Part shown: piece by piece, positions 1 to 64,000 of the stretch | Numbering within the stretch: position 1 is the first letter of the stretch | How the letters are laid out: the number at the start of each line of letters is the position of its first letter | From: Macrocystis pyrifera | Lineage: Eukaryota; Sar; Phaeophyceae; Laminariales; Laminariaceae | Direction: 5' to 3' | Assembly: GCA_031763025.1 (NCBI GenBank) | Contig: JASSKH010000001.1 | Location: forward strand, 18,267,142-18,331,141 | DNA length: 64,000 nucleotides | The notes under the pieces: model-generated | Seen by the model: the letters and a program-made list of their open reading frames with translations, nothing else | Told to the model about the DNA's origin: nothing | Databases searched by the model: none | Made by a program: the position numbers and the translations under genes

Positions 1-1762
1 TGCGGTTCTGTTTGAAATAAGACACCAAAGAAAGGGGGAACGTAAGCCTCGGTGAGCGCTCGAAGATGCCCGAAACAGCGAAATATATGCACGCTACTAT
101 GCAATGGCTGCTCGTCCCTGCGCGATAGTAGCTGAAACTTGGGCACCCGTCACCCTTTGGTACGGAATTCTAAAGCGTATGCTATCATTTTCCAGCGAGG
201 GTACCGCCAATTCTTGAGTCCACCATCTGGGCTGGGCCACTGAAAGCACCCTTCTGCAGCCACCGCGGCCACTTCGATCGACCTCACTGCGGCTAGCTGC
301 ACCAAAGGGAACCAATAAGCTTTAACATCCGGCAAAAGGACCACTGCGCGGGCCTCGCATTCCGCCAAGTATTGCACAATGTGGCCTGCCATGATCGGGG
401 GTGGGAAACAAAACCTGAGCGAAAAATGTTTGCAAGAAGGAGGAAAGAAAAGAAAGGGGAAGAAGTCGTGTTTTCTTTGCACTCCAAGGAGAGGGGAAGC
501 CACCGACCACTGGGAAGGGACCGCAACATATAGTAGCATGCGGGGTTTGAAGGAAATCGAGTGGGGCTGGGATTGCGGGACGCCTGGAGCAGTGCCTGCT
601 ACCATCGGCGCCAGAATGAGGTCGGCCCTGAGCTTGGGGCTCCAGGAGAGTTCACTTTGATCCCTCCCCCAGGCGTTTTTCTAGAGAGGTGCTGATGACC
701 ATGCATCCGTCAATTTGGTTGGTGGAGACTTGCGACAGCTTCTTCTGGCTGAAAAATGGTCGGATGATGATGGGGTACCATATTCTTCTTGTCGCTGAGA
801 GGGGACGGCAGACCCGATTACTGTCGTGATTATTAGTGTGTCGTAGGTGTGCTCTGTTTAGTAGCAAGTCAGGAGTGGGAGGAGTTGCGTCACTGCGTGC
901 TTGTACTCTCGTGATTTGCTCTCGCATTTTGTTTTAGCTGTCTGTGTGCCGGACGCCATACGGGAAGCACTTTCTTCTTCCTTCAGACAGTTGTTTACTC
1001 TTTTTCACTTCCGCTCTTCTGTAGATACCGCCAATATTTCAGACAAACTTTGTACCTGTACTCGTAGGTTGCACCCGACAGCGACAGTGATATGTACATG
1101 GGCACCACCCCAGACTTCAGACCACAACGCTGTGGCCAGTAGGATGAGTTAGCAGCAGTGCCATGACGTAGCAACAGTAGTGCAGCGCGGTGTGTTTTGG
1201 CTGTAATCTATGTAGCCATATCGCGCGCCTGCAGTTTGAGCAGTGGCGTGCCCATGCATCACATATTGGTCGCACACGATATGTGTTACACTTTGTGTTT
1301 GATATACTGTATAGGACTGTGGGTGGGGCATGCCTTGGCTAGACTTCACGGTGGCAAAGGAAGCCAACTAATGACTTGCTGCATGCTCAGTAGAGTGTTT
1401 ATCAGTAAAAACACGTCGGGTCTCGAAACGCGCGGAGTCAGATACGGCATCAAGACTGGCAGCCAGCCACCTCACAGCCCTATCAATCTGAGATAAATTA
1501 TCCTTCTCCTTGCGCAGTGTGGGTGTAGCAAAATCCTCCCGGAGATATTGAACAGTGTATACACAACAGCAAACCCCACAAGGCATCGAAAACTCTCAAT
1601 TCGGTACGCTTAGTGGTGTGATACGTTGCTCAACAAATGTCTCCACAAGGATTTGTTTACGCCCACATTGTGCAAGGGGGGAGTCCCGGCTACCTGTGTA
1701 GAGGTTGTGCAATAAAGGTTGTGGAACTGGCTGTCATCCTGGGACCCCGGCTGTGAATGTGG
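1..1762. other. Stretch with no recognised gene
   Basis: I see no convincing gene. The longest open frame is on the - strand at 150-605 (151 codons). Its C-terminal half has an ordinary protein-like composition (for example VVLLPDVKAYWFPL) and could be an exon or the tail of an old mobile-element protein, but I cannot name the family and no splice-site series supports it. The rest holds short overlapping frames on both strands without motifs. Confidence 0.4.
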
Positions 1763-1927
1763 TAGGTCGGGTCAAAACTCGCGGGTTGGGTCGGGTCCAG
1801 TCGGGTAAGTGTGTCCCGACCCGATCCGCGAGAGTTTATTTTAATTCCCGACCCGACCCCAGCCGATCAAACCCGTGAAATGTCGAGAACGTCCGGACCC
1901 GACCCGCGGGTCAGATTATGACCCGTG
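1763..1927. repeat. CCCGACCCG / CGGGTCGGG fold-back repeat
   Basis: Degenerate repeats of GGGTCGGGT on the left and of its complement CCCGACCCG on the right. The left part (around 1768-1795) reads AAAACTCGCGGGTTGGGTCGG, and the right part (around 1816-1840) is close to its reverse complement, so the tract can fold into a long imperfect hairpin. No coding sense is apparent. Confidence 0.75.
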
Positions 1928-2744
1928 AAGAGCCCTGCTGTTAGTACCTATATACGGAGGTTGCATCCTCTGATGATGTCGGTCTTGTTCAGAGATTCGA
2001 CGACGCCAATATGGAGGTCGTTTCCTCTGGTGATGCCGGCCTTGTCCTGGTCTTGGGCGGGTTCGGCCGAGGCCTTGAAGCTCCCTGAATATTTTGTGCC
2101 ATGTACCGAGGAGGCGCCTTCACAAAACCCCCTTCCCATCAAGCGAGGAAATTTCATATTGTGAGTAGTGGTCGCTTGGGTCGTTCTCATAGAGGACCCT
2201 TCGCTCCCGGGCGCAATCAGGGTTGGTGTTCCGAACGTCCACCAATTCGAAGATCATCATTGATGGTTGCTCTCATATCATACAGATCGGATGTTGGCTA
2301 GGGGATCTTTATGGTTGGCACGGTTGGCACGGAGCCGAGCTACGCACTATTGTGATACGAGTAACACGTTTTTCGCCTTTCTTTTTTGTGACTGACGGGG
2401 CTCCTCAGGGCACCGAGGAGCTACGGGTAAACAATATGGTTGGAATCTCACTCGTTTTTTTACAATGGTATTGGTTGTACGACTACTGGTACGCCATGCG
2501 ATCGTTATTCGTGCTCAGTACGCTATTCCGGCAACCTCGCCCTTGCCACGAGGAAACTCACACCGTTCAGCAGAAAGGGTCCCACACTCTACGATGAACT
2601 GTTTCGAGAAAACCAGCATCATGTCGAGCATATATCACCCAGATGCCCACAGCGTATTGGAAGGACGGATTAGACCAACTGACGAGCCGTTCGAAGAGAA
2701 CGACACCCTGTTTGTACTACTAATATTATGTAATTAGGGCAACC
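1928..2744. other. Stretch with no recognised gene; short tandem duplication
   Basis: Two diverged copies of a unit of about 57 bp start near 1953 and 2010 (shared core GGAGGT..CCTCTG.TGATG). Short frames at 2223-2597 and 2465-2737 on + carry no motif I recognise. The right-hand part may be the start of the copia fossil that follows, but I could not find a long terminal repeat. Confidence 0.35.
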
Positions 2745-4240
2745 TTTGCCCAACGCCGCGTCATCTGCAATCGAGCCGACCAGGAACGTTTCGCTACCTT
2801 ATCCTTAAAAATCGAGGAACCAACGTCCCGCCTTGTGCGATAGCACAGAAAGGGAATGATGGGACCCAGGGGGCATTGCCAGAAGGCATTTCGGGAGCTA
2901 CAGATTAAGTACCTGGTATAAGGCAGCCGCAAACTATTACGGGGGACCATAGTTAATAGGATCAAATATTGTTCGCAAAAATAGGTAAATATATAGGTTT
3001 TTATATGTACCATAGGTCCTATTAACTATGGTCCCCCGTAATATACCATTCGATGCAAGGCTGCGGAGCTGGTGGCCACGACCTTAAAGTCCAGGCAAGA
3101 CCCGGACAAGTTCTTCCCCCGAGCCTTCGTCATTCGCGACCAAGCGGAGAATATGGGAGAACCCCTTACGGATGGCCAACTTAAGGACATCACGGTTCAA
3201 GGCCGTGCAAAAGACTAGGGTATCAAGCTAATGATGTACCGGGGTCGTTCGTTTAACACTGAACAGACCCAGAACACCATGAGGTATCTACCTCGACAGT
3301 CTGCCACAAAGAACACCGGACGAGAGAAGCATCGCTGGCCGCACCGCGGCCATGATAGCAGAGCCACTGCTGACTCTGACCGAGTGATATCCAGTTACTA
3401 CAACGATCGGGTACACTACCAGTGGGGCTACGGCTTGTTCGTCAAAGACACAAAGAACAGGTAGCTTGCCTGCGAAAGAGGTAGGGCGGGATCGGAAGGC
3501 GCCGCAAAAAAGAAATGGGGCTCTACACAATACTGCAGTAACTACCCATGACCATGCCGACTGCTAACGGTGCTACGGAACACTTCGTGAAGGAGGCGGA
3601 ACTACACCGTACTCAACACGCCGAAAACCAAAAGAGCAACGAGCAAGCAGCTAATTCTTGGCGCCGCCTCCGGTCTTCTGCCCGCCGTCATAACCGAAGG
3701 TACTGGTGAGGATCATGAACTAGACTTTCCCAGCATTATCATTTCGGGACTAGGTCGCTATCTCTGATCCACCTCCGCTGCAGGAAAATATAGAAATCTC
3801 CACCATCATTCAGCCGGGGATCAAAATGGAACAATATCGTAGGTGCTTCTGCAGCAACTAAACACACACATGAGTCCGTGTAGTCCGTGTTCAATACAAG
3901 TTGAAATAGACGCGAAGAAAAACCCACACTGCTGTTGTGCATCTACATACGCGAAGGTTGACACAACGTGTGTCAACGCCTATATTCGGCGTAGACAGCT
4001 GGGACACATGAGTCCCCGCAGCCCGGAGTTTCTTCGCAGGAAGGACGGCACCAGATTTGCCCACAACGGCGCCATTTGGGTCGTATTACCTTCGCCTTCG
4101 GAAATTAGCAGGAGTGGACACACCTCAGGAATGCCCCGCGCAAGACCGGTGGGACCAAGCTGCTTGTTGAAGCAGACTTTGTGGTGCACTACAGGAACCG
4201 GACGAGTGATTGGGACTCGGCCTGAAAACCAAGAAATAAA
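2745..4240 (+). mobile_element. Broken Ty1/copia retrotransposon fossil (gag and pre-integrase parts)
   Basis: Translated pieces match the Ty1/copia polyprotein order. A gag piece of the UBN2 type lies around 2880-3330 (words such as FRELQIKYL, DPDKFFPRAF and GEPLTDGQLKDI). Around 3500-3560 is a possible zinc-knuckle neighbourhood. Around 3960-4215 is a GAG-pre-integrase-like piece (QLGHMSPRSPEFLRRKDG). No LTRs, integrase core or reverse transcriptase were recognised around it. The element is clearly broken in several places and looks much older than the copy at 6.4-10.8 kb. A short TA-flanked inverted-repeat element is inserted in its gag part, and the 24-bp repeat tract at 4245 begins where integrase would be expected. 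Confidence 0.7.
2937..3041. mobile_element. TA-target inverted-repeat MITE, copy 1
   Basis: A 105-bp element with near-perfect terminal inverted repeats: TTACGGGGGACCATAGTTAA at the left end and its complement at the right. It is flanked by TA on both sides (2935-2936 and 3042-3043), the target-site signature of Tc1/mariner-type elements. It has no coding capacity and lies inside the gag part of a copia fossil, so it inserted after that element. Related copies lie at 26818, 38209 and 31178/31733. Confidence 0.9.
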
Positions 4241-4244
4241 AACG

Positions 4245-5062
4245 TGTATCGCCGGGGCATCAATACCTGGGGTCGCCGGGGCTCATCACCTGGAATAGTT
4301 GGAGCGTCCAGGGGTGCCACTACGGCAACCGGACGAGAAATTTGGACTATCGGCGTCCGAACTGAAAATGAACAAATTCAAATGCCTATCGTCGGAGAAC
4401 CAATGTATGAGATCGCCGGAGTTCATCGCCTAGAATCATTGGAGTATCCTGGAGTCGCCGGAGTACTATCTCGCGGCAGCACTAAAGCGTTTGCACCTCG
4501 GACCGCTGGAGAAAAACCGTCTGGGGTCGCTGGATCATCATCACCTTGGACCGCCGGGGTATCGCCTGGGGCCGCTGGAGAATTACCGTCTGGGCTCGCT
4601 AGAGTAGCTCAACCTGGGATCGCCGGAGTTTCCTCCTCCGGGGTCGCCGGCGCATCTTCGCCTAGCGACGCAGCATCGCCGTCTGGAATCGCCGGAATAT
4701 CACTTCTTGAGGTCGCCGGAGCATCGTCTCCCGGGATAGCCGCAGTTTCATTACCTGGGGCTGCCGGAAAGTCATCACCTGGGGCCAGCAGAGCATCAAA
4801 CCTATCGCGTGGGATCGCTGGAGCATCCTGGAATCGCTGAAGCATCACCACCTGGGATTATCGGTGAATCATCGCCTGGGGTCGCCGGAGCATCGTCGCC
4901 CGGGATCACTGGAGCATCATCACCTGGGGCCGCTGGAGTCACATCGTCTGGGATCGCTGCAGCATCACCACCTGGGGTAGCCGGAGTGCCATTGTTTGAG
5001 ATCGCCGGAGCGTCATTGTTTGGGATCGCCGGAGTACCATCGTATGGGATCGGCCAAGCATT
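4245..5062 (+). repeat. 24-bp minisatellite encoding GVAGASSP-like octapeptides
   Basis: About 30 degenerate copies of a 24-bp unit close to GTCGCCGGAGCATCATCACC plus TGGG. On the + strand this reads as repeated 8-residue units such as GVAGASSP, GIAGVSSS and EVAGASSP. Both strands stay open over long stretches because of the repeat, so open frames here are weak evidence for a gene. It directly follows a pre-integrase-like copia piece and may be an expansion inside that fossil. Confidence 0.8.
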
Positions 5063-6381
5063 GTGATGAGTTGGAATATTAGTGCGTTAGAGGACCAGTT
5101 CGGGGAGTTTGAGCTAAAACATTGGTGCATTAGGGAACCGCATGGATGTATACTTTGGGCGACGTAGGCGTCCGACTGTGATTTGAAGCCTCGTACGATC
5201 GCGTTGAGGGCGGGTAATACCTTTCGCTGGTCGAACGGAAATATCACCGTCTGGACTGGCGTCGGGGCACGAGCTAGACCCGCAGTGACTGCCAAAGGTT
5301 GTAGCGGGTGCAGGGCTCAGGCCTACCCAACCGGACAACAAGAAGCCCCGACGTGGCCAAAACGGTAATCAACAATGCCTTGGGCGACGTCTGCAGCGGC
5401 TGTCATTCGGCGGCGTGCTCGAGTGGATATAAGACCCGATGACGGTGTCTTATGGCCACAGCAGCCACGGTAGGCAAAGTAGGCACGGCAGGCACAGCAG
5501 GCACAGTAGGCAGAGTAGGTAGAGGCGACGAAGGGGCCGAAAAGTCGGGAGGAGAGGGTGCGGACGTGGTGGGATCCGCGATCACGCCGGTGTCGGAAAC
5601 CCGTTGCGTGCTCTCCAGTAAAGAAGCAAGGGGGTGGCTATGTCTAGCGCGGCAGCGGGGGCATCGGTGGTGGTGCCAGTGGTGTCCATCGGGGTCACAG
5701 CCTAACCCGAAGTGAAGTGGATGCCGGCGGCGGGCAAATTGATCGCTCGAGAGAGAAGGCGATGGTGATATTACGTAGACTATTCTTACTTTCAGTATAG
5801 CGACAAAGAAGGCAGAAACGCGACAGAACATATTCATTGACACAAAACAATACCGTACCAGGGTTTTCCCGCAACCTACAGCAGTTTATATATGTACTCT
5901 CGGGCTGTGTCCGGCAATATACCATCGCCTTGCACATTGCAGAGTTGTACGGAATCCGACTACATTAGTGCGGTAATGCACGTGTGGTAAGCCGCCGTCA
6001 CGATATTGCGCTTTTCGCCTTTCGGGACTGCACGAGACTCAGCCATCACCGCTTCTTTTCACTGGCACCGACATTATTTCCTATTGAAGGACTGCACAAC
6101 GTCTGACCACGGCGGTAATCTATTACCAGGTAGTCCAGTAACAATAATTTGAATAAAAATATTGCCAGGTAAATGTTTGGGGCCGGGCCACCGCGAGGTC
6201 CGGTCGCCACGAGATTGCGATGCACGTATAGTTTAAAGTTTGCAAGTTTACAGCTAATAGTGGTACAGTATAATTTTTCGAAGCCAGAAGTATCATCTGA
6301 CTTCAACCAGCTGTAATCTACTGGCAAGGGTACGCGTCACCCTCAACTTCAATAGGTCAACACCCCGTAAAAAAAAAAAAA
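5063..6381. other. Stretch with no recognised gene; 9-bp repeat
   Basis: Contains about six copies of a 9-bp unit GGCACAGTA-like at 5469-5525. The remainder has short unremarkable frames. It could include the worn downstream part of the older copia fossil, but I recognise no reverse-transcriptase or RNase H motif. Confidence 0.4.
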
Positions 6382-6637
6382 TGTTCGTTTGGATCGTTCC
6401 AGCAGCGACGGTTACAAGTTGTAGAGGGTTGCGTATATCTTCGCAGGCGTTATTATGAATTATGCCGTGTGTTCACGAGGAGAGTTTGAGCACTCCGTTC
6501 TCTGCTCCGTTCTCTGCTCCGAGCTACGAGCTAGGCTCCGCTCTCTCTCTCCTCCTCTGTCCTCTAATACAACGATTATAAAGAAACTCATCAGACCACG
6601 TGGTGGTCAGGGCATCCAGGCTTGGACTCTACGAACA
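6382..6637 (+). repeat. 5' LTR of the copia element
   Basis: Begins TGTTCG and ends CGAACA, a 6-bp terminal inverted repeat of TG..CA type, and matches 10502-10774 base for base over most of its length. The right LTR is about 17 bp longer next to its end. Confidence 0.9.
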
Positions 6638-6664
6638 CACTAGTGGTCTTGAACGTTTGAGGTC

Positions 6665-6679
6665 TGGTACCAGAAGCCC
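6665..6679 (+). other. Primer-binding-like site
   Basis: TGGTACCAGAAGCCC lies about 27 bases inside the left LTR. It resembles the TGGTATCAGAGC primer-binding sites of many copia elements, which pair with the 3' end of initiator methionine tRNA. The spacing is longer than usual, so the call is tentative. Confidence 0.5.
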
Positions 6680-6682
6680 ACG

Positions 6683-7420
6683 ATGCCCTCGAAGGGGTCG
6701 GCTCAAGAAGAGCGCGACTCTCCAAGTGACGTTGAAACGCTGCGACGCGAGATCGAACTGGCGATGGAGAACAGCGAGGCGTCGATGCTGAACGCCATGA
6801 GGGAAATGATGACCGAGTTCATGAGGAACAACGGTCGATCGAAGCCAGGCAGCGCTGAAGGCAGCGTTGTTGTAGGAGAAAGTCCAGCAGAGGTAGGAAC
6901 CACTGCTGTAGGGGAAAGCCCAAGAGGGGCAGTACCCACTGCTGAAGTACGAGAGACTACTGCTGCTGTTGAAGCAGGCATTGGTCGATCGGAGTCCGGC
7001 AGCGCTGAGGGTAGCGCTGCTGTAGGGGAGAGCCCACAAGGGACGGTACCCACTGCTGTAAGAGAGATTGCAGCAGAACAAGAGACATATTTGCGTGAGG
7101 GCGCCTCGCCAGATTTGGGAGCAACTGGACGCGGAAGAACTGCGTTGCCTGTCGAGGTTGGCCCACCGAGGGGTCATCCAGATCAGCATGGGAGGACAGG
7201 AGGATGGGGTGCATACCCTGGCGGTGAGTTGGGTGGTGGATTTGATCTGCCTCTATCGCGCCATTTGGCCTTCAAACACACTCCTGTGCCATCGTTTAGT
7301 GGGCTAAAATCTGAGTTCAACCCCTGGACAAGAGATGCTCGGTATTACGCCAAAGGAGTTGGTTTCTGGTCTACTTTCATGCCGGATCCACCACAGTACA
7401 TTCCCGTAGGGGAATTAGAC
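6683..7420 (+). pseudogene. copia gag-like region (fossil)
   Basis: Open from a methionine at 6683. The N-terminal part is charged and helical, followed by degenerate GSAEGS..VGESP repeats of about 50 residues. Around 7288-7420 comes the copia gag entry motif (PSFSGLKSEFNPW, then GVGFWSTF and YIPVG), typical of the start of UBN2-type gag. In an intact family member this protein forms the particle shell. Treated here as part of a fossil. Confidence 0.75.
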
Positions 7421-7423
7421 ACC

Positions 7424-8280
7424 GAGACGATGGGTTCGTCTCAAGGGGGCGCCGTGGACGCCTCCTCGGTCCCGGCACGTGGGGTTTTGACCTGGACGCG
7501 TTTATGCTGGAGCGCGCACAGCAGGCACCTGCCGCCGGCGAGGCCGGCGGCGAAACACCCGAGACGATGGGTTCGTCTCAAGGGGGCGCCGTGGACGCCT
7601 CCTCGGTCCCGGCAGGGAGGGCCGAAACACCCGAGACGATGGGTTCGTCTCAAGGGGGCGCCGTGGACGCCTCCTCGGTCCCGGCAGGGAGGGCCGAAAC
7701 ACCCGAGACGATGGGTTCGTCTCAAGGGGGCGCCGTGGACGCCTCCTCGGTCCCGGCAGGGAGGGCCGAAACACCCGAGACGATGGGTTCGTCTCAAGGT
7801 GGCGCCGTGGACGCCTCCTCGGTCCCGGCAGGGAGGGCCGAAACACCCGAGACGATGGGTTCGTCTCAAGGGGGCGCCGTGGACGCCTCCTCGGTCCCGG
7901 CAGGGAGGGCCGAAACACCCGAGACGATGGGTTCGTCTCAAGGGGGCGCCGTGGACGCCTCCTCGGTCCCGGCAGGGAGGGCCGAAACACCCGAGACGAT
8001 GGGTTCGTCTCAAGGTGGCGCCGTGGACGCCTCCTCGGTCCCGGCAGGGAGGGCCGAAACACCCGAGACGATGGGTTCGTCTCTAGGGGGCGCCGTGGAC
8101 GCCTCCTCGGTCCCGGCAGGGAGGGCCGAAACATCCGAGACGATGGGTTCGTCTCAAGGGGGCGCCGTGGACGCCTCCTCGGTCCCAACAGGGAGGGCCG
8201 AAACACCCGAGACGATGGGTTCGTCTCAAGGTGGCGCCGTGGACGCCTCCTCGGTCCCAACAGGCAGGGAGGGCCGGAAA
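7424..8280 (+). repeat. 72-bp tandem repeat inside the copia element
   Basis: Ten almost identical 72-bp units begin GAGACGATGGGTTCGTCTCA at 7561, 7633, 7705 and so on to 8209. An isolated earlier partial unit lies at 7424-7482. Each unit is 24 codons on + (core MGSSQGGAVDASSVP). Units differ by only one or a few bases, so expansion or homogenisation is recent. Long antisense frames over the array are a by-product of the repeat. Confidence 0.95.
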
Positions 8281-8689
8281 CGACCCGGGCGCAGCATCAG
8301 CCTCCGACACCGGGCAAGGGGACGGTGAGGATCCCCCCGCGGTCCTGTCGGGGAGGCCAGCACACGAGCTCAGCAGCTGGGGCCGGCTCCCCCCGACTGT
8401 ACGGGGCCGGACCCGGGGTCAAAGCCAACGCCTGGAGGGTGAACCTGCTGTGCACCAGGTAAGGATGGATGAAAGGACCGCAGACGCGCTGCTTGCGGCA
8501 GCGTACGAGTCGTGGACGAAGCCTGGGAGTATGCTGGATCGTACGCCCTGGACGACGGAGGACGCAGTGGCTTTGATGGCCGGAGGACCTGCTGTGGAGA
8601 ACAAAGGGGAGTTGAGCGTGTGCATGCCGAGTGGTTTCCCGGAAGACGTAGAACCGCCCCCACAGTCCGTAGTAGATGTAGAGCGTTCT

Positions 8690-10112
8690 CAATACAAAGC
8701 GGCGTGGCACGAGGCCATGAAAATTGAGTTGGATGGTCACAAAACGACCGGTACGTACGAAGCCGCGACACCGCCAAAAAGGCGAAAACCTGTAGGTGCG
8801 AAGTGGGTGTTTACCTACAAGACGGATAAAGATGGCTTGATAGTAAAGACAAAGGCTAAGGGTTTTAGCCAGGTGCAGGATGTAGATTATTTTCAAACGT
8901 TTGCACCGACTCCCCTCGTCAGCGTCAGTTAAAATTCTGGCGGTTGTTACAAATGAACATGGTTTAAAGATTTTTCATCTAGACGTCGCACAAGCTTTTG
9001 TTCGTGCGAAACTCGACGCCGAGATATACATGAAACTGCCCGGTGGGTGTGGTGACATGTCAGGAAATATCGTCCGCCTAAACAGATCACTGTATGGTTT
9101 AAAGCAGAGCGGACGGCAGTGGGCCGGATTATTGGTAGAGACCGTGGTAGAGTACGGAATGGAGCAGTGTAGGTCTGACCCGTGTGTGTTTCGCATGGTT
9201 GTGGACGGCAAGGTAGAACTGATCATGGCCGTTCATGTAGATGACATCGTGATCGCAGGATCGGATGAGACATGTAGAGATTTCCATGCCGCGTTAGCTA
9301 TGAAATTTCCCACGAATAACCTTGGCGAACTGACTTGGTACACTGGTTGTGCTTTCAAACGCGACTGGGAACTGGGGACATTGGAGATTACGGAGAAGGC
9401 GTTCATTGAGAGCATGCTGAATCGTTTTGGTGTTAACTCATCCTCTGATATCCCCGCGACCCCTGGTGTGGAACTAGGTCCAAGAGAGGAGGGCGAACTT
9501 GGAGGAGACTGGCCGTACAGGGAGGCTGTGGGCAGCTTGATGTGCCTGTCGACCTTGACGAGGCCGGACATCTCGAACGCTGTGCGTGCTGTGGCGCGCC
9601 ACTCCCACAACCCAACGGAGAGGCACTGGAAGGCAGTTTTGAAGATTATGGCTTACCTCCACGGGACCAGGTTTATGGCATTGACTTTTGTACGGGGCTC
9701 GGGTGATTTGACTGCGTATAGTGATGCTGATTATGCGGATAAGTCGAACGATAGGCGCTCGGTATCGGGGACGGTAATTACCCTAGAGGGTGCGGCCGTC
9801 AGTTGGGCAAGTAGCACGCAGAGGTGTGTTACGTTGTCGACAGCAGAAGCAAGGTATGTCGCCCTGGGTGAAGGGGTGAAGGAAGCTTTGTTTACGGGCG
9901 CGGTGTTGTCGTTTATCTGTCCAGAGCTAAGCGGATCATGTGTCCGGGTTTTCGAGGATAACCAGGGGGCCATAGCGTTTGCTGAAAACCCTCTTTGTTC
10001 CGCTCGGAGTAAGCATATCGACGTGCGTTTTCATTTTGTCAGAGAGCTACTTCGTGCTAAGAAGATCGACATTCAGTTCGTAGCTTCGGAAGAGCAGCAC
10101 GCGGATATTTAG
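8690..10112 (+). pseudogene. copia reverse transcriptase and RNase H (fossil)
   Basis: Copia-type reverse transcriptase (RVT_2) from about 8690, with words such as WHEAMKIELDGHKTTGTYE, GAKWVFTYKTDKDG, FHLDVAQAFV and SLYGLKQSGRQW, and the catalytic aspartate pair in VHVDDIVIAG. RNase H follows from about 9710 (AYSDADYADK, STAEARYVAL, VFEDNQGAIAFAENP and SKHIDVRFHFVREL) and ends at 10112. An integrase core is not recognised upstream. The reading frame is interrupted, so this is listed as a fossil. Confidence 0.92.
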
Positions 10113-10485
10113 ACGAAATCCCTTGCTGCGACCCCTTTTAAGTCTCATCGTAGGTTCTTGTTGAATCTGCCTTTGGAGGGTGAGTGAGGGGTATGAACAT
10201 CATTCGATGAGTACCATGTTTGAGTGATGCGAGGAATAATTTGTCAGGTCGCCAACCCTGCGCTACTTTGAGGGGCATGGGGGAGTAGGGCACCGCTTGG
10301 CATTTTATTTTCTGGCCATGGTCATCGTTTGGAATGCGGCCGTTGTTTCAATTGCAATTGTTTGGAGTATATGTGTTGTACAGGGAGTTTTGACCCGGTG
10401 GCCGGGTTTCCTCTTGCGGGACTGTCGTTGGCTGTTCTTAGGTCCTAGCAAGTCTTGAATGTCTTTTCGGTCTCGTCACTGCTGT

Positions 10486-10501
10486 GAAGAGCCAGGGAGG
10501 G
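10486..10501 (+). other. Polypurine-tract-like sequence
   Basis: GAAGAGCCAGGGAGGG lies immediately before the TGTTCG start of the right LTR, where copia elements prime plus-strand synthesis. Two C residues interrupt it. Confidence 0.55.
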
Positions 10502-10774
10502 TGTTCGTTTGGATCGTTCCAGCAGCGACGGTTCCAAGTTGTAGAGGGTTGCGTATATCTTCGCAGGCGTTATTATGAATTATGCCGTGTGTTCACGAGG
10601 AGAGTTTGCGCACTCCGTTCTCTGCTCCGTTCTCTGCTCCGAGCTACGAGCTAGGCTCCGCTCTCTCTCCCCTCCTCTGTCCTCTAATACAACGACTATA
10701 AAGCAACTCATCAGACCACGTGGTGGTCAGGGCATCCAGGCTTGGACTCTACGAAAATACGATCCAAACGAACA
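10502..10774 (+). repeat. 3' LTR of the copia element
   Basis: Starts TGTTCGTTTGGATCG and ends CGATCCAAACGAACA, which is a perfect 15-bp terminal inverted repeat. It matches the left LTR except for about five substitutions and one short length difference close to its end. Confidence 0.9.
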
Positions 10775-10884
10775 TAATTGGTACAGCAGTATGCTGTATG
10801 CTGTACCTGATTAATCATACTGGTACCAGGTATCTGGTGTAGTAGTTTGTTTCACTCGATGGACAATGCTATCTCTTACGATTT

Positions 10885-11275
10885 GATATTCCAGGGCTTT
10901 CCTGGGGACCTAATTTTTGTCTCGGGACGGGATCCCGTGGGATCGAGATATCCCGGGATTCCCCGGGACGGCATAAGAAGGGGGATTTAAAACACGGGAC
11001 TGTGTAGGACGGGATTGAATCATCACAGGATCGAACGGGAAAAATTGGACGGGATTGAGATTGCACGGGGTTTCACGGGACGGGATTGGAATACCACGGG
11101 ATTTTACAGGATTGGGTTTCACGAGACGAAAAAAGCACGGCACTCAACGGGACGGGATTGAGATGTCACAGAATTTTAGGGATGGGATTTTACGGCACGA
11201 GAAAAGCACGGTACTCCATGGGACGGGATTGATATACCACGGGATTGCACGGGACGAGATGTAAAAACGATTGTA
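10885..11275. repeat. Degenerate GGGACGGGATTG repeat, block 1
   Basis: Many irregular copies of words such as CACGGGACGGGATTG, GGGATTTTAC and TCCCGTGGGATCG, spaced 15-35 bp apart. It is non-coding in character. The same words return at 11780-12140, separated by unrelated sequence. Confidence 0.75.
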
Positions 11276-11779
11276 CACGGTGTTGTACGGTACACAGCAA
11301 GTACAATAGTGTTTCGTATGATACTATAAAATGCGAGTTCACTTTCAGTACTACTGACACTGTATCATACGCGAACATCACCGCTCATGACGCCCTGCCT
11401 CCTTACTTGTCATGATCGGGTTGGTGCTTGTTTGTGTCTGCATGCCATAAAAGGGTAGCGCCCGTGTTATATTTTATCTGGACGGCGTGTCACTATCGGG
11501 GGGTGCATTCATTCGTGTCGTTTCTGATCGCACTAAATTATCCTTCACCGAGAAAAATCTTGAAATAAAGTACATTTTTTATATGTCATACGAACACATT
11601 TTGTAACCATGGGAAATTATTGATAGTATACATGGTAGAAAATATCTGGACGATTTACGTGGTGCTTTTAAAAAACAAATGTTACAGGCAAGGTTTGAAA
11701 GCATGACTTCCTGCCTTTGAGTTGAGCACGTCTAACCGCTGAGCTTATACACCCAAAACCTCTGGAAAATCCCATTGTA
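11276..11779. other. Stretch with no gene between two G-rich repeat blocks
   Basis: AT-richer unique-looking sequence. The only structure seen is a tRNA-like relic on the - strand near its right end. Confidence 0.4.
11695..11765 (-). other. tRNA-like relic or SINE head
   Basis: On the - strand the segment contains AAGCTCAGCGGTTAGA, close to the D-arm/A-box of eukaryotic tRNAs. About 35 bases later comes TGCTTTCAAACC, a worn B-box-like word. I could not fold a full cloverleaf with a clean anticodon stem, so a pseudogene or a tRNA-derived repeat is more likely than a working tRNA. Confidence 0.35.
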
Positions 11780-12140
11780 TCAGAAATCAAGGGATAAATC
11801 CCGCGGGATCACGACACCACGGGACTGGTTTGGACGGGACTTGGGTAATCTCAAATTTCACGGGTTTGCACGGAACGGGACACGGTTTCCATGGGATTTG
11901 TCCAAAGTTTCACGGGACTACTGTAGTTTGCACGGGATCGGAATTTAAGAAAAAAAGCCGGAACGGGATCGGGATCGCGAACCTTTCCACGGGTTTGGAC
12001 ACGAATGGCGTTTTCAAAATTACAAGGGATCACGGAATTATCCCGCATCCCGCGGAATCCCGCGGTATTTTCACAACGGGAAAAATCCCCAGGAAAGCGC
12101 TGTTTATCATTTTCGCGGGACCGCCGGGATCCCGCAGTCC
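11780..12140. repeat. Degenerate GGGACGGGATTG repeat, block 2
   Basis: Second block of CACGGGACTGG / CACGGGATCGG / CCCGCGGAATCCCGCGG words, with both G-rich and C-rich orientations, so parts can pair with each other and with block 1. Confidence 0.7.
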
Positions 12141-13010
12141 CTTGACAATATGTACGACCGTGCATTTCATGATTGGCGTGGGGATGGAATGTAGATGCGG
12201 AGTAGGACGCAGGGCGTATAGATACATACATAGTCGGTGAAAATATATCGGTAAAAGGTAGTACGTATTCAATTGAGTATACGCAAGGAAGGAGAAAAGG
12301 TGGGATAAAATTGAGGGTGTTCGACGAGTTATGTTAGTTTTTTTTTCGTTTTTCATCTTGAATGAAAAACGCCCTGCACATAGTCAGAAGGCAAATAATA
12401 TATATATATATATATTGATATTTACATCGTAACATGTGCTTGAATTCGATGTTACCAGGTACCAGGTATTAATTACACTATTTCTATAGTCTACCAGGTA
12501 TACTCGTATACGACGCCAACGATGGAGGCAAGTATGTGCGACAGCAGTTTGCTATGGTGCATGAGGCCTCTAGCGCCTGCCCCTCTGTCTCACCTTTGCT
12601 TAGACCTCGGGGTCGAACAAGCAACGACAGCAGTCGCACCCAACAGCCAACTAACTCTCAGGAGTAGGCTTAGATTCACAGACAATGATTATCGGCAAAG
12701 GGCAATTTCGATAATTTGACACATTGGCATCCCCTATCAATAGCAAGATATAATACGAGTATACATACCATGCACAGATAAATGAGATGTGAGAGTATCT
12801 GGATTCTCTTCGACGGGAAACGCGTTAATTTACATGTACTACTGCTGCCGTTGTTGTGTAGGCCTTCTTGTTAGAGCTCGGAACACGTATTTCATATACA
12901 ATACACCCGTACCATCAGGTATTATATACCAGGAATATTATACTGGTATACTGGGTACCAGTGTTATATTGTTTTGTCAACGGATAGAAAGTCATGAGTC
13001 CTGTAGAAAG
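12141..13010. other. Stretch with no recognised gene
   Basis: Holds a (TA)n run at 12397-12415 and three exact copies of the word TACCAGGTA between 12450 and 12500. I see no convincing coding region. Confidence 0.4.
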
Positions 13011-13400
13011 CGTGTGTGTTCTTCACATTGCTCCGTTCTTTCTACCCGTCGACACCCGGCACAACCAGTGTCTCCAATCCTAGAGAGACGCTCTGGGGCC
13101 ATACAACTAGGACACAGAGATACTACGTTGCCACGTATGCAGCAAGCACAGCAGTAGAGGACATGTCATCGTACTGGATATGACAGACATGATACGCATC
13201 ACATGAAAGAAAGCAAATGAAAAACGAAATAAACAAAGAAAAACAAATCGGAAGTAACGCGGCGTGCTCCCGCAGGAGATGTGGCAGACAATCAAAACGG
13301 AACGAGCTCAGGAACAATACGTGCCGCTAAATATAATGAACAGAGTAAGATTTAGAAACCAAGGGGAACAACAGGCAAACTGAAGCACAACAAAAACAAC
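13011..13400 (+). repeat. Diverged interspersed repeat C, copy 1
   Basis: Shares an ordered series of words with 16290-16765: GTGTGTGTTCTT, CCGTTCTTTCTACC, GTCGAC, CATGTCATCGTA.TGGATA, then an A-rich purine stretch and GGGGAACAA. Divergence is high and ends are not sharp. No coding potential seen; the family is unknown. Confidence 0.6.
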
Positions 13401-16289
13401 GACAAAAACACCCGCCAGGCAGCCGCAGCAATTTGGGGTACGAATAGCATAGACAGATTCTACCCACCATTAATCGTCAGTTTGGTAGCTTGCTACGCTG
13501 CCTGATGCCGTTTCATTCCCGCTTTCGTCAACCGTGCCCCACCCGCGGAGAGGATGCGTCAGACAATACAAAACAGATAAAGCAGGCGTCATCCACCCGC
13601 TCGAAACGAGATCTCTTTCATAGAGGGACAAGAAGGAAGAAAAACAGAAAGTAAAGGTAGAAGAGCAGAAGAAGAGTCCCTCAACCTTTCAGACAACGGG
13701 TCGGGTTTAAAAACAACCCGTCACCCATTTTTACAGAAAGATTCCACTATTAACAGCACAATGGAGCCATTGTTGGCACGCGCACCTGACAGCAGTGTAC
13801 ACATGATACCGTATCGTACGCATCCTGACTGCTGTGAGTGCACCCCGGACGTTAACGGCTTCCTTAGTATGAATCTACCGATGCCGGTAATAATGCAGAC
13901 GTATTCGCCATCGCGGATTAAGTCTGCGGGTAGATGCCCCTGTGAGCAAATCACCCGCAGCACACCGCACCTGTATGTTCAGTCTGCCCCTCACCGTCAT
14001 CTTGTGCTTTGCCTAGACCGACGCATACAGCCTTCCGGCGCGCTGTCTTCCGTAAGGGCACTATTACAGCTATCGAAGGCGCTGCCGACACCCAAGACAC
14101 TATTCATAAGGAAGCGGGGGCTCTTGACCGCGTCATTGGCAGCGACATCGACATCGACGGAGAACAGCAGCCCTTTCTACCGCACGCATTGACGACACTG
14201 GTGGGATTCCAAGGTGAGGTTCGTTGGGGCGTACGGGCCGAGGCCCAATCATGAGGAGGGTCGAGAGCTGCGTAGGAGTGATGTGGTGGTAGCTTACACA
14301 GGGCGACAACCCGACGGCTTCCGCGCTACAGTAGCATGCACGTTTCGCTACCTTGCAGGCTTGCAGAGTACCGTGTATGTAGCGCTGCCATGCAAGCGGG
14401 AAATGTACGACTCCTCTCCCTCAAATGCATTCTGTACATCACACGTCGTCTTTCACCATGCAGGAAGTCAGACTTTCCATCACCCCTCCCCCCCCCCCCC
14501 CCCGCCGACGTGCCGGCGGATAGATAGCTACCAAGGCTTCGGCCTATGAGTACACACTCAGCGTTCTGACAACGTGATCGCTCGTCGCGCCTTCAAACAT
14601 CGCGAATTGTTTGTGCGGAAGGTAGCAGCCGGTTTACACACCATGGTCCAGATATAGGCAGGAAGTTTCATGCACTGGAATCCCAGGGACAACTTACTGC
14701 TGTCTGTTGTAGCGTAGTGGAAGTCGGAAAGCGCACGTTGCTAAAACGAGGCGCGGATCCGGCACACCGACTGATGGCATAATCGGCGTGAAATATCTTG
14801 CACCTTCACGCAAAAGATTATACCGGGAAAGCAATGCAATAACACTAGCTTGTTAGACCATTCAGGATCACTACTCGTGGCCTTGCAAGGGCGTTCGATG
14901 GAAACGCAAAAAATACCTCGCGACTATCCGAATTATCTGTTGGCTGTTGACAGTTGCCGGTACATGCCATGCTCGTGAAGATTGATGCCTGTCATCTTTG
15001 GGCGAAAGGTTCTGCGCCTATCAACACGCTTGTTTCAGTAGCACGGTGCCGCACAGGTAGCGCCGCACATGGACACTATTTAAGATTTGCATCTGTCGAA
15101 AGCGAGATGTTTATTGTGCATTCGTCTTCACCGAAGACAAAAAGCAAAACTGACTGTCAGTGAGATCCCGCCAAAAAGCATGTATGCACGAATCATAACA
15201 TGTTTCCAAGCGTCACCCACGCGCGGGAAGAGCAAGCCCGGTCTAGACCCCCAGCGTTCACGTCTCTCGGCTGTCACGGTGGCTTTCATGTTGACGATCT
15301 TGGGAAAGAATGCCACCGCATCATCTGTGGTCGCAAACCACATCATGTATGTGCATATGCAATGTTTTCCGCCGTTTAACATGCAAGGTACCAAACCCCC
15401 TGGGCGTGAATTACCGAGCCGATTTATTCAAATCAAGCACGGGTGGGTGCAGGCAAAAAAGTATAATGGCTGCGGGAATATGTCGCCGCGAATACCCTTC
15501 CCAAGGGGGACGCATCGATCTACGTTTTTTTTTCACACCATCTCCGCTGGTGAGAAAACCTAATTTAGCTTCGAAATTCGTGCTATTAGTAGGGGTTATT
15601 TTTATCTTGCGTGTTATGGTTCGTATCCACCAACCATATTGCACGACTCGCTGCATACTGTTTGTAAAGCATATATTATCAAATTATATAATGCTATTAT
15701 TATTCTTGGTACAAGAGTATGTCACCATTAATGTTAAGCCCTTTGGAAGATAGCGACCGAAACAAGGATGGATATCTTTCGAAGTTGGTACTAACTACTT
15801 GTCAATCGTCTACGAGAAGCGTGCGCGCCGCCGAGCTTACGGGTAGAACCAATGCACGCCCGTGCCGCACGACTCCTCGCATTCAACCGTTGTAACTGTG
15901 ACAACACTTTGTCTGTATCGTCCCCCAATCCTGCTGCGGCGGTTGCTGCAAATCATCACTTTTTTTCGCCAATTTCCCCTCTCAAGTCCCATTAGGGTTT
16001 AACACGCTTGCTCGTGCCAACCGTACCGCTACAATACACAGACGGTTTATTACAGCAGTAGAAATATCGCAGTGTCGTACCCGGCACATAGTTTTAATAG
16101 TCACAACATAGCGGCTACGAAGCGCAACCTTTAGACTATACTTGTACGTCTATTCTACGTGGTGGTTTATAAAAGACCAACAATTATATACCTGGTACTC
16201 GTACTACAGGTAGATTCTAGAAGGTGCGTATTGAAGAAACATTTAAAAATCCAAATATTGCTGACAGGGGCGTAACAGCAACAGTGGTG
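13401..16289. other. Long stretch with no recognised gene
   Basis: Several mid-length frames occur (for example 13761-14192, 14009-14254 and 15087-15563 on +) but none shows a known domain, signal peptide or supporting splice sites. A run of about 15 C lies at 14489-14503. The frame at 14009-14254 has an ordinary acidic protein-like composition and could be an exon of something I cannot name. Confidence 0.35.
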
Positions 16290-16765
16290 GTGTGTGTGTT
16301 CTTGATGACATTAAACCGTTCTTTCTACCTACCTGTCGACCCAGTGTCCGTGCCGATTCTTCAATCCTTGATTTGATAGAGATACAAGTTATGTGGTCAC
16401 AGAACTACGACACAGAAATTCTACATCGTTATCCAGTGAGCAGAGGGACATGCCAAGATGCCATGTCATCGTATTGGATACGACAGTCACGGCAACATAT
16501 TCTATGAAGAGAAAACGAAAGAAGCAAAAAAAGACATCGACGGAAGAAAGAAAACAAAGAAAAAAAAAGTGTCGTGCGCCCCCCGTAGCAAGGGGTGAGG
16601 CAGAAAATATCGATCAATACAGAACGAACTACGAGCTAAAGAAGCGGTACCACCACATATATATGTACGAGTACACAGAGTGAGACAAATAACAGAGGGG
16701 AACAATAACAGCACAGTACAGGTAAACCGAACTGCGAAAAAAAAAACAGAAAACAAAAGGCACCC
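16290..16765 (+). repeat. Diverged interspersed repeat C, copy 2
   Basis: Second member of the family at 13011-13400, with the same order of shared words and a longer A-rich purine stretch (about 16500-16575) in the middle. Confidence 0.6.
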
Positions 16766-16995
16766 TCTACAACCTGCATCCTTCAAGGGATGACGCTGGC
16801 ACCCTCGGGAATGCGTCGTCAAGTAGATACCCGCGCGTAGGCGTTTCGGCAGCATATGCATACGACTTGGAATTAGAGCAAGGGGTTGGCAACCAAGATC
16901 CGTATTTTTGGTAGATGTAGAATGGTTGATGCAATATTACAAGCATGCTGAGCTTTTTAAGCCCGTTCTATTATTGCCCTTTTTGAGGTCCCCTG

Positions 16996-17272
16996 GCAAT
17001 CTGGGAGAAGGGATCTTTAGGTTGGTAGGCTGTTCAGGTATTTTGGTTCCTGTTGGGATCAAGGTACGGGCGAAGACCCAACCCAACCCCTAACCCTAAC
17101 CCTGACCCCAAACCGCAGCCAAAACGGGCCCAACCTGGCCGTAAACGCGGCTGCGCCGCGTTTGCATCGAACCAGGAAATTTCTCAATTGCAGACGACAA
17201 TTCCGAAGTGCAGACCGCGCTACGCAATTTTCAAGTCAAAAACACCCCTAAAGATCCCTTCTCCCAGATTGC
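16996..17272. repeat. 26-bp inverted repeat enclosing a telomere-like tract
   Basis: The arms at 16996-17021 and 17247-17272 are exact reverse complements over 26 bases (core TGGGAGAAGGGATCTTTAGG). Between them lies CCCAACCCCTAACCCTAACC-type sequence (17077-17114, with CCCTAACCCTAACCCT at 17088-17103) and a second small hairpin built on AAACGCGG..CCGCGTTT near 17141-17161. No coding sense is visible. It could be a small inverted-repeat element or a healed break with telomeric filler. Confidence 0.8.
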
Positions 17273-18896
17273 GAAACCTACTCCCCTTTTTTGGGCCCAA
17301 CAAGCAATTATTACCCATGATCATGGTGGCGAAGTTTCTCCTCCAGCCCCATCTTCGACGACGACTCTCTAAGAGATATATCATCCGCCCGCCTGGAGAA
17401 CAGCAACATTGTACTGTGTAGTGAAGGCCATTCATTGCTTCATCGGTCATGCAGCCATTGTGCTATCTGTGCTACCTTGCGTAAAACCAAATATTTTAGC
17501 GTTTTTGCTAGCTCATTCGTGCTACTCGCTCGCAACTTCCGAGTACACGAAAACAGCTCGTGAGTTGCTTCTGCGTGCCTACGACTGCCGTCTGGCGCAC
17601 CCGATACCCTCACACATCCCACCAAGAGCATCCCTCAATTTCGCGGGCTGTAGTATCCTGTGAGGAACTGCTGTATGGAGCTGTCCGCAAGTGAAGTGCA
17701 AACGTTCAGTTGGGGGTTGGTTTTAGTATCATTTTGTGCATCCCAAACTTCGACCAATTTCGACCACTGCAGCACCTCTAAGTCGGGATGTAGGCCTCTG
17801 TTGAGAACGGGTGGGAGATCAATCTCGAGAGAAACGCAAGCTACTCTGATGAACCTCATTCAAGTCACCGTCGCTCTCTGGTAAGCACGAACCAAGGACG
17901 AACCAGCCGAAGATGTAAATGCAGGGTGTTAAATAACAGATATATTAACGATGTGTCCGACAACACATCTAGGTATTAGACTGACCAGAAACCCGGGAAC
18001 CAGGGGACGCTTGGGTGCCAGCGTCCCCTTAACAAGGAATTGCATATAGAATGCGCGCAAACGGCGTATCATACAACTTGTAAAATTCAATAAACAATGG
18101 CGTATAGACGAAACGTATTACGCAGCTTGCGAAGTTGAGTATCAACTATCAGCCGAACTCACAGCTGACGTATTTCATTAGCTACAATACAAAAAAAAGT
18201 ACGAAAGCAGACCGGTCCATCTCCCCGCAAGTGGATCGCAGCTCGCAGTTGTTCGATTGGTACTATTAATATTAATATGTAGTCATACATTTCATACGAA
18301 GTACCTCTTTCGTAAGTATATAACTAATAATATCAATAATTAGTACTCGGCTTCGAATAAAAAATAGCCGCACACCAATTTCTGTTGACGTGCGTCAAGG
18401 GCGGATAAACTATTATTAATAGTATGTTCTTACTTACAGTATACGCATGATACAGCAGTACATACATCCGTACATTCGGATTGAATGTGTTGCGGCCCTC
18501 ATTTGAGAAGCATTTAGGGGGCGTGCGCTATGTGCAGCTGAGTCCTGCACATAACTTCGTACAGCACCTGTGTCGTCAGTTTCAACCATACACGTGGGCC
18601 CAGACCAACCCGACCCTACTGTAGGCCTATCTATCCATAACCCCCAAGCCTTTGGGGGGCTCGAGGTCGGCAGAGGCAGTCACGTCGCTCCGCCGCGTGT
18701 TTTGGTGGGGTTCAAAAAAAAAAAAAAAAAAACGCTGGGCAGCCGAAAGACCCACCTTGACCAATAAAACCCGCATCCTGCACAATTTTTGGTGCAGGAT
18801 GCAGCTGCACATACTGCTGTAGGTCGAGTCCATGTAGGGGGGTGTTCACGTGTTTAAAGCAGTTGCATGAATAGTAGGGTAATACTGCACAAAATC
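17273..18896. other. Stretch with no recognised gene
   Basis: Short frames on both strands (for example 17635-17859 on -) lack recognisable domains. AT-rich around 18050-18450. A 20-base A-run lies just before 18733. Confidence 0.35.
18773..18802. other. Perfect 11-bp stem hairpin
   Basis: GCATCCTGCAC at 18773-18783 pairs exactly with GTGCAGGATGC at 18792-18802 across an 8-base AT-rich loop. It lies 40 bases after a long A-run. It could be a remnant of a small transposon or structured RNA; function unknown. Confidence 0.7.
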
Positions 18897-18995
18897 CGGG
18901 ATCACCCGGGTACCGTACTCTGGGGGTACCCGGGTACCATCCTTTGAGGGTACCTGGGTACCATACTCTGCGGATACCCGGGTACCACACTCTGC
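18897..18995. repeat. About 29-bp tandem repeat GGGTACCCGGGTACCAT
   Basis: Roughly four units of GGGTACCCGGGTACCATACT plus CTG, each rich in overlapping palindromes (GGTACC, CCCGGG). No coding region around it. Confidence 0.85.
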
Positions 18996-19718
18996 AGTAC
19001 CATCCCACCATTTTACTGCTCTGTTGCACACTATCAATTTCTTCCCTACCTGGTATTACTTTACGTGTTGTGGTCTTGACCCATTGCTCCTATCCTTCCA
19101 TTGTCCTAGTTCTTGCGTTATCCCTATCCATATACTTTTGTTGAGCCTGTTCTCTCCAGTAGCTCGGAAAACTTATTTGCGCTGTTGGCCATCTCTTCTT
19201 GAACTTTTCCAGTTTTATTTTGCTTCTAGTGTATATGTTCTCCATCCGTACAATTTCCTACCTCGCCTATGTTTGATAACTCGCGTTTGCTGACTGTCTG
19301 TCCATATTAGACAGCGATCCGTAGTTCCTATATCCGCTGCGCACACATTTTTCTTTCCGTTTCTTTTCTACTTGCCTCTTCCACCACTTTAAGGTCGTGA
19401 GCACTTTCTGGTCCATCCTGGCTCTGTCTTTTTTCTTTTGTTCAACTTTTTCATCTCGTTGTGCTTAAGGAACTTCAACAACTCTTCCCTATTTTATTCG
19501 TCGTTACTTCCCTATGTTGTCCGATGTTCTCATTCGAGCTGCTTGCCTTCCCAATTATTTAACGGAAATCTCCCACAGGTACTACAGTAGTACCTCTCCT
19601 TGCCTTTATACTTCTGCACGTCCATCTCTACTTCTCCGAACTCCCCCTGTGTATACTTTACCATACTCTTCGACTCTGGAGACGCATAGATGCTTCCTAA
19701 GAAGTAATGGAGGGTGGG
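18996..19718. other. Stretch with no recognised gene
   Basis: T- and C-rich on the + strand. Frames are short and have hydrophobic biased composition, as expected from pyrimidine-rich non-coding DNA. Confidence 0.35.
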
Positions 19719-19816
19719 CGGGGGGGGGGGGGGGGGTACTCATGCCATGCATGGCCTTAGTCGTATGAACATACCAGTAGACACTCGCATCCCTACAATG
19801 CCAGGACGGGGCAGGC
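19719..19816 (+). mobile_element. Repeat B, short 5' fragment
   Basis: Starts with a G-run (19719-19736), then GTACTC, ATGCATGGCC.TAGTCGTATG and CTCGCATCCCTACAATGCC, the same words as the first 100 bases of repeat B. The similarity stops after about 100 bp. Confidence 0.75.
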
Positions 19817-20260
19817 GGGGGACCCTTGCGTGGAAAGCCCGGATCGGAGTTGCGGGAAAATATCGACAACCCTTGAGAGAGAGAACAACGGGTCTCAACT
19901 GAAAGCCGCGAAAGTATTATGTCAACCGGTTCGCACTCGGCTTTGCGAGCTGCGCGCCGCGCGAGTCTAGCGTCTTTCAGAATCAACCAAGTGGACCGTC
20001 GCCGTCTTGACTAATATTGTATGTGCGTGACCATAAGGTGGCAGAAATATTGTACCAGGTAAGTGTTTCGAAAATGAAAATGGTGGCATACCCGGTATCT
20101 GGCACATAGAATAATGGTGGACTTGTTTTGCAAGGCAATACGCGTTGTCATGACCTAGTTGGTATTTTTTGTGCCCTTCAATCTTTCGATCGGATGCTTA
20201 GACAGTACTGCCCAGAAGTACGCAGAAAAAAAAAGAAAATGGCCTACTAATACACTCCTT

Positions 20261-20805
20261 CCCCCCCCCCTATTATATATTATACATGGGTTGGGTTGGT
20301 GTCGGTTGGCAACGACACTGTAAAACATGCCGCTCACTACGTGAGCTAGACATCCAGGGTACCGTTTTTTTTTTTTTTTTTTTGGCGGTCGCCCATAGCT
20401 GGTCGTCTAGTTAGATCATTTGCGCGAAGTAAAGAACCTTTACTCTGCACAAGGAAATTGATCGTATCACGTAGTGTTCAAGGTACAGCACCCAAGAGGC
20501 AGTTACATAGTACTCCCATTGCTGTCTCTGGAAGTGGCCACACCGGAAATTAAACTAACTCATTGAAGCTGTCATCCATATGCAAGTCCGCCTCACAAGC
20601 GGTTCTTAGTAGGATGCAGCTCACCCTTCATGCGACTCGCCGGACACCTCACGGCGCTTCGCGCTTGGTGCAAGCAATGTCTGCCTGGTCGGTGAAAACC
20701 CGACATGCTCCGTCCCGCCATTGTAGGGATGCGAGGGTCTATGGTCATACGACTACGGCCATGCATGAGATCGAGTACATCTCTCCTATCGAGTAAACCT
20801 TCCCC
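20261..20805 (-). mobile_element. Repeat B, full-length copy 1
   Basis: Reverse-strand copy of a non-coding interspersed repeat of about 545 bp. Read on -, it starts after GGGGAAGG with ACTCGATAGGAGAGATGTAC, passes the conserved CGCATCCCTACAATGGCGGG block and a hairpin TTTGTGC..GCACAAA, and ends in an AT-rich tail followed by a G-run and GGGGAAGG. The same 8 bases GGGGAAGG on both sides look like a target-site duplication. No terminal inverted repeats or open frame. It is SINE-like in form, but the family is unknown to me. Confidence 0.8.
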
Positions 20806-21003
20806 AGGGTCACAATGATAACAAACCGAACTGATTTCGAGATTTCTGAACGAAATACAAGAAATTGGCATTTAGTTCAACGAATGATAATAACCTTGTT
20901 TCGGTATATACCCCCCTGTCTCGGTCTCAGAAGACAAAAAAAATGCTGTCTGGTGTCCTCCGCGTTTAATTTCGTGATCTAGCTCGAGCAGCTTCCGCTG
21001 GCT

Positions 21004-21097
21004 ATGACGCTGCCAGAGGAGGATGGCGTGCCCGAGAAGTGCTTTGTTCATCCGCAATCATCGCGTTTCTCCAACACCTTCTATTTCTACGCTTATG
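21004..21097 (+). CDS. DUF4470-MYND gene, exon 1
   Basis: Begins MTLPEEDGVPEKCF and ends FYFYAY plus one base before the donor GTGAGTGG. The split glycine codon joins exon 2 to give YFYAYGNTP, the family's entry motif. Confidence 0.75.
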
Positions 21098-21517
21098 GTG
21101 AGTGGGCGTGATGCGCGGACCACGAACTCACCCATGAACATTGCTCGTGCATATGTAGCCATGATAGTACTGACTGATGTTCATGCAGTCGCCGTATGCG
21201 CAACAAGGCCGTGCTGATGTTCGTGCAGTCGCCGTATGCGCAACAAGGACGTGCTTTCTCCTGCCGGGGGGAAGGCAATTTAGAAACCCTCCATGTTGAG
21301 TTTAATCCTACTTTCTACCCACCTTGTGAGGAAATTTTGTTCGAGGACCTTTTTGGTTTCTACTATTGACGCGCTCTTGTGATCCTTTGTTGTTGTGTAA
21401 GGTAGCATTTCACAGATACATCCAGACGGGCTGGCCAGTATGTCGCTGTCGGCACAATTTCGATCAGACGAGTGGAATTGTTTTCTTCAAAAAGTATTTT
21501 CATCCGTAAGCTTATCG

Positions 21518-21558
<41 letters not shown>

Positions 21559-24500
21559 CAACTAAAGGAAACACGCCTCCTTCGGATCTTCTCCAGCATG
21601 TACCACACGATGCTGTAAGGGCTGACATTCTCAGTCTGGGCTGTGGCGACATTCGAGATCTCCTGTACTCGATCGTTCTTCACGGGAGACGAGGCGTGAG
21701 CTGCGGTACCGAGCCGCGCCAGTTGACGTTCACCCTGAACGACTGGGAACCCGCCATCCATGCCAGGAATCTGGTGATGCTCCAGCTGATCCTCGAGTCT
21801 AGAAACCTGCTGGAGCCTGTGGAAACGGACATGGTACTTGCCGGTCGGATGGGAGCGATGGAGGTTTGTGACAGCGCACGAGCCAGTGCGCAAGCCGGAC
21901 AGAATACGGCCGAAGCAGTCCGCAAGCGGAAGGCCAATGCAAACCCCGAAGTGCGCAGCAACACCACGGCGGGTTCACGAACAGGCCCAGCGTGTTCGGA
22001 GGGTTCGCAGGGAGGCCAAGAGAGCAACGCGGCTTTCGCCCAGAGGATCGGGGTGATTTTCAGCGCCATGTACAACGTGTTCGTCGACGCTGACGTTTTG
22101 AATACGATTCAGGATGTGGCTGGGAGGTTAGCGGCGTCACTTGCATCATCAGAGGAGTGGACCTCGACCGAGCTTGGGCGACTGGTTCACTTCGCCGACG
22201 ACCGCAGTCAATATCGCGTGCGCGATATCCTGGCTCTCTACGCCGACACAGGTTTGCAGAAGAGGGTTCCGGCTCCTAAAGTGAAGAAGCAACGGTCCTC
22301 CTTCATCAGCAAGAAAATATCCAGGGGTCGTATCTTCTGGTCTCGGGCAATGGGGCTGTCATCAATCGGTCAAGACTACAACAGTTGTCAAGCCTACAAC
22401 GAGATGGTACACAAATGTAAGATCAATTCCAACAATGAAGTTGTTAGAAAAGGTGTGTATTGGGTGAGAGGCGCAGGCCTCGAAATTGAAGACGTCATAT
22501 TCCAGGATACGTTCTTATATGCGTTGTACTCGTTCATACGCTCAAGGAAAGTACACGATTACGCAAGGAAAATATTACCGTACTGCTGCAACTTCGAACT
22601 TGCGGATCAGACCCGTAGGATAGGGTGCCATTGACCTCCTCTCCTGTTCTGACCGTACTGCAGACCTGGCGGAGGGCATTCTGGATCCTTTTCCCCTCCT
22701 GCTGGCGGACAAAAAGGCTCCCCTCAAGCGTGCACCGAGCAAACTCGTCAACCCACTCCTACTGGTGACGGAGAGGAAAGGCACGGCGTACAGCCTTCAC
22801 TACGGGTCGTTTCCGCTCGACGCCTTCCACACAGAAGGTCCGGTCTACGAATAATTCATATACGCCGGAAATGATGCCCGTTTGGTTGAACTCGTAGGCA
22901 AGCCTCCTATAGCAGCCCTGTTTAAATTGTTGACAAGCCTCCTGCAGCAGTGTGAGCACTGCACGGTCCCTCAGTTGGTTTAACTTGTGGAACGTGAGAG
23001 CCCAGCAGGCAAGAGATACAACGGACGATTTCAGCACCAACCATCACATTGTAGCATCCCGGCGCTGCCGGGGTGACGGGAGGATTATCTCAAAACTTTG
23101 GTACTACGGTACAAGACAGTATCGGAAGCGCACAGCAAACAGTTGATCAGCACTCGCTTCGTATTCGTACCCTGTAGACTGCTCACGGCCCAAGACAATT
23201 GATGACAACGCGTTTCTGAATGTTTTGCCCGCTGTGGCCGTGTCCAAACAGGGGAACTCGATACACACTTCTGCTCAATAGACATCATGCGCCCCAGAAG
23301 CGTTCTATGATAGAGGTTCACCCTAAATATTCTGATGCTCCTCACTTGACCTTAAGGAGCTCCATACCTCACCCGAAAACTGAATTTTTAGCAAAATCAA
23401 ATTGATTTTTCCGATGAATAATCCCATGGCCCAAATATACAAAAACGCCACGTTTCGAAACAAGATTGGTCCTTCCGATGATTCTGGGTTAAGGAACCCC
23501 GCCATTCAGAAACCATTTTAGCGGAAATGTGCCACCTCTATCGTAGAACGCGTCCCCGTGGATTTTGATGGTGCCGACCAGAGCACAAGCTCGGTACACG
23601 TCTAGCGCCGGAACTTTCTGTGTAATATATTCCAATACGCCTACCATAAACTGGAACACAAGTCGGTTGAAGTACCCCTTTGCCTTCTATCTCATCGAAT
23701 TGCGACAACGTGGCAGTGGCCTCGTGGAAGCTGCGCGACGAGATCTTCCAGGACAAGCACAACAAACTCGCACCTAGGGTGCTGAAGGAGAGAGTGGTGA
23801 AAACCCGCAGCTGCAAGGCCGGGCGATCGACTGCATCTTCCCGGAGGAGTGAGCAAGACGCTCGATTCGGCGCTGCTCTGGAGCAGCTGGCTCAGATGTG
23901 TGCGGGGTTTCTGGCAGCTACGAGGATCGCGCCTGCGGAGTCCGGTGCCAGTATAGAGTCTGCTTCCCCGCACCTCAGGATGAACATTCATGTGGGCGAC
24001 GCAATCGACTTCTGCGACGCGATCTTGGCCTCGTCGGTAACCGCGGGAGCCCCTGAGGGCAGTGTCCGTCCCGGCGCGAGCAATTCTGATTCGCTGACAT
24101 TCGAGGGCATCGCTTTTCAACAAGGGACGCTACAGCCATTCCGACTGCGCAAGGACACGTTTTGGGGACTTCGTACGGAGTTCGACGTCATCAGCACCGG
24201 CAACCTCGCAGAGCATCTCGGTAAACAGTCGGTGATCTGTGACTATGGCAATATGAATGCACGGCACTTGCGGTTATCGGTGGATACAGAGAACCCCTGC
24301 TTGCGGATCAAGCGTAGTGTGTGTGCACCTTGTAAGATTTCATACGTTTCGACGTGTGGCGGTACTGGAGCACCAATGTTTTACGAGGAAACGGAGATGT
24401 CAGTTCTGTTCATGAATGTTTTTTATGTATCCTATCAGCGCTCGTTTTAGGTACTCTTCAGGCATGCCGCGGCCGATGCTGTTTTAATGCCTGGTCGTTG

Positions 24501-27500
24501 ACTCAAATCGCGCAGGAAGTTGTCAGTTCCCTGGTGGCCAGTGCACCGCTTCTGGAAGAGTGCTAATCGTACCTTGGGACATGGTAGCACACCAGTAAGT
24601 AGAGAACATACGTATATTTTTTCATCTACCAATATACAGCAGTTGTCCAACACCTTCGCGATTCCCTTGATCAACCTCAAGGTATACCTTCAAGTAACTT
24701 CGCATGTGGCAGCACGTGAGTGGCGGGAGAACGGGTGTGTAATTTTCTGCCTACGAACTTACAGTGCTCTCCCAACACATTCGCGACTCTCTTGATGAAA
24801 TTTGAGGCATGCAGCCGGTGCTGGCGTAACGCTTGGTCATCATCGAACCATTCTTGCGCAGGTATTGTGAATCTTCTAGTGGGCACTGCACCCCTTCTGA
24901 GGCCGCAGCCGCACGCAGTGCTGCTGACTAGCTTCATGGCATTCGTGAGTACACTGCACCTGTACAAAGACACAGGGGCGTTCTACAAGAAGCTACTCTG
25001 CATGACCTCCCAAGCTGCGGCGTTACTGCTAGGTATGCATTGCACTTTCACACATAACTCGTTCTCGTTGCCCAGTTATCGACTCGCTATAGCAGTGTGT
25101 TAGAGGCGGCCCGTCGCACGCTTTATTCCGACTTTATTTTGTGGTTGTGGTTTTAGTATAGGCCCCAAAAGGTCAAGCGAGCCCGTGATTTTCAAGTTGG
25201 ATAGAGAGCCAAAATATGTCGACGAGCACACCGATGTAGTGGGTTGTGATTCCCGGTTCTGTGCAACTGTGGTCAAGAAGTTACCATGCAAGGATTGAAG
25301 CGTTGCCCTCCATGCCACGTACAGGAGTGTCGTTGGTCAAGCTAGCCAAAGGGGGCTGTGTGGCTCGAGGTCGATACATGTCAATTGTCTTCTTGCACCC
25401 AGTGGGTGGGGGCCGCCGCCTTTCCCGGAGTTGGCGTTTACACACGGTGTGCGGTGGCATCGACCCGGGGGCCCACCTTTTTCGTCCCCGGTGTGTTGGA
25501 GTTGTAGGTGTATGAACGGATATCTGATCAGGAGATGGGACCTTACCCTCCCGGATGGCGCTGGCCCGACGAGTCTCAGTCACTCAGCAAACTGTCAGTG
25601 GGGTTGGTGTTTCCGCACCGTGCGGGGCCGTATCGACCCGGGGGACCGCTAGCTACCCCAGACGTGTTGAAGTTTCAGGGGCGGACATGACGTTGTGTTG
25701 TGTTGTGTAGGGCGTCATATTCAAGTAGTGTGCTGTGATATACTGGTGTAGTATTTACTTGAGTAGTATATGGAACTACGTAGTAAGCGCCCCGCCCGCC
25801 CCCACAGCGGTTGGGCTACAGTCAAGGAAGCAGTTCTGAATCGAATGCGGGAGGCTGTGGGAATACATGAAACGAAGAGGGCGGAGAAAGAAATGGACGG
25901 ACACAGTATTTGGGGGCAGAGAGGGGCAAGAGTATTTACGGACGATACGCAGATATACCTGGTTGGAAGGACACGTTATTTCGGGGCAAAGGGACAGGAG
26001 TAACTATGGGCGATACAAAAAATGACTGCGTGACAGAAAATATGTTTGAAAACGAAACAAAAGGGAACTATTCAGGTCGTGAGGGCAGGGGCGGTCTCCA
26101 TTTTGTCTCCATCCACGTTTTTTCTTTCACGACCAAATAATGCTTCGATCGTAACTAAAATAGTGCTCCATGCTGCCAGAATCCTTGTTCATACATGTAA
26201 TATAGTGAGCCGAGAAGGCGATCTCCAGTAATCTTGCCCTACGGCACCATGGCAGCAGTGGAACGTACGAGTGTTGTCAACGCCCATTTGTTTGACCGCG
26301 GTGAACATTTCGTGTCTTTTCTTGGCCTGTGTGAAAAGTTTTGACGATCGCCTAGAATGGAATTCGACGAGCCATATTTGGGATGGCCCCATCCCGCCTG
26401 CGCAACACAAGTTATTCGATATATGTAAGTATTAGTGCAAGTACTACATTAAAAGGGTGGAAATGAGGAGCGTGGCAGATACCCTAAAGTGTTCAGACTC
26501 CTGGTTGCAATAAGCTACTGCGTCGGCGGTTATTCTATGGGACAACGTATGTATGGTGTATGTGTTGAGCTTCACCAGTTAGGAGCATACCATACGTGAC
26601 GCTCCTCATTCTCATCGTTCCAGTGGTCACCCCTTGAGAACTGCTCCGACGATTTTGGGAAAACATGATTTTTTGTGTGGGACATAAACAGCTCACATTA
26701 GGCGTACAACAAGCACCAACACCACAACATTGATCAATGCAAAAAAAAAATAATAAGACAAGCTACTTGGAATTAGTGTGGGACAGGAAGAGCACACGCA
26801 ATGTTCCCAAACAATTATTACGGGGGGGCATAGTAAATAGGACCATATATTGTAGGTAAAAATAGCGAAATATATGGGGTTTTGTGGGTACCGTAGGTCA
26901 TATTTACTAAGGTTTCTCCGTAATAATAGTCTAGGCCAATAACAATACGACAATAAAAAAAAGTCATACGTGGTGAAAAACAAACCAGGGAGGTGGTATT
27001 TCTGGACCATACGCACTAATATAATATTACCTTTCTTGTGCGTTTATTCAGTATACCCGCCTGCCGTTGTCTGGTCTCGATGAAGGATGCTGGGGTGCGG
27101 ATTTTTTTTTACCTGGGAGTTTGTTGAAGCGAATGCATTCAGCTAACCCTGTAAGTGTGCAATAGTAAAACGCCTTCATGGTTGAGCGATGCGCGCCAAC
27201 GCAGGAAACGTTTCCCTGGTACCAGATATGTACCAGGTAGAATTGTACGACAACGAGAACAACAGCGACCTGTAATACGATATAGAGGCTCATCGACATC
27301 ACAACCACCACCACAGACAGTAAGCTTTTTTACTGGTGCTTCTGTTGACCAGCTGATGGTGGTGAGGATGGTGATCAATGATCTCTGATGATACCTGCTT
27401 GGCGTTCTAGTGACGAAGCAGCACGTAGCAAACTATACCTGGTACATGCCAACCATCACCACCACCATAACCAGAAGCAGCAACGACCGCCATCACCACC

Positions 27501-29116
27501 AGCGACAAGCTTCCGGTGCTCAGCTGGTGGTGGTGGTGGTGCTTGACTCGAGGATGGCTGTTGGTGTGGCCTCTGGTACCTGCTTTATTTTCCCTTGTTT
27601 GTGAGTCATGTCACATCACGGAGGAGTTGGAGGGTACGGAGGGGGGGGGGGGGGGGGGGGTTGTACTCGATAGGAGATATGTGCTCGATCTTATGCATGG
27701 CTGTAGTCGTATGACCATAGACCCTCGCATCCCTACAATGCCGGGACGGAGCACGTCTGGTCATCACCGACCAGGCAGACATTGCTTGCACCAAGCGCGA
27801 AGCGCCGTAAGGTGTTGGGCGAGTCGCATGAAGGGTGAGCTGCATCCTACTAAGAACCGCTTTAGAGGTGGATATTCTTGCATGTGGATGACAGCATCAA
27901 CTAATTGATTTAATTTCTGGTGTGGCCACTTCCAGAGACAGCAATGAATGGGTTTACTATGTAGCTGCCTCGTGGGTGCCTCACCATATACCCACTACGT
28001 GAGACGACCATCCCCCTTGTGCGGAGTAAAGGTTCTCCCCGCACAAGAATGATCTAACTTGACCGCCAGCCGTGGTAACCACCAAAAAAAATTACCCTGG
28101 CTGTCTGGCTCACGCAATGAGAGGCGTGTTTTACAGCGTAGTCGCCAACCGACGCCAATCCAACCTATATATATATATGTACCAGCTATATAGTACAAGG
28201 GGGGGGTACTCATTATCAAGCATGGCCGTAGTCGTATGACCATAGACCCTCGCATCCGTACGATGCTGGGACGGAGCACGTCGCGTTTCCACCGACCAGG
28301 TAGACATCGCCATAGCACCAAGCGCGAAGCACAGTGAGGTATTCGACGAGTCGCATGAAGGGTGAGCTGCATGCTATTATATGAACCGCTTGTGAGGCGG
28401 GTACCTTGTACGCGGCGGAATACGTATATGCTTGCGTTTCCCATGCCAACCCTTATTAATAAGACCTGGTAAGTAGGTCATTCAACATGATAACCAAGCT
28501 TCGCGAAGTCATGACGGCTTTGAACACGAGGGTAGGGGAGTGGCGATGCTATTTAGGGACCTTCAGAGATCCCGTCTGTTTCGAAATCGGTGGTGTTTTT
28601 TTTTGTCGCGCACGGGGACAGAAGGCGGCGTTCGAATCATATGATACCAGTATCACAGCAAGGAAGAACGACACAATCTTTAAGACGTATCAAACGTGGC
28701 AACCGCACTGCTGCAATAGAGCAGCCCAAATCGCTGCGGCCACGACGACAAGCACGGCGCAAGTACGCGTTGAACTATGCCAACCTGCGACGTAAGAAAA
28801 CGGTGCCGGCGTGGTTTGAATGTTGGGAGAAGCATGCGTGGTTTGAATGCTGGGAGCAAAAACGGGAATATTTTTTGTTTACATTTTATTCCACTCCAAG
28901 TTGCTATAAAAATATTACACACTACAGTAATTATCACGTTATTGTTATTGTTTGCTTTTCGGGCACCAGACGAACTTTGCATATAATAGTAAGATGAAAA
29001 CATCTTGATTGTAAAAACTACTATTAATACTGCTGCTGCTACTGCTGCTACTGCTCCTGCTACTACTGCTGCTACTCCTACTGCTACTATTAGACTACTA
29101 TACTACTACTATTATG

Positions 29117-29152
<36 letters not shown>

Positions 29153-32100
29153 GACTACTACTGTACCACTACTCCTACTATTATGACTCCTATTACTACT
29201 GCTACAACTACTACCAGTCAGTATAAGTACTGATTATAACACTGCAGTATGCTACCTGGTATGTACTGGAAGTATGGTTGCTAGAAGAACAGACTCCTCA
29301 GTGCCCTAGCTCTGGGATGGATATTTGCCCAGTCGGTAGAATCGGATCAGAATTCGAAATTGTAAAACAGCAGCAAGGCTGGCTTGATGGCTGACCGCAA
29401 GCGATATCTCGCCGAACGGATATCCCGCGAATCGCAATTGACTGAGGGACTGTTGGCCAAGCTCGGCACACGACGGCCAGGACTCGGCGCGAGACGCAGT
29501 ACCCCGATTAGTGTGTTTTGCACTTTCTCTGCCGATGTCGCGAGGCGCGACTGAAACACTCCGGATCGCGAGACTCACGGGACCATAACGACAGTACTCG
29601 TGGTGTGCTGTGATGTACCAATATGCACATGGCTATAAGGACAACCATCGATAAATCTATGTGAGTTCAAGTGGCCGTTACGTTGCCGCCCGTAGTCACG
29701 CTACTTGGGATTGGGGCAATGCTCAGCACGCGACGGCCAGGACTCGGTGCGACTTGAGACGCGGTGTCCCGCTGGTTGTGCCACCCACCCTCTCTACCTA
29801 TGCGGCAAGGCGGGGCGGAAACGCTCTGGATTGAGATACAATGCTTTCAGACAGACAGACAGACTACCAATCACAATATTTCATAATAAAGGGTACCTGA
29901 TTTGATAGAAACAACGGAACACGCCTCTTCGCAAGGAAACCCGGCGTGTCCAATTGTCAACAATCTTTGTCCTAAAAATGAAACACGCATTTTGAATACA
30001 ATGCTTTCCTTAGAGCCCCCCTGCCTTGCGGCCACCGGTTTTAGACTTTTCCCACTATCCATCTCTTTGAATCCCAAGCATGATACATTTTAGAGTAGGG
30101 CTGACGTCTCGTGAACTCCGTTGATTTATATTCGACAGGGCTTGAGAGTAGACCGTTTCTCTAGGTTTGGTATAGAAAAAGATTGGCGAGTTTCAAGAAC
30201 ATCCACAGCCCTTGTTTCACACAGGGACAGATTACGATTGCCACTTTATGATATAAATCTTCTCCTTGTACTTCGAAGCACATATATTCCTGACCTGTAT
30301 GAGCTACAGCAGTACTTCATGTTGCCGGGTGGGGCCAATAAAATCTGTATGATATACGACATCTTTCCTGGGTAGGTTTGGTACTACGGTACTCGTACGC
30401 AAATCCTGTACATCACCTCAGAACGGCAGGTTAGGATCTATGATCTACGTAGACCTCCATCTGCCCGACGTGTGAAAAGTTCCAAGTCTCTGTGACCTGT
30501 GAGACAGCAGTATGGGGGAGACAAAGCTGTTGGGGGAGGGACCGGAGAAGCCGCCTGTGATACAAACAAACATGGCCAGACCAAACAACCCGCTGTTGGG
30601 ACTCCTGGCGTAGATTATTCATCTGTGGTGCAGTAGAATTGCCTCTCTGTCCCTCCGTACAAGGAACATTTTTCACATCACCACACTCTCATAGTCCAAA
30701 CGGTTCCTATCGATAGATATGCACACATTGTGATGATGCAAAGAGTCGTACGACACGGGCCCGGTATGACCCTACCTGGTCTCCCGTACTACTCGTATCC
30801 GAACTTATCCCACAGTGGGTTGCACGTTTTCACTCTTCAAGTTAGCAACTATTAGCATACCGGTTATATAGTATGGTATTATTTTTGTGACGTCGTCCGT
30901 CGCGCACACCACTCTGTACCGGAATATAAGTACCTTTTTATTTCAATAGTTATTCAAAACCCTAATTATATTTAGGGACCAGTGATATAAATCTTGGTCG
31001 GGCTGCGCGAACAAACGTTCTCTGAAGTCCGGTTCGGGTGAGATATTGAGCTCCTCACATGTGCTCATGTGATTGGAGGAGCTGAGAAGATAACAAGCCA
31101 CCACCCCTACAAGGGACGCCTCTACGGCTCATAACGTCAAGCCTGTGTCATGTTTGCGGTCATTCTCTCCAACACTATTACGGGGGGGGGGGGTGTACTC
31201 GAAAAGAGAGATGTACTCGATCTCATGCATGGCCGTAGTAGTATGACCATAGACCCTCGCATCCCTACAATGGCGGGACGGAGCATGTCGGGTTTTCACC
31301 GACCAGGCAGACATTGCTTGCAAAAAGCGCGAAGCGCCGTGAGGTGTCCGGCGAGTCGCATGAAGGGTGAGCTGCATCCTACTAAGAACCGCTTGTGAGG
31401 CGGACTTGCATATGGATGACAGCTTCAATGAGTTAGTTTAATTTCCGGTGTGACCACTTCCAGAGACAGCAATGGGAGTACTATGTAACTGCCTCTTGGG
31501 TGCCGTACCTTGAACACTACGCGATACGATCAATTCCTTTGTGCAGAGTAAAGGTTCTTTACTTCGCACAAATGATCTAACTAGACGACCAGCTGTGGGC
31601 GACCGCCAAAAAAAAAACAGAAAAAAAAAAAACGGTACCCTGGATGTCTAGCTCACGTAGTGAGCGGCATGTTTTACAGTGTCGTTGCCAACCGACGCCA
31701 ACCCAACCCATATATAATATATATAATATATAATGGGGGGGGGGCATATTAAATAGGACCTACGATACACACACATATTTGGTCCTATTTACTATGGTCA
31801 CCCGTAATAAACACGGCCAAAAATGGTTACTTGCATTTCGGGGCACAGGCCTTCTTACGACGGCACTCCAGCCAGGAAAACGGCCAGTCTTTCTCGAACC
31901 AAGGGGTTGGGTCGAGGTAGCAGTTGGAACCGACGTATCCACACCTGCGACAATGAGCTCAAGTCTAGCACGAGAAAATCGGTGGAATAGATGTTTCATC
32001 GAAAGGATGGACTACTCGTACAGTAGCTCCAAAGTTTAACGGGTGATCTGCTGCACATACTTATCATTACCTGACCTCGATTTTAATGGCAGGCGTTGTT

Positions 32101-35100
32101 CCTGTTTCGAGCCTGTCTTCGGTGGAGGGGCACGCGGACACCACCAGCTTCAGAATGTTCTCTAACATGGAGATGCCATCAAAGATCGGGGATACAATGG
32201 CAACTATACTGCGGCTGACATGGAAGCACCCAATGCAAGCTTCCACAGCAACTGACGTAAGCCTGTCAAAACTCTCTGGTTCACCATTGTGTGGTATTGC
32301 GAATTCTTGCATGAGGGGATGCGGCGCCGATACTGAACGCCAGCTACAAAAAATTGGGTGCACCGAAGCCTTTGTGGTTATTTTCTCGTTGGTCCAAATT
32401 ATAGTTTAAAAAAATCACGCGCCCCTTTAATTGACCATCTATATATCAGCTAACTTGTCATTCTGAGATGTTGCGTAGGATGTGTAAGGTACAGATTCAA
32501 CCCAGGAAACATGTGTTAGATCATGCAGATTATTTCGATCCCACTCGGCGACACGAGCTAGAGAATAGAGATCAGGAGTGTATGTGCCCTCAAGTATCTA
32601 CTGTACCTGGTGTGTCATGCGGTGGGAACCGATTTGTATTAGTACTGTACGTCATGGTCTGTAGGACGTGTGGAAACGTTCCTCCATGCCTTACCGCAAC
32701 GCGGCGCATCGCTCATGGCGAATAGCCAGATTTTGAAGATTTTAAGCTCTGGCTACTGCAGTATACTGGTGACACGTATCGTTTTGAACCGTAAACCCGT
32801 TGCAACCAAACGAACTCCAGGCCTCTGCAGGCCCCACCTGCGTCCTTGGAGACATCAGCCCAAGCGAGTTTGCGAACCTAACCCTCCCGGTCTACAAAGC
32901 GATGTTCGCCCACATGCCAAGCACGGCGATGTTTTTTTTCAGGGCTGCTGGGGAACAGCAAGATGCTTTTGAAAGACGTATTGCTGCCAAAGCATTACAC
33001 ATCGGCATCGTTCGGACGGCTCTTGATTTTGGCCGGCCGCCAACTGCGCTTGAAACCGGCGCACTTCCGCTCTGCCCTGCATGCTGTCATGGACAACAGT
33101 GGCATTGTGCTGGCTCCAAACCTAGTGCAAGAACAGGTCAGTCATCGCATCTCCTGTCTACGCACCACGAAGACGGCTGATTTCCCCACATGATATGACA
33201 TTACCCTACACGCAGCCAATGGTGAAAGATAACTATATTGCAGGATACCTGGTAGTATTTTTCGGCGAGAATGGATCGAGAAGGCTCGGATTCATTTTGA
33301 TGACGCTGTAATCCTCGGTCACCGACAATGTGGTGCCTTTAGGTATCGGAGACTTTTCGACTTACAAAACTTCCCACTCCTGTCTTGACGGGCGTTCAAC
33401 AACCCCCTCGCAGCAAGCGCTATTCCATGCGCTGGGTCTCGCACCCATTGATCAAGTCCATTTGAGCATGCCGCTCGACATTCGCAGAGTGGTGCTCCTG
33501 GTGCCTACATCGGGACTGAGCCTCCTCCGCGAGTTCCACACCCCGGAGGTATACCTGGCGCTGTCCGGAACCCAGGCCAACTTTGACAACCACTACGTGA
33601 CCGTCCACATGGCCTTCGTTCGCGTGCGCCGTGGCGGGAACAAGGCCGGCGAAGATGGAAACGGCTGGCGCTCTATAAGCAAGCACCTCTCAGTGCGGGA
33701 CACCCGAGGGGACGACCCTGATGCCGAACTCATGGTATCCACGATTATACCTACGTTTGCGCTCACGCTGGCACCTCCATCTTTGACTCAGCTTCAGCTG
33801 AGGCCTTGCATGAGTTTGGAGATAGCCCAAGCTTCTAAGGACGTCCAGAGAAGGCTAGGGGGGGGGGGGGTCATAAAGGTGATCTACGGTGCAGACCTCG
33901 CCAACAAGGATTTGACCGCAATACTGACGCCTGACGGACCTTCCGGGCCGTCGAAAAGCGGTCCCTCGACTCCATCCCTCCCGTGCCCGAAAACGGCCGT
34001 GTCGAGTCGGTGTGAGGAGGACACCCCTCTTTCCGCGGGAACGGGGCGGTCTGGTGCCCCCGAATCGCCTTTCCTTCAGCGGTCCTTGAACGGCGAGTCG
34101 GTTATTGACCAGTCCCTCGAGCTGATGAGTCAGCCAGGGCGCGGAAGAGACGCCCCGCTGGCGGGCAGGGTAACGCTGGTCATGGTCAGCGCTGAGGCGC
34201 GTGCGCGTCTGGCCGGGAAAGGGGCCCCGCACGTGGAAGCATCCAGAGATCCATGCTCTGTTCGTGTCACCCTCGGTAAGGGACTTGTCCATGTTGCCCG
34301 CCTTCCCTTCCCGGTGATGAGCAAGGATGTCCGAGTGGTCTACAGCAAGAGCCAGGGTTACGCGCACTTCACCTTGTTGCCGCTTGAGGGCCTCCTTGAT
34401 GTCCCGTTTGCCTTGACGGCATGCAACGTCGAGCAGAACGACTCAAGGACCCTCTTGTCGGCCTTTTGCTGGCCGATGTGCGTGCCACTTGCTTTCTTGC
34501 CGAGGCTGGACTTCAACGCTGAGTGGGCGCGCAACACGGTGAGTACAGACATGGCCTTGTTACTGCACCGATGTACTCGAGTGATTTTCAAGACTTTTGA
34601 TATCCTGCAGATAAGACAACTTTACCTCGGAGTTTTCAATACCAAGAAACGACCGTCGAATAACCAGAAGTTACATTACAAGTACCTACCGTATGTGTCA
34701 TGGTGTATGAACCCTTTCAGAACCGCAGTCCCGTTTTGGAGACAAACGACTTGAAAATAGAGTGGTTTGTCCCCAACTTGAGACTGCAGTTCGGTAAGGG
34801 TTAAAAGTACTGTACATATACAGCAGTAACTATATGTGAAGGTGACACGCTTTGTTCACGTGGTGTACTATATGCCGCTGCAGTACGGGCTAGTCCCGTG
34901 CTGCCGACACGGGTCTAAATATGTGGACGGATACATCCAGACCGTAGGCACCACCATTTTCGTTCACGCCTTCGCATCTCGTACTTACTGATTCAGCTGC
35001 AATACCTGTTGACGTGTATACCTGGTACCAGGTATGTAAGAACCCTGCTTCCGAATCGAGATTCGTTGAACCGCGTGGCGCTCGAACTTGACCATGACAC

Positions 35101-37021
35101 GAAAGCAATTCGTGTTGAATTCGCTGAAATTTTGGCGAATATGTACTTTGCTGGCATACCCGTGTGTCTACTGCAGGTCATGGGCACCATGTCAGCCCAC
35201 AACACCGACCGGTCTTCCAAGCGCTCGTCGGGCGGACCTCATCTTGGCTTCCGGGGGATGAAGGTACCTCCACTTTTCACATTTACAGCGAAGTTATCTC
35301 AGCTGTCACACCACTACAGTACTGCTTTTTTTGTGTCTGATATTGTCGCTGCTATTGGAATCAGCCCTGAAGGTTTCCCCTGACGAGCGCCTTACCTCCC
35401 AACTGGTCCGTGGCTCCTGAATAGGAGAGCTTGCTGGACATCACCACATCAGCCTGTGCGGCGCATAACGACAATGGCCCTGCATGGAAGCACGGGTGGG
35501 TTTGCATCACCAAAAACCAACGCGTTGACGACCCTGTGCTCTGGATGTGGGTGAATGATATCCTTCTGGACTCTAGCAACCAAGCGCTGGTGCTTGACTG
35601 CTGCATCATGCCGATGGACAGTACGCATCATGAGGCCTCTCTTCAGCTGGCAGCTGTGGTCGGTGGTATGTCCAAGATCCTCAAGGTATCGAACCTTTAG
35701 TCGGCGTTGTTGTGCCGTGGTAATTTCGTTAATACGTCGGCGCTCGCACGTCCGACATGTGAGCACCTGTTTCCTCCATTTTCAATTTCGGTGGTCGGGC
35801 AGAGTAAGGAGTACGCTTTGTGTACTTTATATACAGAGGGCTGGGTGTCTGTGTTTGCAGGTCCGACATAAACTGTCTGTTTAGGCCATTTTTGTGGAGG
35901 TCAAGGTCGGGACACGCATAGGTCAAGGCCGGGACACGCATGTGGTAGACACATGCTTAGGCAAGCTTCCATGCGCTACAGCGCGCTTCAGCCGGATATT
36001 GTTGCAACTGCGGCTGTCTCGCCTGCAGTACGTGTTCGAACGGAGTAACCCCCAGGCTACAGTGTAAGCACTGTAGTGCTCCTCGGAGCACTGCAATGAA
36101 ATACCTGCAGATTTCCAGTTCCAGGTCTCCCAGAGGGCAACTCTGTTGAATACGTGGTTCATCCGCGTGGTACCAAACGCGGTCGCGGGTGATTTAATAC
36201 CTTGTACGCTTGCACGATGTGTGGCAAGTGGCATTTTGGCAAGCCAGGTGGCATATGTCGTACGGGTTTTGAGCTTCCTTGGTTTTTTGGACGACAGTGA
36301 GAAACACCCGGTAATACTCGATTATGCTTATTTAATGGATTTCCACCAATCAAAGGCAGGCACTCCCATCCGTGAGCGTCTCTTTCTTATCCCTTTTGTT
36401 ACGGCGGTGACCTTTCATCAGCACAACCCCAGCCCGTTTAAGTAGGCCCTCTGCATTGGACTGGTTCGGACAGTCACCACACGTCGTTGTGCCAAATCCT
36501 GTGGCCAGAGCGCTGCTATACCGCATTCCGACCACCAGTGTCCGTGCATCTTGCAGGTTTGCCATGAGGAGTTCGAGCTCTGGACGGCACTGCTGCCTAC
36601 CGCCGTCGAACGTGCCCGCCAGACGTATGCACACGCCTCGAACTGCATCTACTCGATTCCGAGTAACTGTAGCCCAACTTTGTGCAGCTGTGGCATGGGC
36701 AAAGACCTGCCCCCCGCGTTCATGGAGTCAATGCAGTCTGTGAAAGCAATGGCAGGGGGTGCAGCGGTCACCACGCTTGTCTACAGGGCGGCACTGTCAC
36801 CGCTGTACGCCCCCCTTGAGATGGCTGCCGCTAGAAACGTATCGGCGGAGGGGTCTCAGTCTGATGGCGGTGTCAGGTGCACAACGTGTGGAAAGGGGGG
36901 TTCTTCCATGCTTTGCTCACGTTGCCGTAAGGTCACCTACTGTTCCAAAGAGTGCCAGCGCCAGGACTGGAAGAACCACAAGGTCAAGTGCGCGGCTAAG
37001 TCTGGTTCGGGAAAACCTTGA
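21004..37021 (+). CDS. DUF4470-MYND zinc-finger protein, 11-exon gene
   Basis: I read 11 exons (listed separately) whose junctions keep one frame across every intron: introns 1-5 are all phase 1, introns 6-10 all phase 0. The product is about 1,400 residues. The N-terminus has GNTP followed by ADILSLGCGDIRDLLYS and LNDWEPAIHARNL, the hallmark of DUF4470, a domain found with MYND fingers in fungal and algal proteins. The C-terminus is a MYND finger (36878-36991). MYND fingers bind proline-rich partner peptides; the role of DUF4470 is unknown, so no pathway is assigned. The start at 21004 follows an in-frame TAG eight codons upstream. Oddities are a single-base frame slip in a T8 run of exon 7, an atypical donor after exon 3, and a roughly 7-kb intron 5 loaded with repeats. 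An automated call might split it into two genes at intron 5. Confidence 0.8.
21520..21555 (+). repeat. 36-base poly-C tract before the exon 2 splice acceptor
   Basis: An uninterrupted C-run of 36 bases ends 12 bases before the exon 2 acceptor (CTCCCAACTAAAG). It occupies the position of the polypyrimidine tract of intron 1. Homopolymers this long are prone to length change and to sequencing error. Confidence 0.9.
21568..22416 (+). CDS. DUF4470-MYND gene, exon 2 (DUF4470 core)
   Basis: Acceptor AACTAAAG. The exon encodes NTPPSDLLQHVPHD, then ADILSLGCGDIRDLL and TLNDWEPAIHARNLVMLQ, the DUF4470 signature. A charged low-complexity insert follows (about 70 residues rich in A, S, G and R), then a helical region ending in DYNSCQAYNEMVHK. 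Donor GTAAGATC. The frame stays open past the donor to 22634, but the phase match to exon 3 and the family pattern favour splicing here. Confidence 0.8.
22664..22837 (+). CDS. DUF4470-MYND gene, exon 3
   Basis: Acceptor GACCGTACTGCAG. Encodes LAEGILDPFPLLLADKK, then VNPLLLVTERKGTAYSLHYG and FPLDAFH, matching the family's NP..HYG...GFH block. The 3' end is uncertain: the only phase-fitting donor I see is GTCCGG, which is weak. If unspliced, the frame stops at 22852-22854, after which the same frame is again open for about 43 codons. Confidence 0.6.
23300..23551. mobile_element. Possible 252-bp inverted-repeat element in intron 3
   Basis: Arms GCGTTCTATGATAGAGGT at 23300-23317 and the complement of GCGTTCTACGATAGAGGT at 23534-23551 differ at one base. 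The interior has no coding frame. No target duplication is evident, so the exact ends are unsure. Confidence 0.55.
23717..24220 (+). CDS. DUF4470-MYND gene, exon 4
   Basis: Acceptor AACGTGGCAG. Encodes ASWKLRDEIFQDKHNKLAP, a basic linker, then LRMNIHVGDAIDFCDAIL and FDVISTGNLAEHLG, which match the family's GDAL.FC.AL and FDVI.TSNL..HLG blocks. The donor GTAAACAG leaves one base that completes glycine with exon 5. The 5' boundary is less certain, because the frame is also open upstream to 23680. Confidence 0.7.
24516..24565 (+). pseudogene. Vestigial duplicate of exon 5
   Basis: After GCGCAG, this stretch reads EVVSSLVASAPLLEEC then stop, clearly related to the start of exon 5 (IVNLLVGTAPLLRPQ). 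It is one base longer at the acceptor, so it could not be spliced in frame. The preceding bases also resemble those before exon 5. I infer an exon duplication that has decayed within intron 4. Confidence 0.65.
24579..24815 (+). repeat. Diverged tandem duplication in intron 4 (about 122-bp unit)
   Basis: Two units start near 24579 and 24701. Shared words in the same order are CATG.GGCAGCAC or near, GAGAAC, TTTTC, CTAC.AA, CCAACAC.TTCGCGA and TTGAT. It lies between the vestigial exon and exon 5 and may belong to the same local duplication. Confidence 0.55.
24862..25032 (+). CDS. DUF4470-MYND gene, exon 5
   Basis: Acceptor CATTCTTGCGCAG. Encodes IVNLLVGTAPLLRPQPHAVL, LYKDTGAFYKKLL and SQAAALLL, then one base before the donor GTATGCAT. 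The split glycine codon continues in exon 6, about 7 kb away (LLLG-VVPVSS), matching the family's ALLLGL motif. Confidence 0.82.
25395..25695 (+). repeat. GC-rich diverged tandem duplication
   Basis: Two units, near 25400-25515 and 25590-25690, share GTTGG.GTTT.C.CAC, GTGCGG.G and ATCGACCCGGGGG, followed by GTGTTG.AGTT. No function apparent. Confidence 0.6.
26818..26923. mobile_element. TA-target inverted-repeat MITE, copy 2
   Basis: 106 bp; the left end TTACGGGGGGGCATAGTAAA and a worn right end ACTAAGGTTTCTCCGTAA are flanked by TA (26816-26817 and 26924-26925). The interior AAATATAT.GG.TTT word is shared with copies 1 and 3. Lies in intron 5. Confidence 0.85.
27640..28198 (+). mobile_element. 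Repeat B, full-length copy 2
   Basis: Opens with a 21-base G-run, then TTGTACTCGATAGGAGATAT, and continues through all blocks of the repeat (CGCATCCCTACAATGCCGGG, the TTGTGCGGAG..CCGCACAA hairpin and the GCTCACGCAATGAG.GGC hairpin) to an AT-rich tail. It abuts a second, truncated copy through a shared G-run. Confidence 0.85.
28199..28401 (+). mobile_element. Repeat B, truncated copy 3
   Basis: Begins at the G-run 28199-28206 with GTACTCATTATCAAGCATGG and follows the consensus for about 200 bp to CCGCTTGTGAGGCGG, then stops. It is more diverged than copy 2, so it is probably older. Confidence 0.8.
29023..29225. repeat. Imperfect (CTA/CTG)n trinucleotide tract
   Basis: About 200 bp of CTACTGCTGCTACTACTACT-type triplets with minor interruptions. 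Open frames over it are artefacts of the triplet repeat. Confidence 0.9.
29455..29835 (+). repeat. Pair of diverged direct repeats, about 110 bp each
   Basis: Units near 29455-29565 and 29722-29835 share ACACGACGGCCAGGACTCGG or near, GAGACGC.GT.CCCG and GCGG.A..GGC, ending CTCTGGATTGAGA-like. Spaced about 270 bp apart. Confidence 0.6.
31178..31807. mobile_element. TA-target MITE copy 4, split by repeat B
   Basis: The left end TTACGGGG (31178 on, preceded by TA at 31176-31177) and the right end (GGCATATTAAATAGGACC from about 31742 to CACCCGTAA at 31807, followed by TA) belong to the same inverted-repeat family as 26818-26923. A complete repeat B sits between them, in the G-run of the left end. 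The MITE's own interior is shortened to about 75 bp. Confidence 0.75.
31182..31740 (+). mobile_element. Repeat B, full-length copy 4, nested in a MITE
   Basis: Runs from a 12-base G-run through TGTACTCGAAAAGAGAGATG, the CGCATCCCTACAATGGCGGG block and the TTTGTGCAGAG..CGCACAAA hairpin to the AT-rich tail TATATAATATATAATATATAAT-like, then another G-run. G-runs on both sides equal the G-run of the host MITE, so they look like a duplicated target. Confidence 0.85.
32093..32256 (+). CDS. DUF4470-MYND gene, exon 6
   Basis: Acceptor TTTTAATGGCAG. Two bases complete the split glycine, then VVPVSSLSSVEGHADTTS and TILRLTWKHP, which fit the family's position after ALLLG. Donor GTAAGCC in phase 0. Confidence 0.8.
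32821..33136 (+). CDS. DUF4470-MYND gene, exon 7 (contains a frame slip)
   Basis: Acceptor CGAACTCCAG in phase 0. Begins ASAGPTCVLGDISPSEF and VYKAMFAHMPSTAMF. After a run of eight T (about 32932-32939) the homologous sequence continues in another frame: KHYTSASFGRLLILAG and FRSALHAVMDNSGIVLAPN, ending QEQ before GTCAGTC. One base too many or too few in the T-run explains it. This may be a sequencing or assembly error or a true frameshift; the rest of the gene is open on both sides. Confidence 0.72.
33414..34538 (+). CDS. DUF4470-MYND gene, exon 8
   Basis: Acceptor CCCCCTCGCAG. 375 codons in one frame: ALFHALGLAPIDQVHL, RRVVLLVPTSGLSLL, VTVHMAFVRVRRGG, a Ser/Pro-rich linker, then RVTLVMVSAEARARLAGKG, YSKSQGYAHFTLLPLEGLL and LDFNAEWARNT. 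The pattern of a VVP...strand block followed by ..HMAF.R. matches the middle of the MYND/DUF4470 family. A 13-base G-run codes for GGGG inside the exon and keeps frame as written. Donor GTGAGTAC. Confidence 0.85.
35177..35263 (+). CDS. DUF4470-MYND gene, exon 9
   Basis: Acceptor GTGTCTACTGCAG, donor GTACCTCC, 29 codons, phase 0 at both ends (VMGTMSAHNTDRSS through GFRGMK). It supplies the region just before the conserved ESL of exon 10. Confidence 0.65.
35425..35685 (+). CDS. DUF4470-MYND gene, exon 10
   Basis: Acceptor GGCTCCTGAATAG. 87 codons, from ESLLDITTSACAAHNDNG through DDPVLWMWVNDILLD and ALVLDCCIMPMD to GGMSKILK. Donor GTATCGAA. Phase 0 at both ends. Confidence 0.75.
36557..37021 (+). 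CDS. DUF4470-MYND gene, exon 11 (MYND finger)
   Basis: Acceptor GTGCATCTTGCAG. Encodes VCHEEFELWTALLPTAVERA, a CSCGMGK block, then VYRAALSPLYAP. It finishes with a complete MYND finger at 36878-36991 with spacing C-X2-C-X8-C-X2-C-X5-C-X3-C-X7-H-X3-C (CTTC, CSRC, YCSKECQ, DWKNHKVKC). All eight zinc ligands are present. Stop TGA at 37019-37021 after a short basic tail. Confidence 0.9.
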   Translation, partial: VCHEEFELWTALLPTAVERARQTYAHASNCIYSIPSNCSPTLCSCGMGKDLPPAFMESMQSVKAMAGGAAVTTLVYRAALSPLYAPLEMAAARNVSAEGSQSDGGVRCTTCGKGGSSMLCSRCRKVTYCSKECQRQDWKNHKVKCAAKSGSGKP

Positions 37022-38208
37022 AGGTGTACCGAAACAGCGTCGTTGGCGCATGACCAGAGGGAGAGGGAGAGCATTTCGCCTTCTATATATCTTTGTGAAC
37101 AGGCCCTGGACACGAAATCAAGGGGGTTGGTGGGGGAGGAGCGATTGCAATGAAGTACTGTCTTATCGGCCGTGAGTTGTTTGACGCACGCTATGAACAG
37201 TAAGGTGACACCGCAGAATTCATCTCACGGTGGCTATGAGTCGTCTCCTGTAATGCAGCTGTTACAACCGTGCTACTGAGTACCCTGGTATAACCCATGC
37301 CGGTAGGCGGTAGGGGAGGTGCGCGGAGGTGAGGTAAAATAGCGCAACAGTCGGAAATACTGTAGGGATTCAAACTAACGCAGTGTATGCCTTGTATACG
37401 ATCCTTCGCCCAGCTTCCAAGCGTGTGCGTGACACCCACATGCACGTCAGAGTCGGAGGCAACGTAGTATCAGGTTTAGCCCAACGTTGGCAAGGCGACT
37501 TGCAGCCATTTTCTCTGGTCTGCTGAAGCTCGTTTGTTTCACATTTCAGCCTTAGCTCGAGTGCTGGACCTGAAATGTGGATGGAAGGAGTTTCACCTTA
37601 CCACGTAGGGTGATAGCATTGTGCTGCTGGTCGTCTCAAGGTAAACTTCAATATTCAAGATCCGACGCCGAAATTACGAGTAGAGTAGCGCAGTGCGGCA
37701 ACTTCGAGTATGCAGGACAAGCACGCCGAGAATGACAAAATAAGAAACGTATAGTAATGGTGCCCAGCTGCGAGCGCCAATCCTATGCAATACAAGTGTT
37801 GCGACAAGGTTCTAAGGCTCGCTCACATCACGTCTGTATCCTAGTATATAATGCTCAGATTTTCTTCTTGGCGCCCCTATACTGTATCCCAGTATATGCT
37901 CAGACGACGTGTTCACAGCAGCTAACACCTCGGTCGCCCCCGATGATCTAGTGGTTAACCGTGAGTACTAATAAGGTTGAGCTCGAGGGTCCGTGTCTCC
38001 GTATGTATGGGTTTTTTTAATTCTCGAGTAACACTGTCTGGAGAGCCTACTGTAGCCCGGGTAGGCACCGATTGACGCGAGTCAACGAGAGAAGAAAGCG
38101 TTGAACCCTTGTCGTGAGAAAAATTCCTTCCAAGGCACGTACTGTAGTGAATACGGGGGAGAGCATCCAGCCAGCCTGTTAAGTGACCCTGAATCTAAGT
38201 TACGACTA
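37022..38208. other. Stretch downstream of the MYND gene, no gene recognised
   Basis: Only short unremarkable frames. A tRNA-like segment lies near 37937-38003. No polyadenylation signal stands out. Confidence 0.4.
37937..38003 (+). other. tRNA-like relic (Glu-type 5' half)
   Basis: CCCCGATGATCTAGTGGTTA is very close to the 5' half of eukaryotic glutamate tRNAs and contains an A-box. The 3' half (GAGGGTCCGTGTCTC) only vaguely resembles a B-box and T-arm, and no acceptor stem closes. Probably a decayed tRNA or a tRNA-derived repeat head. Confidence 0.4.
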
Positions 38209-38313
38209 TTACGGGGGTCCATAGTTAACGGGAGCAATTTTTTTCAGTAAAAATAGGCAAATATATAGGTTTTTATGTACACCATAGGTCCTGTTAACTA
38301 TGGACCCCCGTAA
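38209..38313. mobile_element. TA-target inverted-repeat MITE, copy 3
   Basis: 105 bp with near-perfect terminal inverted repeats TTACGGGGGTCCATAGTTAA and its complement, flanked by TA (38207-38208 and 38314-38315). Same interior words as copy 1 (AAATATATAGGTTTTTAT). Confidence 0.9.
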
Positions 38314-38940
38314 TAGGAGGGAGCAGGAAAAGGGCGAATACAATAAGCGGAAAGGACAACAACGGAACGGAAACAAGTGGTACTGTGCCATGCTTTTGGA
38401 GGAAGGGGGGGTTGTATTCTCGTGGTATACGCGTAGTTGGTTCCGGTGCACCTTGCGCACATACGCTACTCTGGTTGGTTGGTTGGTTGGTTGGTTGAAC
38501 GACGTGCTTGCCGTTTAGAGCGCAGGCCCCACGGATAGCCTTCAAGAGATGGAGTCCATGTTCGCGTGTATTCGAGAATCTCATGTCGAACATACTTATG
38601 TAGAGGCCAATAATGTGGGATTTGTGGCATGTGTGGTATTGTTGCAGGTAGCATGCATGCATGGGGGGGGGTGAGCACACGAGAATTCTCACTCCACACT
38701 GCGCAGAATGGCTCCTTCTCGAGAGTTCTGCGCCCGTACGCCATTGCCATACCGTAAAATACATGTATTATCTTCCCATTGCGTCTATAACTTGGTGTGA
38801 CTGTCTTATGAGCCGGGCATTGTGAGCACACGTCGCTGGAGACAAGAAAGCAATGACATTGTTTTCGTACATGCAGCGCACATCACAGTGAAAAGACTAA
38901 GGCACCGTCTGCTTACTACGAATATAGAAAGCTTTACTGC
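38314..38940. other. Stretch with no recognised gene
   Basis: Includes a (GGTT)n run at 38473-38497 and a 9-base G-run near 38663. Nothing else recognised. Confidence 0.4.
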
Positions 38941-40016
38941 GCGGAAGAAACAACCACAATGTTCAGGATTTGGCGCAGAGCATGGCCCCAATCAGGCCAA
39001 CACCCCCCCTTGCCCCGGGCCATTCATCACGATCACCACCAGCTCGAACACATCACAACAAACGTGTGCCGACGAAGAATTGGCCGAATGGTTTGCGCTG
39101 CCCCCGTATTCGTCAATCTCTACCCCCCATCGAGCTCACTTAACCCAAACAAGTGCTACTTTGTCTGTGCAAAAGGAAAATAGTTGAAGACCAGGGTTCT
39201 GGTAAAGACGGCACAAGGCACTAAGCCAATATCTTATAGAGCTAGTAGACAACGAGCTTTCTAACCGCTATTGTCCTATCGATTGATGATGAAAATACAT
39301 ACAGACCCGGCGTCCTCGATGACTTGGCAGGTGGTCCTCGTGCCTACTAACATCAATTCCGTGGGTTCGAGTATCACCGAGTACATACTCGTAGGGACTG
39401 TTTCTAGCATAAAATTTGTTTAGCCGAAAGCGCAAGAGCGTAATTTAGCATAATTTGATTAAAATCGACAAGCAGCGGGAATGCTGAACCCTATGCGCGA
39501 TAAAAATGAAGGCACGTACCGGGGGGGAGGAGGGACGACACCTGTGACCACGACTTGTCCAGAAGATGGCTGAGAGCAAAACCCTCCTACTTGTTAAGGT
39601 GGAAAGTTAAAGTGATGAAAACAAAAACAAAAAAAACAATGTGACCGAACTCATAGCGGCAGCGCAAAGTCTAATACTACTCATTCAGTGCAATGTACCC
39701 AAACATATGCGCGCCTGAATGGGAGAAGCAGGGAAGGCTTTCCATCTTTCGTGTCGACAACATTCCTGAGACAGCGATCTCAACGATGAGACAAAAATCT
39801 GTGGATCAGGTTTGCGCAATAACAAGTTGAAGGTTCTATTGAAGCATTGAAGGCCAGCCACCACCGGTATGAGTAGCACTAGCGCAAACAACGCCCAACA
39901 TGTCTGTAACGACATCCACGACAAGGCAAGACCGCTTTTCCAAGCCTTCGCCCTCAAATGCGTGCATACTCCTGCCTGGAGGCAAAAAATAAGGTGGTTG
40001 GAAACTCAACTTGGCC
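38941..40016. repeat. Duplicated segment, downstream flank of the ankyrin pseudogene
   Basis: 38955-39185 aligns with 60650-60935 (shared TTAGGCGCAGAGCAT or near, AATTGGCCGAA, CGAGCTCACTT..CC.AAAC). The part next to 40017 resembles the sequence below the intact ankyrin gene. A - strand frame at 39685-39957 contains one hydrophobic segment (LFALVLLIPVVAGL) but nothing else I recognise. Confidence 0.6.
39311..39380 (+). other. tRNA-like relic
   Basis: CGTCCTCGATGACTTGGCAG with A-box-like TGACTTGGCAGG, then GGGTTCGAGTATC matching the B-box pattern GGTTCGA.TC about 45 bases on. Acceptor-stem pairing is poor. Possibly a degraded tRNA or SINE head. Confidence 0.4.
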
Positions 40017-41921
40017 TTACAAAAAAGTCACAATGTCCCTGAAAATCGAGTCCTCTTGCAACAGTAGAAGCTTTTCCACTACTGCCACGAAGCGCGTTCT
40101 CCCGTCCTAGCCCGCAACCCCTGCGGCCTCCCCAGTACTACCTTCGCTCAACACGCAACACACCCCAAGTCTCAACGCTAGTGCTGCTGTTGCCCCCGGC
40201 AGATGCCGCCCCCCACCTTTTTTTTCGCCGGTGAGTTTTTCCCTTGCTGGCAAATAAATCCCTGGGTTTGACGAACAAGGCAGAGAAGAGTGGTATTCTT
40301 CGACGCTTCTTGGCTCGAGGATACCCTCAAGCGGATCGGAAGAGTGCTTCTCCCGCTCGGCAACCCTGGGCAACCAGCGCGCGCGGCAGAGAACGAGCCA
40401 GCCGCGGCGTCGCCAGCTCCGGTCCATCGGTGCTACGTTCAGCATTTTTCGGATACCATTTTGGGCAAACTGATTCCTGGCGTTCTCGGTAATGGCGGTG
40501 CAGGTGCCGACAACCTCGGCGGGAGTATTGCCGTCGGAGTCAGTAGCGGTCTCGTCCGCGCCCTAATTGAGCAGAAGCTGTACGTGCCATGCTAGGGATG
40601 ATATAGATATACGCGAAGTGCAGAGGTGAGTGTCCCCATAACCTTACCTCGACGATAGCGCCGGCCCGGAGGAGTTCCTCGATTGCCCTGTCTGCAGATC
40701 GCAACTCTGCCGCAAGGAGGTACGGTTTTTCGCCCGGTATTTCATTTCCCACATCGGCACCACGAGCCACGAGCTCGCGAAATGCCTCCGGCTTGTTTGC
40801 GCAGATGGCATAGCGCAGCGCTTCACTGCACATACGCCTCTGACCGTCCGTTGCCTCGGCCGTGTTGACGACCTGCAGCAGCCACCCCGTGTGTCCGCTC
40901 GAAAGAGCAGCATCGAGGCTGGTCATCCTACTGCGGGTCCCGCCCACTGCAGCAACCCCGTCTTGCAGAAGAGCTACACAGGCTTCCACTCGGTGACGTC
41001 GAGCGGCCACATGCAGCGCTACATAGGACACGGTTTCCGCAAAAAGAAGCGAGGGGTTAGCAACATCATTCAAACCAACGAGCCCAAAACTCGATGAAAT
41101 AGCATGAGCAGAATATTTGTACGATTTCAGTGAAGCGCAGCCTAAAATATGTTTTCCTTTCTACTGTACGTGAGGCCGTTGGCATGCTTTCTCGGCTACT
41201 CCACGCGTACCTGATTGGCGGCCCATATCGTAGCGCCCGGTGGAAACGTTTCCGAAAGAAAGAATATCATCGATCACTCTGGGGTAGTTGCGGATGGCAG
41301 CCAGGTGTAGAGGCGTACGTTCGTCCCCGGATTGTGGGTGTGCACAGGCTCCCTTTAAAAGCAAGAACACCACATGCCGCGATGGCCGTACGCATTGGCG
41401 TGATGAACAGGGGTCCACCCCCTCGCATCCAACACGCCAACACTGGCCCCGGCAGCAATAAGACTTCTAGCCGCAGCGCCACTCTCAGAAATAGCCGCGC
41501 AATGGAGCGCTGTTCAGTTTTCACGAGAGCTGTCCCTCTCGTGCACATACACCTGCCTTCACTAGTTCCTCCATAACGCCTGCATTACCGCTTCTCGTCG
41601 CCAGTTGCAACAGCGGCGCCGGTAGAACCCGTTCGGGCAGTGGTCCTGCCTTCACCCCGGCAGTACGCAGCCGCTTTACTTGTTTCGGGAACGAAGTTGC
41701 CGGCGGCCGCGGCGCGCTCAAGCGGTATCCTCAACCAGTCCAAGGACGGCCCGAGAGGCGAGCTCTGCAACACCAGGTCTACTAGCTGAACCTCCATGCC
41801 ACGGATCAAATCCCTCAACACGGGAATACGCTCGGGTTTGATATGCCGGGGAGATAGGTGGCGAAATCGAGGAAGCCGAAGATGCCCCTGCACTGGGAGA
41901 GGTTATTTCAGATGCGGACAT
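40017..41921 (-). pseudogene. Ankyrin-repeat gene, decayed paralogue
   Basis: Read on -, it starts MSASEITSPSAG at 41921 and follows the ankyrin gene at 61.4-63.4 kb part by part: LVDLVLQSSPLGPSLDWLRI, PAPLLQLATRSGNAGVMEEL, VVFLLLKGACAH, TPLHLAAIRNYPRVIDDILS, then, across an intron at 41019-41210 with the same donor and acceptor positions, ALHVAARRHRVEACVALLQ and KPEAFRELVARGADV. The C-terminal words RRRGWLVLCRARW and the end LLLLQEDSIFRDIVTFL-like lie down to 40017. The frame changes at least three times in exon 1, and a stop falls after HSPLHFAYIYI (40540), so it is a pseudogene. Ankyrin repeats normally form protein-binding surfaces. Confidence 0.85.
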
Positions 41922-42360
41922 GGTCTTGAGGGGGGTTTCTCTTCGAGAGAAATATCAAAAGCGCTAGGAGGGTCAGGGACGGCCCGAAGGTGATTAAACA
42001 GAACAGTTTGACGTCTACGGTCGAATGTAGGTATGAAAAAATCCCAGTGTCCTAGATACCGGGCCTAAGCGGGTTGGTGCGGCGTACGACATCGTAACAG
42101 CAACAAAGAATTGATGGGAGTTTCGGAAGGCGCTAAGGTACGAGTGAGACCTGTAAGCATCGTTCACCTTGGTCTCGCAGTTGGTAACGCCAGTGATCGG
42201 AAGGACGCGGCCGTCAATGCTTTCAAACACGAGACACTACCGCATATTAGTGCCATCGATACCAAAAGATTCCCTGGCCTGCAAGCAACGCCGCTACGCT
42301 TAGGTCGGCAGGACGCACTTCGGTGTTTTACGTATTGCAGGCGAGGTGCGTGTAGGTATC
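41922..42360 (-). other. Upstream flank shared with the other ankyrin gene
   Basis: Words such as GTTTCGGAAGGCG, CGAGTGAGACC.GT and CGCAGTTGGTAACGCCA recur in order at 63600-63700 upstream of the intact paralogue. The duplication therefore included promoter-side DNA. No TATA box is clear. Confidence 0.55.
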
Positions 42361-45300
42361 GACTTTGCGGAGCTTTGACCTATCTTCGACAGGCTTCAGA
42401 AATTATAGTCGAAGGTCGTGATTACAACCATATGGTCTAGGGCCCACATAACGTAGCTTGATGGGTAACTGCCTTGCACGGGATTTGCCATGCGAACAAA
42501 AATCTCGCCGAATGGTGCCGACGCCATCTTGTGCCCAAGCGAGACTGGACCACCGCCAAGGGCACGTATTCCCAATGGCCCCGAACACTTCCTGAGACTC
42601 GGGAGCCATGAAGAGACGTTCAGCACCAAATATCAGTTATGGTATATCTATCGGTCCAGTTGTTCCCATAAACTCGCTGCGGACCACACTAGAGAAGCGA
42701 AGAGGCGTTCTGCACAGAAACGTACAGATTTCATGATATGTTTGGGAAGGAACAGTATGAATGTATTACACCAAGCACATGTTTGCCGCTCATTCATATT
42801 GCGGCCTGCCGTTTCTTCGCACGCAACCGCTCTTGAGGCAAGTCTTGCTGAAGAGGGAAGTCTCTGACGAATGCGAAATATTTACACTGCGGACGCTGTG
42901 CGCCTCCTTTCAAGTTTCACGCCGCACAGTGGTGCTGAACAACCCAGCACCTAACGAAGGACGATTTTACGGCAGACGAAAAGTACAAAACCAGTGGCAG
43001 GAGAGTGGACTTCGAACAGCAACAGAATGCGACTGATCTTCGTCGTACAGTATACTGTCAACCAGGAAGTGTACCCTCGTTAAAGCTACGTACACCTGGT
43101 GCGATCAAAACCAAATCAGATATTTTTGTGTTATCAACGTCACACACACGCATCGCGCGGCAAAACGTAAAGCGCTCTTATCAGCAGGCAACTGGGCTTT
43201 TTTGCTTAGGTGTCATCATACATGGCACTGATTTAATAATAATATTCTCCATAACCCCTCAGCTACGAAGCAGCCAGCGAATTTTCACGGAGACCTCAAC
43301 TTTTGGCGGCGGTTCGTGGAAGATGGTGTAGGGGTGGGGAGTGTGGGGGAGAGGGCTCGGCGGTGCCCATCCACAACTTAACGTCCCGCGCAGCGCCCAA
43401 TACTATTGGACGTTTTCCAGCAGACAATTAGGGGTTTCCGGCTACAAGAAGGCATCTATAGCGTTAAGACCGTGCAGTGGAAGACCGTGCTTATTTTGGC
43501 GTTCGCACCGGGCAGTGAGAAATATTAATGATATGGTCAACAACGTGTTGGAGTTTCTCGGAATGGTTATTTCGGCATAGGTGTTGGTTGCCCTACGAGG
43601 AGACCGCTCCCCTTTTGCGGGTGACCGTGCGTTGCTGCGGGGAGGAACCCTGGCGGCAGCACAGTAGTAGCTGCGTCGATGCCGTTGTGTAATGACCGCG
43701 TTCTGCGGCGCTGATCCTCTTTCGGGGAGTTATGACAATGCCTACGCAAGTGCTGATTGGTACTGCGACAAGTATGCGGAGTGCTGATTGGAACATAGCT
43801 TCTACGACAGGACTGCTCGTTGTCCGTGCCAACACCCCTCGCGCCCGCCCCCCCATCATCCCATTTTAGGAGTAGCAGCTGAGACGAGCGGAGAGAACTC
43901 TATGATTTCCCATGTTATTGCTAGAGCTCATCCGAAAAGATGTTGCGCGATCCACTGAACGACCTTTGCCAGCGCGCATTTTACCTGTGGGCTGTCTGTT
44001 GAAACAAAAACGCGTAGGCGACGATCGTGTGTGTCACGTGATGACTGAGGGTCGTTGACGTTAATTGTACGTGAAATGTAGAGCCTTGGTCGGCCTTAGC
44101 AGCAAACGGGTTATCGCAAGCTGGACTGCTGTTGCAATGCTCGCGCTTGACTGGTGACCACGGTTTCTGAAAGATCACGCGTGACATGCTTCACGCACTC
44201 TCAGACATAACGATGCTTCCACCAAATGTCGTTCTACCCCCTCCTAGTCCATTGTATGACACCGTCCACTGGTGTCACCGGTCGTTCACGGCGGGCGCTG
44301 GGGGTAAATTTCATGCTTGCTCTGATGCAGAGAGTCCGAAAAAAAACACAATAAATATCTGAACTTTTACCGGTATTCATGTCTCAATACGCGTAAAGGT
44401 AATATCGGCACTATGATATAGAAGCACTTCTGGGTGCTCTCTTTCTCACGTCGACATTTTTACCTTGCGTCTGCTGCGGTATACGTTTCAACGAGCGCGA
44501 TGCCAAGAGGCACAAGATAAAACACTCGATTTTTGTTGAACAACCACACCATGAAGTTGGCGTGTGTGTTGAGTACCTTCATACGCCATTCAAGCGCAAT
44601 CGCTACAACAGTAGTACGGCAGTAGTGCCGTAGTCCACCTATGCGGCCGTCTTGCATACCATCCTTATCGGCCTCGCAGCGTCACCACTTGTGATCGTTC
44701 TGTGACATGGTATCCCGCAAGATTTTGGTCTACACTGTAACACGTTTAGAGACGGTGAAACTGAAAAATATCAATGCTTCCTCAAGGGCAGGGATAATCC
44801 CTTCCACGGTACCTGGTATAAAATAAACGTCAAGAAGTACAGAATTACCATATCGTCCTGTTGGCTAACCGTGGCAGCGTCCAGGGGAGTCACACATCCT
44901 ACACGAGGAAAACAGAAAAAACGCAAGACCGATGTATAACGCAGCTTGCAACGAAGTTGATTAACGATCTAATCGGGAAAAGTTGCGACTGGCGTATTCG
45001 TAAGAACTTAGTTGGAAATACAAAGCTCTATTTTCCGGAATATGCCGTGAATGTTTGGGTTTGCACGGGCTATCCCGACTGAAATAGCTCGGTGTCCATG
45101 GCCCGTAAAATCACGAACGCAAAATGACAAACGGATTTTCTTGTTGCGGTGAACAATAGTGGTTGTGTAGAGAGGAGTGGGATTTATTCTACGAAACGAA
45201 GTTGATGGGCGTCGCGTGACATAGCTGTACAACAGGCGGTAGTAGTAGTAGAAGTGATAGAAGTAGTAGTAGAAGTAGGAGGAATAGTAGTATCAGTAGG

Positions 45301-46091
45301 AGTAGCAGCCGCAGGTGGAGTAGTAGTATATGTAGCAGTGGTATATAGGAGTAAGAGTAAAAGTCGACTTGTAGTCCTTTGGCCGTCTTGGTCCTTGATC
45401 AGTTCCGACGTCCGCCGCTCGGTCGGTCGTCGGCCGTCGGCCGTCGACTGCTTGGTTTGTCGATCGTCGATCGTACCTTCGCTCGGCATTTGTCGTCGGC
45501 GTGTTTCGTCGGCCGCGCCCGCTCGGTAAATCGCGCCGTCGCTCGGTTGATCGATATCGCCGCTCTTGTACATTGTAGGGCAGGGCAAGGGTTGCCCCGC
45601 TGTTCCCTAGGGTTTTACCATATAACAAAAGGTTGGCCGGCGGCATGACAATTCTCTCGCGACGTCGATATTTGCCACGTAGAATATTACTTGTTTGCAG
45701 ATGCTGCTGTTGCCGCTATTTCGAAGCAAACACATAAACAAAACGTCACAGTCGAGCATCGCGTAGATTGCGATGACCTCGACGTGTCGCGAACACACCC
45801 ACACCAAATAAAACGCTGCCGTGAAGTCAAAGATGACAAAAGGCATACAAGTAGACTTTTCGCCGATGATCGTCACGTACATGCACCCCGTAAACAACAC
45901 TCTGTCGACCGAACAGTTAGTATAAATGTAGCCGCGCAGAACTCGAAAGGCTGGACGCGCCGTGCAACATTTCTTCAAAATTCGTTCTAGCAAAAAGAGG
46001 GAAACAAGAAGGTAGGCAGTCCTAATCGAGAAGCAATATCACATCAAAAATCAAAACGTTGCAACACACATGTGAAGAACACGGGAGACGC
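42361..46091. other. Long stretch with no recognised gene
   Basis: Several frames of 70-130 codons but no domain. The - strand frame at 42396-42629 (ASAPFGEIFVRMANPVQG) reads like globular protein and may be an exon of an unrecognised gene. Triplet-rich DNA lies at 45237-45352, followed by TCGTCGGCCG-type repeats to about 45560. Confidence 0.35.
45237..45352. repeat. (GTA)n-rich tract
   Basis: About 115 bp of GTAGTAGTAGAAGTA-like imperfect triplets. Open frames across it are repeat artefacts. Confidence 0.85.
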
Positions 46092-47959
46092 TCAAGGCGG
46101 CGGTACGTCGGAGTCGAGTCGGCAAGGCACAGCTGCGCTCCCCACGTCGTAGTGGCCAGGACTTCGGTAAGGCGGAGGCATGATGGGTCCTTGTCTAGTC
46201 GCCTCGATTATCTTCACGCGTTCTTGGCTTGCGCGCTCATGGTAGCTAGCACTACGGTATGATGTCGTTTGTGCCTGGGGAACAGGCAAGGTCATAGACT
46301 TTCGAAGGTAGACATACATATGCTGGAAACCATGATACCAGTCATAGTCGAAATCGTCGCAAGACGTGGTACTCCCCCCGAGTATGCAATCGTACTTCAA
46401 CCACCGCCCTCTCGAACGCAACTGGGTCACGAAATGGTTCGGAAGGGAGTAGATGACAGCTACGAGGCAGTACTCAACGCCTATCATCAAAATGGGTGAC
46501 GGTGCTGGCGGCTCTCCGGCGTCCTCGTAGATGTCTACACGTGCAGACGCGAAGAAAACGCGATCTGGGGCGTTGTCCGCACTCCCAGGAAGAATCGACC
46601 ATGTGGATGTGCTGATGTGCCGGGCGCAGCTCTCGTCGCACGGGGGGCACGGAGCAGGTCCAGGAAATGGGAAGTCGGAGGCGGTTCCGGTTAGGAACGA
46701 GGCATTGACTGCATCATGGAGTAACTGGGACGGTCCATGCGGAATCAAGACTGGTGCGGGATCTCGCCATCGTGCACCTTGGGATGCGGTTATCTCGATG
46801 TGGTCATGGTCTTCGATATGGCAATCGGTAGTAGTGCCAGTTGAATCCGAGAGCCGTCCGAGTGTACATGATACGAGCATGCCGTTCCACGACGTCACCT
46901 GGCCACCCGCTGTTGGGGTGGAGTTGATCATCAGGTCGAAGGGTGATCGCTTCGTGTATGGAGCCTGGCGTTCCCATTACGGATCCTGCGCCCGGTAGGC
47001 CGCTACTACCAAGGATCTTGTCACGTGCTTGAGCCAAAGAATCCTGCATTCCGCCAAAGAATGCAACGCATACCGAACGAAATGATACAATACGTTTAGA
47101 AGACACATGAAAGCACAACGTAGTATTTATGTATATATGGGTACTTGCGGGCGCCGGTAAGTATTGGGGGGTATTCTTGCGACGAGATTTGGATATCAGA
47201 ACAAGCAAGAACTTACCAAGAGGGTGCGTTGGAGAGGCTTGCCGTCGAACATGCAGGCACGCACAGCCGCAAGAGTGGAGAAGAAGATGGCTCCAGCTGG
47301 TGTTGCCATGGTTGGGTTGGGGAGAGGGTTTTGTACTTCCCAAACAGCTATGGCGGAGGCGATGGCGGTGTTGAAGAAGCAATTGTTGTTCTCATTGGGC
47401 GGCAGAAAAGGTGAAGGGCGGATGGAGCCGGTGTCTGTTTGTCCGTCGTTGGTGTGGGATGTATAACTAGCCGGAGGACTTGTCGTGGCCGGTCGGAATG
47501 AAGAGGGATCATCCAAGAACAAGGCTAGTGTAGCCTTGTCGAGGCGTTCGAGGTAGTCGATCATAGCCGCTACATCGTCGTCCTGTGGATGGGTCAGATC
47601 GTCGAGAGAGTAACCGGCGACAGCAAGAAGAGCTTGCTGGCATCGGTCGCTCGGGACAGAGCGACGTAGACAGCCGCGCTGTCCATATAGCCGTCTACTG
47701 GCTTACGAATGTCGAGCACAAGTTTAGGGATGGTTTCGCCTTGTGCTCGATAGACTGAGGAAATAATACCAAGAGACAGAGGCACCTGCATTATGTTGAT
47801 GGTGAATTTCCGCTTGCCTTTACCAACGATGGAGAACTTCCTGTAAACCGGACAGCAGCCGATGACACATCGAGGGAGCCCGTCCAGCTTTAGCCCAGCT
47901 CTGTCGGCGGTGTCGATGTTTGGAAGGCGTGAGCTATAGGTGGTACTTTTTCTGCACAT
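46092..47959 (-). pseudogene. PIF1-helicase C-terminus plus cysteine-peptidase-like region, broken
   Basis: Read on -, 47959-47594 has PIF1/UvrD_C_2 motifs near the helicase C-terminus: VPLSLGIISSVYRAQGET, then AAVYVALSRATDASKLFLL. 47564-47217 continues with AAMIDYLERLDKATLALFLD and then NNNCFFNTAIASAIA, resembling the catalytic-Cys box of USP/C19 peptidases. It ends at a good donor, TTG/GTAAGTTC. The ORF 46931-46092 has a CPPCDESC knuckle, a possible His box NHFVTQL..RGRWLKYD, and HMYVYLRK like the final strand of USP folds. Helicase motifs I-IV are missing upstream, where a palindromic repeat lies. PIF1 helicases fused to cysteine proteases occur in Helitron-like elements, so this may be a mobile-element remnant; a host gene remnant is also possible. 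It looks broken, with more than one frame interruption. Confidence 0.6.
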
Positions 47960-48200
47960 GTTTTGAAGGCTTGAGCTACAGAAGATAGCTCATCTACACA
48001 CATTTTCCCAGGCTGAGCTATAGGAGCTACATGAGTTACAGTAGCTCATCTGCGCCCGAGATGAGCTATAGGAGCTACATGAGCTACACATGTTTCCCCC
48101 GGCTTGAGCTATAGGCGGTAGCTCATCTGCACATGTTTTCGAAGCGTGAGCTATGCACAATAGATGAGCTAGCTCATGAGCTGTCGGGGGTGTGCAGAAA
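47960..48200. repeat. GAGCTA-rich palindromic repeat
   Basis: About four irregular units of TGAGCTATAGGAGCTACATG / GTAGCTCATCTGCACATGTT type. Direct and inverted GAGCTA/TAGCTC words alternate, so many small hairpins are possible. It sits at the 5' edge of the helicase fragment. Confidence 0.8.
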
Positions 48201-49410
48201 GTTGAGTATCGACCGATCGGTTGAACTCACAGCTGACGTACAGATCCGACCAACTAAACAGGGACACATTCGACACAAGGAAAAAAAACTGCTGTGAATC
48301 AACAGCCAAACCCTCTGGTCAAGAGTCACGAGCGACAGCGATAGATACAACGGTAGGTCGGTCTACAGCAGTCTACACCATCTGCACATCTGCACCCACC
48401 TCTTTTTTGAAGGCATGCTTTAACCTGGACTGTTGTGTTGTTATTGTTAGGCTTCTCGCTACTCGTGCCGAGGTAGCTGCTCGAATCTAGCGCTTTCGAC
48501 TAGACCACAAAGGACAAAGGCTACTGCGAGCGATTTTGCTTTCGTATCTTGCTCAGCCGCGGTTCGTGGCCGCGTCAGTCTCAGCCTTGACATGTGTTCG
48601 GTACGTAAGATCGCCTGACTTGCTGACCGTTGTATCCAACGGTTTGTATGTTTGTATGGGGTTGGACGACGCGGGTGCAAGGGGATAGTTACTTATCGTC
48701 CCCTGAGTTGATTTTTTAAACGTGACTCACGAGTTGCGTTTACCGCTTGCCTGTTCCACCGGTCAAAAAGAAAAAAAACGAACAGCATAGCTTCCCTCTT
48801 AGCCTTGTACGCCGCCCGCCCGTCTCGCGACCACCTCATCATCGATTGGGTCCGGATAAAGTTTTCCTCCCTCTCTGCCACAGTGAGCGTCGTCGCCCGC
48901 CTCGCGTCAAGCCCGGTGCTCACCGTGGCCCTGCTTCGCCACTTCGACAAAGTTGGTGCTCAAACTGCATTGAAGCATCTTTGACGTTTAGTTTGGTCGC
49001 AAAAATAAGCACCGCTTGAATAATATTTCGCATATCAAAACGACCCATATATCTCGTATATGGTGCAAGCGGAGCCTCACAAGGAGGCCAGACAGATACC
49101 ATTTGTGCTTCCTGCGTGTCTCGAGACACACGCTATGCCTAGCCATGCAAACGGCAAAGGCGCTACTTGCAACACCCCCTCTGCCTGCTAGCACCCGCTG
49201 ACACTCGCGGCGGCGCCGGGCTCGCTCGCGGTACCGTGTTCTGACTACACGCACGCGCACGAAACGAAACAAAATGACTTCAGATTATGTGAGCAACGCT
49301 TGACTCGTACGTGGTATGTTTGTATGAATATGAGTACGAGAAGGCGCTTCTATCGACGCACGCAGTGTTTGTTCGAAAATATAAGCTGTACCGGGACATT
49401 GTTTGTTTGC
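48201..49410. other. Stretch with no recognised gene
   Basis: Short frames only. Nothing with motif or splice support. Confidence 0.4.
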
Positions 49411-49715
49411 CAGAAAACGGTATACCTTGACAGAAAATGTCATATGACTTGGGTTTGGTGTGCCCTGATCACCTCGTTTACTTTTTGTACCGTAAACTGG
49501 CAAAAATACGATGGTGTACCGTTTTTTGGCATTTTTGCAAGTGAGACGGACGGACATGGATGTTTCGCCAAAGAACGGTATACCTTGACAGAAAATGAAA
49601 TCTTACTTGGGTTGTGTGTACCCTGATGGCCTGGTTAGAGTTTTTCGTACCGTAAAATGGCAAAAAAGCGCTGGTGTACCGTTTTTTGTCATTTTGTCCG
49701 TTAGGACAGGAAATT
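49411..49715 (+). repeat. 158-bp tandem duplication
   Basis: Two copies start about 49411 and 49569, sharing AACGGTATACCTTGACAGAA, ACTTGGGTT, GTACCGTAAA.TGGCAAAAA and TGGTGTACCGTTTTTTG. GGTATACC and the inverted pair ACGGTA / TACCGT allow folding within each unit. Confidence 0.85.
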
Positions 49716-50187
49716 AATTTTGCTGCTAGATTACCCTAGGGTAAACCCTAATAGGGAATATTTATGAAGGCAATTGCCTCGGAGTGCCCGTGGTGTTCTC
49801 GGTCACTCGACGGTATATGGGGTTAGGGTAAATTCGCCACAGAAAGCGGTATAGATCGGTAGCGCTCACTGGCCAAGCTACCGCTGTACCATCATCCGGC
49901 CGAAAACACTGCGGTGAACAGACCCCAAACTAACCAGGTTGGTTTCCATCGTCTAGGTTTGACCATTTTATTGCCTACACAACGCCGCCCGACACGCCCG
50001 TCCAACCCGGGCAACATCAATCCCATCCACTTTACGACTAAACAAGACAACTACCTAACATACAACCAACGGATAATGCCCGAGCTCTTAATCTTCTCCC
50101 GAATCACCCTCCACTCCGCAGCTACTTACTATGTGTACGGGCCGACGGAACAGCTCGGGCACCCGGAACACGCTGAAAAGCCAACAG
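49716..50187. other. Stretch with no recognised gene
   Basis: CCCGGGCAACATCAATCCCA at about 50027-50046 is the inverse of part of the 77-bp repeat at 50635-50790, a long-range inverted relationship about 600 bp apart. No gene recognised. Confidence 0.4.
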
Positions 50188-50335
50188 CGGATGCATTTGG
50201 TATGTCTGCGTGTGCAGTACGACATGTATGCAATCACTGACTGACGCTGACAAGTAGATATCGGATGCAGTTGGTATGTACGCGTGTGCACTGTAGTACG
50301 ACGAGTAGCCAATCATTGTGTGCGAGAGCGAATAC
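50188..50335 (+). repeat. 74-bp tandem duplication
   Basis: Two units, from 50188 and 50262, share CGGATGCA.TTGGTATGT, GCGTGTGCA, GTACGAC and CAATCA. Moderately diverged. Confidence 0.75.
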
Positions 50336-50634
50336 CCCAAAAAAACTATGTACGTACGTGTACTATACATACTGCTGTTGTGTATAGTGAATACGCTCTC
50401 CCTCCAAGGAGGAGGGGAGGATTGACCAAGAGTGGCGGGCCGTGGCCCTTCGGCGATCGGTCGCGCCGATTTTCTTGGACCCGCCGTCTACTCAGGGTTC
50501 AGGGTGCCCGCAACAAGCCACACCATCGCATCTAGATGGTCCAACTCCGTTGTGTATTCTGACGTCCGGCAGTAGTGCTCTGCTGGCTGTATGTTGTCGC
50601 ACGGTGGGACGCATGTTATGCTGTTGTATTGTTT

Positions 50635-50790
50635 CGCTGTAGCGTTGGGATTGACGTTGCCCGGGTCTGATGGGCGTATGACTGGAGTTCTGCATGCCAT
50701 AAATCTTTTTTCGCTGTAGCGTTGGGGTTGACGTTGCCCGGGTCTGATGGGCGTATTGACTGGAGTTCTGCATGCCATAAATAGGTGAAC
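50635..50790 (+). repeat. 77-bp tandem duplication
   Basis: Two nearly identical units begin CGCTGTAGCGTTGGG at 50635 and 50712 and run to CATGCCATAAAT. The near identity points to a recent event. An inverted partial match lies near 50030. Confidence 0.85.
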
Positions 50791-53700
50791 CCTACGCCAT
50801 AACACGGTGCAAACCAACATGAGAAGATACGAGTCGGTGCACCGCAGGGTTTGTGGTTTGGGCCAGATCACGGTACTGAGGTACCTTGACCTCTGCCGAT
50901 ATGAGGTCATTCCGTGACGGACTTGCCCCACACGTCAAGCGGCGGATAACGCCGCCTTCTGGCTAAATGCCCAAACACAAAATACCGGGTATCGAAAACG
51001 AGCCAATATTCAAGGCGTTGCACCAGCACATCATCCTGCTGCTGCGGTACGTAGAGGCGGCGCACAACCCCTATGGAGCCGCGCCGATTTTTTTGCGTTT
51101 GATGATTATTCGAGTAAATAAAAACTATGAAGAAGCCTCAGCAGAAGCCATACTACTGTAGAGAATTTTCAGATACTTCTTCGAAAGTATATTTTGTAGC
51201 GGAACGAAACATGCCTTACGGAAAACGTCATACCACCTGAGCCCACCCTGTTGAACCTCTCCGACAAGTTTTTGACGAAGGCTCACATTCACCATAACTT
51301 TGGCGACAAGGCCAACCAGTCGCATTCCGATCGGTCCCAAGCTTTCACTTAGCCCCCCCTATGCACGAAGTCTATTTCTGGAAGAAAAATATTGTTGGGC
51401 TTTCATTACTCATGATAATACCGGTATGCTGTGCCAAACATCCCTCGGAAGCGCGAGGGGGATTGCGTGAAGTCGTTTGGGGACGTCAAGTTTTTACGCC
51501 GTCACGCTTCATTCCAACAGCACAGTCGTATCGCCGACCAATAGAGCACGCGCGCCGCAGCGTGTGCGGAGTTGGGGGCTACAAAATGACGAAAAATGCA
51601 GGGATGGCTTCACGGGACTACAGTAGAGAAAAAAACAAAGCGTACTTCTTTAGTGATGACCTGGTAGTTCAGAATCAATTTGGGCGTAATATTTCTTCAG
51701 TACACGCAGCTGGGAAATCTACACATCAGGATTAACCATCACGCAGACCCAAGGAAAGAGTAACAACGCCAACACTTCAACTTAGTATTAATTAAGCGAA
51801 GAGACAACAATAAACTGTCCCCAACAATGACCTCGACAGCAAGTGTAATTATTAATAAGAGCATCAGCTTGTCAATTCAAAAACAGGCTCTAACAACCTA
51901 CGTTTATAATAACTGCGCCTCATACGTTTCGTAATTCGCTCGGACCAACCGCAAAATCTAAATTATGGCCATCACGCCAATGGGGAGGAGAGACTCCTCA
52001 TTATCCCCACAAAACAGCAGTGCAACGTGTAATACGTACCAGTACTAGTTACTGTAGTTTTGTTCGTATGTACCAGGTATGTAGGCTCCTCTCGTACGGC
52101 ATTCAGTGAGGCTAGTGACAACCAGGTAATTGATGCGAGAACGACACACCCACGGTAACGAATATTTATTCGGCGGAGCTCCTACTAGTGTCAACTGGGG
52201 TCTCTAAAACCAAAAACAGTTATTGTATACTGTAGAGTAGCGCCAACGATATATTTTGGCGTGCAGTTCCCTAGGTCCTTCCATCGAAGGTTGGATGGAG
52301 GCATGGGTAATTGCGGAGCTTTTCGGACTTAAAAGCAGGGTGGCGGCCGAAACCAGGCAGTTTGGGCTTGGAAAAACGAAAACAGGTGCTTTGGGGTAGA
52401 TCGAACAGTATGGGTTGAAGAAGAAATACGGTACTCGTAGCAGCAGCGGGGCCAAATTAACGTAAAAGCTGGGGTACACGTTTCGCTCGTCGCCAAAGAT
52501 GATTTCGACCGCGACAACCGCGCACCTTTATAGATATCTGTGTGACGATGGTGGCCGGTGTTACGTCCCTGGGCCCATAGAGCTTTCTGCTTCTTCTACT
52601 CCGGTACAGGCATATTCTATATAATAGTCAATATCCTGAAATACACGCTCCAAAGCAAGCACATGGATTTGCGGCACAGCAGCAACCACCAGCAGTATGT
52701 GCGCGTGTTTCCCCAATGTATGCGCAATGTACGCATGATGTGTGTGGTCTGCGATGGGGGCATGACGTGCGTTGTGTGTGACGGTGCCAGGACCCGCGCA
52801 GCTTCACGTTGCACGCCACACCAACTCACGAAAATACGGAAGATTAATATTGTTAAATGGAAGTAGGCGAGATGACGAAACTATGGAAAATAAAATATTG
52901 AATACAGTACGCGAGATCATATTTGGACTGATGGCGATATCGAATCTCGAAGATAACTTCCGAAGAAGATACCCGAAGAAGACCCCAAGAAGATATTCGA
53001 ATACCCACACAACCGATACCTAACGAGAACAAAGATACCCGCAACACTCGCAAACGCACTCAAATTTTTCAGAGCGCCGACGGACGCCCTTCCAACGCGA
53101 AATCTACAGATTTATGAGAACAGGCCGGGTTGGGCACGTCCTACCCAGGGCCGGCACTTTGCTGAAGCACCTGAGCGAGATGACCACCCTCGCCGACACG
53201 ACTAAAAGAAAGCGTGAAGTAATATTTCCCAAAATAAAAGAACATGATGACTCTGCCGGACAGAGCCCGCGGACAACGGGTCTGCCCGAAAGGAGAGTGA
53301 CTGCTGTGGACGATGTTCTACACTATTAATACTCGTAGCAGCAGCAAGTAGCAAAATCCGTAAGATCCATATCCACATGGGAAACCCGAGGATGTACCCC
53401 GGATATCCCCTGACGACCACAGGCCACGACACACCGAAGAATCCGGTACTTCTACGAGAAGTCGGTGTTCAGGCATGATGGTGGTGAGGTTCGTGGCCGT
53501 TCTTGTTGTTGGTTTGCCATTGGAGCTAGTTGTTGGGACCGGATACCGTGTGACGACGATCAGGGAAGTGAAACGTACGCGGAGAAAAAAGCTGCTTCTC
53601 ATCCAGCATGCTGTAAAGATCCACCGCTGTGGTATCTTCCATGGAAGCTTCCACCAGGTACCTGCTACCGGTATATCTTACATAAGCCGTTGTCGGTTGT

Positions 53701-54271
53701 ACTGAGCAGTAATGCTGCATGATATAGCGCGAATTAAGTGTATTCTGTAATGAGACGAAAGGCCCAGTGACAAGATATTGCTTATACAAATGATGATGTT
53801 GCTGCTTCTCAAGTGCCATGTTGCTTCTGCTGTGTGGTGGTGTTGCTATGGTGTTGAGTGTTTGCCGGACCCTGAGCCTTCAGAAACCCTCGCTGTGTAA
53901 ATACGCCTCCGTATCATCCCATCCACGTCCATAATCATGTGTTCCAGCGGCGTTGAAGGGAGCTTTTGCGCTTCACTGCCACCACGGGACCGATCTTTAC
54001 AGTACAGCAGTATTGCTATCGTGCCGATTGTTGATTGAGTGATTGTTGTACACACAAGACGTATGCTTTCGGTCTAGCAGCCTTTCTGATATCCTTGCGT
54101 CATTTGTGTTCTGTTTCATTGCAGAATAATAATTTTGTTTTATTGTATTTTTGTTCTTATTTTCTTTTCTTGCGTGTGTTGTTGTGTTCTCGTACCCGGT
54201 ACGCTGGCACTCCACTTGCTTGACCCTTGAATATTGTTTTGTTTTTTGTTGTCTTCCTCTGTCTCACAGTC
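50791..54271. other. Long stretch with no recognised gene
   Basis: Frames up to about 120 codons (51361-51735, 52558-52866, 53526-53819) without recognisable domains or splice support. A purine-rich GAAGATACCCGAAGAAGA run lies near 52970. Confidence 0.35.
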
Positions 54272-54364
54272 TGTGATCACATAATCAGTATCTCTCTAGG
54301 GTAAGGAATCAGGACGGACATTGATTCGGTGTACTGATGCTGGGTAGAACGATTTAATGTGAAG

Positions 54365-54397
<33 letters not shown>

Positions 54398-54950
54398 CAA
54401 CAAGAGGTGTAACGAAGGTGGTCGCCTAGCTCAAGGCACAGGGTACCGGAAAAGGCGGAAGTTCGGGCTGGATGTTCGTGTGTGTCAGCTATCGAAAAAC
54501 GACTGCACAATATAGGCGTCAACGGCCAAGGCACTATTTGGAAAACCAAATGCGTAAGTTGTGAGCTTGTGAATTGGGGCGGTCATACTCGGGGTCAGAC
54601 GGACAAGAGAATACGTTTGCTAATAATGTAGAAGGCCCTCGTATCGCGCATGTTTTCGAGACTTTGACCCTATTATTATTATATAATCTTGACTGTCTTG
54701 TTCGTAGCCCCAGGCAATGGTAGCCCAGAATGCATGGCTGTCTATTGATGGATTTTTTCAATGTACGGCGTGTACTATTATTGGTCTCCCACAGGGTAGG
54801 GGCACAGAGAACAAGTGAGAATCGTGCGTCACCACTTAGAACCTCAGAAGTGAAGGGTCACCTAGTCCCCAATTGGCAATGGTACGAACTGGTATGTAAC
54901 CGTCACTTGGAGAGACCCAACGAACACCCTCCCTGGTTCTTTACATAACA
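54272..54950 (+). repeat. Interspersed repeat D, copy 1
   Basis: Two blocks, 54272-54365 (GTGATCACATAA..GTATCTCTCTAGGG) and 54696-54950 (GTAGCCCCAGGCA..GGTAG, GGGTAGGGGCAC, GTGCGTCACCACTTA), recur in the same order at 55856-55965 and 57262-57500. A (CAA)n run lies between the blocks. Family unknown. Confidence 0.55.
54365..54396. repeat. (CAA)n microsatellite
   Basis: Ten nearly perfect CAA units between the two blocks of repeat D. Confidence 0.95.
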
Positions 54951-57261
54951 ATGACGAACTACAGTAAGACCACCATATCACAACTCCCTGACCTGAATCA
55001 ACCACCAAACGTGGTGGACAGAGGAAACTCATCCCAACGACGAGCTAAAACCTCTCCTTCAATTCCATACAAAACTATTGCAATCACGGAAAATAGTGCA
55101 ACTGCTATACAGTAGTCGCGCGTCTTAAAAAAAAGCTTTGGCGAAAAATTTAATGCTAGAGATAGCATTGAACCTCGTTCCCCTGGACAAAAAACTCCTA
55201 TCCCCTAGTACTCACTTTATCTGGCACTAAAATTATCTGAAACAGCGGTCGCTCGTGATCCATCATAACGTACTCCCTTTTCAGCTTTCGTATCCTAGCT
55301 CCTGATAAGCGAACCCATGAACATTAAAATATTGCCACGGTCAACACGAACAACCTAAAAAAGCCTCCCAGCTTACTAACCTTATATTCGATCATCCGCG
55401 AAACATCTTATTATACTTCATTTTTATCTCTCGCGCACAAATCCACCAAGTTCGCAAAACGATACTGGTGGTGGAATAAGCAATCATGAGCTAACCTGCG
55501 AAACCCCTCATTTTGCATCCAGGAGACAGTCACAAACAAAAGATTCCAGCAAAAATCAAAACAATCGGTAACCACCAGTACCATTCAACAAAAATACATC
55601 CATCAAGATGTACCTACCCTCGCCCTCCCTGAACCGTAAAAATCCACAATACAACCTGTCCATACTAACCAACAGCAATGTTTTGCAGGGAACGCCACAT
55701 ACATGGCGTGCTAGAACTACAAGACAGCTTGTCTATACCTTTCTAATTCCATCGTGACTGTCGTATCCAGTACATCAGTAAGTAAATGATGACATGGCTT
55801 TGCATTGTCTACTCTGCTTACTACAAAACGATGTAGTATCCCTGTGGCGTAGGTTTGTGACCGCATAACTTGTATCTCTCTAGGGTTGAAGAATTGGGAA
55901 AGACACTATTTGTACGGGTTGTCGATGGGTGGCAAGAACGGTTTAGTGTGCAGAACCACACACACTTCCAGCGGGGGGGGGGGTGCGATTCGGGATGGAC
56001 CCGAATGACACATCTCCTACCATCTACGACTCTACCCGGAACACACGATAATTTCCCACCACTCAGAAATCCAACCCGAGTCGTAAACGCCATACCTCCC
56101 TCCCATCATTCACGACTCTACCGAGAACAAACGATAATTTCCCTACCTTTCAGAAATTCAATCCCAGTCGCAACAATACTCTGATCATACCGTTTATTTG
56201 CGACTTATCCGGACAGAACATAAATCTCCTGCCTTCAGAAATACAGTCCCAGTCGCATACGAAACATCTCCAAATTCAGATTAATACGCTCAAAAACATG
56301 TTTCAATTAATTTCGACCGACAGGTGTATCCAATCGCAAGAGGAAATTACTGCTACGAATCTCTACCAGAAACGTAAAACGTCGCCCCCCCGCCTCGCGA
56401 TGTTACCGAACCGTAAAAAACTCCAGCTGGCGCTATACCCACGTCTGTCCCCTCCACGACTCCCCGCTGCTGCTTCTGCTGCTGCTGCCGTCATGTAGTA
56501 CTTCCTGCCGTACGGACGATTTTCCTCTCGTTCTGTAGTTCTGCTAGAGACAGCACCCGATTCCCCTGCGCCCGCTGCCTCCGCTACTGAACTCCCCGCA
56601 GCAGAGCGCACGTGACTACGAGTACTTCGCGAAGCTTTCCCACCTCCTCCCCCCCTGGGGTGCGTACAATATGGCGGCTGTGCGACCTTTCGCGAATAGA
56701 GGAAGACATGGTTCCCTTGTTTCGCGATACCTCCATATCTGTTGCTCCTCTACAACGAACCATTTGATGTGGAGTGCGTACGGCAAATTAATCCCGCATG
56801 GCTTCAAATGCCCCCTTTCGTTGTGTACTTCCATCGTAGAACTTTCAGCTAGTACTGCTGTACTGCAGCATGCTGTACAGCAGCGGCTCTCCTTGAAATC
56901 GACGCCAACTTCACGGCATTGTCTGGGGAATCCTCCATCCGGTTCCCGCTTCCACCATCGGAGAGTTCCGCCGATGGTGGTATAACATCCTTCTCTGCTG
57001 TACCGTCGATAGTTAGCCGCTGCTTTTCATCGGACCCCCCCCCCCACGTTCTGTATTCGAGGTAGCTCTCCCAAAGCGCACGCGTAGTGCCGTGCTCCCC
57101 AGCGTCTTGCGCTTTGTTGATAAAGCTTTGTTTTTTTTTCAACCTCCGGCGGATTGGTTAAACAAAAAGCTTCAGCTGCTTGAAAACAAAATCCTGCTCC
57201 AATCCTTGATGAGCCTGAATGTCTCCAACACCATCCCCCATGAGGCGGTGGACCACCACTC
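54951..57261. other. Long A/C-biased stretch with no recognised gene
   Basis: 54951-55780 is A- and C-rich on + with few long frames. 55856-55965 is block 1 of repeat D copy 2. An 11-base G-run sits near 55974. 56290-56610 has short frames only. No coding evidence. Confidence 0.4.
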
Positions 57262-57500
57262 TAGAATGTGCGTAGCCCCAGACACTGGTAGCTCAGTGCA
57301 TGGCAGTCTATGGAAGGATGTTTTAGGTCGTGAATTTTTGAACTCCCAAAGGGTAGGGGCACGGACAAGAAGTGAGCTTCGTGCGTCACCACTTACCTTA
57401 GATGTAAAAGGTCACATAGTCCACAATAGGCAATGGTACGAACCGGTGCGTATCTTTCACTTGGACCGAACAGACATGTTTGTCTCTCTGGCACCCTATT
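57262..57500 (+). repeat. Interspersed repeat D, copy 2 (block 2)
   Basis: Matches 54696-54950: GTAGCCCCAGACACTGGTAG, GGGTAGGGGCACGGACAAGA, GTGCGTCACCACTTA, GGTCACATAGTCC, GGCAATGGTACGAAC. The first block of this copy lies 1.3 kb upstream, at 55856. Confidence 0.65.
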
Positions 57501-57765
57501 TTTCCGTCCAGTCTAGACCGGGAATAAACTCTCCCCCCTTGTGGCTTGTGTGATTTTACTGTAACTTCCAACGATTCGCCTTTCACCCCACGCGCCTGTG
57601 CTCGTGACTCACGGCCCACACGACACTCGAGAGGCAAATACGCCTCCAAAGATGGGCGAAGGAGAAATGGGGGGGAGCGCGAAGAGGCACGGGCGGCAAA
57701 GTCGATAAGCAGCCGCAATCGCGGATCATGTGGGATTACGCGAGTTAGCTAGGAAGAAGGAGACA

Positions 57766-58056
57766 CCCCCCCGTGTACAGGTGCTTCGTCGACCTATCAA
57801 CGACAATTATTTCGTCGATCAAACCCTTCTGTGGACTGTTCTAGCCCGCTTCGGCGTGCGACTGAGAGTTCACGCGGCCATCCGTCAAATCTACGTCGGC
57901 ATGCGAGCAGTTTGTGTATGGTTGGAACATGGCGAGTTCTCTCTCGAACATGTTGGGTGTGCAGCAAGGCTTTTCGGCAATGATGGAATCGCTTCACTGG
58001 AGTTCGATGTTGTTTTAATGGCGGTGCTGCCCGTGGCCGTGAAGTGCTTCAGCTAG
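57766..58056 (+). pseudogene. LINE reverse-transcriptase fragment
   Basis: The frame includes DQTLLWTVLARFGVRLRVHA, IRQIYVGMRAVCVWLEHGEF and LMAVLPVAVKCFS, matching the palm region of LINE-type reverse transcriptases (LW..L..FGVP...L..IR..HDGMRA.VR.D.GE) and the VLHVAVK.F segment after it. The expected GLRQGC block is replaced by unrelated residues and the catalytic YADD region is absent, so this is a short dead fragment. Flanking sequence shows no further LINE motifs. Confidence 0.65.
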
Positions 58057-60644
58057 CTCAACACATAGGGCGGACCAGAAGCGGAGCTTTGGTGCAGGTT
58101 ATTAGTGTGTGTCAGGCATCGATATCCCCCGTGCTATGGCGCCAAGGGATAGGGATCAGTTTTGGAGGATAAACATGCGTAGGTCATGCTTGGCGAGTGG
58201 TTTTATCGGTCAGACCGACTGACGCGCGAAACGTGCATTCCTGAAAGAAGCTTCCCCAGTTGGAAATAGAGAAGGTCCGGCGTGCACTAATACCTTGAAG
58301 TCATCACACATCAAGTCCAGGCGACCAAACTACAGTAGAGTGTACGAGATGCCCGTTGCTATGCGCGTTGGCGACAGGTTGTAGACCCGAGCCCCCCTAG
58401 CGCAATAATGGCACCAAAGTGTACACGTGCAATTGCCGCAGGTTATATTCATGGCGAGAGAGCCGTATCACCTGTATCATCGATCAGGAAGCCTATTCCT
58501 GAGTTCTGCCGCTGTAAGCCATTCTAATGCCGTTCAAAAAATAATTGAAGCCCCCGTTGCGTCTGTATGTCTGGCTCCGTACCGGGTATTGCGAGTTGAC
58601 GTCGCTGGGGGTAAGTAGCATTCACAACACAATAAACGGGTAGTTTTGTTTGGAGATGAAGCAACGATCTCCGCAACCAGAGTACCAAACAAAACAGGGT
58701 GTATCGATAGAGAGAATGAGGCATGTCTGTATCGGGGACTGGGGTAGAGCCTATTTTAGTGTGCGTTCTGAACATGTGGCCAGCATTCAGTTCGAGAAAG
58801 ACATCGCGCGCAGGCCAGCAGTTCCACGCCGGGCACGAGTATCCACGAGGTCCTGCTGCGAGTACGAGCAGACGTGCGAGGTAGTCGTTGGGTTGTCCGG
58901 CCACGCCTGGTATTTGTGCCTTCTTTTGTGCCGGCCCACCGGCCCGGGGGTCGAGGTCGCCCTTTAGGGCGGACGGCGGGGCCGTTGCCCTTGTGTTGGG
59001 TTTAATCTCGTGCTTTCTTGGTTTTCCCGACCATGCCCCCCTTTCCTCGTATCGATGTGGTAAGGTTGTAAGGGCGGGTATGTATGCTCGTGCTCTCAGA
59101 GCAACCAAGTAAGTAGTGGCGAAGTCAAGTCGAAACCTCAAGAGTTTGCCTAGCAATTCGTCACGTATCGGAGAAGCGACCGAGCTCGCGGCAGGGCGAG
59201 ACATATCGGAACGAGTGATCTAGAGAGAGGGGAGGTGGAGGTCCGACGAATACAAGGCGTGCACGTTCCACAAGGATGCCACGTGCGCTTGCGGTGGCAA
59301 AGGTGGCAAAGGAGAGACAGCCGGGGGAAGAAACAGTTTGGTAGAGCTGGGCTCTTGTAGCTCTAGTCAGTACAGTATGTACTGGCTGCGTCATATGCCA
59401 GTACAGTGGACCCGACCAGTGCACTGGTGGTCGCAGCGAAGCCGCGACCCTGGCCGCCCCCGGCTGGTGAGGGGGCCCCGCTGGAGGCGCCCTGCCGGAG
59501 GCACGTTTTTACGCGACTTGGCTTCACTAGAGCTAAAAAAAACGTCGTTTTGGACCATTTCAAAACAATTTGGTGGTGGATTGACCAAGAAATAAAAAAA
59601 AATGCAAAAGCGAGAGAAGCGTATGACGGACAGGAGTGTGCTGCAATACGGCACACTGCAGCACGCAGCCTAGATACCGAAAACGTGGGACACGGATTCA
59701 AAAACATGTTCGAAGTGTGCAATACCGATCGCTCCAATTTGCGAAATCGCGGCCTCAGAGACGTAAATATTCACCTACATATCCTTTTATACGAACTTGA
59801 TGTTTCACTCAGATTCTCCTTCGCAATGTCTTAAGCCTTGTGTGCTTAGCCTCCCGCTGTGACTGCTTCCGCCGGTCCCGACTCCCTTCTCGATTGGGAG
59901 CCGATACAACTTCCACACTAGCAGCAGCAGCAGCATCAGCGGTGGCGGGGCTTGACTCCACCAAGGGCTCGGCTTCAGGCGCATCGACAGGATTCACACA
60001 GCCCAACTAAGCCATCAGTGGTTAAGGCGGCTTCGTCCATCGTGCTCACGGTCTCCCTCCCTGTCTCTCTCCCCTTTCTAGCTGTTCTGCGTGCCCTCTC
60101 TGCTCTTTACGCCGTGAATTTCGATGGCGTCCCGCTGTTTAATGAGGCGTTATTGTAGGATGTACGTAAATAGTCAAAGTACTGGCACCCTGGCAGCCCC
60201 CTCAGCCAGTACAGTAGTACTGGCAGTACATACTGGACCAGGGCTCAGCCCTATGCTGGCTATGGGAAACAACCACTAATAAGAGTATGGTGAACAGTAG
60301 GCTCATACTACCTCGATGTTGGAGGAGTCGAATGGTACGGTGCCATTCTGAGGCTTGGTCATCCGAGACAGCTGTAGGCCGTACTACAGTAGTTTGGAAC
60401 CCGGCTGGTATCATAGTAGGGAGAAAGAGAGGCGGTAAAATAGGTTGGTAGAGATACTCAGGAGATTGTAGGAAGCTGCGATACGGGTATCTGGCCGAGG
60501 GGAGGAATCTCTCCCGCGATTCGGAAAATGAAAAGGGCAATACAATGGGAACGGTATACAATGAACCATGCAGTAGCCAGCAGTGAAGCGACTACGGCGC
60601 CGTCCGACTATTTTCAAGATCTACGACTGTACATGGAAGCAACA
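58057..60644. other. Long stretch with no recognised gene
   Basis: Frames at 58524-59204 (-) and 59406-59834 (+) exceed 140 codons but have no domain I know. A short (GCA)n lies at 59921-59938. The - strand frame at 59809-60006 is Ala/Ser-rich then basic and could be a terminal exon, without support. Short palindromic CAGTACAGTAGTACTGG words occur near 60215. Confidence 0.35.
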
Positions 60645-61390
60645 ACCAGCGTTTCGGGATTAGGCGCAGAGCATTGCGCCAATTGGGCCGACCCCGACCC
60701 CCCCCCGGACAATTCCTCGCTGTCAGCACCACCTCGAACAAACCCATGCCAGTTCGCGATTGGCCGAAAGGTCCACGCCCCTCCCCTCGAACATACCACT
60801 ATACAATACCAGTATGCCCACAAGCATTTGGGCAAAGGTCTGCGCCACCCCCCTTGTCGTCACCATATAACCACCGGCGAGCTCACTTGACCAAAACGAG
60901 CGATATTTAATCAAAATTTGGCAAAGGAAGAGTTTGGACGGCCATGGTGCAGGCACGGACTGCCCGAGGTAACGTGCCATGTAGAGAGAGCTCTGTGTCT
61001 ACGATTTCAGGTAAACAACGCACATTCCATCCACTACTGTATATTGGCCTACGGTCCTACAGTAGTGAACAAGCTTATCGCAGCACAGTAGGTCAATATC
61101 TTGACGTGATCTTGAGACTCAACACAACTTACCTGCGATGCTACCAAAACCCATACACGGTATACTTTAAGTACGCTTGTACGGAGCAGGTGGGGAAGGC
61201 ATTTGCGTCGTGTGTGTGCAGGCAATTCCTGAAACGTGGATCACAACCAAGATGTACCTACTGCACTGACACGTTTGACCGGGCAAGGCCGCTTTGTTCA
61301 AAATTGACTCCAAAACCTCACCCGAATATCATATACGAATATGCCTGCCAGGAGGTATATACTGTAGTAAGATGCACAATCATCCCGGCG
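60645..61390. repeat. Duplicated segment, downstream flank of the intact ankyrin gene
   Basis: 60650-60935 matches 38955-39185 next to the ankyrin pseudogene. Together with the shared genes and upstream flanks this marks a dispersed duplication of more than 3 kb. Confidence 0.6.
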
Positions 61391-63372
61391 TTACAAAAAG
61401 GTCACAACATCCCTGAAAAGCGAGTCCTCTTGCAACAGCAGAAGCTGCTCCACTGCTGCCATGAAGGGCGATTTGTCGTCTAGTCCTGCAACCCCGGCCG
61501 CCTGTCGAGCACTGCCGTCGCTCCAAACGCCACACGCCCCAGTCCTCAACACTGTTGCTGGTGTCACCTTCGGCAGGCGCCGGCCCCCACGTTCGTTCCG
61601 ACTGTGAGTTTTCCCCTCGTCGAGAGAGAAATCGCTTGGTTTGACTACCAAGACAGAGCGGGGTATTCTTCCTCGGCGCCTCTTGGCGCCCGTTGCTCCA
61701 TGGGAGACAAACTCAAGCGGATCGGAAGAGAGATTCTCCTCGAGGGTAATCCTGGCGAGCCAGCGCGCGCGACAGAGAACGAGCGCCAGCCGCGGCGGCG
61801 CCATATCCGATCCGCCGGTGCCATATCCAGCATAACTCTAATAGATTCATCCACAAGTTGATTCCTGATAAACTCCGGTAGCAGCTCCTCGTCTGGACTT
61901 ACTCTCGTGCCGACAACTTCACGGGCAGTGTTATCACCCGAGTCCTTCGCCTTCTCGTCCGCGCCCCAGCGTAGTAGCAGCTGTACCACGTGAATGTGGG
62001 AACTGCTACACGCGAGGTGCAGAGGTGTACTCCCGCCAAGCCTCGCCTCGATGTTAGCACCGCCTCGCAGAAGCTCCTCGGCCACCCTGTCTGTACCTCT
62101 TACAGCTGTGGCGTGGAGATACGGAGGCGTATCAGCTGAGCGATATTCTACGTCGGCACCAAGGGCGACGAGGTCGCGAATGGTTTCAGGCTTGTTAGCG
62201 AGGATGGCATCGTACAGCGCTCTGCTGCACCTTTGCTTCCGAACGTCCGCTGCGTCAGCCGCGGTAAGGACCTGCAGCAGCTTCCCCCGTATGTCCGCTC
62301 CAAGCAGCGACATCTAGGCAGCCGTAACCGGCCGAGTTAACAATTCCTACAGCAGCACCGCCTCGAAGCAGGGCTACACAAGCTTCAACCGCATGATATT
62401 GAGCGGCGACATGAAGCGCTGCGTATGACACGTTTTTCGGGAAAAGAAAGGAAAGCACAAGGGTATCAGCCGCATTAAAGCAAAAGGAACTAATCAACCA
62501 GCCAAATATTAGCAGCACATCCGTTAAGTCTTCAATCAGCTCAGTCGACGAATAAATATCAGCAGCGCATTCAATAGGGCGCGGCCTACAGCAGTTGCTC
62601 CATGGTATTGTACGTAGTAGTGTTTGCAGTTTTTTTTTCCGGCTACACGACAGGTACCTGATCGGCCATGATCGTCGAAGTGCCCAATGGATACATTGCC
62701 GAAAGAAAGCAGGTCCTCGATCACTCCGGGATGATTGTTGATGGCAGCCAGGTGTAGAGCCGGAAGTTTTTCCCTGGACCCCTTTTGTGCACAGGCCCCC
62801 TTCAACAGCAAGAACACCACAACGCCGCGATGCCCGAAAATACAAGCGTAATGAAGAGGGGTCCGCCCATTTGCATCCAACACGTCGACATCGGCTCCGG
62901 CGCTAGCAAGAACTCTAACAGCAGCACCATTTCCTGCACTAGCCGCACAATGAAGCGCTGTTCGGTTATCATAAGAGCTGTCTTTCTCGTTCACGTTCAC
63001 CCCTGCCTTCAACAGTTCCTCCACAACGCTTTCATTTCCGCCTTGCGCGGCCAAGTGCAAGAGCGGCGCCGGTTGCATTCGTTGTGGCGGTGTTGCCGTC
63101 TTCACCCCTGCGGTAAGCAGTCGCTTTACAGCAGATAAGTTGCCGGTGGCCACGGCGCACTCAAGCGGCACCCTTACCCAGTCCATCGACAGCCCTGGGG
63201 ACGCATTCTGAAACACCAGATCCGTCAGCTCAGCCCCCATGTCACGGATCGATAGCCTCAGTGCGGCGGTACTCTCGAACTCATGGGCCACCCATGCGGG
63301 TGGGATCCATGACGAGGTCGAGGAAGTCGAGGAGGTCCCTGGACCGGAATAACTTGTCCTCAACGCGGACAT
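61391..63372 (-). CDS. Ankyrin-repeat protein, two exons
   Basis: Start chosen at 63372 (MSALRTSYSG) because the paralogue begins MSASEITSPS; an earlier in-frame ATG lies at 63396. Exon 1 (63372-62658) has a Ser-rich start, LRLSIRDMGAELTDLVFQNA, then ankyrin units LLHLAAQGGNESVVEELLKA, TALHCAASAGNGAAVRVL, TPLHYACIFGHRGVVVFLLL and ALHLAAINNHPGVIEDLL. Exon 2 (from 62418), joined in phase 1 across a 239-bp intron, has ALHVAAQYHAVEACVALL, KPETIRDLVALGADV, YLHATAVRGTDRVAEELL and TPLHLACSSSHIHVVQLLL, about nine units in all, then RIWRRRGW and an end near LLLLQEDSLFRDVVTFL. The frame slips at a C5 run near 62290 and again near 61795, so it is either mis-sequenced or starting to decay. Ankyrin proteins are protein-interaction scaffolds; the partner is unknown. 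Confidence 0.78.
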
Positions 63373-64000
63373 CGCCTTGGGGTGGGGCTTCAACATAAGA
63401 GATGTATCAGAGGCGCTGCAAGATCAGGAACGGTCCGAAGGTGGTTGCGCGAAAAGGTTAGCGGTCCGAAGGTGGGTCTGAGGGAAAAATCCTGTATCAT
63501 AGGTGCCGTGACTAAGCGGATTGGACGCGTACAACGTCAAAACAACAACAGTGGACTACAGTACGGTGTCAGTCTTGGCCAGGCCTTATCCCCGGAACGG
63601 TGGATTGGAGTTTGGGAAGGCGTCGACGCACGAGCAAGACCGGTGAGCGCGGTTAGCTTTTGTCCCGCAGTTGGTGACGCCAATCCCTAGAATGACGCGG
63701 CGGTCAAAGCTTGTAGACATGACAAAAAATCGCATACTTGAGCATTCGACACCAGAAGGTGTAGCCTCCATCCAACAATGTTGCGTCTACGCTGGCAAAA
63801 CATATTCGGTGCAATAGGTGCTGCAGGCAAGGTGCGTGCCGGTATAGTTTAAGCGGCACTTTGGAAAATCACCCACGGCTTTCACTACTAGTAGCCGGAT
63901 TCCACAAAAATACCTGTTACGGCCTACTCGTTGGGTCTAGCACAATGTGGTACTGCAGTGCAGGGAGTGTTGGCATGCAAACAGTTCTCAGTGAGTGGCC
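63373..64000 (-). other. Upstream region of the ankyrin gene
   Basis: Contains the duplicated flank around 63590-63700 also seen at 42110-42215. No clear core promoter motif. No other gene is recognised to the window end. Confidence 0.45.

Follow-up and report, generated by a model that had tools for sequence, protein, structure and literature searches.

A SINE-like short element of Macrocystis pyrifera with G-runs at its borders and its probable LINE partner

Short Element in the Analyzed Window

We analyzed a 64,000-nt stretch of Macrocystis pyrifera DNA (below, the window). It carries five copies of an element of ~530 bp with G-run borders. An earlier note on this DNA had recognized five related copies; all five were present, and their borders were refined as follows, neighboring features included.

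19001..19708, minus strand: degenerate piece from within the LINE coding region (identity 77%), separated from G17 by 11 bases
19737..19819, minus strand: old, short copy; G17 at 19720–19736
20257..20270, plus strand: target duplication CCTTCCCC flanking copy 20271–20797 on its RNA 5′ side, with a C-run of C10
20271..20797, plus strand (RNA sense): full-length copy, ending in ...ATCGAGTAAA
20798..20805, plus strand: target duplication CCTTCCCC flanking copy 20271–20797 on its RNA 3′ side
26814..26924: MITE paralog without the element (empty-site paralog), ATTATTAC-G7-CATAGTAAATAGGACC at 26822
27661..28198, minus strand (sense): full-length diverged copy; G20 at 27641–27660 on the putative priming side
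28207..28400, minus strand: 5′-truncated copy adjoining G8 (28199–28206), which also borders copy 27661–28198
31182..31193: G12 next to the RNA 3′ end of copy 31194–31734, the putative priming side
31194..31734, minus strand (sense): full-length copy inside a MITE-like repeat
31735..31744: G10 bordering copy 31194–31734 on the opposite side

A G-run lay at one border of all five copies, in line with the proposed start after a run of G, and the truncated end of copy 28207–28400 had no G-run. The identical flanks reported earlier for 20261–20805 were retained as CCTTCCCC on both sides of refined copy 20271–20797, and the G-runs reported on both sides of 31182–31740 as G12 and G10 around copy 31194–31734. 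A pair of copies on opposite strands was 96% complementary across 441 nt. Terminal inverted repeats and ORFs had been described as absent: no inverted repeat of at least 10 nt was found at the ends of the two best full-length copies, and the longest ORF wholly within copy 20271–20797 encoded 77 aa. The window contained 10 G/C runs of at least 10 nt versus 0.08 expected under a dinucleotide Markov model. A preceded the G-run in 21 of 33 cases, compared with 47 of 117 in the window background.

Genomic Copies and Their Junctions

A 41-nt piece located close to the G-run end was searched for throughout the Macrocystis pyrifera assembly (537,376,219 bases, 223 contigs). It matched 20,203 places with at most 3 mismatches, and the reversed-pattern control matched none; pattern counts from the G-run end outwards were 20,203, 11,240, and 3,769. 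Two samples were analyzed particularly. The first was drawn from 208 chains, of which 115 remained after duplicates and short flanks were dropped and 110 were scored; it represents older, mixed copies. The second comprised 40 further copies on contigs C125–C128, taken as exact plus-strand matches among 100 listed places of the 41-nt piece and therefore biased to young copies; two of them (L117 and L120) overlap loci of the first sample.

Of the 3,417 exact copies of one element end present genome-wide, 2,580 had G6 immediately outside and none had C6 there. Among the 40 further copies, G5 or longer occurred at the invariant junction in 33 (window control 0.6%) and no more than 25 nt from the opposite junction in 36 (window control 2.0%), while runs of other bases occurred at the two junctions in 0–1 of 40. 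Each position from −1 to −8 was G in 85–95% of these copies. The predominance of non-G flanks, which the earlier note had named as evidence against G-run targeting, was thus not found. The strict count in the first sample, G4 or longer directly adjacent in 73 of 110 copies, was lower than in the later copies; in the 40 nt around the far end, a run of G4 or longer was missing from 17 of the 59 truncated copies of that sample and from 2 of its 51 full-length ones. One copy (L106), located inside LINE sequence, was without a G-run. Tracts beside the element reached ~50 G.

Target Duplications and Empty Sites

In 13 of the 40 further copies, the duplication included at least 4 host bases preceding the G-run (mean for permuted pairs 1.43, with a maximum of 7 in 1000), and in the 12 copies showing at least 5, the duplicated host stretch was 5–11 bases long. 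Examples are AGCGCTTTC-G9/G9 (L093), TGACGTGGA-G21/G8 (L121), and TGCAGACA-G3/G4 (L083). This test was written after all 40 copies had been inspected, the idea having come from the first 20; the second 20, scored apart, contained 5 duplications with 4 or more host bases (mean 0.89; reached by 0 of 2000 shuffles). The start of copy L094 was placed at an inner motif, which hid its G15. First-pass, crude tests collapsing G-runs gave 10 of 110 copies (permuted mean 2.65, maximum 5) and 14 of 110 (4.41, maximum 10) in the first sample, and both recovered the GGGGAAGG pairing at copy 20271–20797. The other 27 of the 40 further copies had no duplication of 4 or more host bases upstream of the run; there, a duplication would be pure G and thus indistinguishable from G added by the enzyme.

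Since the duplication takes in host bases upstream of the run, the G-run is mostly part of the target. The alternative, raised in the earlier note as well, is that the runs belong to the element: nicks would be weakly specific, and the enzyme would add or copy a C-tail, seen as G. The tracts of up to ~50 G fit this explanation, as do the unequal runs of L121 (21 versus 8) and of L112, where G16 lies beside the element, G5 lies in the other target copy, and five diverged empty paralogs have no long G-run. Against it, a run is also found on the far side, even past truncated ends (36 of 40), short runs lie between matching host sequence (L083, G4; L033, G5), and in anchored duplications the tract on the near side shows no consistent excess in length (L119, 6/14; L092, 8/36 or more). 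Moreover, empty paralogs of the MITE that hosts copy 31194–31734 have G5–G7, although one end of the paralog at 26814 is without a G-run. We therefore regard element-made runs as an unlikely general explanation, while the empty paralogs of L112 indicate that G-tracts also grow and are partly made during or after insertion. As a further possible empty site, L101 was compared with L057/L058, and the sequences past the element differed; a local empty-site scan gave, among the matches listed, mainly nested element copies or the loci themselves.

Truncation, Polarity, and LINE Partner

Copies vary hardly at all at the G-run end and are often truncated at the opposite one. When copies were picked by the far end, 28 of 30 were complete at the G-run end; the exceptions were L062, starting at position 41, and L043, the row of which represents a neighboring copy. 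When copies were picked near the G-run end, the alignment ended before the far end in 27 of 40, some of these short alignments being related elements with other bodies rather than truncations. Read on the opposite strand, this pattern is ordinary 5′ truncation, with target-primed reverse transcription from ...GGGG-3′. What the earlier note took for an AT-rich tail is instead the 5′ end of the RNA.

A LINE with an APE-type endonuclease (PF03372, E = 1.2e-11; PF14529, E = 3.1e-6) and a non-LTR reverse transcriptase (RVT_1, E = 8.5e-23 and 9.9e-27), also situated at G-runs, probably copies the short element. The PF03372 and RVT_1 matches fall on separate LINE pieces, and the best relative among solved structures was LINE-1 ORF2p (E = 2e-18). 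One stop codon and one frameshift interrupt the LINE copy L102/L100. PF13966 (zf-RVT) had no match in the genome, and its control likewise matched nowhere.

The last ~70 nt of the LINE are the end of its coding sequence and match the tail of the short element (z = 12 against 1000 shuffles; blastn E = 1.8e-5); beyond the tail, blastn found nothing of the short element in the LINE. This common tail, located at the G-run end of the element, is the 3′ end of the LINE according to its reading frame. LINE matches begin at many points and have C-run borders. C5 or longer followed 18 of 25 LINE 3′ ends and, at the other LINE border, was found no more than 25 nt away in 22 of 25 cases, with runs of other bases at 0 in both cases; these counts cover 25 deduplicated LINE ends (27 with another key), include only matches that extend to the end of the LINE, refer to loci selected for the short element, and are given without a random control.

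A reading in the polarity of the earlier note takes the AT-rich end as a 3′ tail and has reverse transcription primed inside the RNA, with synthesis running every time to the 5′ end beside the G-run; it accounts for the same junction data and has an internal A-run available. It is, however, very improbable, as reverse transcription would have to start at dispersed positions inside the RNA in many copies, and it places the 3′ end of the LINE, known from the reading frame, at the wrong end of the element.

Classification of the Short Element and the LINE

The short element shares a 3′ tail with a LINE, is short (~530 nt), has no long ORF (77 aa within the element), and shows target duplications, as SINEs do. 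A head derived from Pol III genes (tRNA, 5S, 7SL) was not found: ARAGORN gave 0 predictions in the window, and Rfam gave 0 matches above the gathering threshold, with two sub-threshold matches on the element; in addition, the sense strand contains a T19 run. The element is thus SINE-like and not a SINE in the strict sense. The SINE-like repeat with a G-run target suggested earlier is supported by our tests, with the polarity reversed and the strict class not retained. Target duplications set the element apart from Helitrons, and the absence of terminal inverted repeats of at least 10 nt at the ends of the two full-length copies sets it apart from MITEs. A DNA transposon, Helitron, or solo LTR with a chance preference for G-rich DNA would also have a high copy number and no long ORF, but we practically dismiss it, given the absence of such inverted repeats in two copies, the varying length of duplications, the scattered truncation on one side, and the tail common to the LINE. 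The LINE itself has the APE-type endonuclease domain and the reverse transcriptase characteristic of APE-type non-LTR retrotransposons.

Proposed Insertion Mechanism

We observed G-runs at both borders, target duplications, one-sided truncation, a tail common to the LINE, similar LINE borders, and endonuclease and reverse transcriptase domains. From these, we consider it very likely that the short element is a SINE-like, LINE-dependent retroelement, that both it and its LINE prefer G-runs, and that the LINE tail and enzymes are used for copying. The ~530-nt non-autonomous element would carry the LINE 3′ recognition tail and be copied by the enzymes of this particular LINE. The APE-type endonuclease would nick the G-rich strand first, at or just past the G-run, and the exposed ...GGGG-3′ would prime reverse transcription from the RNA 3′ end (...GAGTACA, possibly followed by C residues pairing with the primer); in this model, specificity may come from the nuclease or from primer–RNA pairing. 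Frequent early stops of synthesis would yield 5′-truncated copies, a second cut upstream would duplicate host bases together with the G-run, and the tracts would later lengthen or shorten. As an insertion can leave two G-runs, copies could create new target sites for themselves and give rise to tandem arrays.

Comparison with Known Systems

In L1, the nick exposes a homopolymer 3′ end (T-run) able to pair with the RNA 3′ end, and Alu is a short element using LINE enzymes. The kelp pair would work in the same way, with pairing of a homopolymer 3′ end and borrowed LINE enzymes, but its target is a G-run rather than a T-run, a C-run takes the place of poly(A) at the RNA 3′ border, and its tail sequence is common to the LINE. 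We tentatively propose, as a possibility not yet to be preferred, that the pair is a mirror image of L1: the LINE and its partner would target a mononucleotide G-run, and the nicked ...GGGG-3′ would pair with a C-ended RNA. The LINE is almost without a 3′ UTR, so the recognition tail would be the end of its own coding sequence; as insertions duplicate the target, the pair would make its own landing sites and seed G-tracts genome-wide.

No description of a G-run target of a retroelement was found in titles and abstract beginnings of openly licensed PMC literature; one study of L1 endonuclease cleavage reportedly contains the term "poly-G".

Compared by description, the nearest known element is RTEX-N1_Ec32 of the brown alga Ectocarpus, a ~600-bp non-autonomous element which, like the kelp one, is short, abundant, and provided with a LINE 3′ end; it forms the most abundant family, the origin of its 5′ region is unknown, and its 3′ end is common to the autonomous LINEs RTEX-1_Ec32 and RTEX-2_Ec32 (PMC12477816). 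Unlike for the kelp element, no G-run target is mentioned in the part of that paper considered here (PMC12477816). The LINE targets named in the considered part of another paper are rRNA, tRNA, and spliced-leader genes, transposons, telomeric repeats, and microsatellites (PMC4640811). Togen, a non-LTR retrotransposon found at the (TG)n microsatellite, and similar elements resemble the kelp pair in LINE-type integration into simple or repeated sequence, and the R1 and Tx1 clades, named there as APE-type, share this type of nuclease with the kelp LINE (PMC4640811). The kelp target differs from those of microsatellite- and repeat-targeting elements such as Togen in being a mononucleotide G-run common to a very abundant short partner.

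Significance

A G-run target, in an element with more than 20,000 matches to one 41-nt piece, would add a class of LINE targets and would account for some of the surplus of long G-tracts in the window. It would also offer a natural test of whether the target is chosen by the nuclease or by pairing between nicked DNA and RNA. A recognition tail within the coding end would couple the protein sequence of the LINE to the recognition of its RNA.

The short element and its G-run borders

The five copies of the repeat reported for the window in the earlier note are real, as all of them were recovered; two of these copies (window 20365–20805 and 31186–31626) showed 96% complementarity over 441 nt. Copies of this ~530-bp non-autonomous element started with TGTACTC or a close variant directly after a G-run, and full-length copies finished with a TA-rich stretch followed again by G. 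The reported absence of terminal inverted repeats and of an ORF was confirmed: no inverted repeats of at least 10 nt were present in the two copies checked, and the longest inner ORF in the one copy checked was 77 aa. Genome-wide counts were made in a single genome, the assembly of 223 contigs and 537,376,219 bases; the published reference of giant kelp (Macrocystis pyrifera) is described with 223 contigs and 537 Mb (PMC10498591). A 41-nt piece taken close to the G-run end had 20,203 matches with at most 3 mismatches, and its reversed control had none.

The window contained 10 runs of G or C of at least 10 nt (0.08 expected). Further long G/C runs (11–36) at 14488, 21520, 33858, 55973, and 57035, next to which no copy was noticed, may be targets that belong to other families or to copies since lost.

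The G-run borders claimed from the window proved to be general. In its long form the element has a 28-nt G-run end whose exact sequence occurred 3,417 times, with six G directly outside in 2,580 cases and six C in none. We fetched 40 further copies (loci L079–L098 and L103–L122), a sample favouring young copies, with G-tract lengths contingent on assembly accuracy. A G-run of at least five ended no more than 4 nt from the element in 33/40 copies (C, A, and T, 0 each; G at random window positions, 0.6%), and the other junction had one no more than 25 nt away in 36/40 (C, 0; A, 0; T, 1; G control, 2.0%). The seven copies lacking such a run at the first junction had shorter or interrupted G-runs in six cases and none in one, L106. 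This exception to the rule is a copy abutting sequence of the LINE described below, with the terminal ~30 nt absent. In an earlier sample of 110 older and mixed copies, at least four G directly adjoined the element in 73; among truncated copies 17 of 59, and among full-length copies 2 of 51, had no such run in the 40 nt next to the far end. The base preceding the target G-run was A in 21 of 33 copies vs. 47 of 117 background runs of at least five G in the window; an extended target is possible.

Target duplication and empty sites

The G-run belongs to the target that is duplicated around the short element. Past the far end of some copies, the host bases lying upstream of the run reappeared, followed by G.

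Duplicated host bases past the far end of genomic copies
L095: AATAGGAGACA, then G
L119: GATGCGGGGA, then G
L093: AGCGCTTTC, then G
L121: TGACGTGGA, then G
L083: TGCAGACA, then G
L092: TGTGTGTA, then G
L112: GGCCCCA, then G
L090: GGACGA, then G

At least four duplicated host bases were found in 13/40 copies (permuted mean 1.43, maximum 7) and at least seven in 7/40 (mean 0.23, maximum 2; 1000 permuted pairings each), in a test written after viewing all 40 copies, the idea having come from the first 20. The second 20 copies taken apart gave at least four bases in 5/20 (mean 0.89), a value reached in 0 of 2000 shuffles. Cruder tests on the 110 earlier copies pointed in the same direction more weakly. 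In the remaining 27/40 copies, any duplication was pure G or too short for scoring. Targets can be short: the intact target copy in L083 carried G4.

The host of the window copy at 31194–31734 is a small repeat whose ends are inverted (TATTACGGGGG..CCATAGTTAATAGGACC...); this repeat was found at the following window positions:
2933–3043, small repeat
26814–26924, small repeat
38205–38315, small repeat
beside 31182, small repeat again

Most ends examined of this repeat carried a natural G5–G7, which can be used as a landing site. The paralog at 26822 read ATTATTAC-G7-CATAGTAAATAGGACC with the element absent; its other end had no run, and two other paralogs had G5. A pattern scan for the host end followed within 20 bases by GTACTC gave 63 places, of which only some had uninterrupted G-runs; the reversed control gave 5.

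The joined flanks of L112 had 31 matches, five of which (72–76% identical) continued past the junction; these empty paralogs, e.g., GGCCCCGGCAGGGAGG, held neither the element nor a long G-run. Because of this, and because L112 itself has G5 in the intact target copy and G16 on the element-adjoining side, the target may provide a short G-run, with tracts lengthening afterwards or being extended at insertion. The L112 host sequence is a relative (76% over 7478–7610, E 2e-23) of a window region, 7407–8354, with ten 72-bp tandem units within a long open frame (10.2 copies, 7551–8287, 97% matches).

Polarity

Genome matches of 41-nt pieces fell from the G-run end outwards (20,203, 11,240, and 3,769), a slope that may in part reflect more rapid divergence of the outer pieces. 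Among loci chosen by the far end, 28/30 were complete at the G-run end; in loci chosen near the G-run end, 27/40 alignments stopped before the far end at many positions, a few of these 27 being related elements with another body. Truncation that is scattered and one-sided, accompanied by duplications of variable length, is the hallmark of target-primed reverse transcription; therefore, the RNA 3' end of the element is at the G-run, and its sense strand reads TATTATATA...GAGTACA, then CCCC. By the one-sided truncation, the sense strand is opposite to the one assumed in the earlier note.

A candidate autonomous LINE

A PF14529 search gave 41 endonuclease-like matches; the downstream part was read in three and the upstream part in one. 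Loci L099 and L100 carry the same LINE (95% identity over 2,057 nt), with the 3' end ...GGCAAGCAACAAATGAGTAC(G) at C-runs, and L101 holds part of it. The frame runs to the last bases (...VNGQMTKASNK-stop), leaving in L100 only GTA between TGA and the C-run. The frame is broken elsewhere, and its pieces, searched apart, matched PF03372 (1.2e-11) and RVT_1 (8.5e-23). The best solved relative of the reverse transcriptase was LINE-1 ORF2p; no match was found for the endonuclease piece in a sequence search of solved structures.

The last ~73 nt of the LINE matched the short-element tail at 72.6% (z 12, 1000 shuffles), and blastn found no match between the two besides this tail. The LINE 3' end had 6,788 genome matches (43-nt pattern, at most 3 mismatches). 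In the loci examined, at least five C came after 18/25 LINE 3' ends, and a run of this kind lay no more than 25 nt from 22/25 of the other borders (G, A, and T, 0 in both); the loci had been selected by the short element, with C/G-run-rich surroundings and no random control. Because of the tail match and these C-run borders, the LINE and the short element have a common tail and, as far as seen, a common target.

The 77-aa ORF (20563–20796, +) lies on the sense strand of the short element and, over the shared tail, agrees in frame with the LINE coding end when judged by eye; this ORF may be a remnant of a coding origin of the tail. In the LINE copy L102/L100, the coding region is immediately preceded by a short-element copy in the same orientation, either by chance nesting or as a shared promoter piece.

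Classification and proposed mechanism

The short element works like a SINE, and in this respect the label "SINE-like" of the earlier note holds; it is not classed as a strict-sense SINE because we failed to find a Pol III-type head and a T19 run is inside its sense strand. The closest described case, likened by its description, is RTEX-N1_Ec32 of Ectocarpus, ~600 bp long with a 3' end in common with RTE-X LINEs (PMC12477816). LINEs with specificity for (TG)n and for other repeats have been described (PMC4640811); no account of a G-run target for retroelements was found in the titles and abstract beginnings searched.

Most likely, the LINE endonuclease would nick the G strand at the G-run or immediately beyond it, and the resulting ...GGGG-3' end would then prime copying of the RNA. 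A second cut would probably fall slightly upstream of this run (5–11 bases in 12/40 copies). The G-run may be chosen by the nuclease or by pairing of the primer with the RNA. Tandem and nested short-element copies were found in several loci. Because both flanks can keep a G-run, inserted copies could themselves serve as targets for the next insertion.
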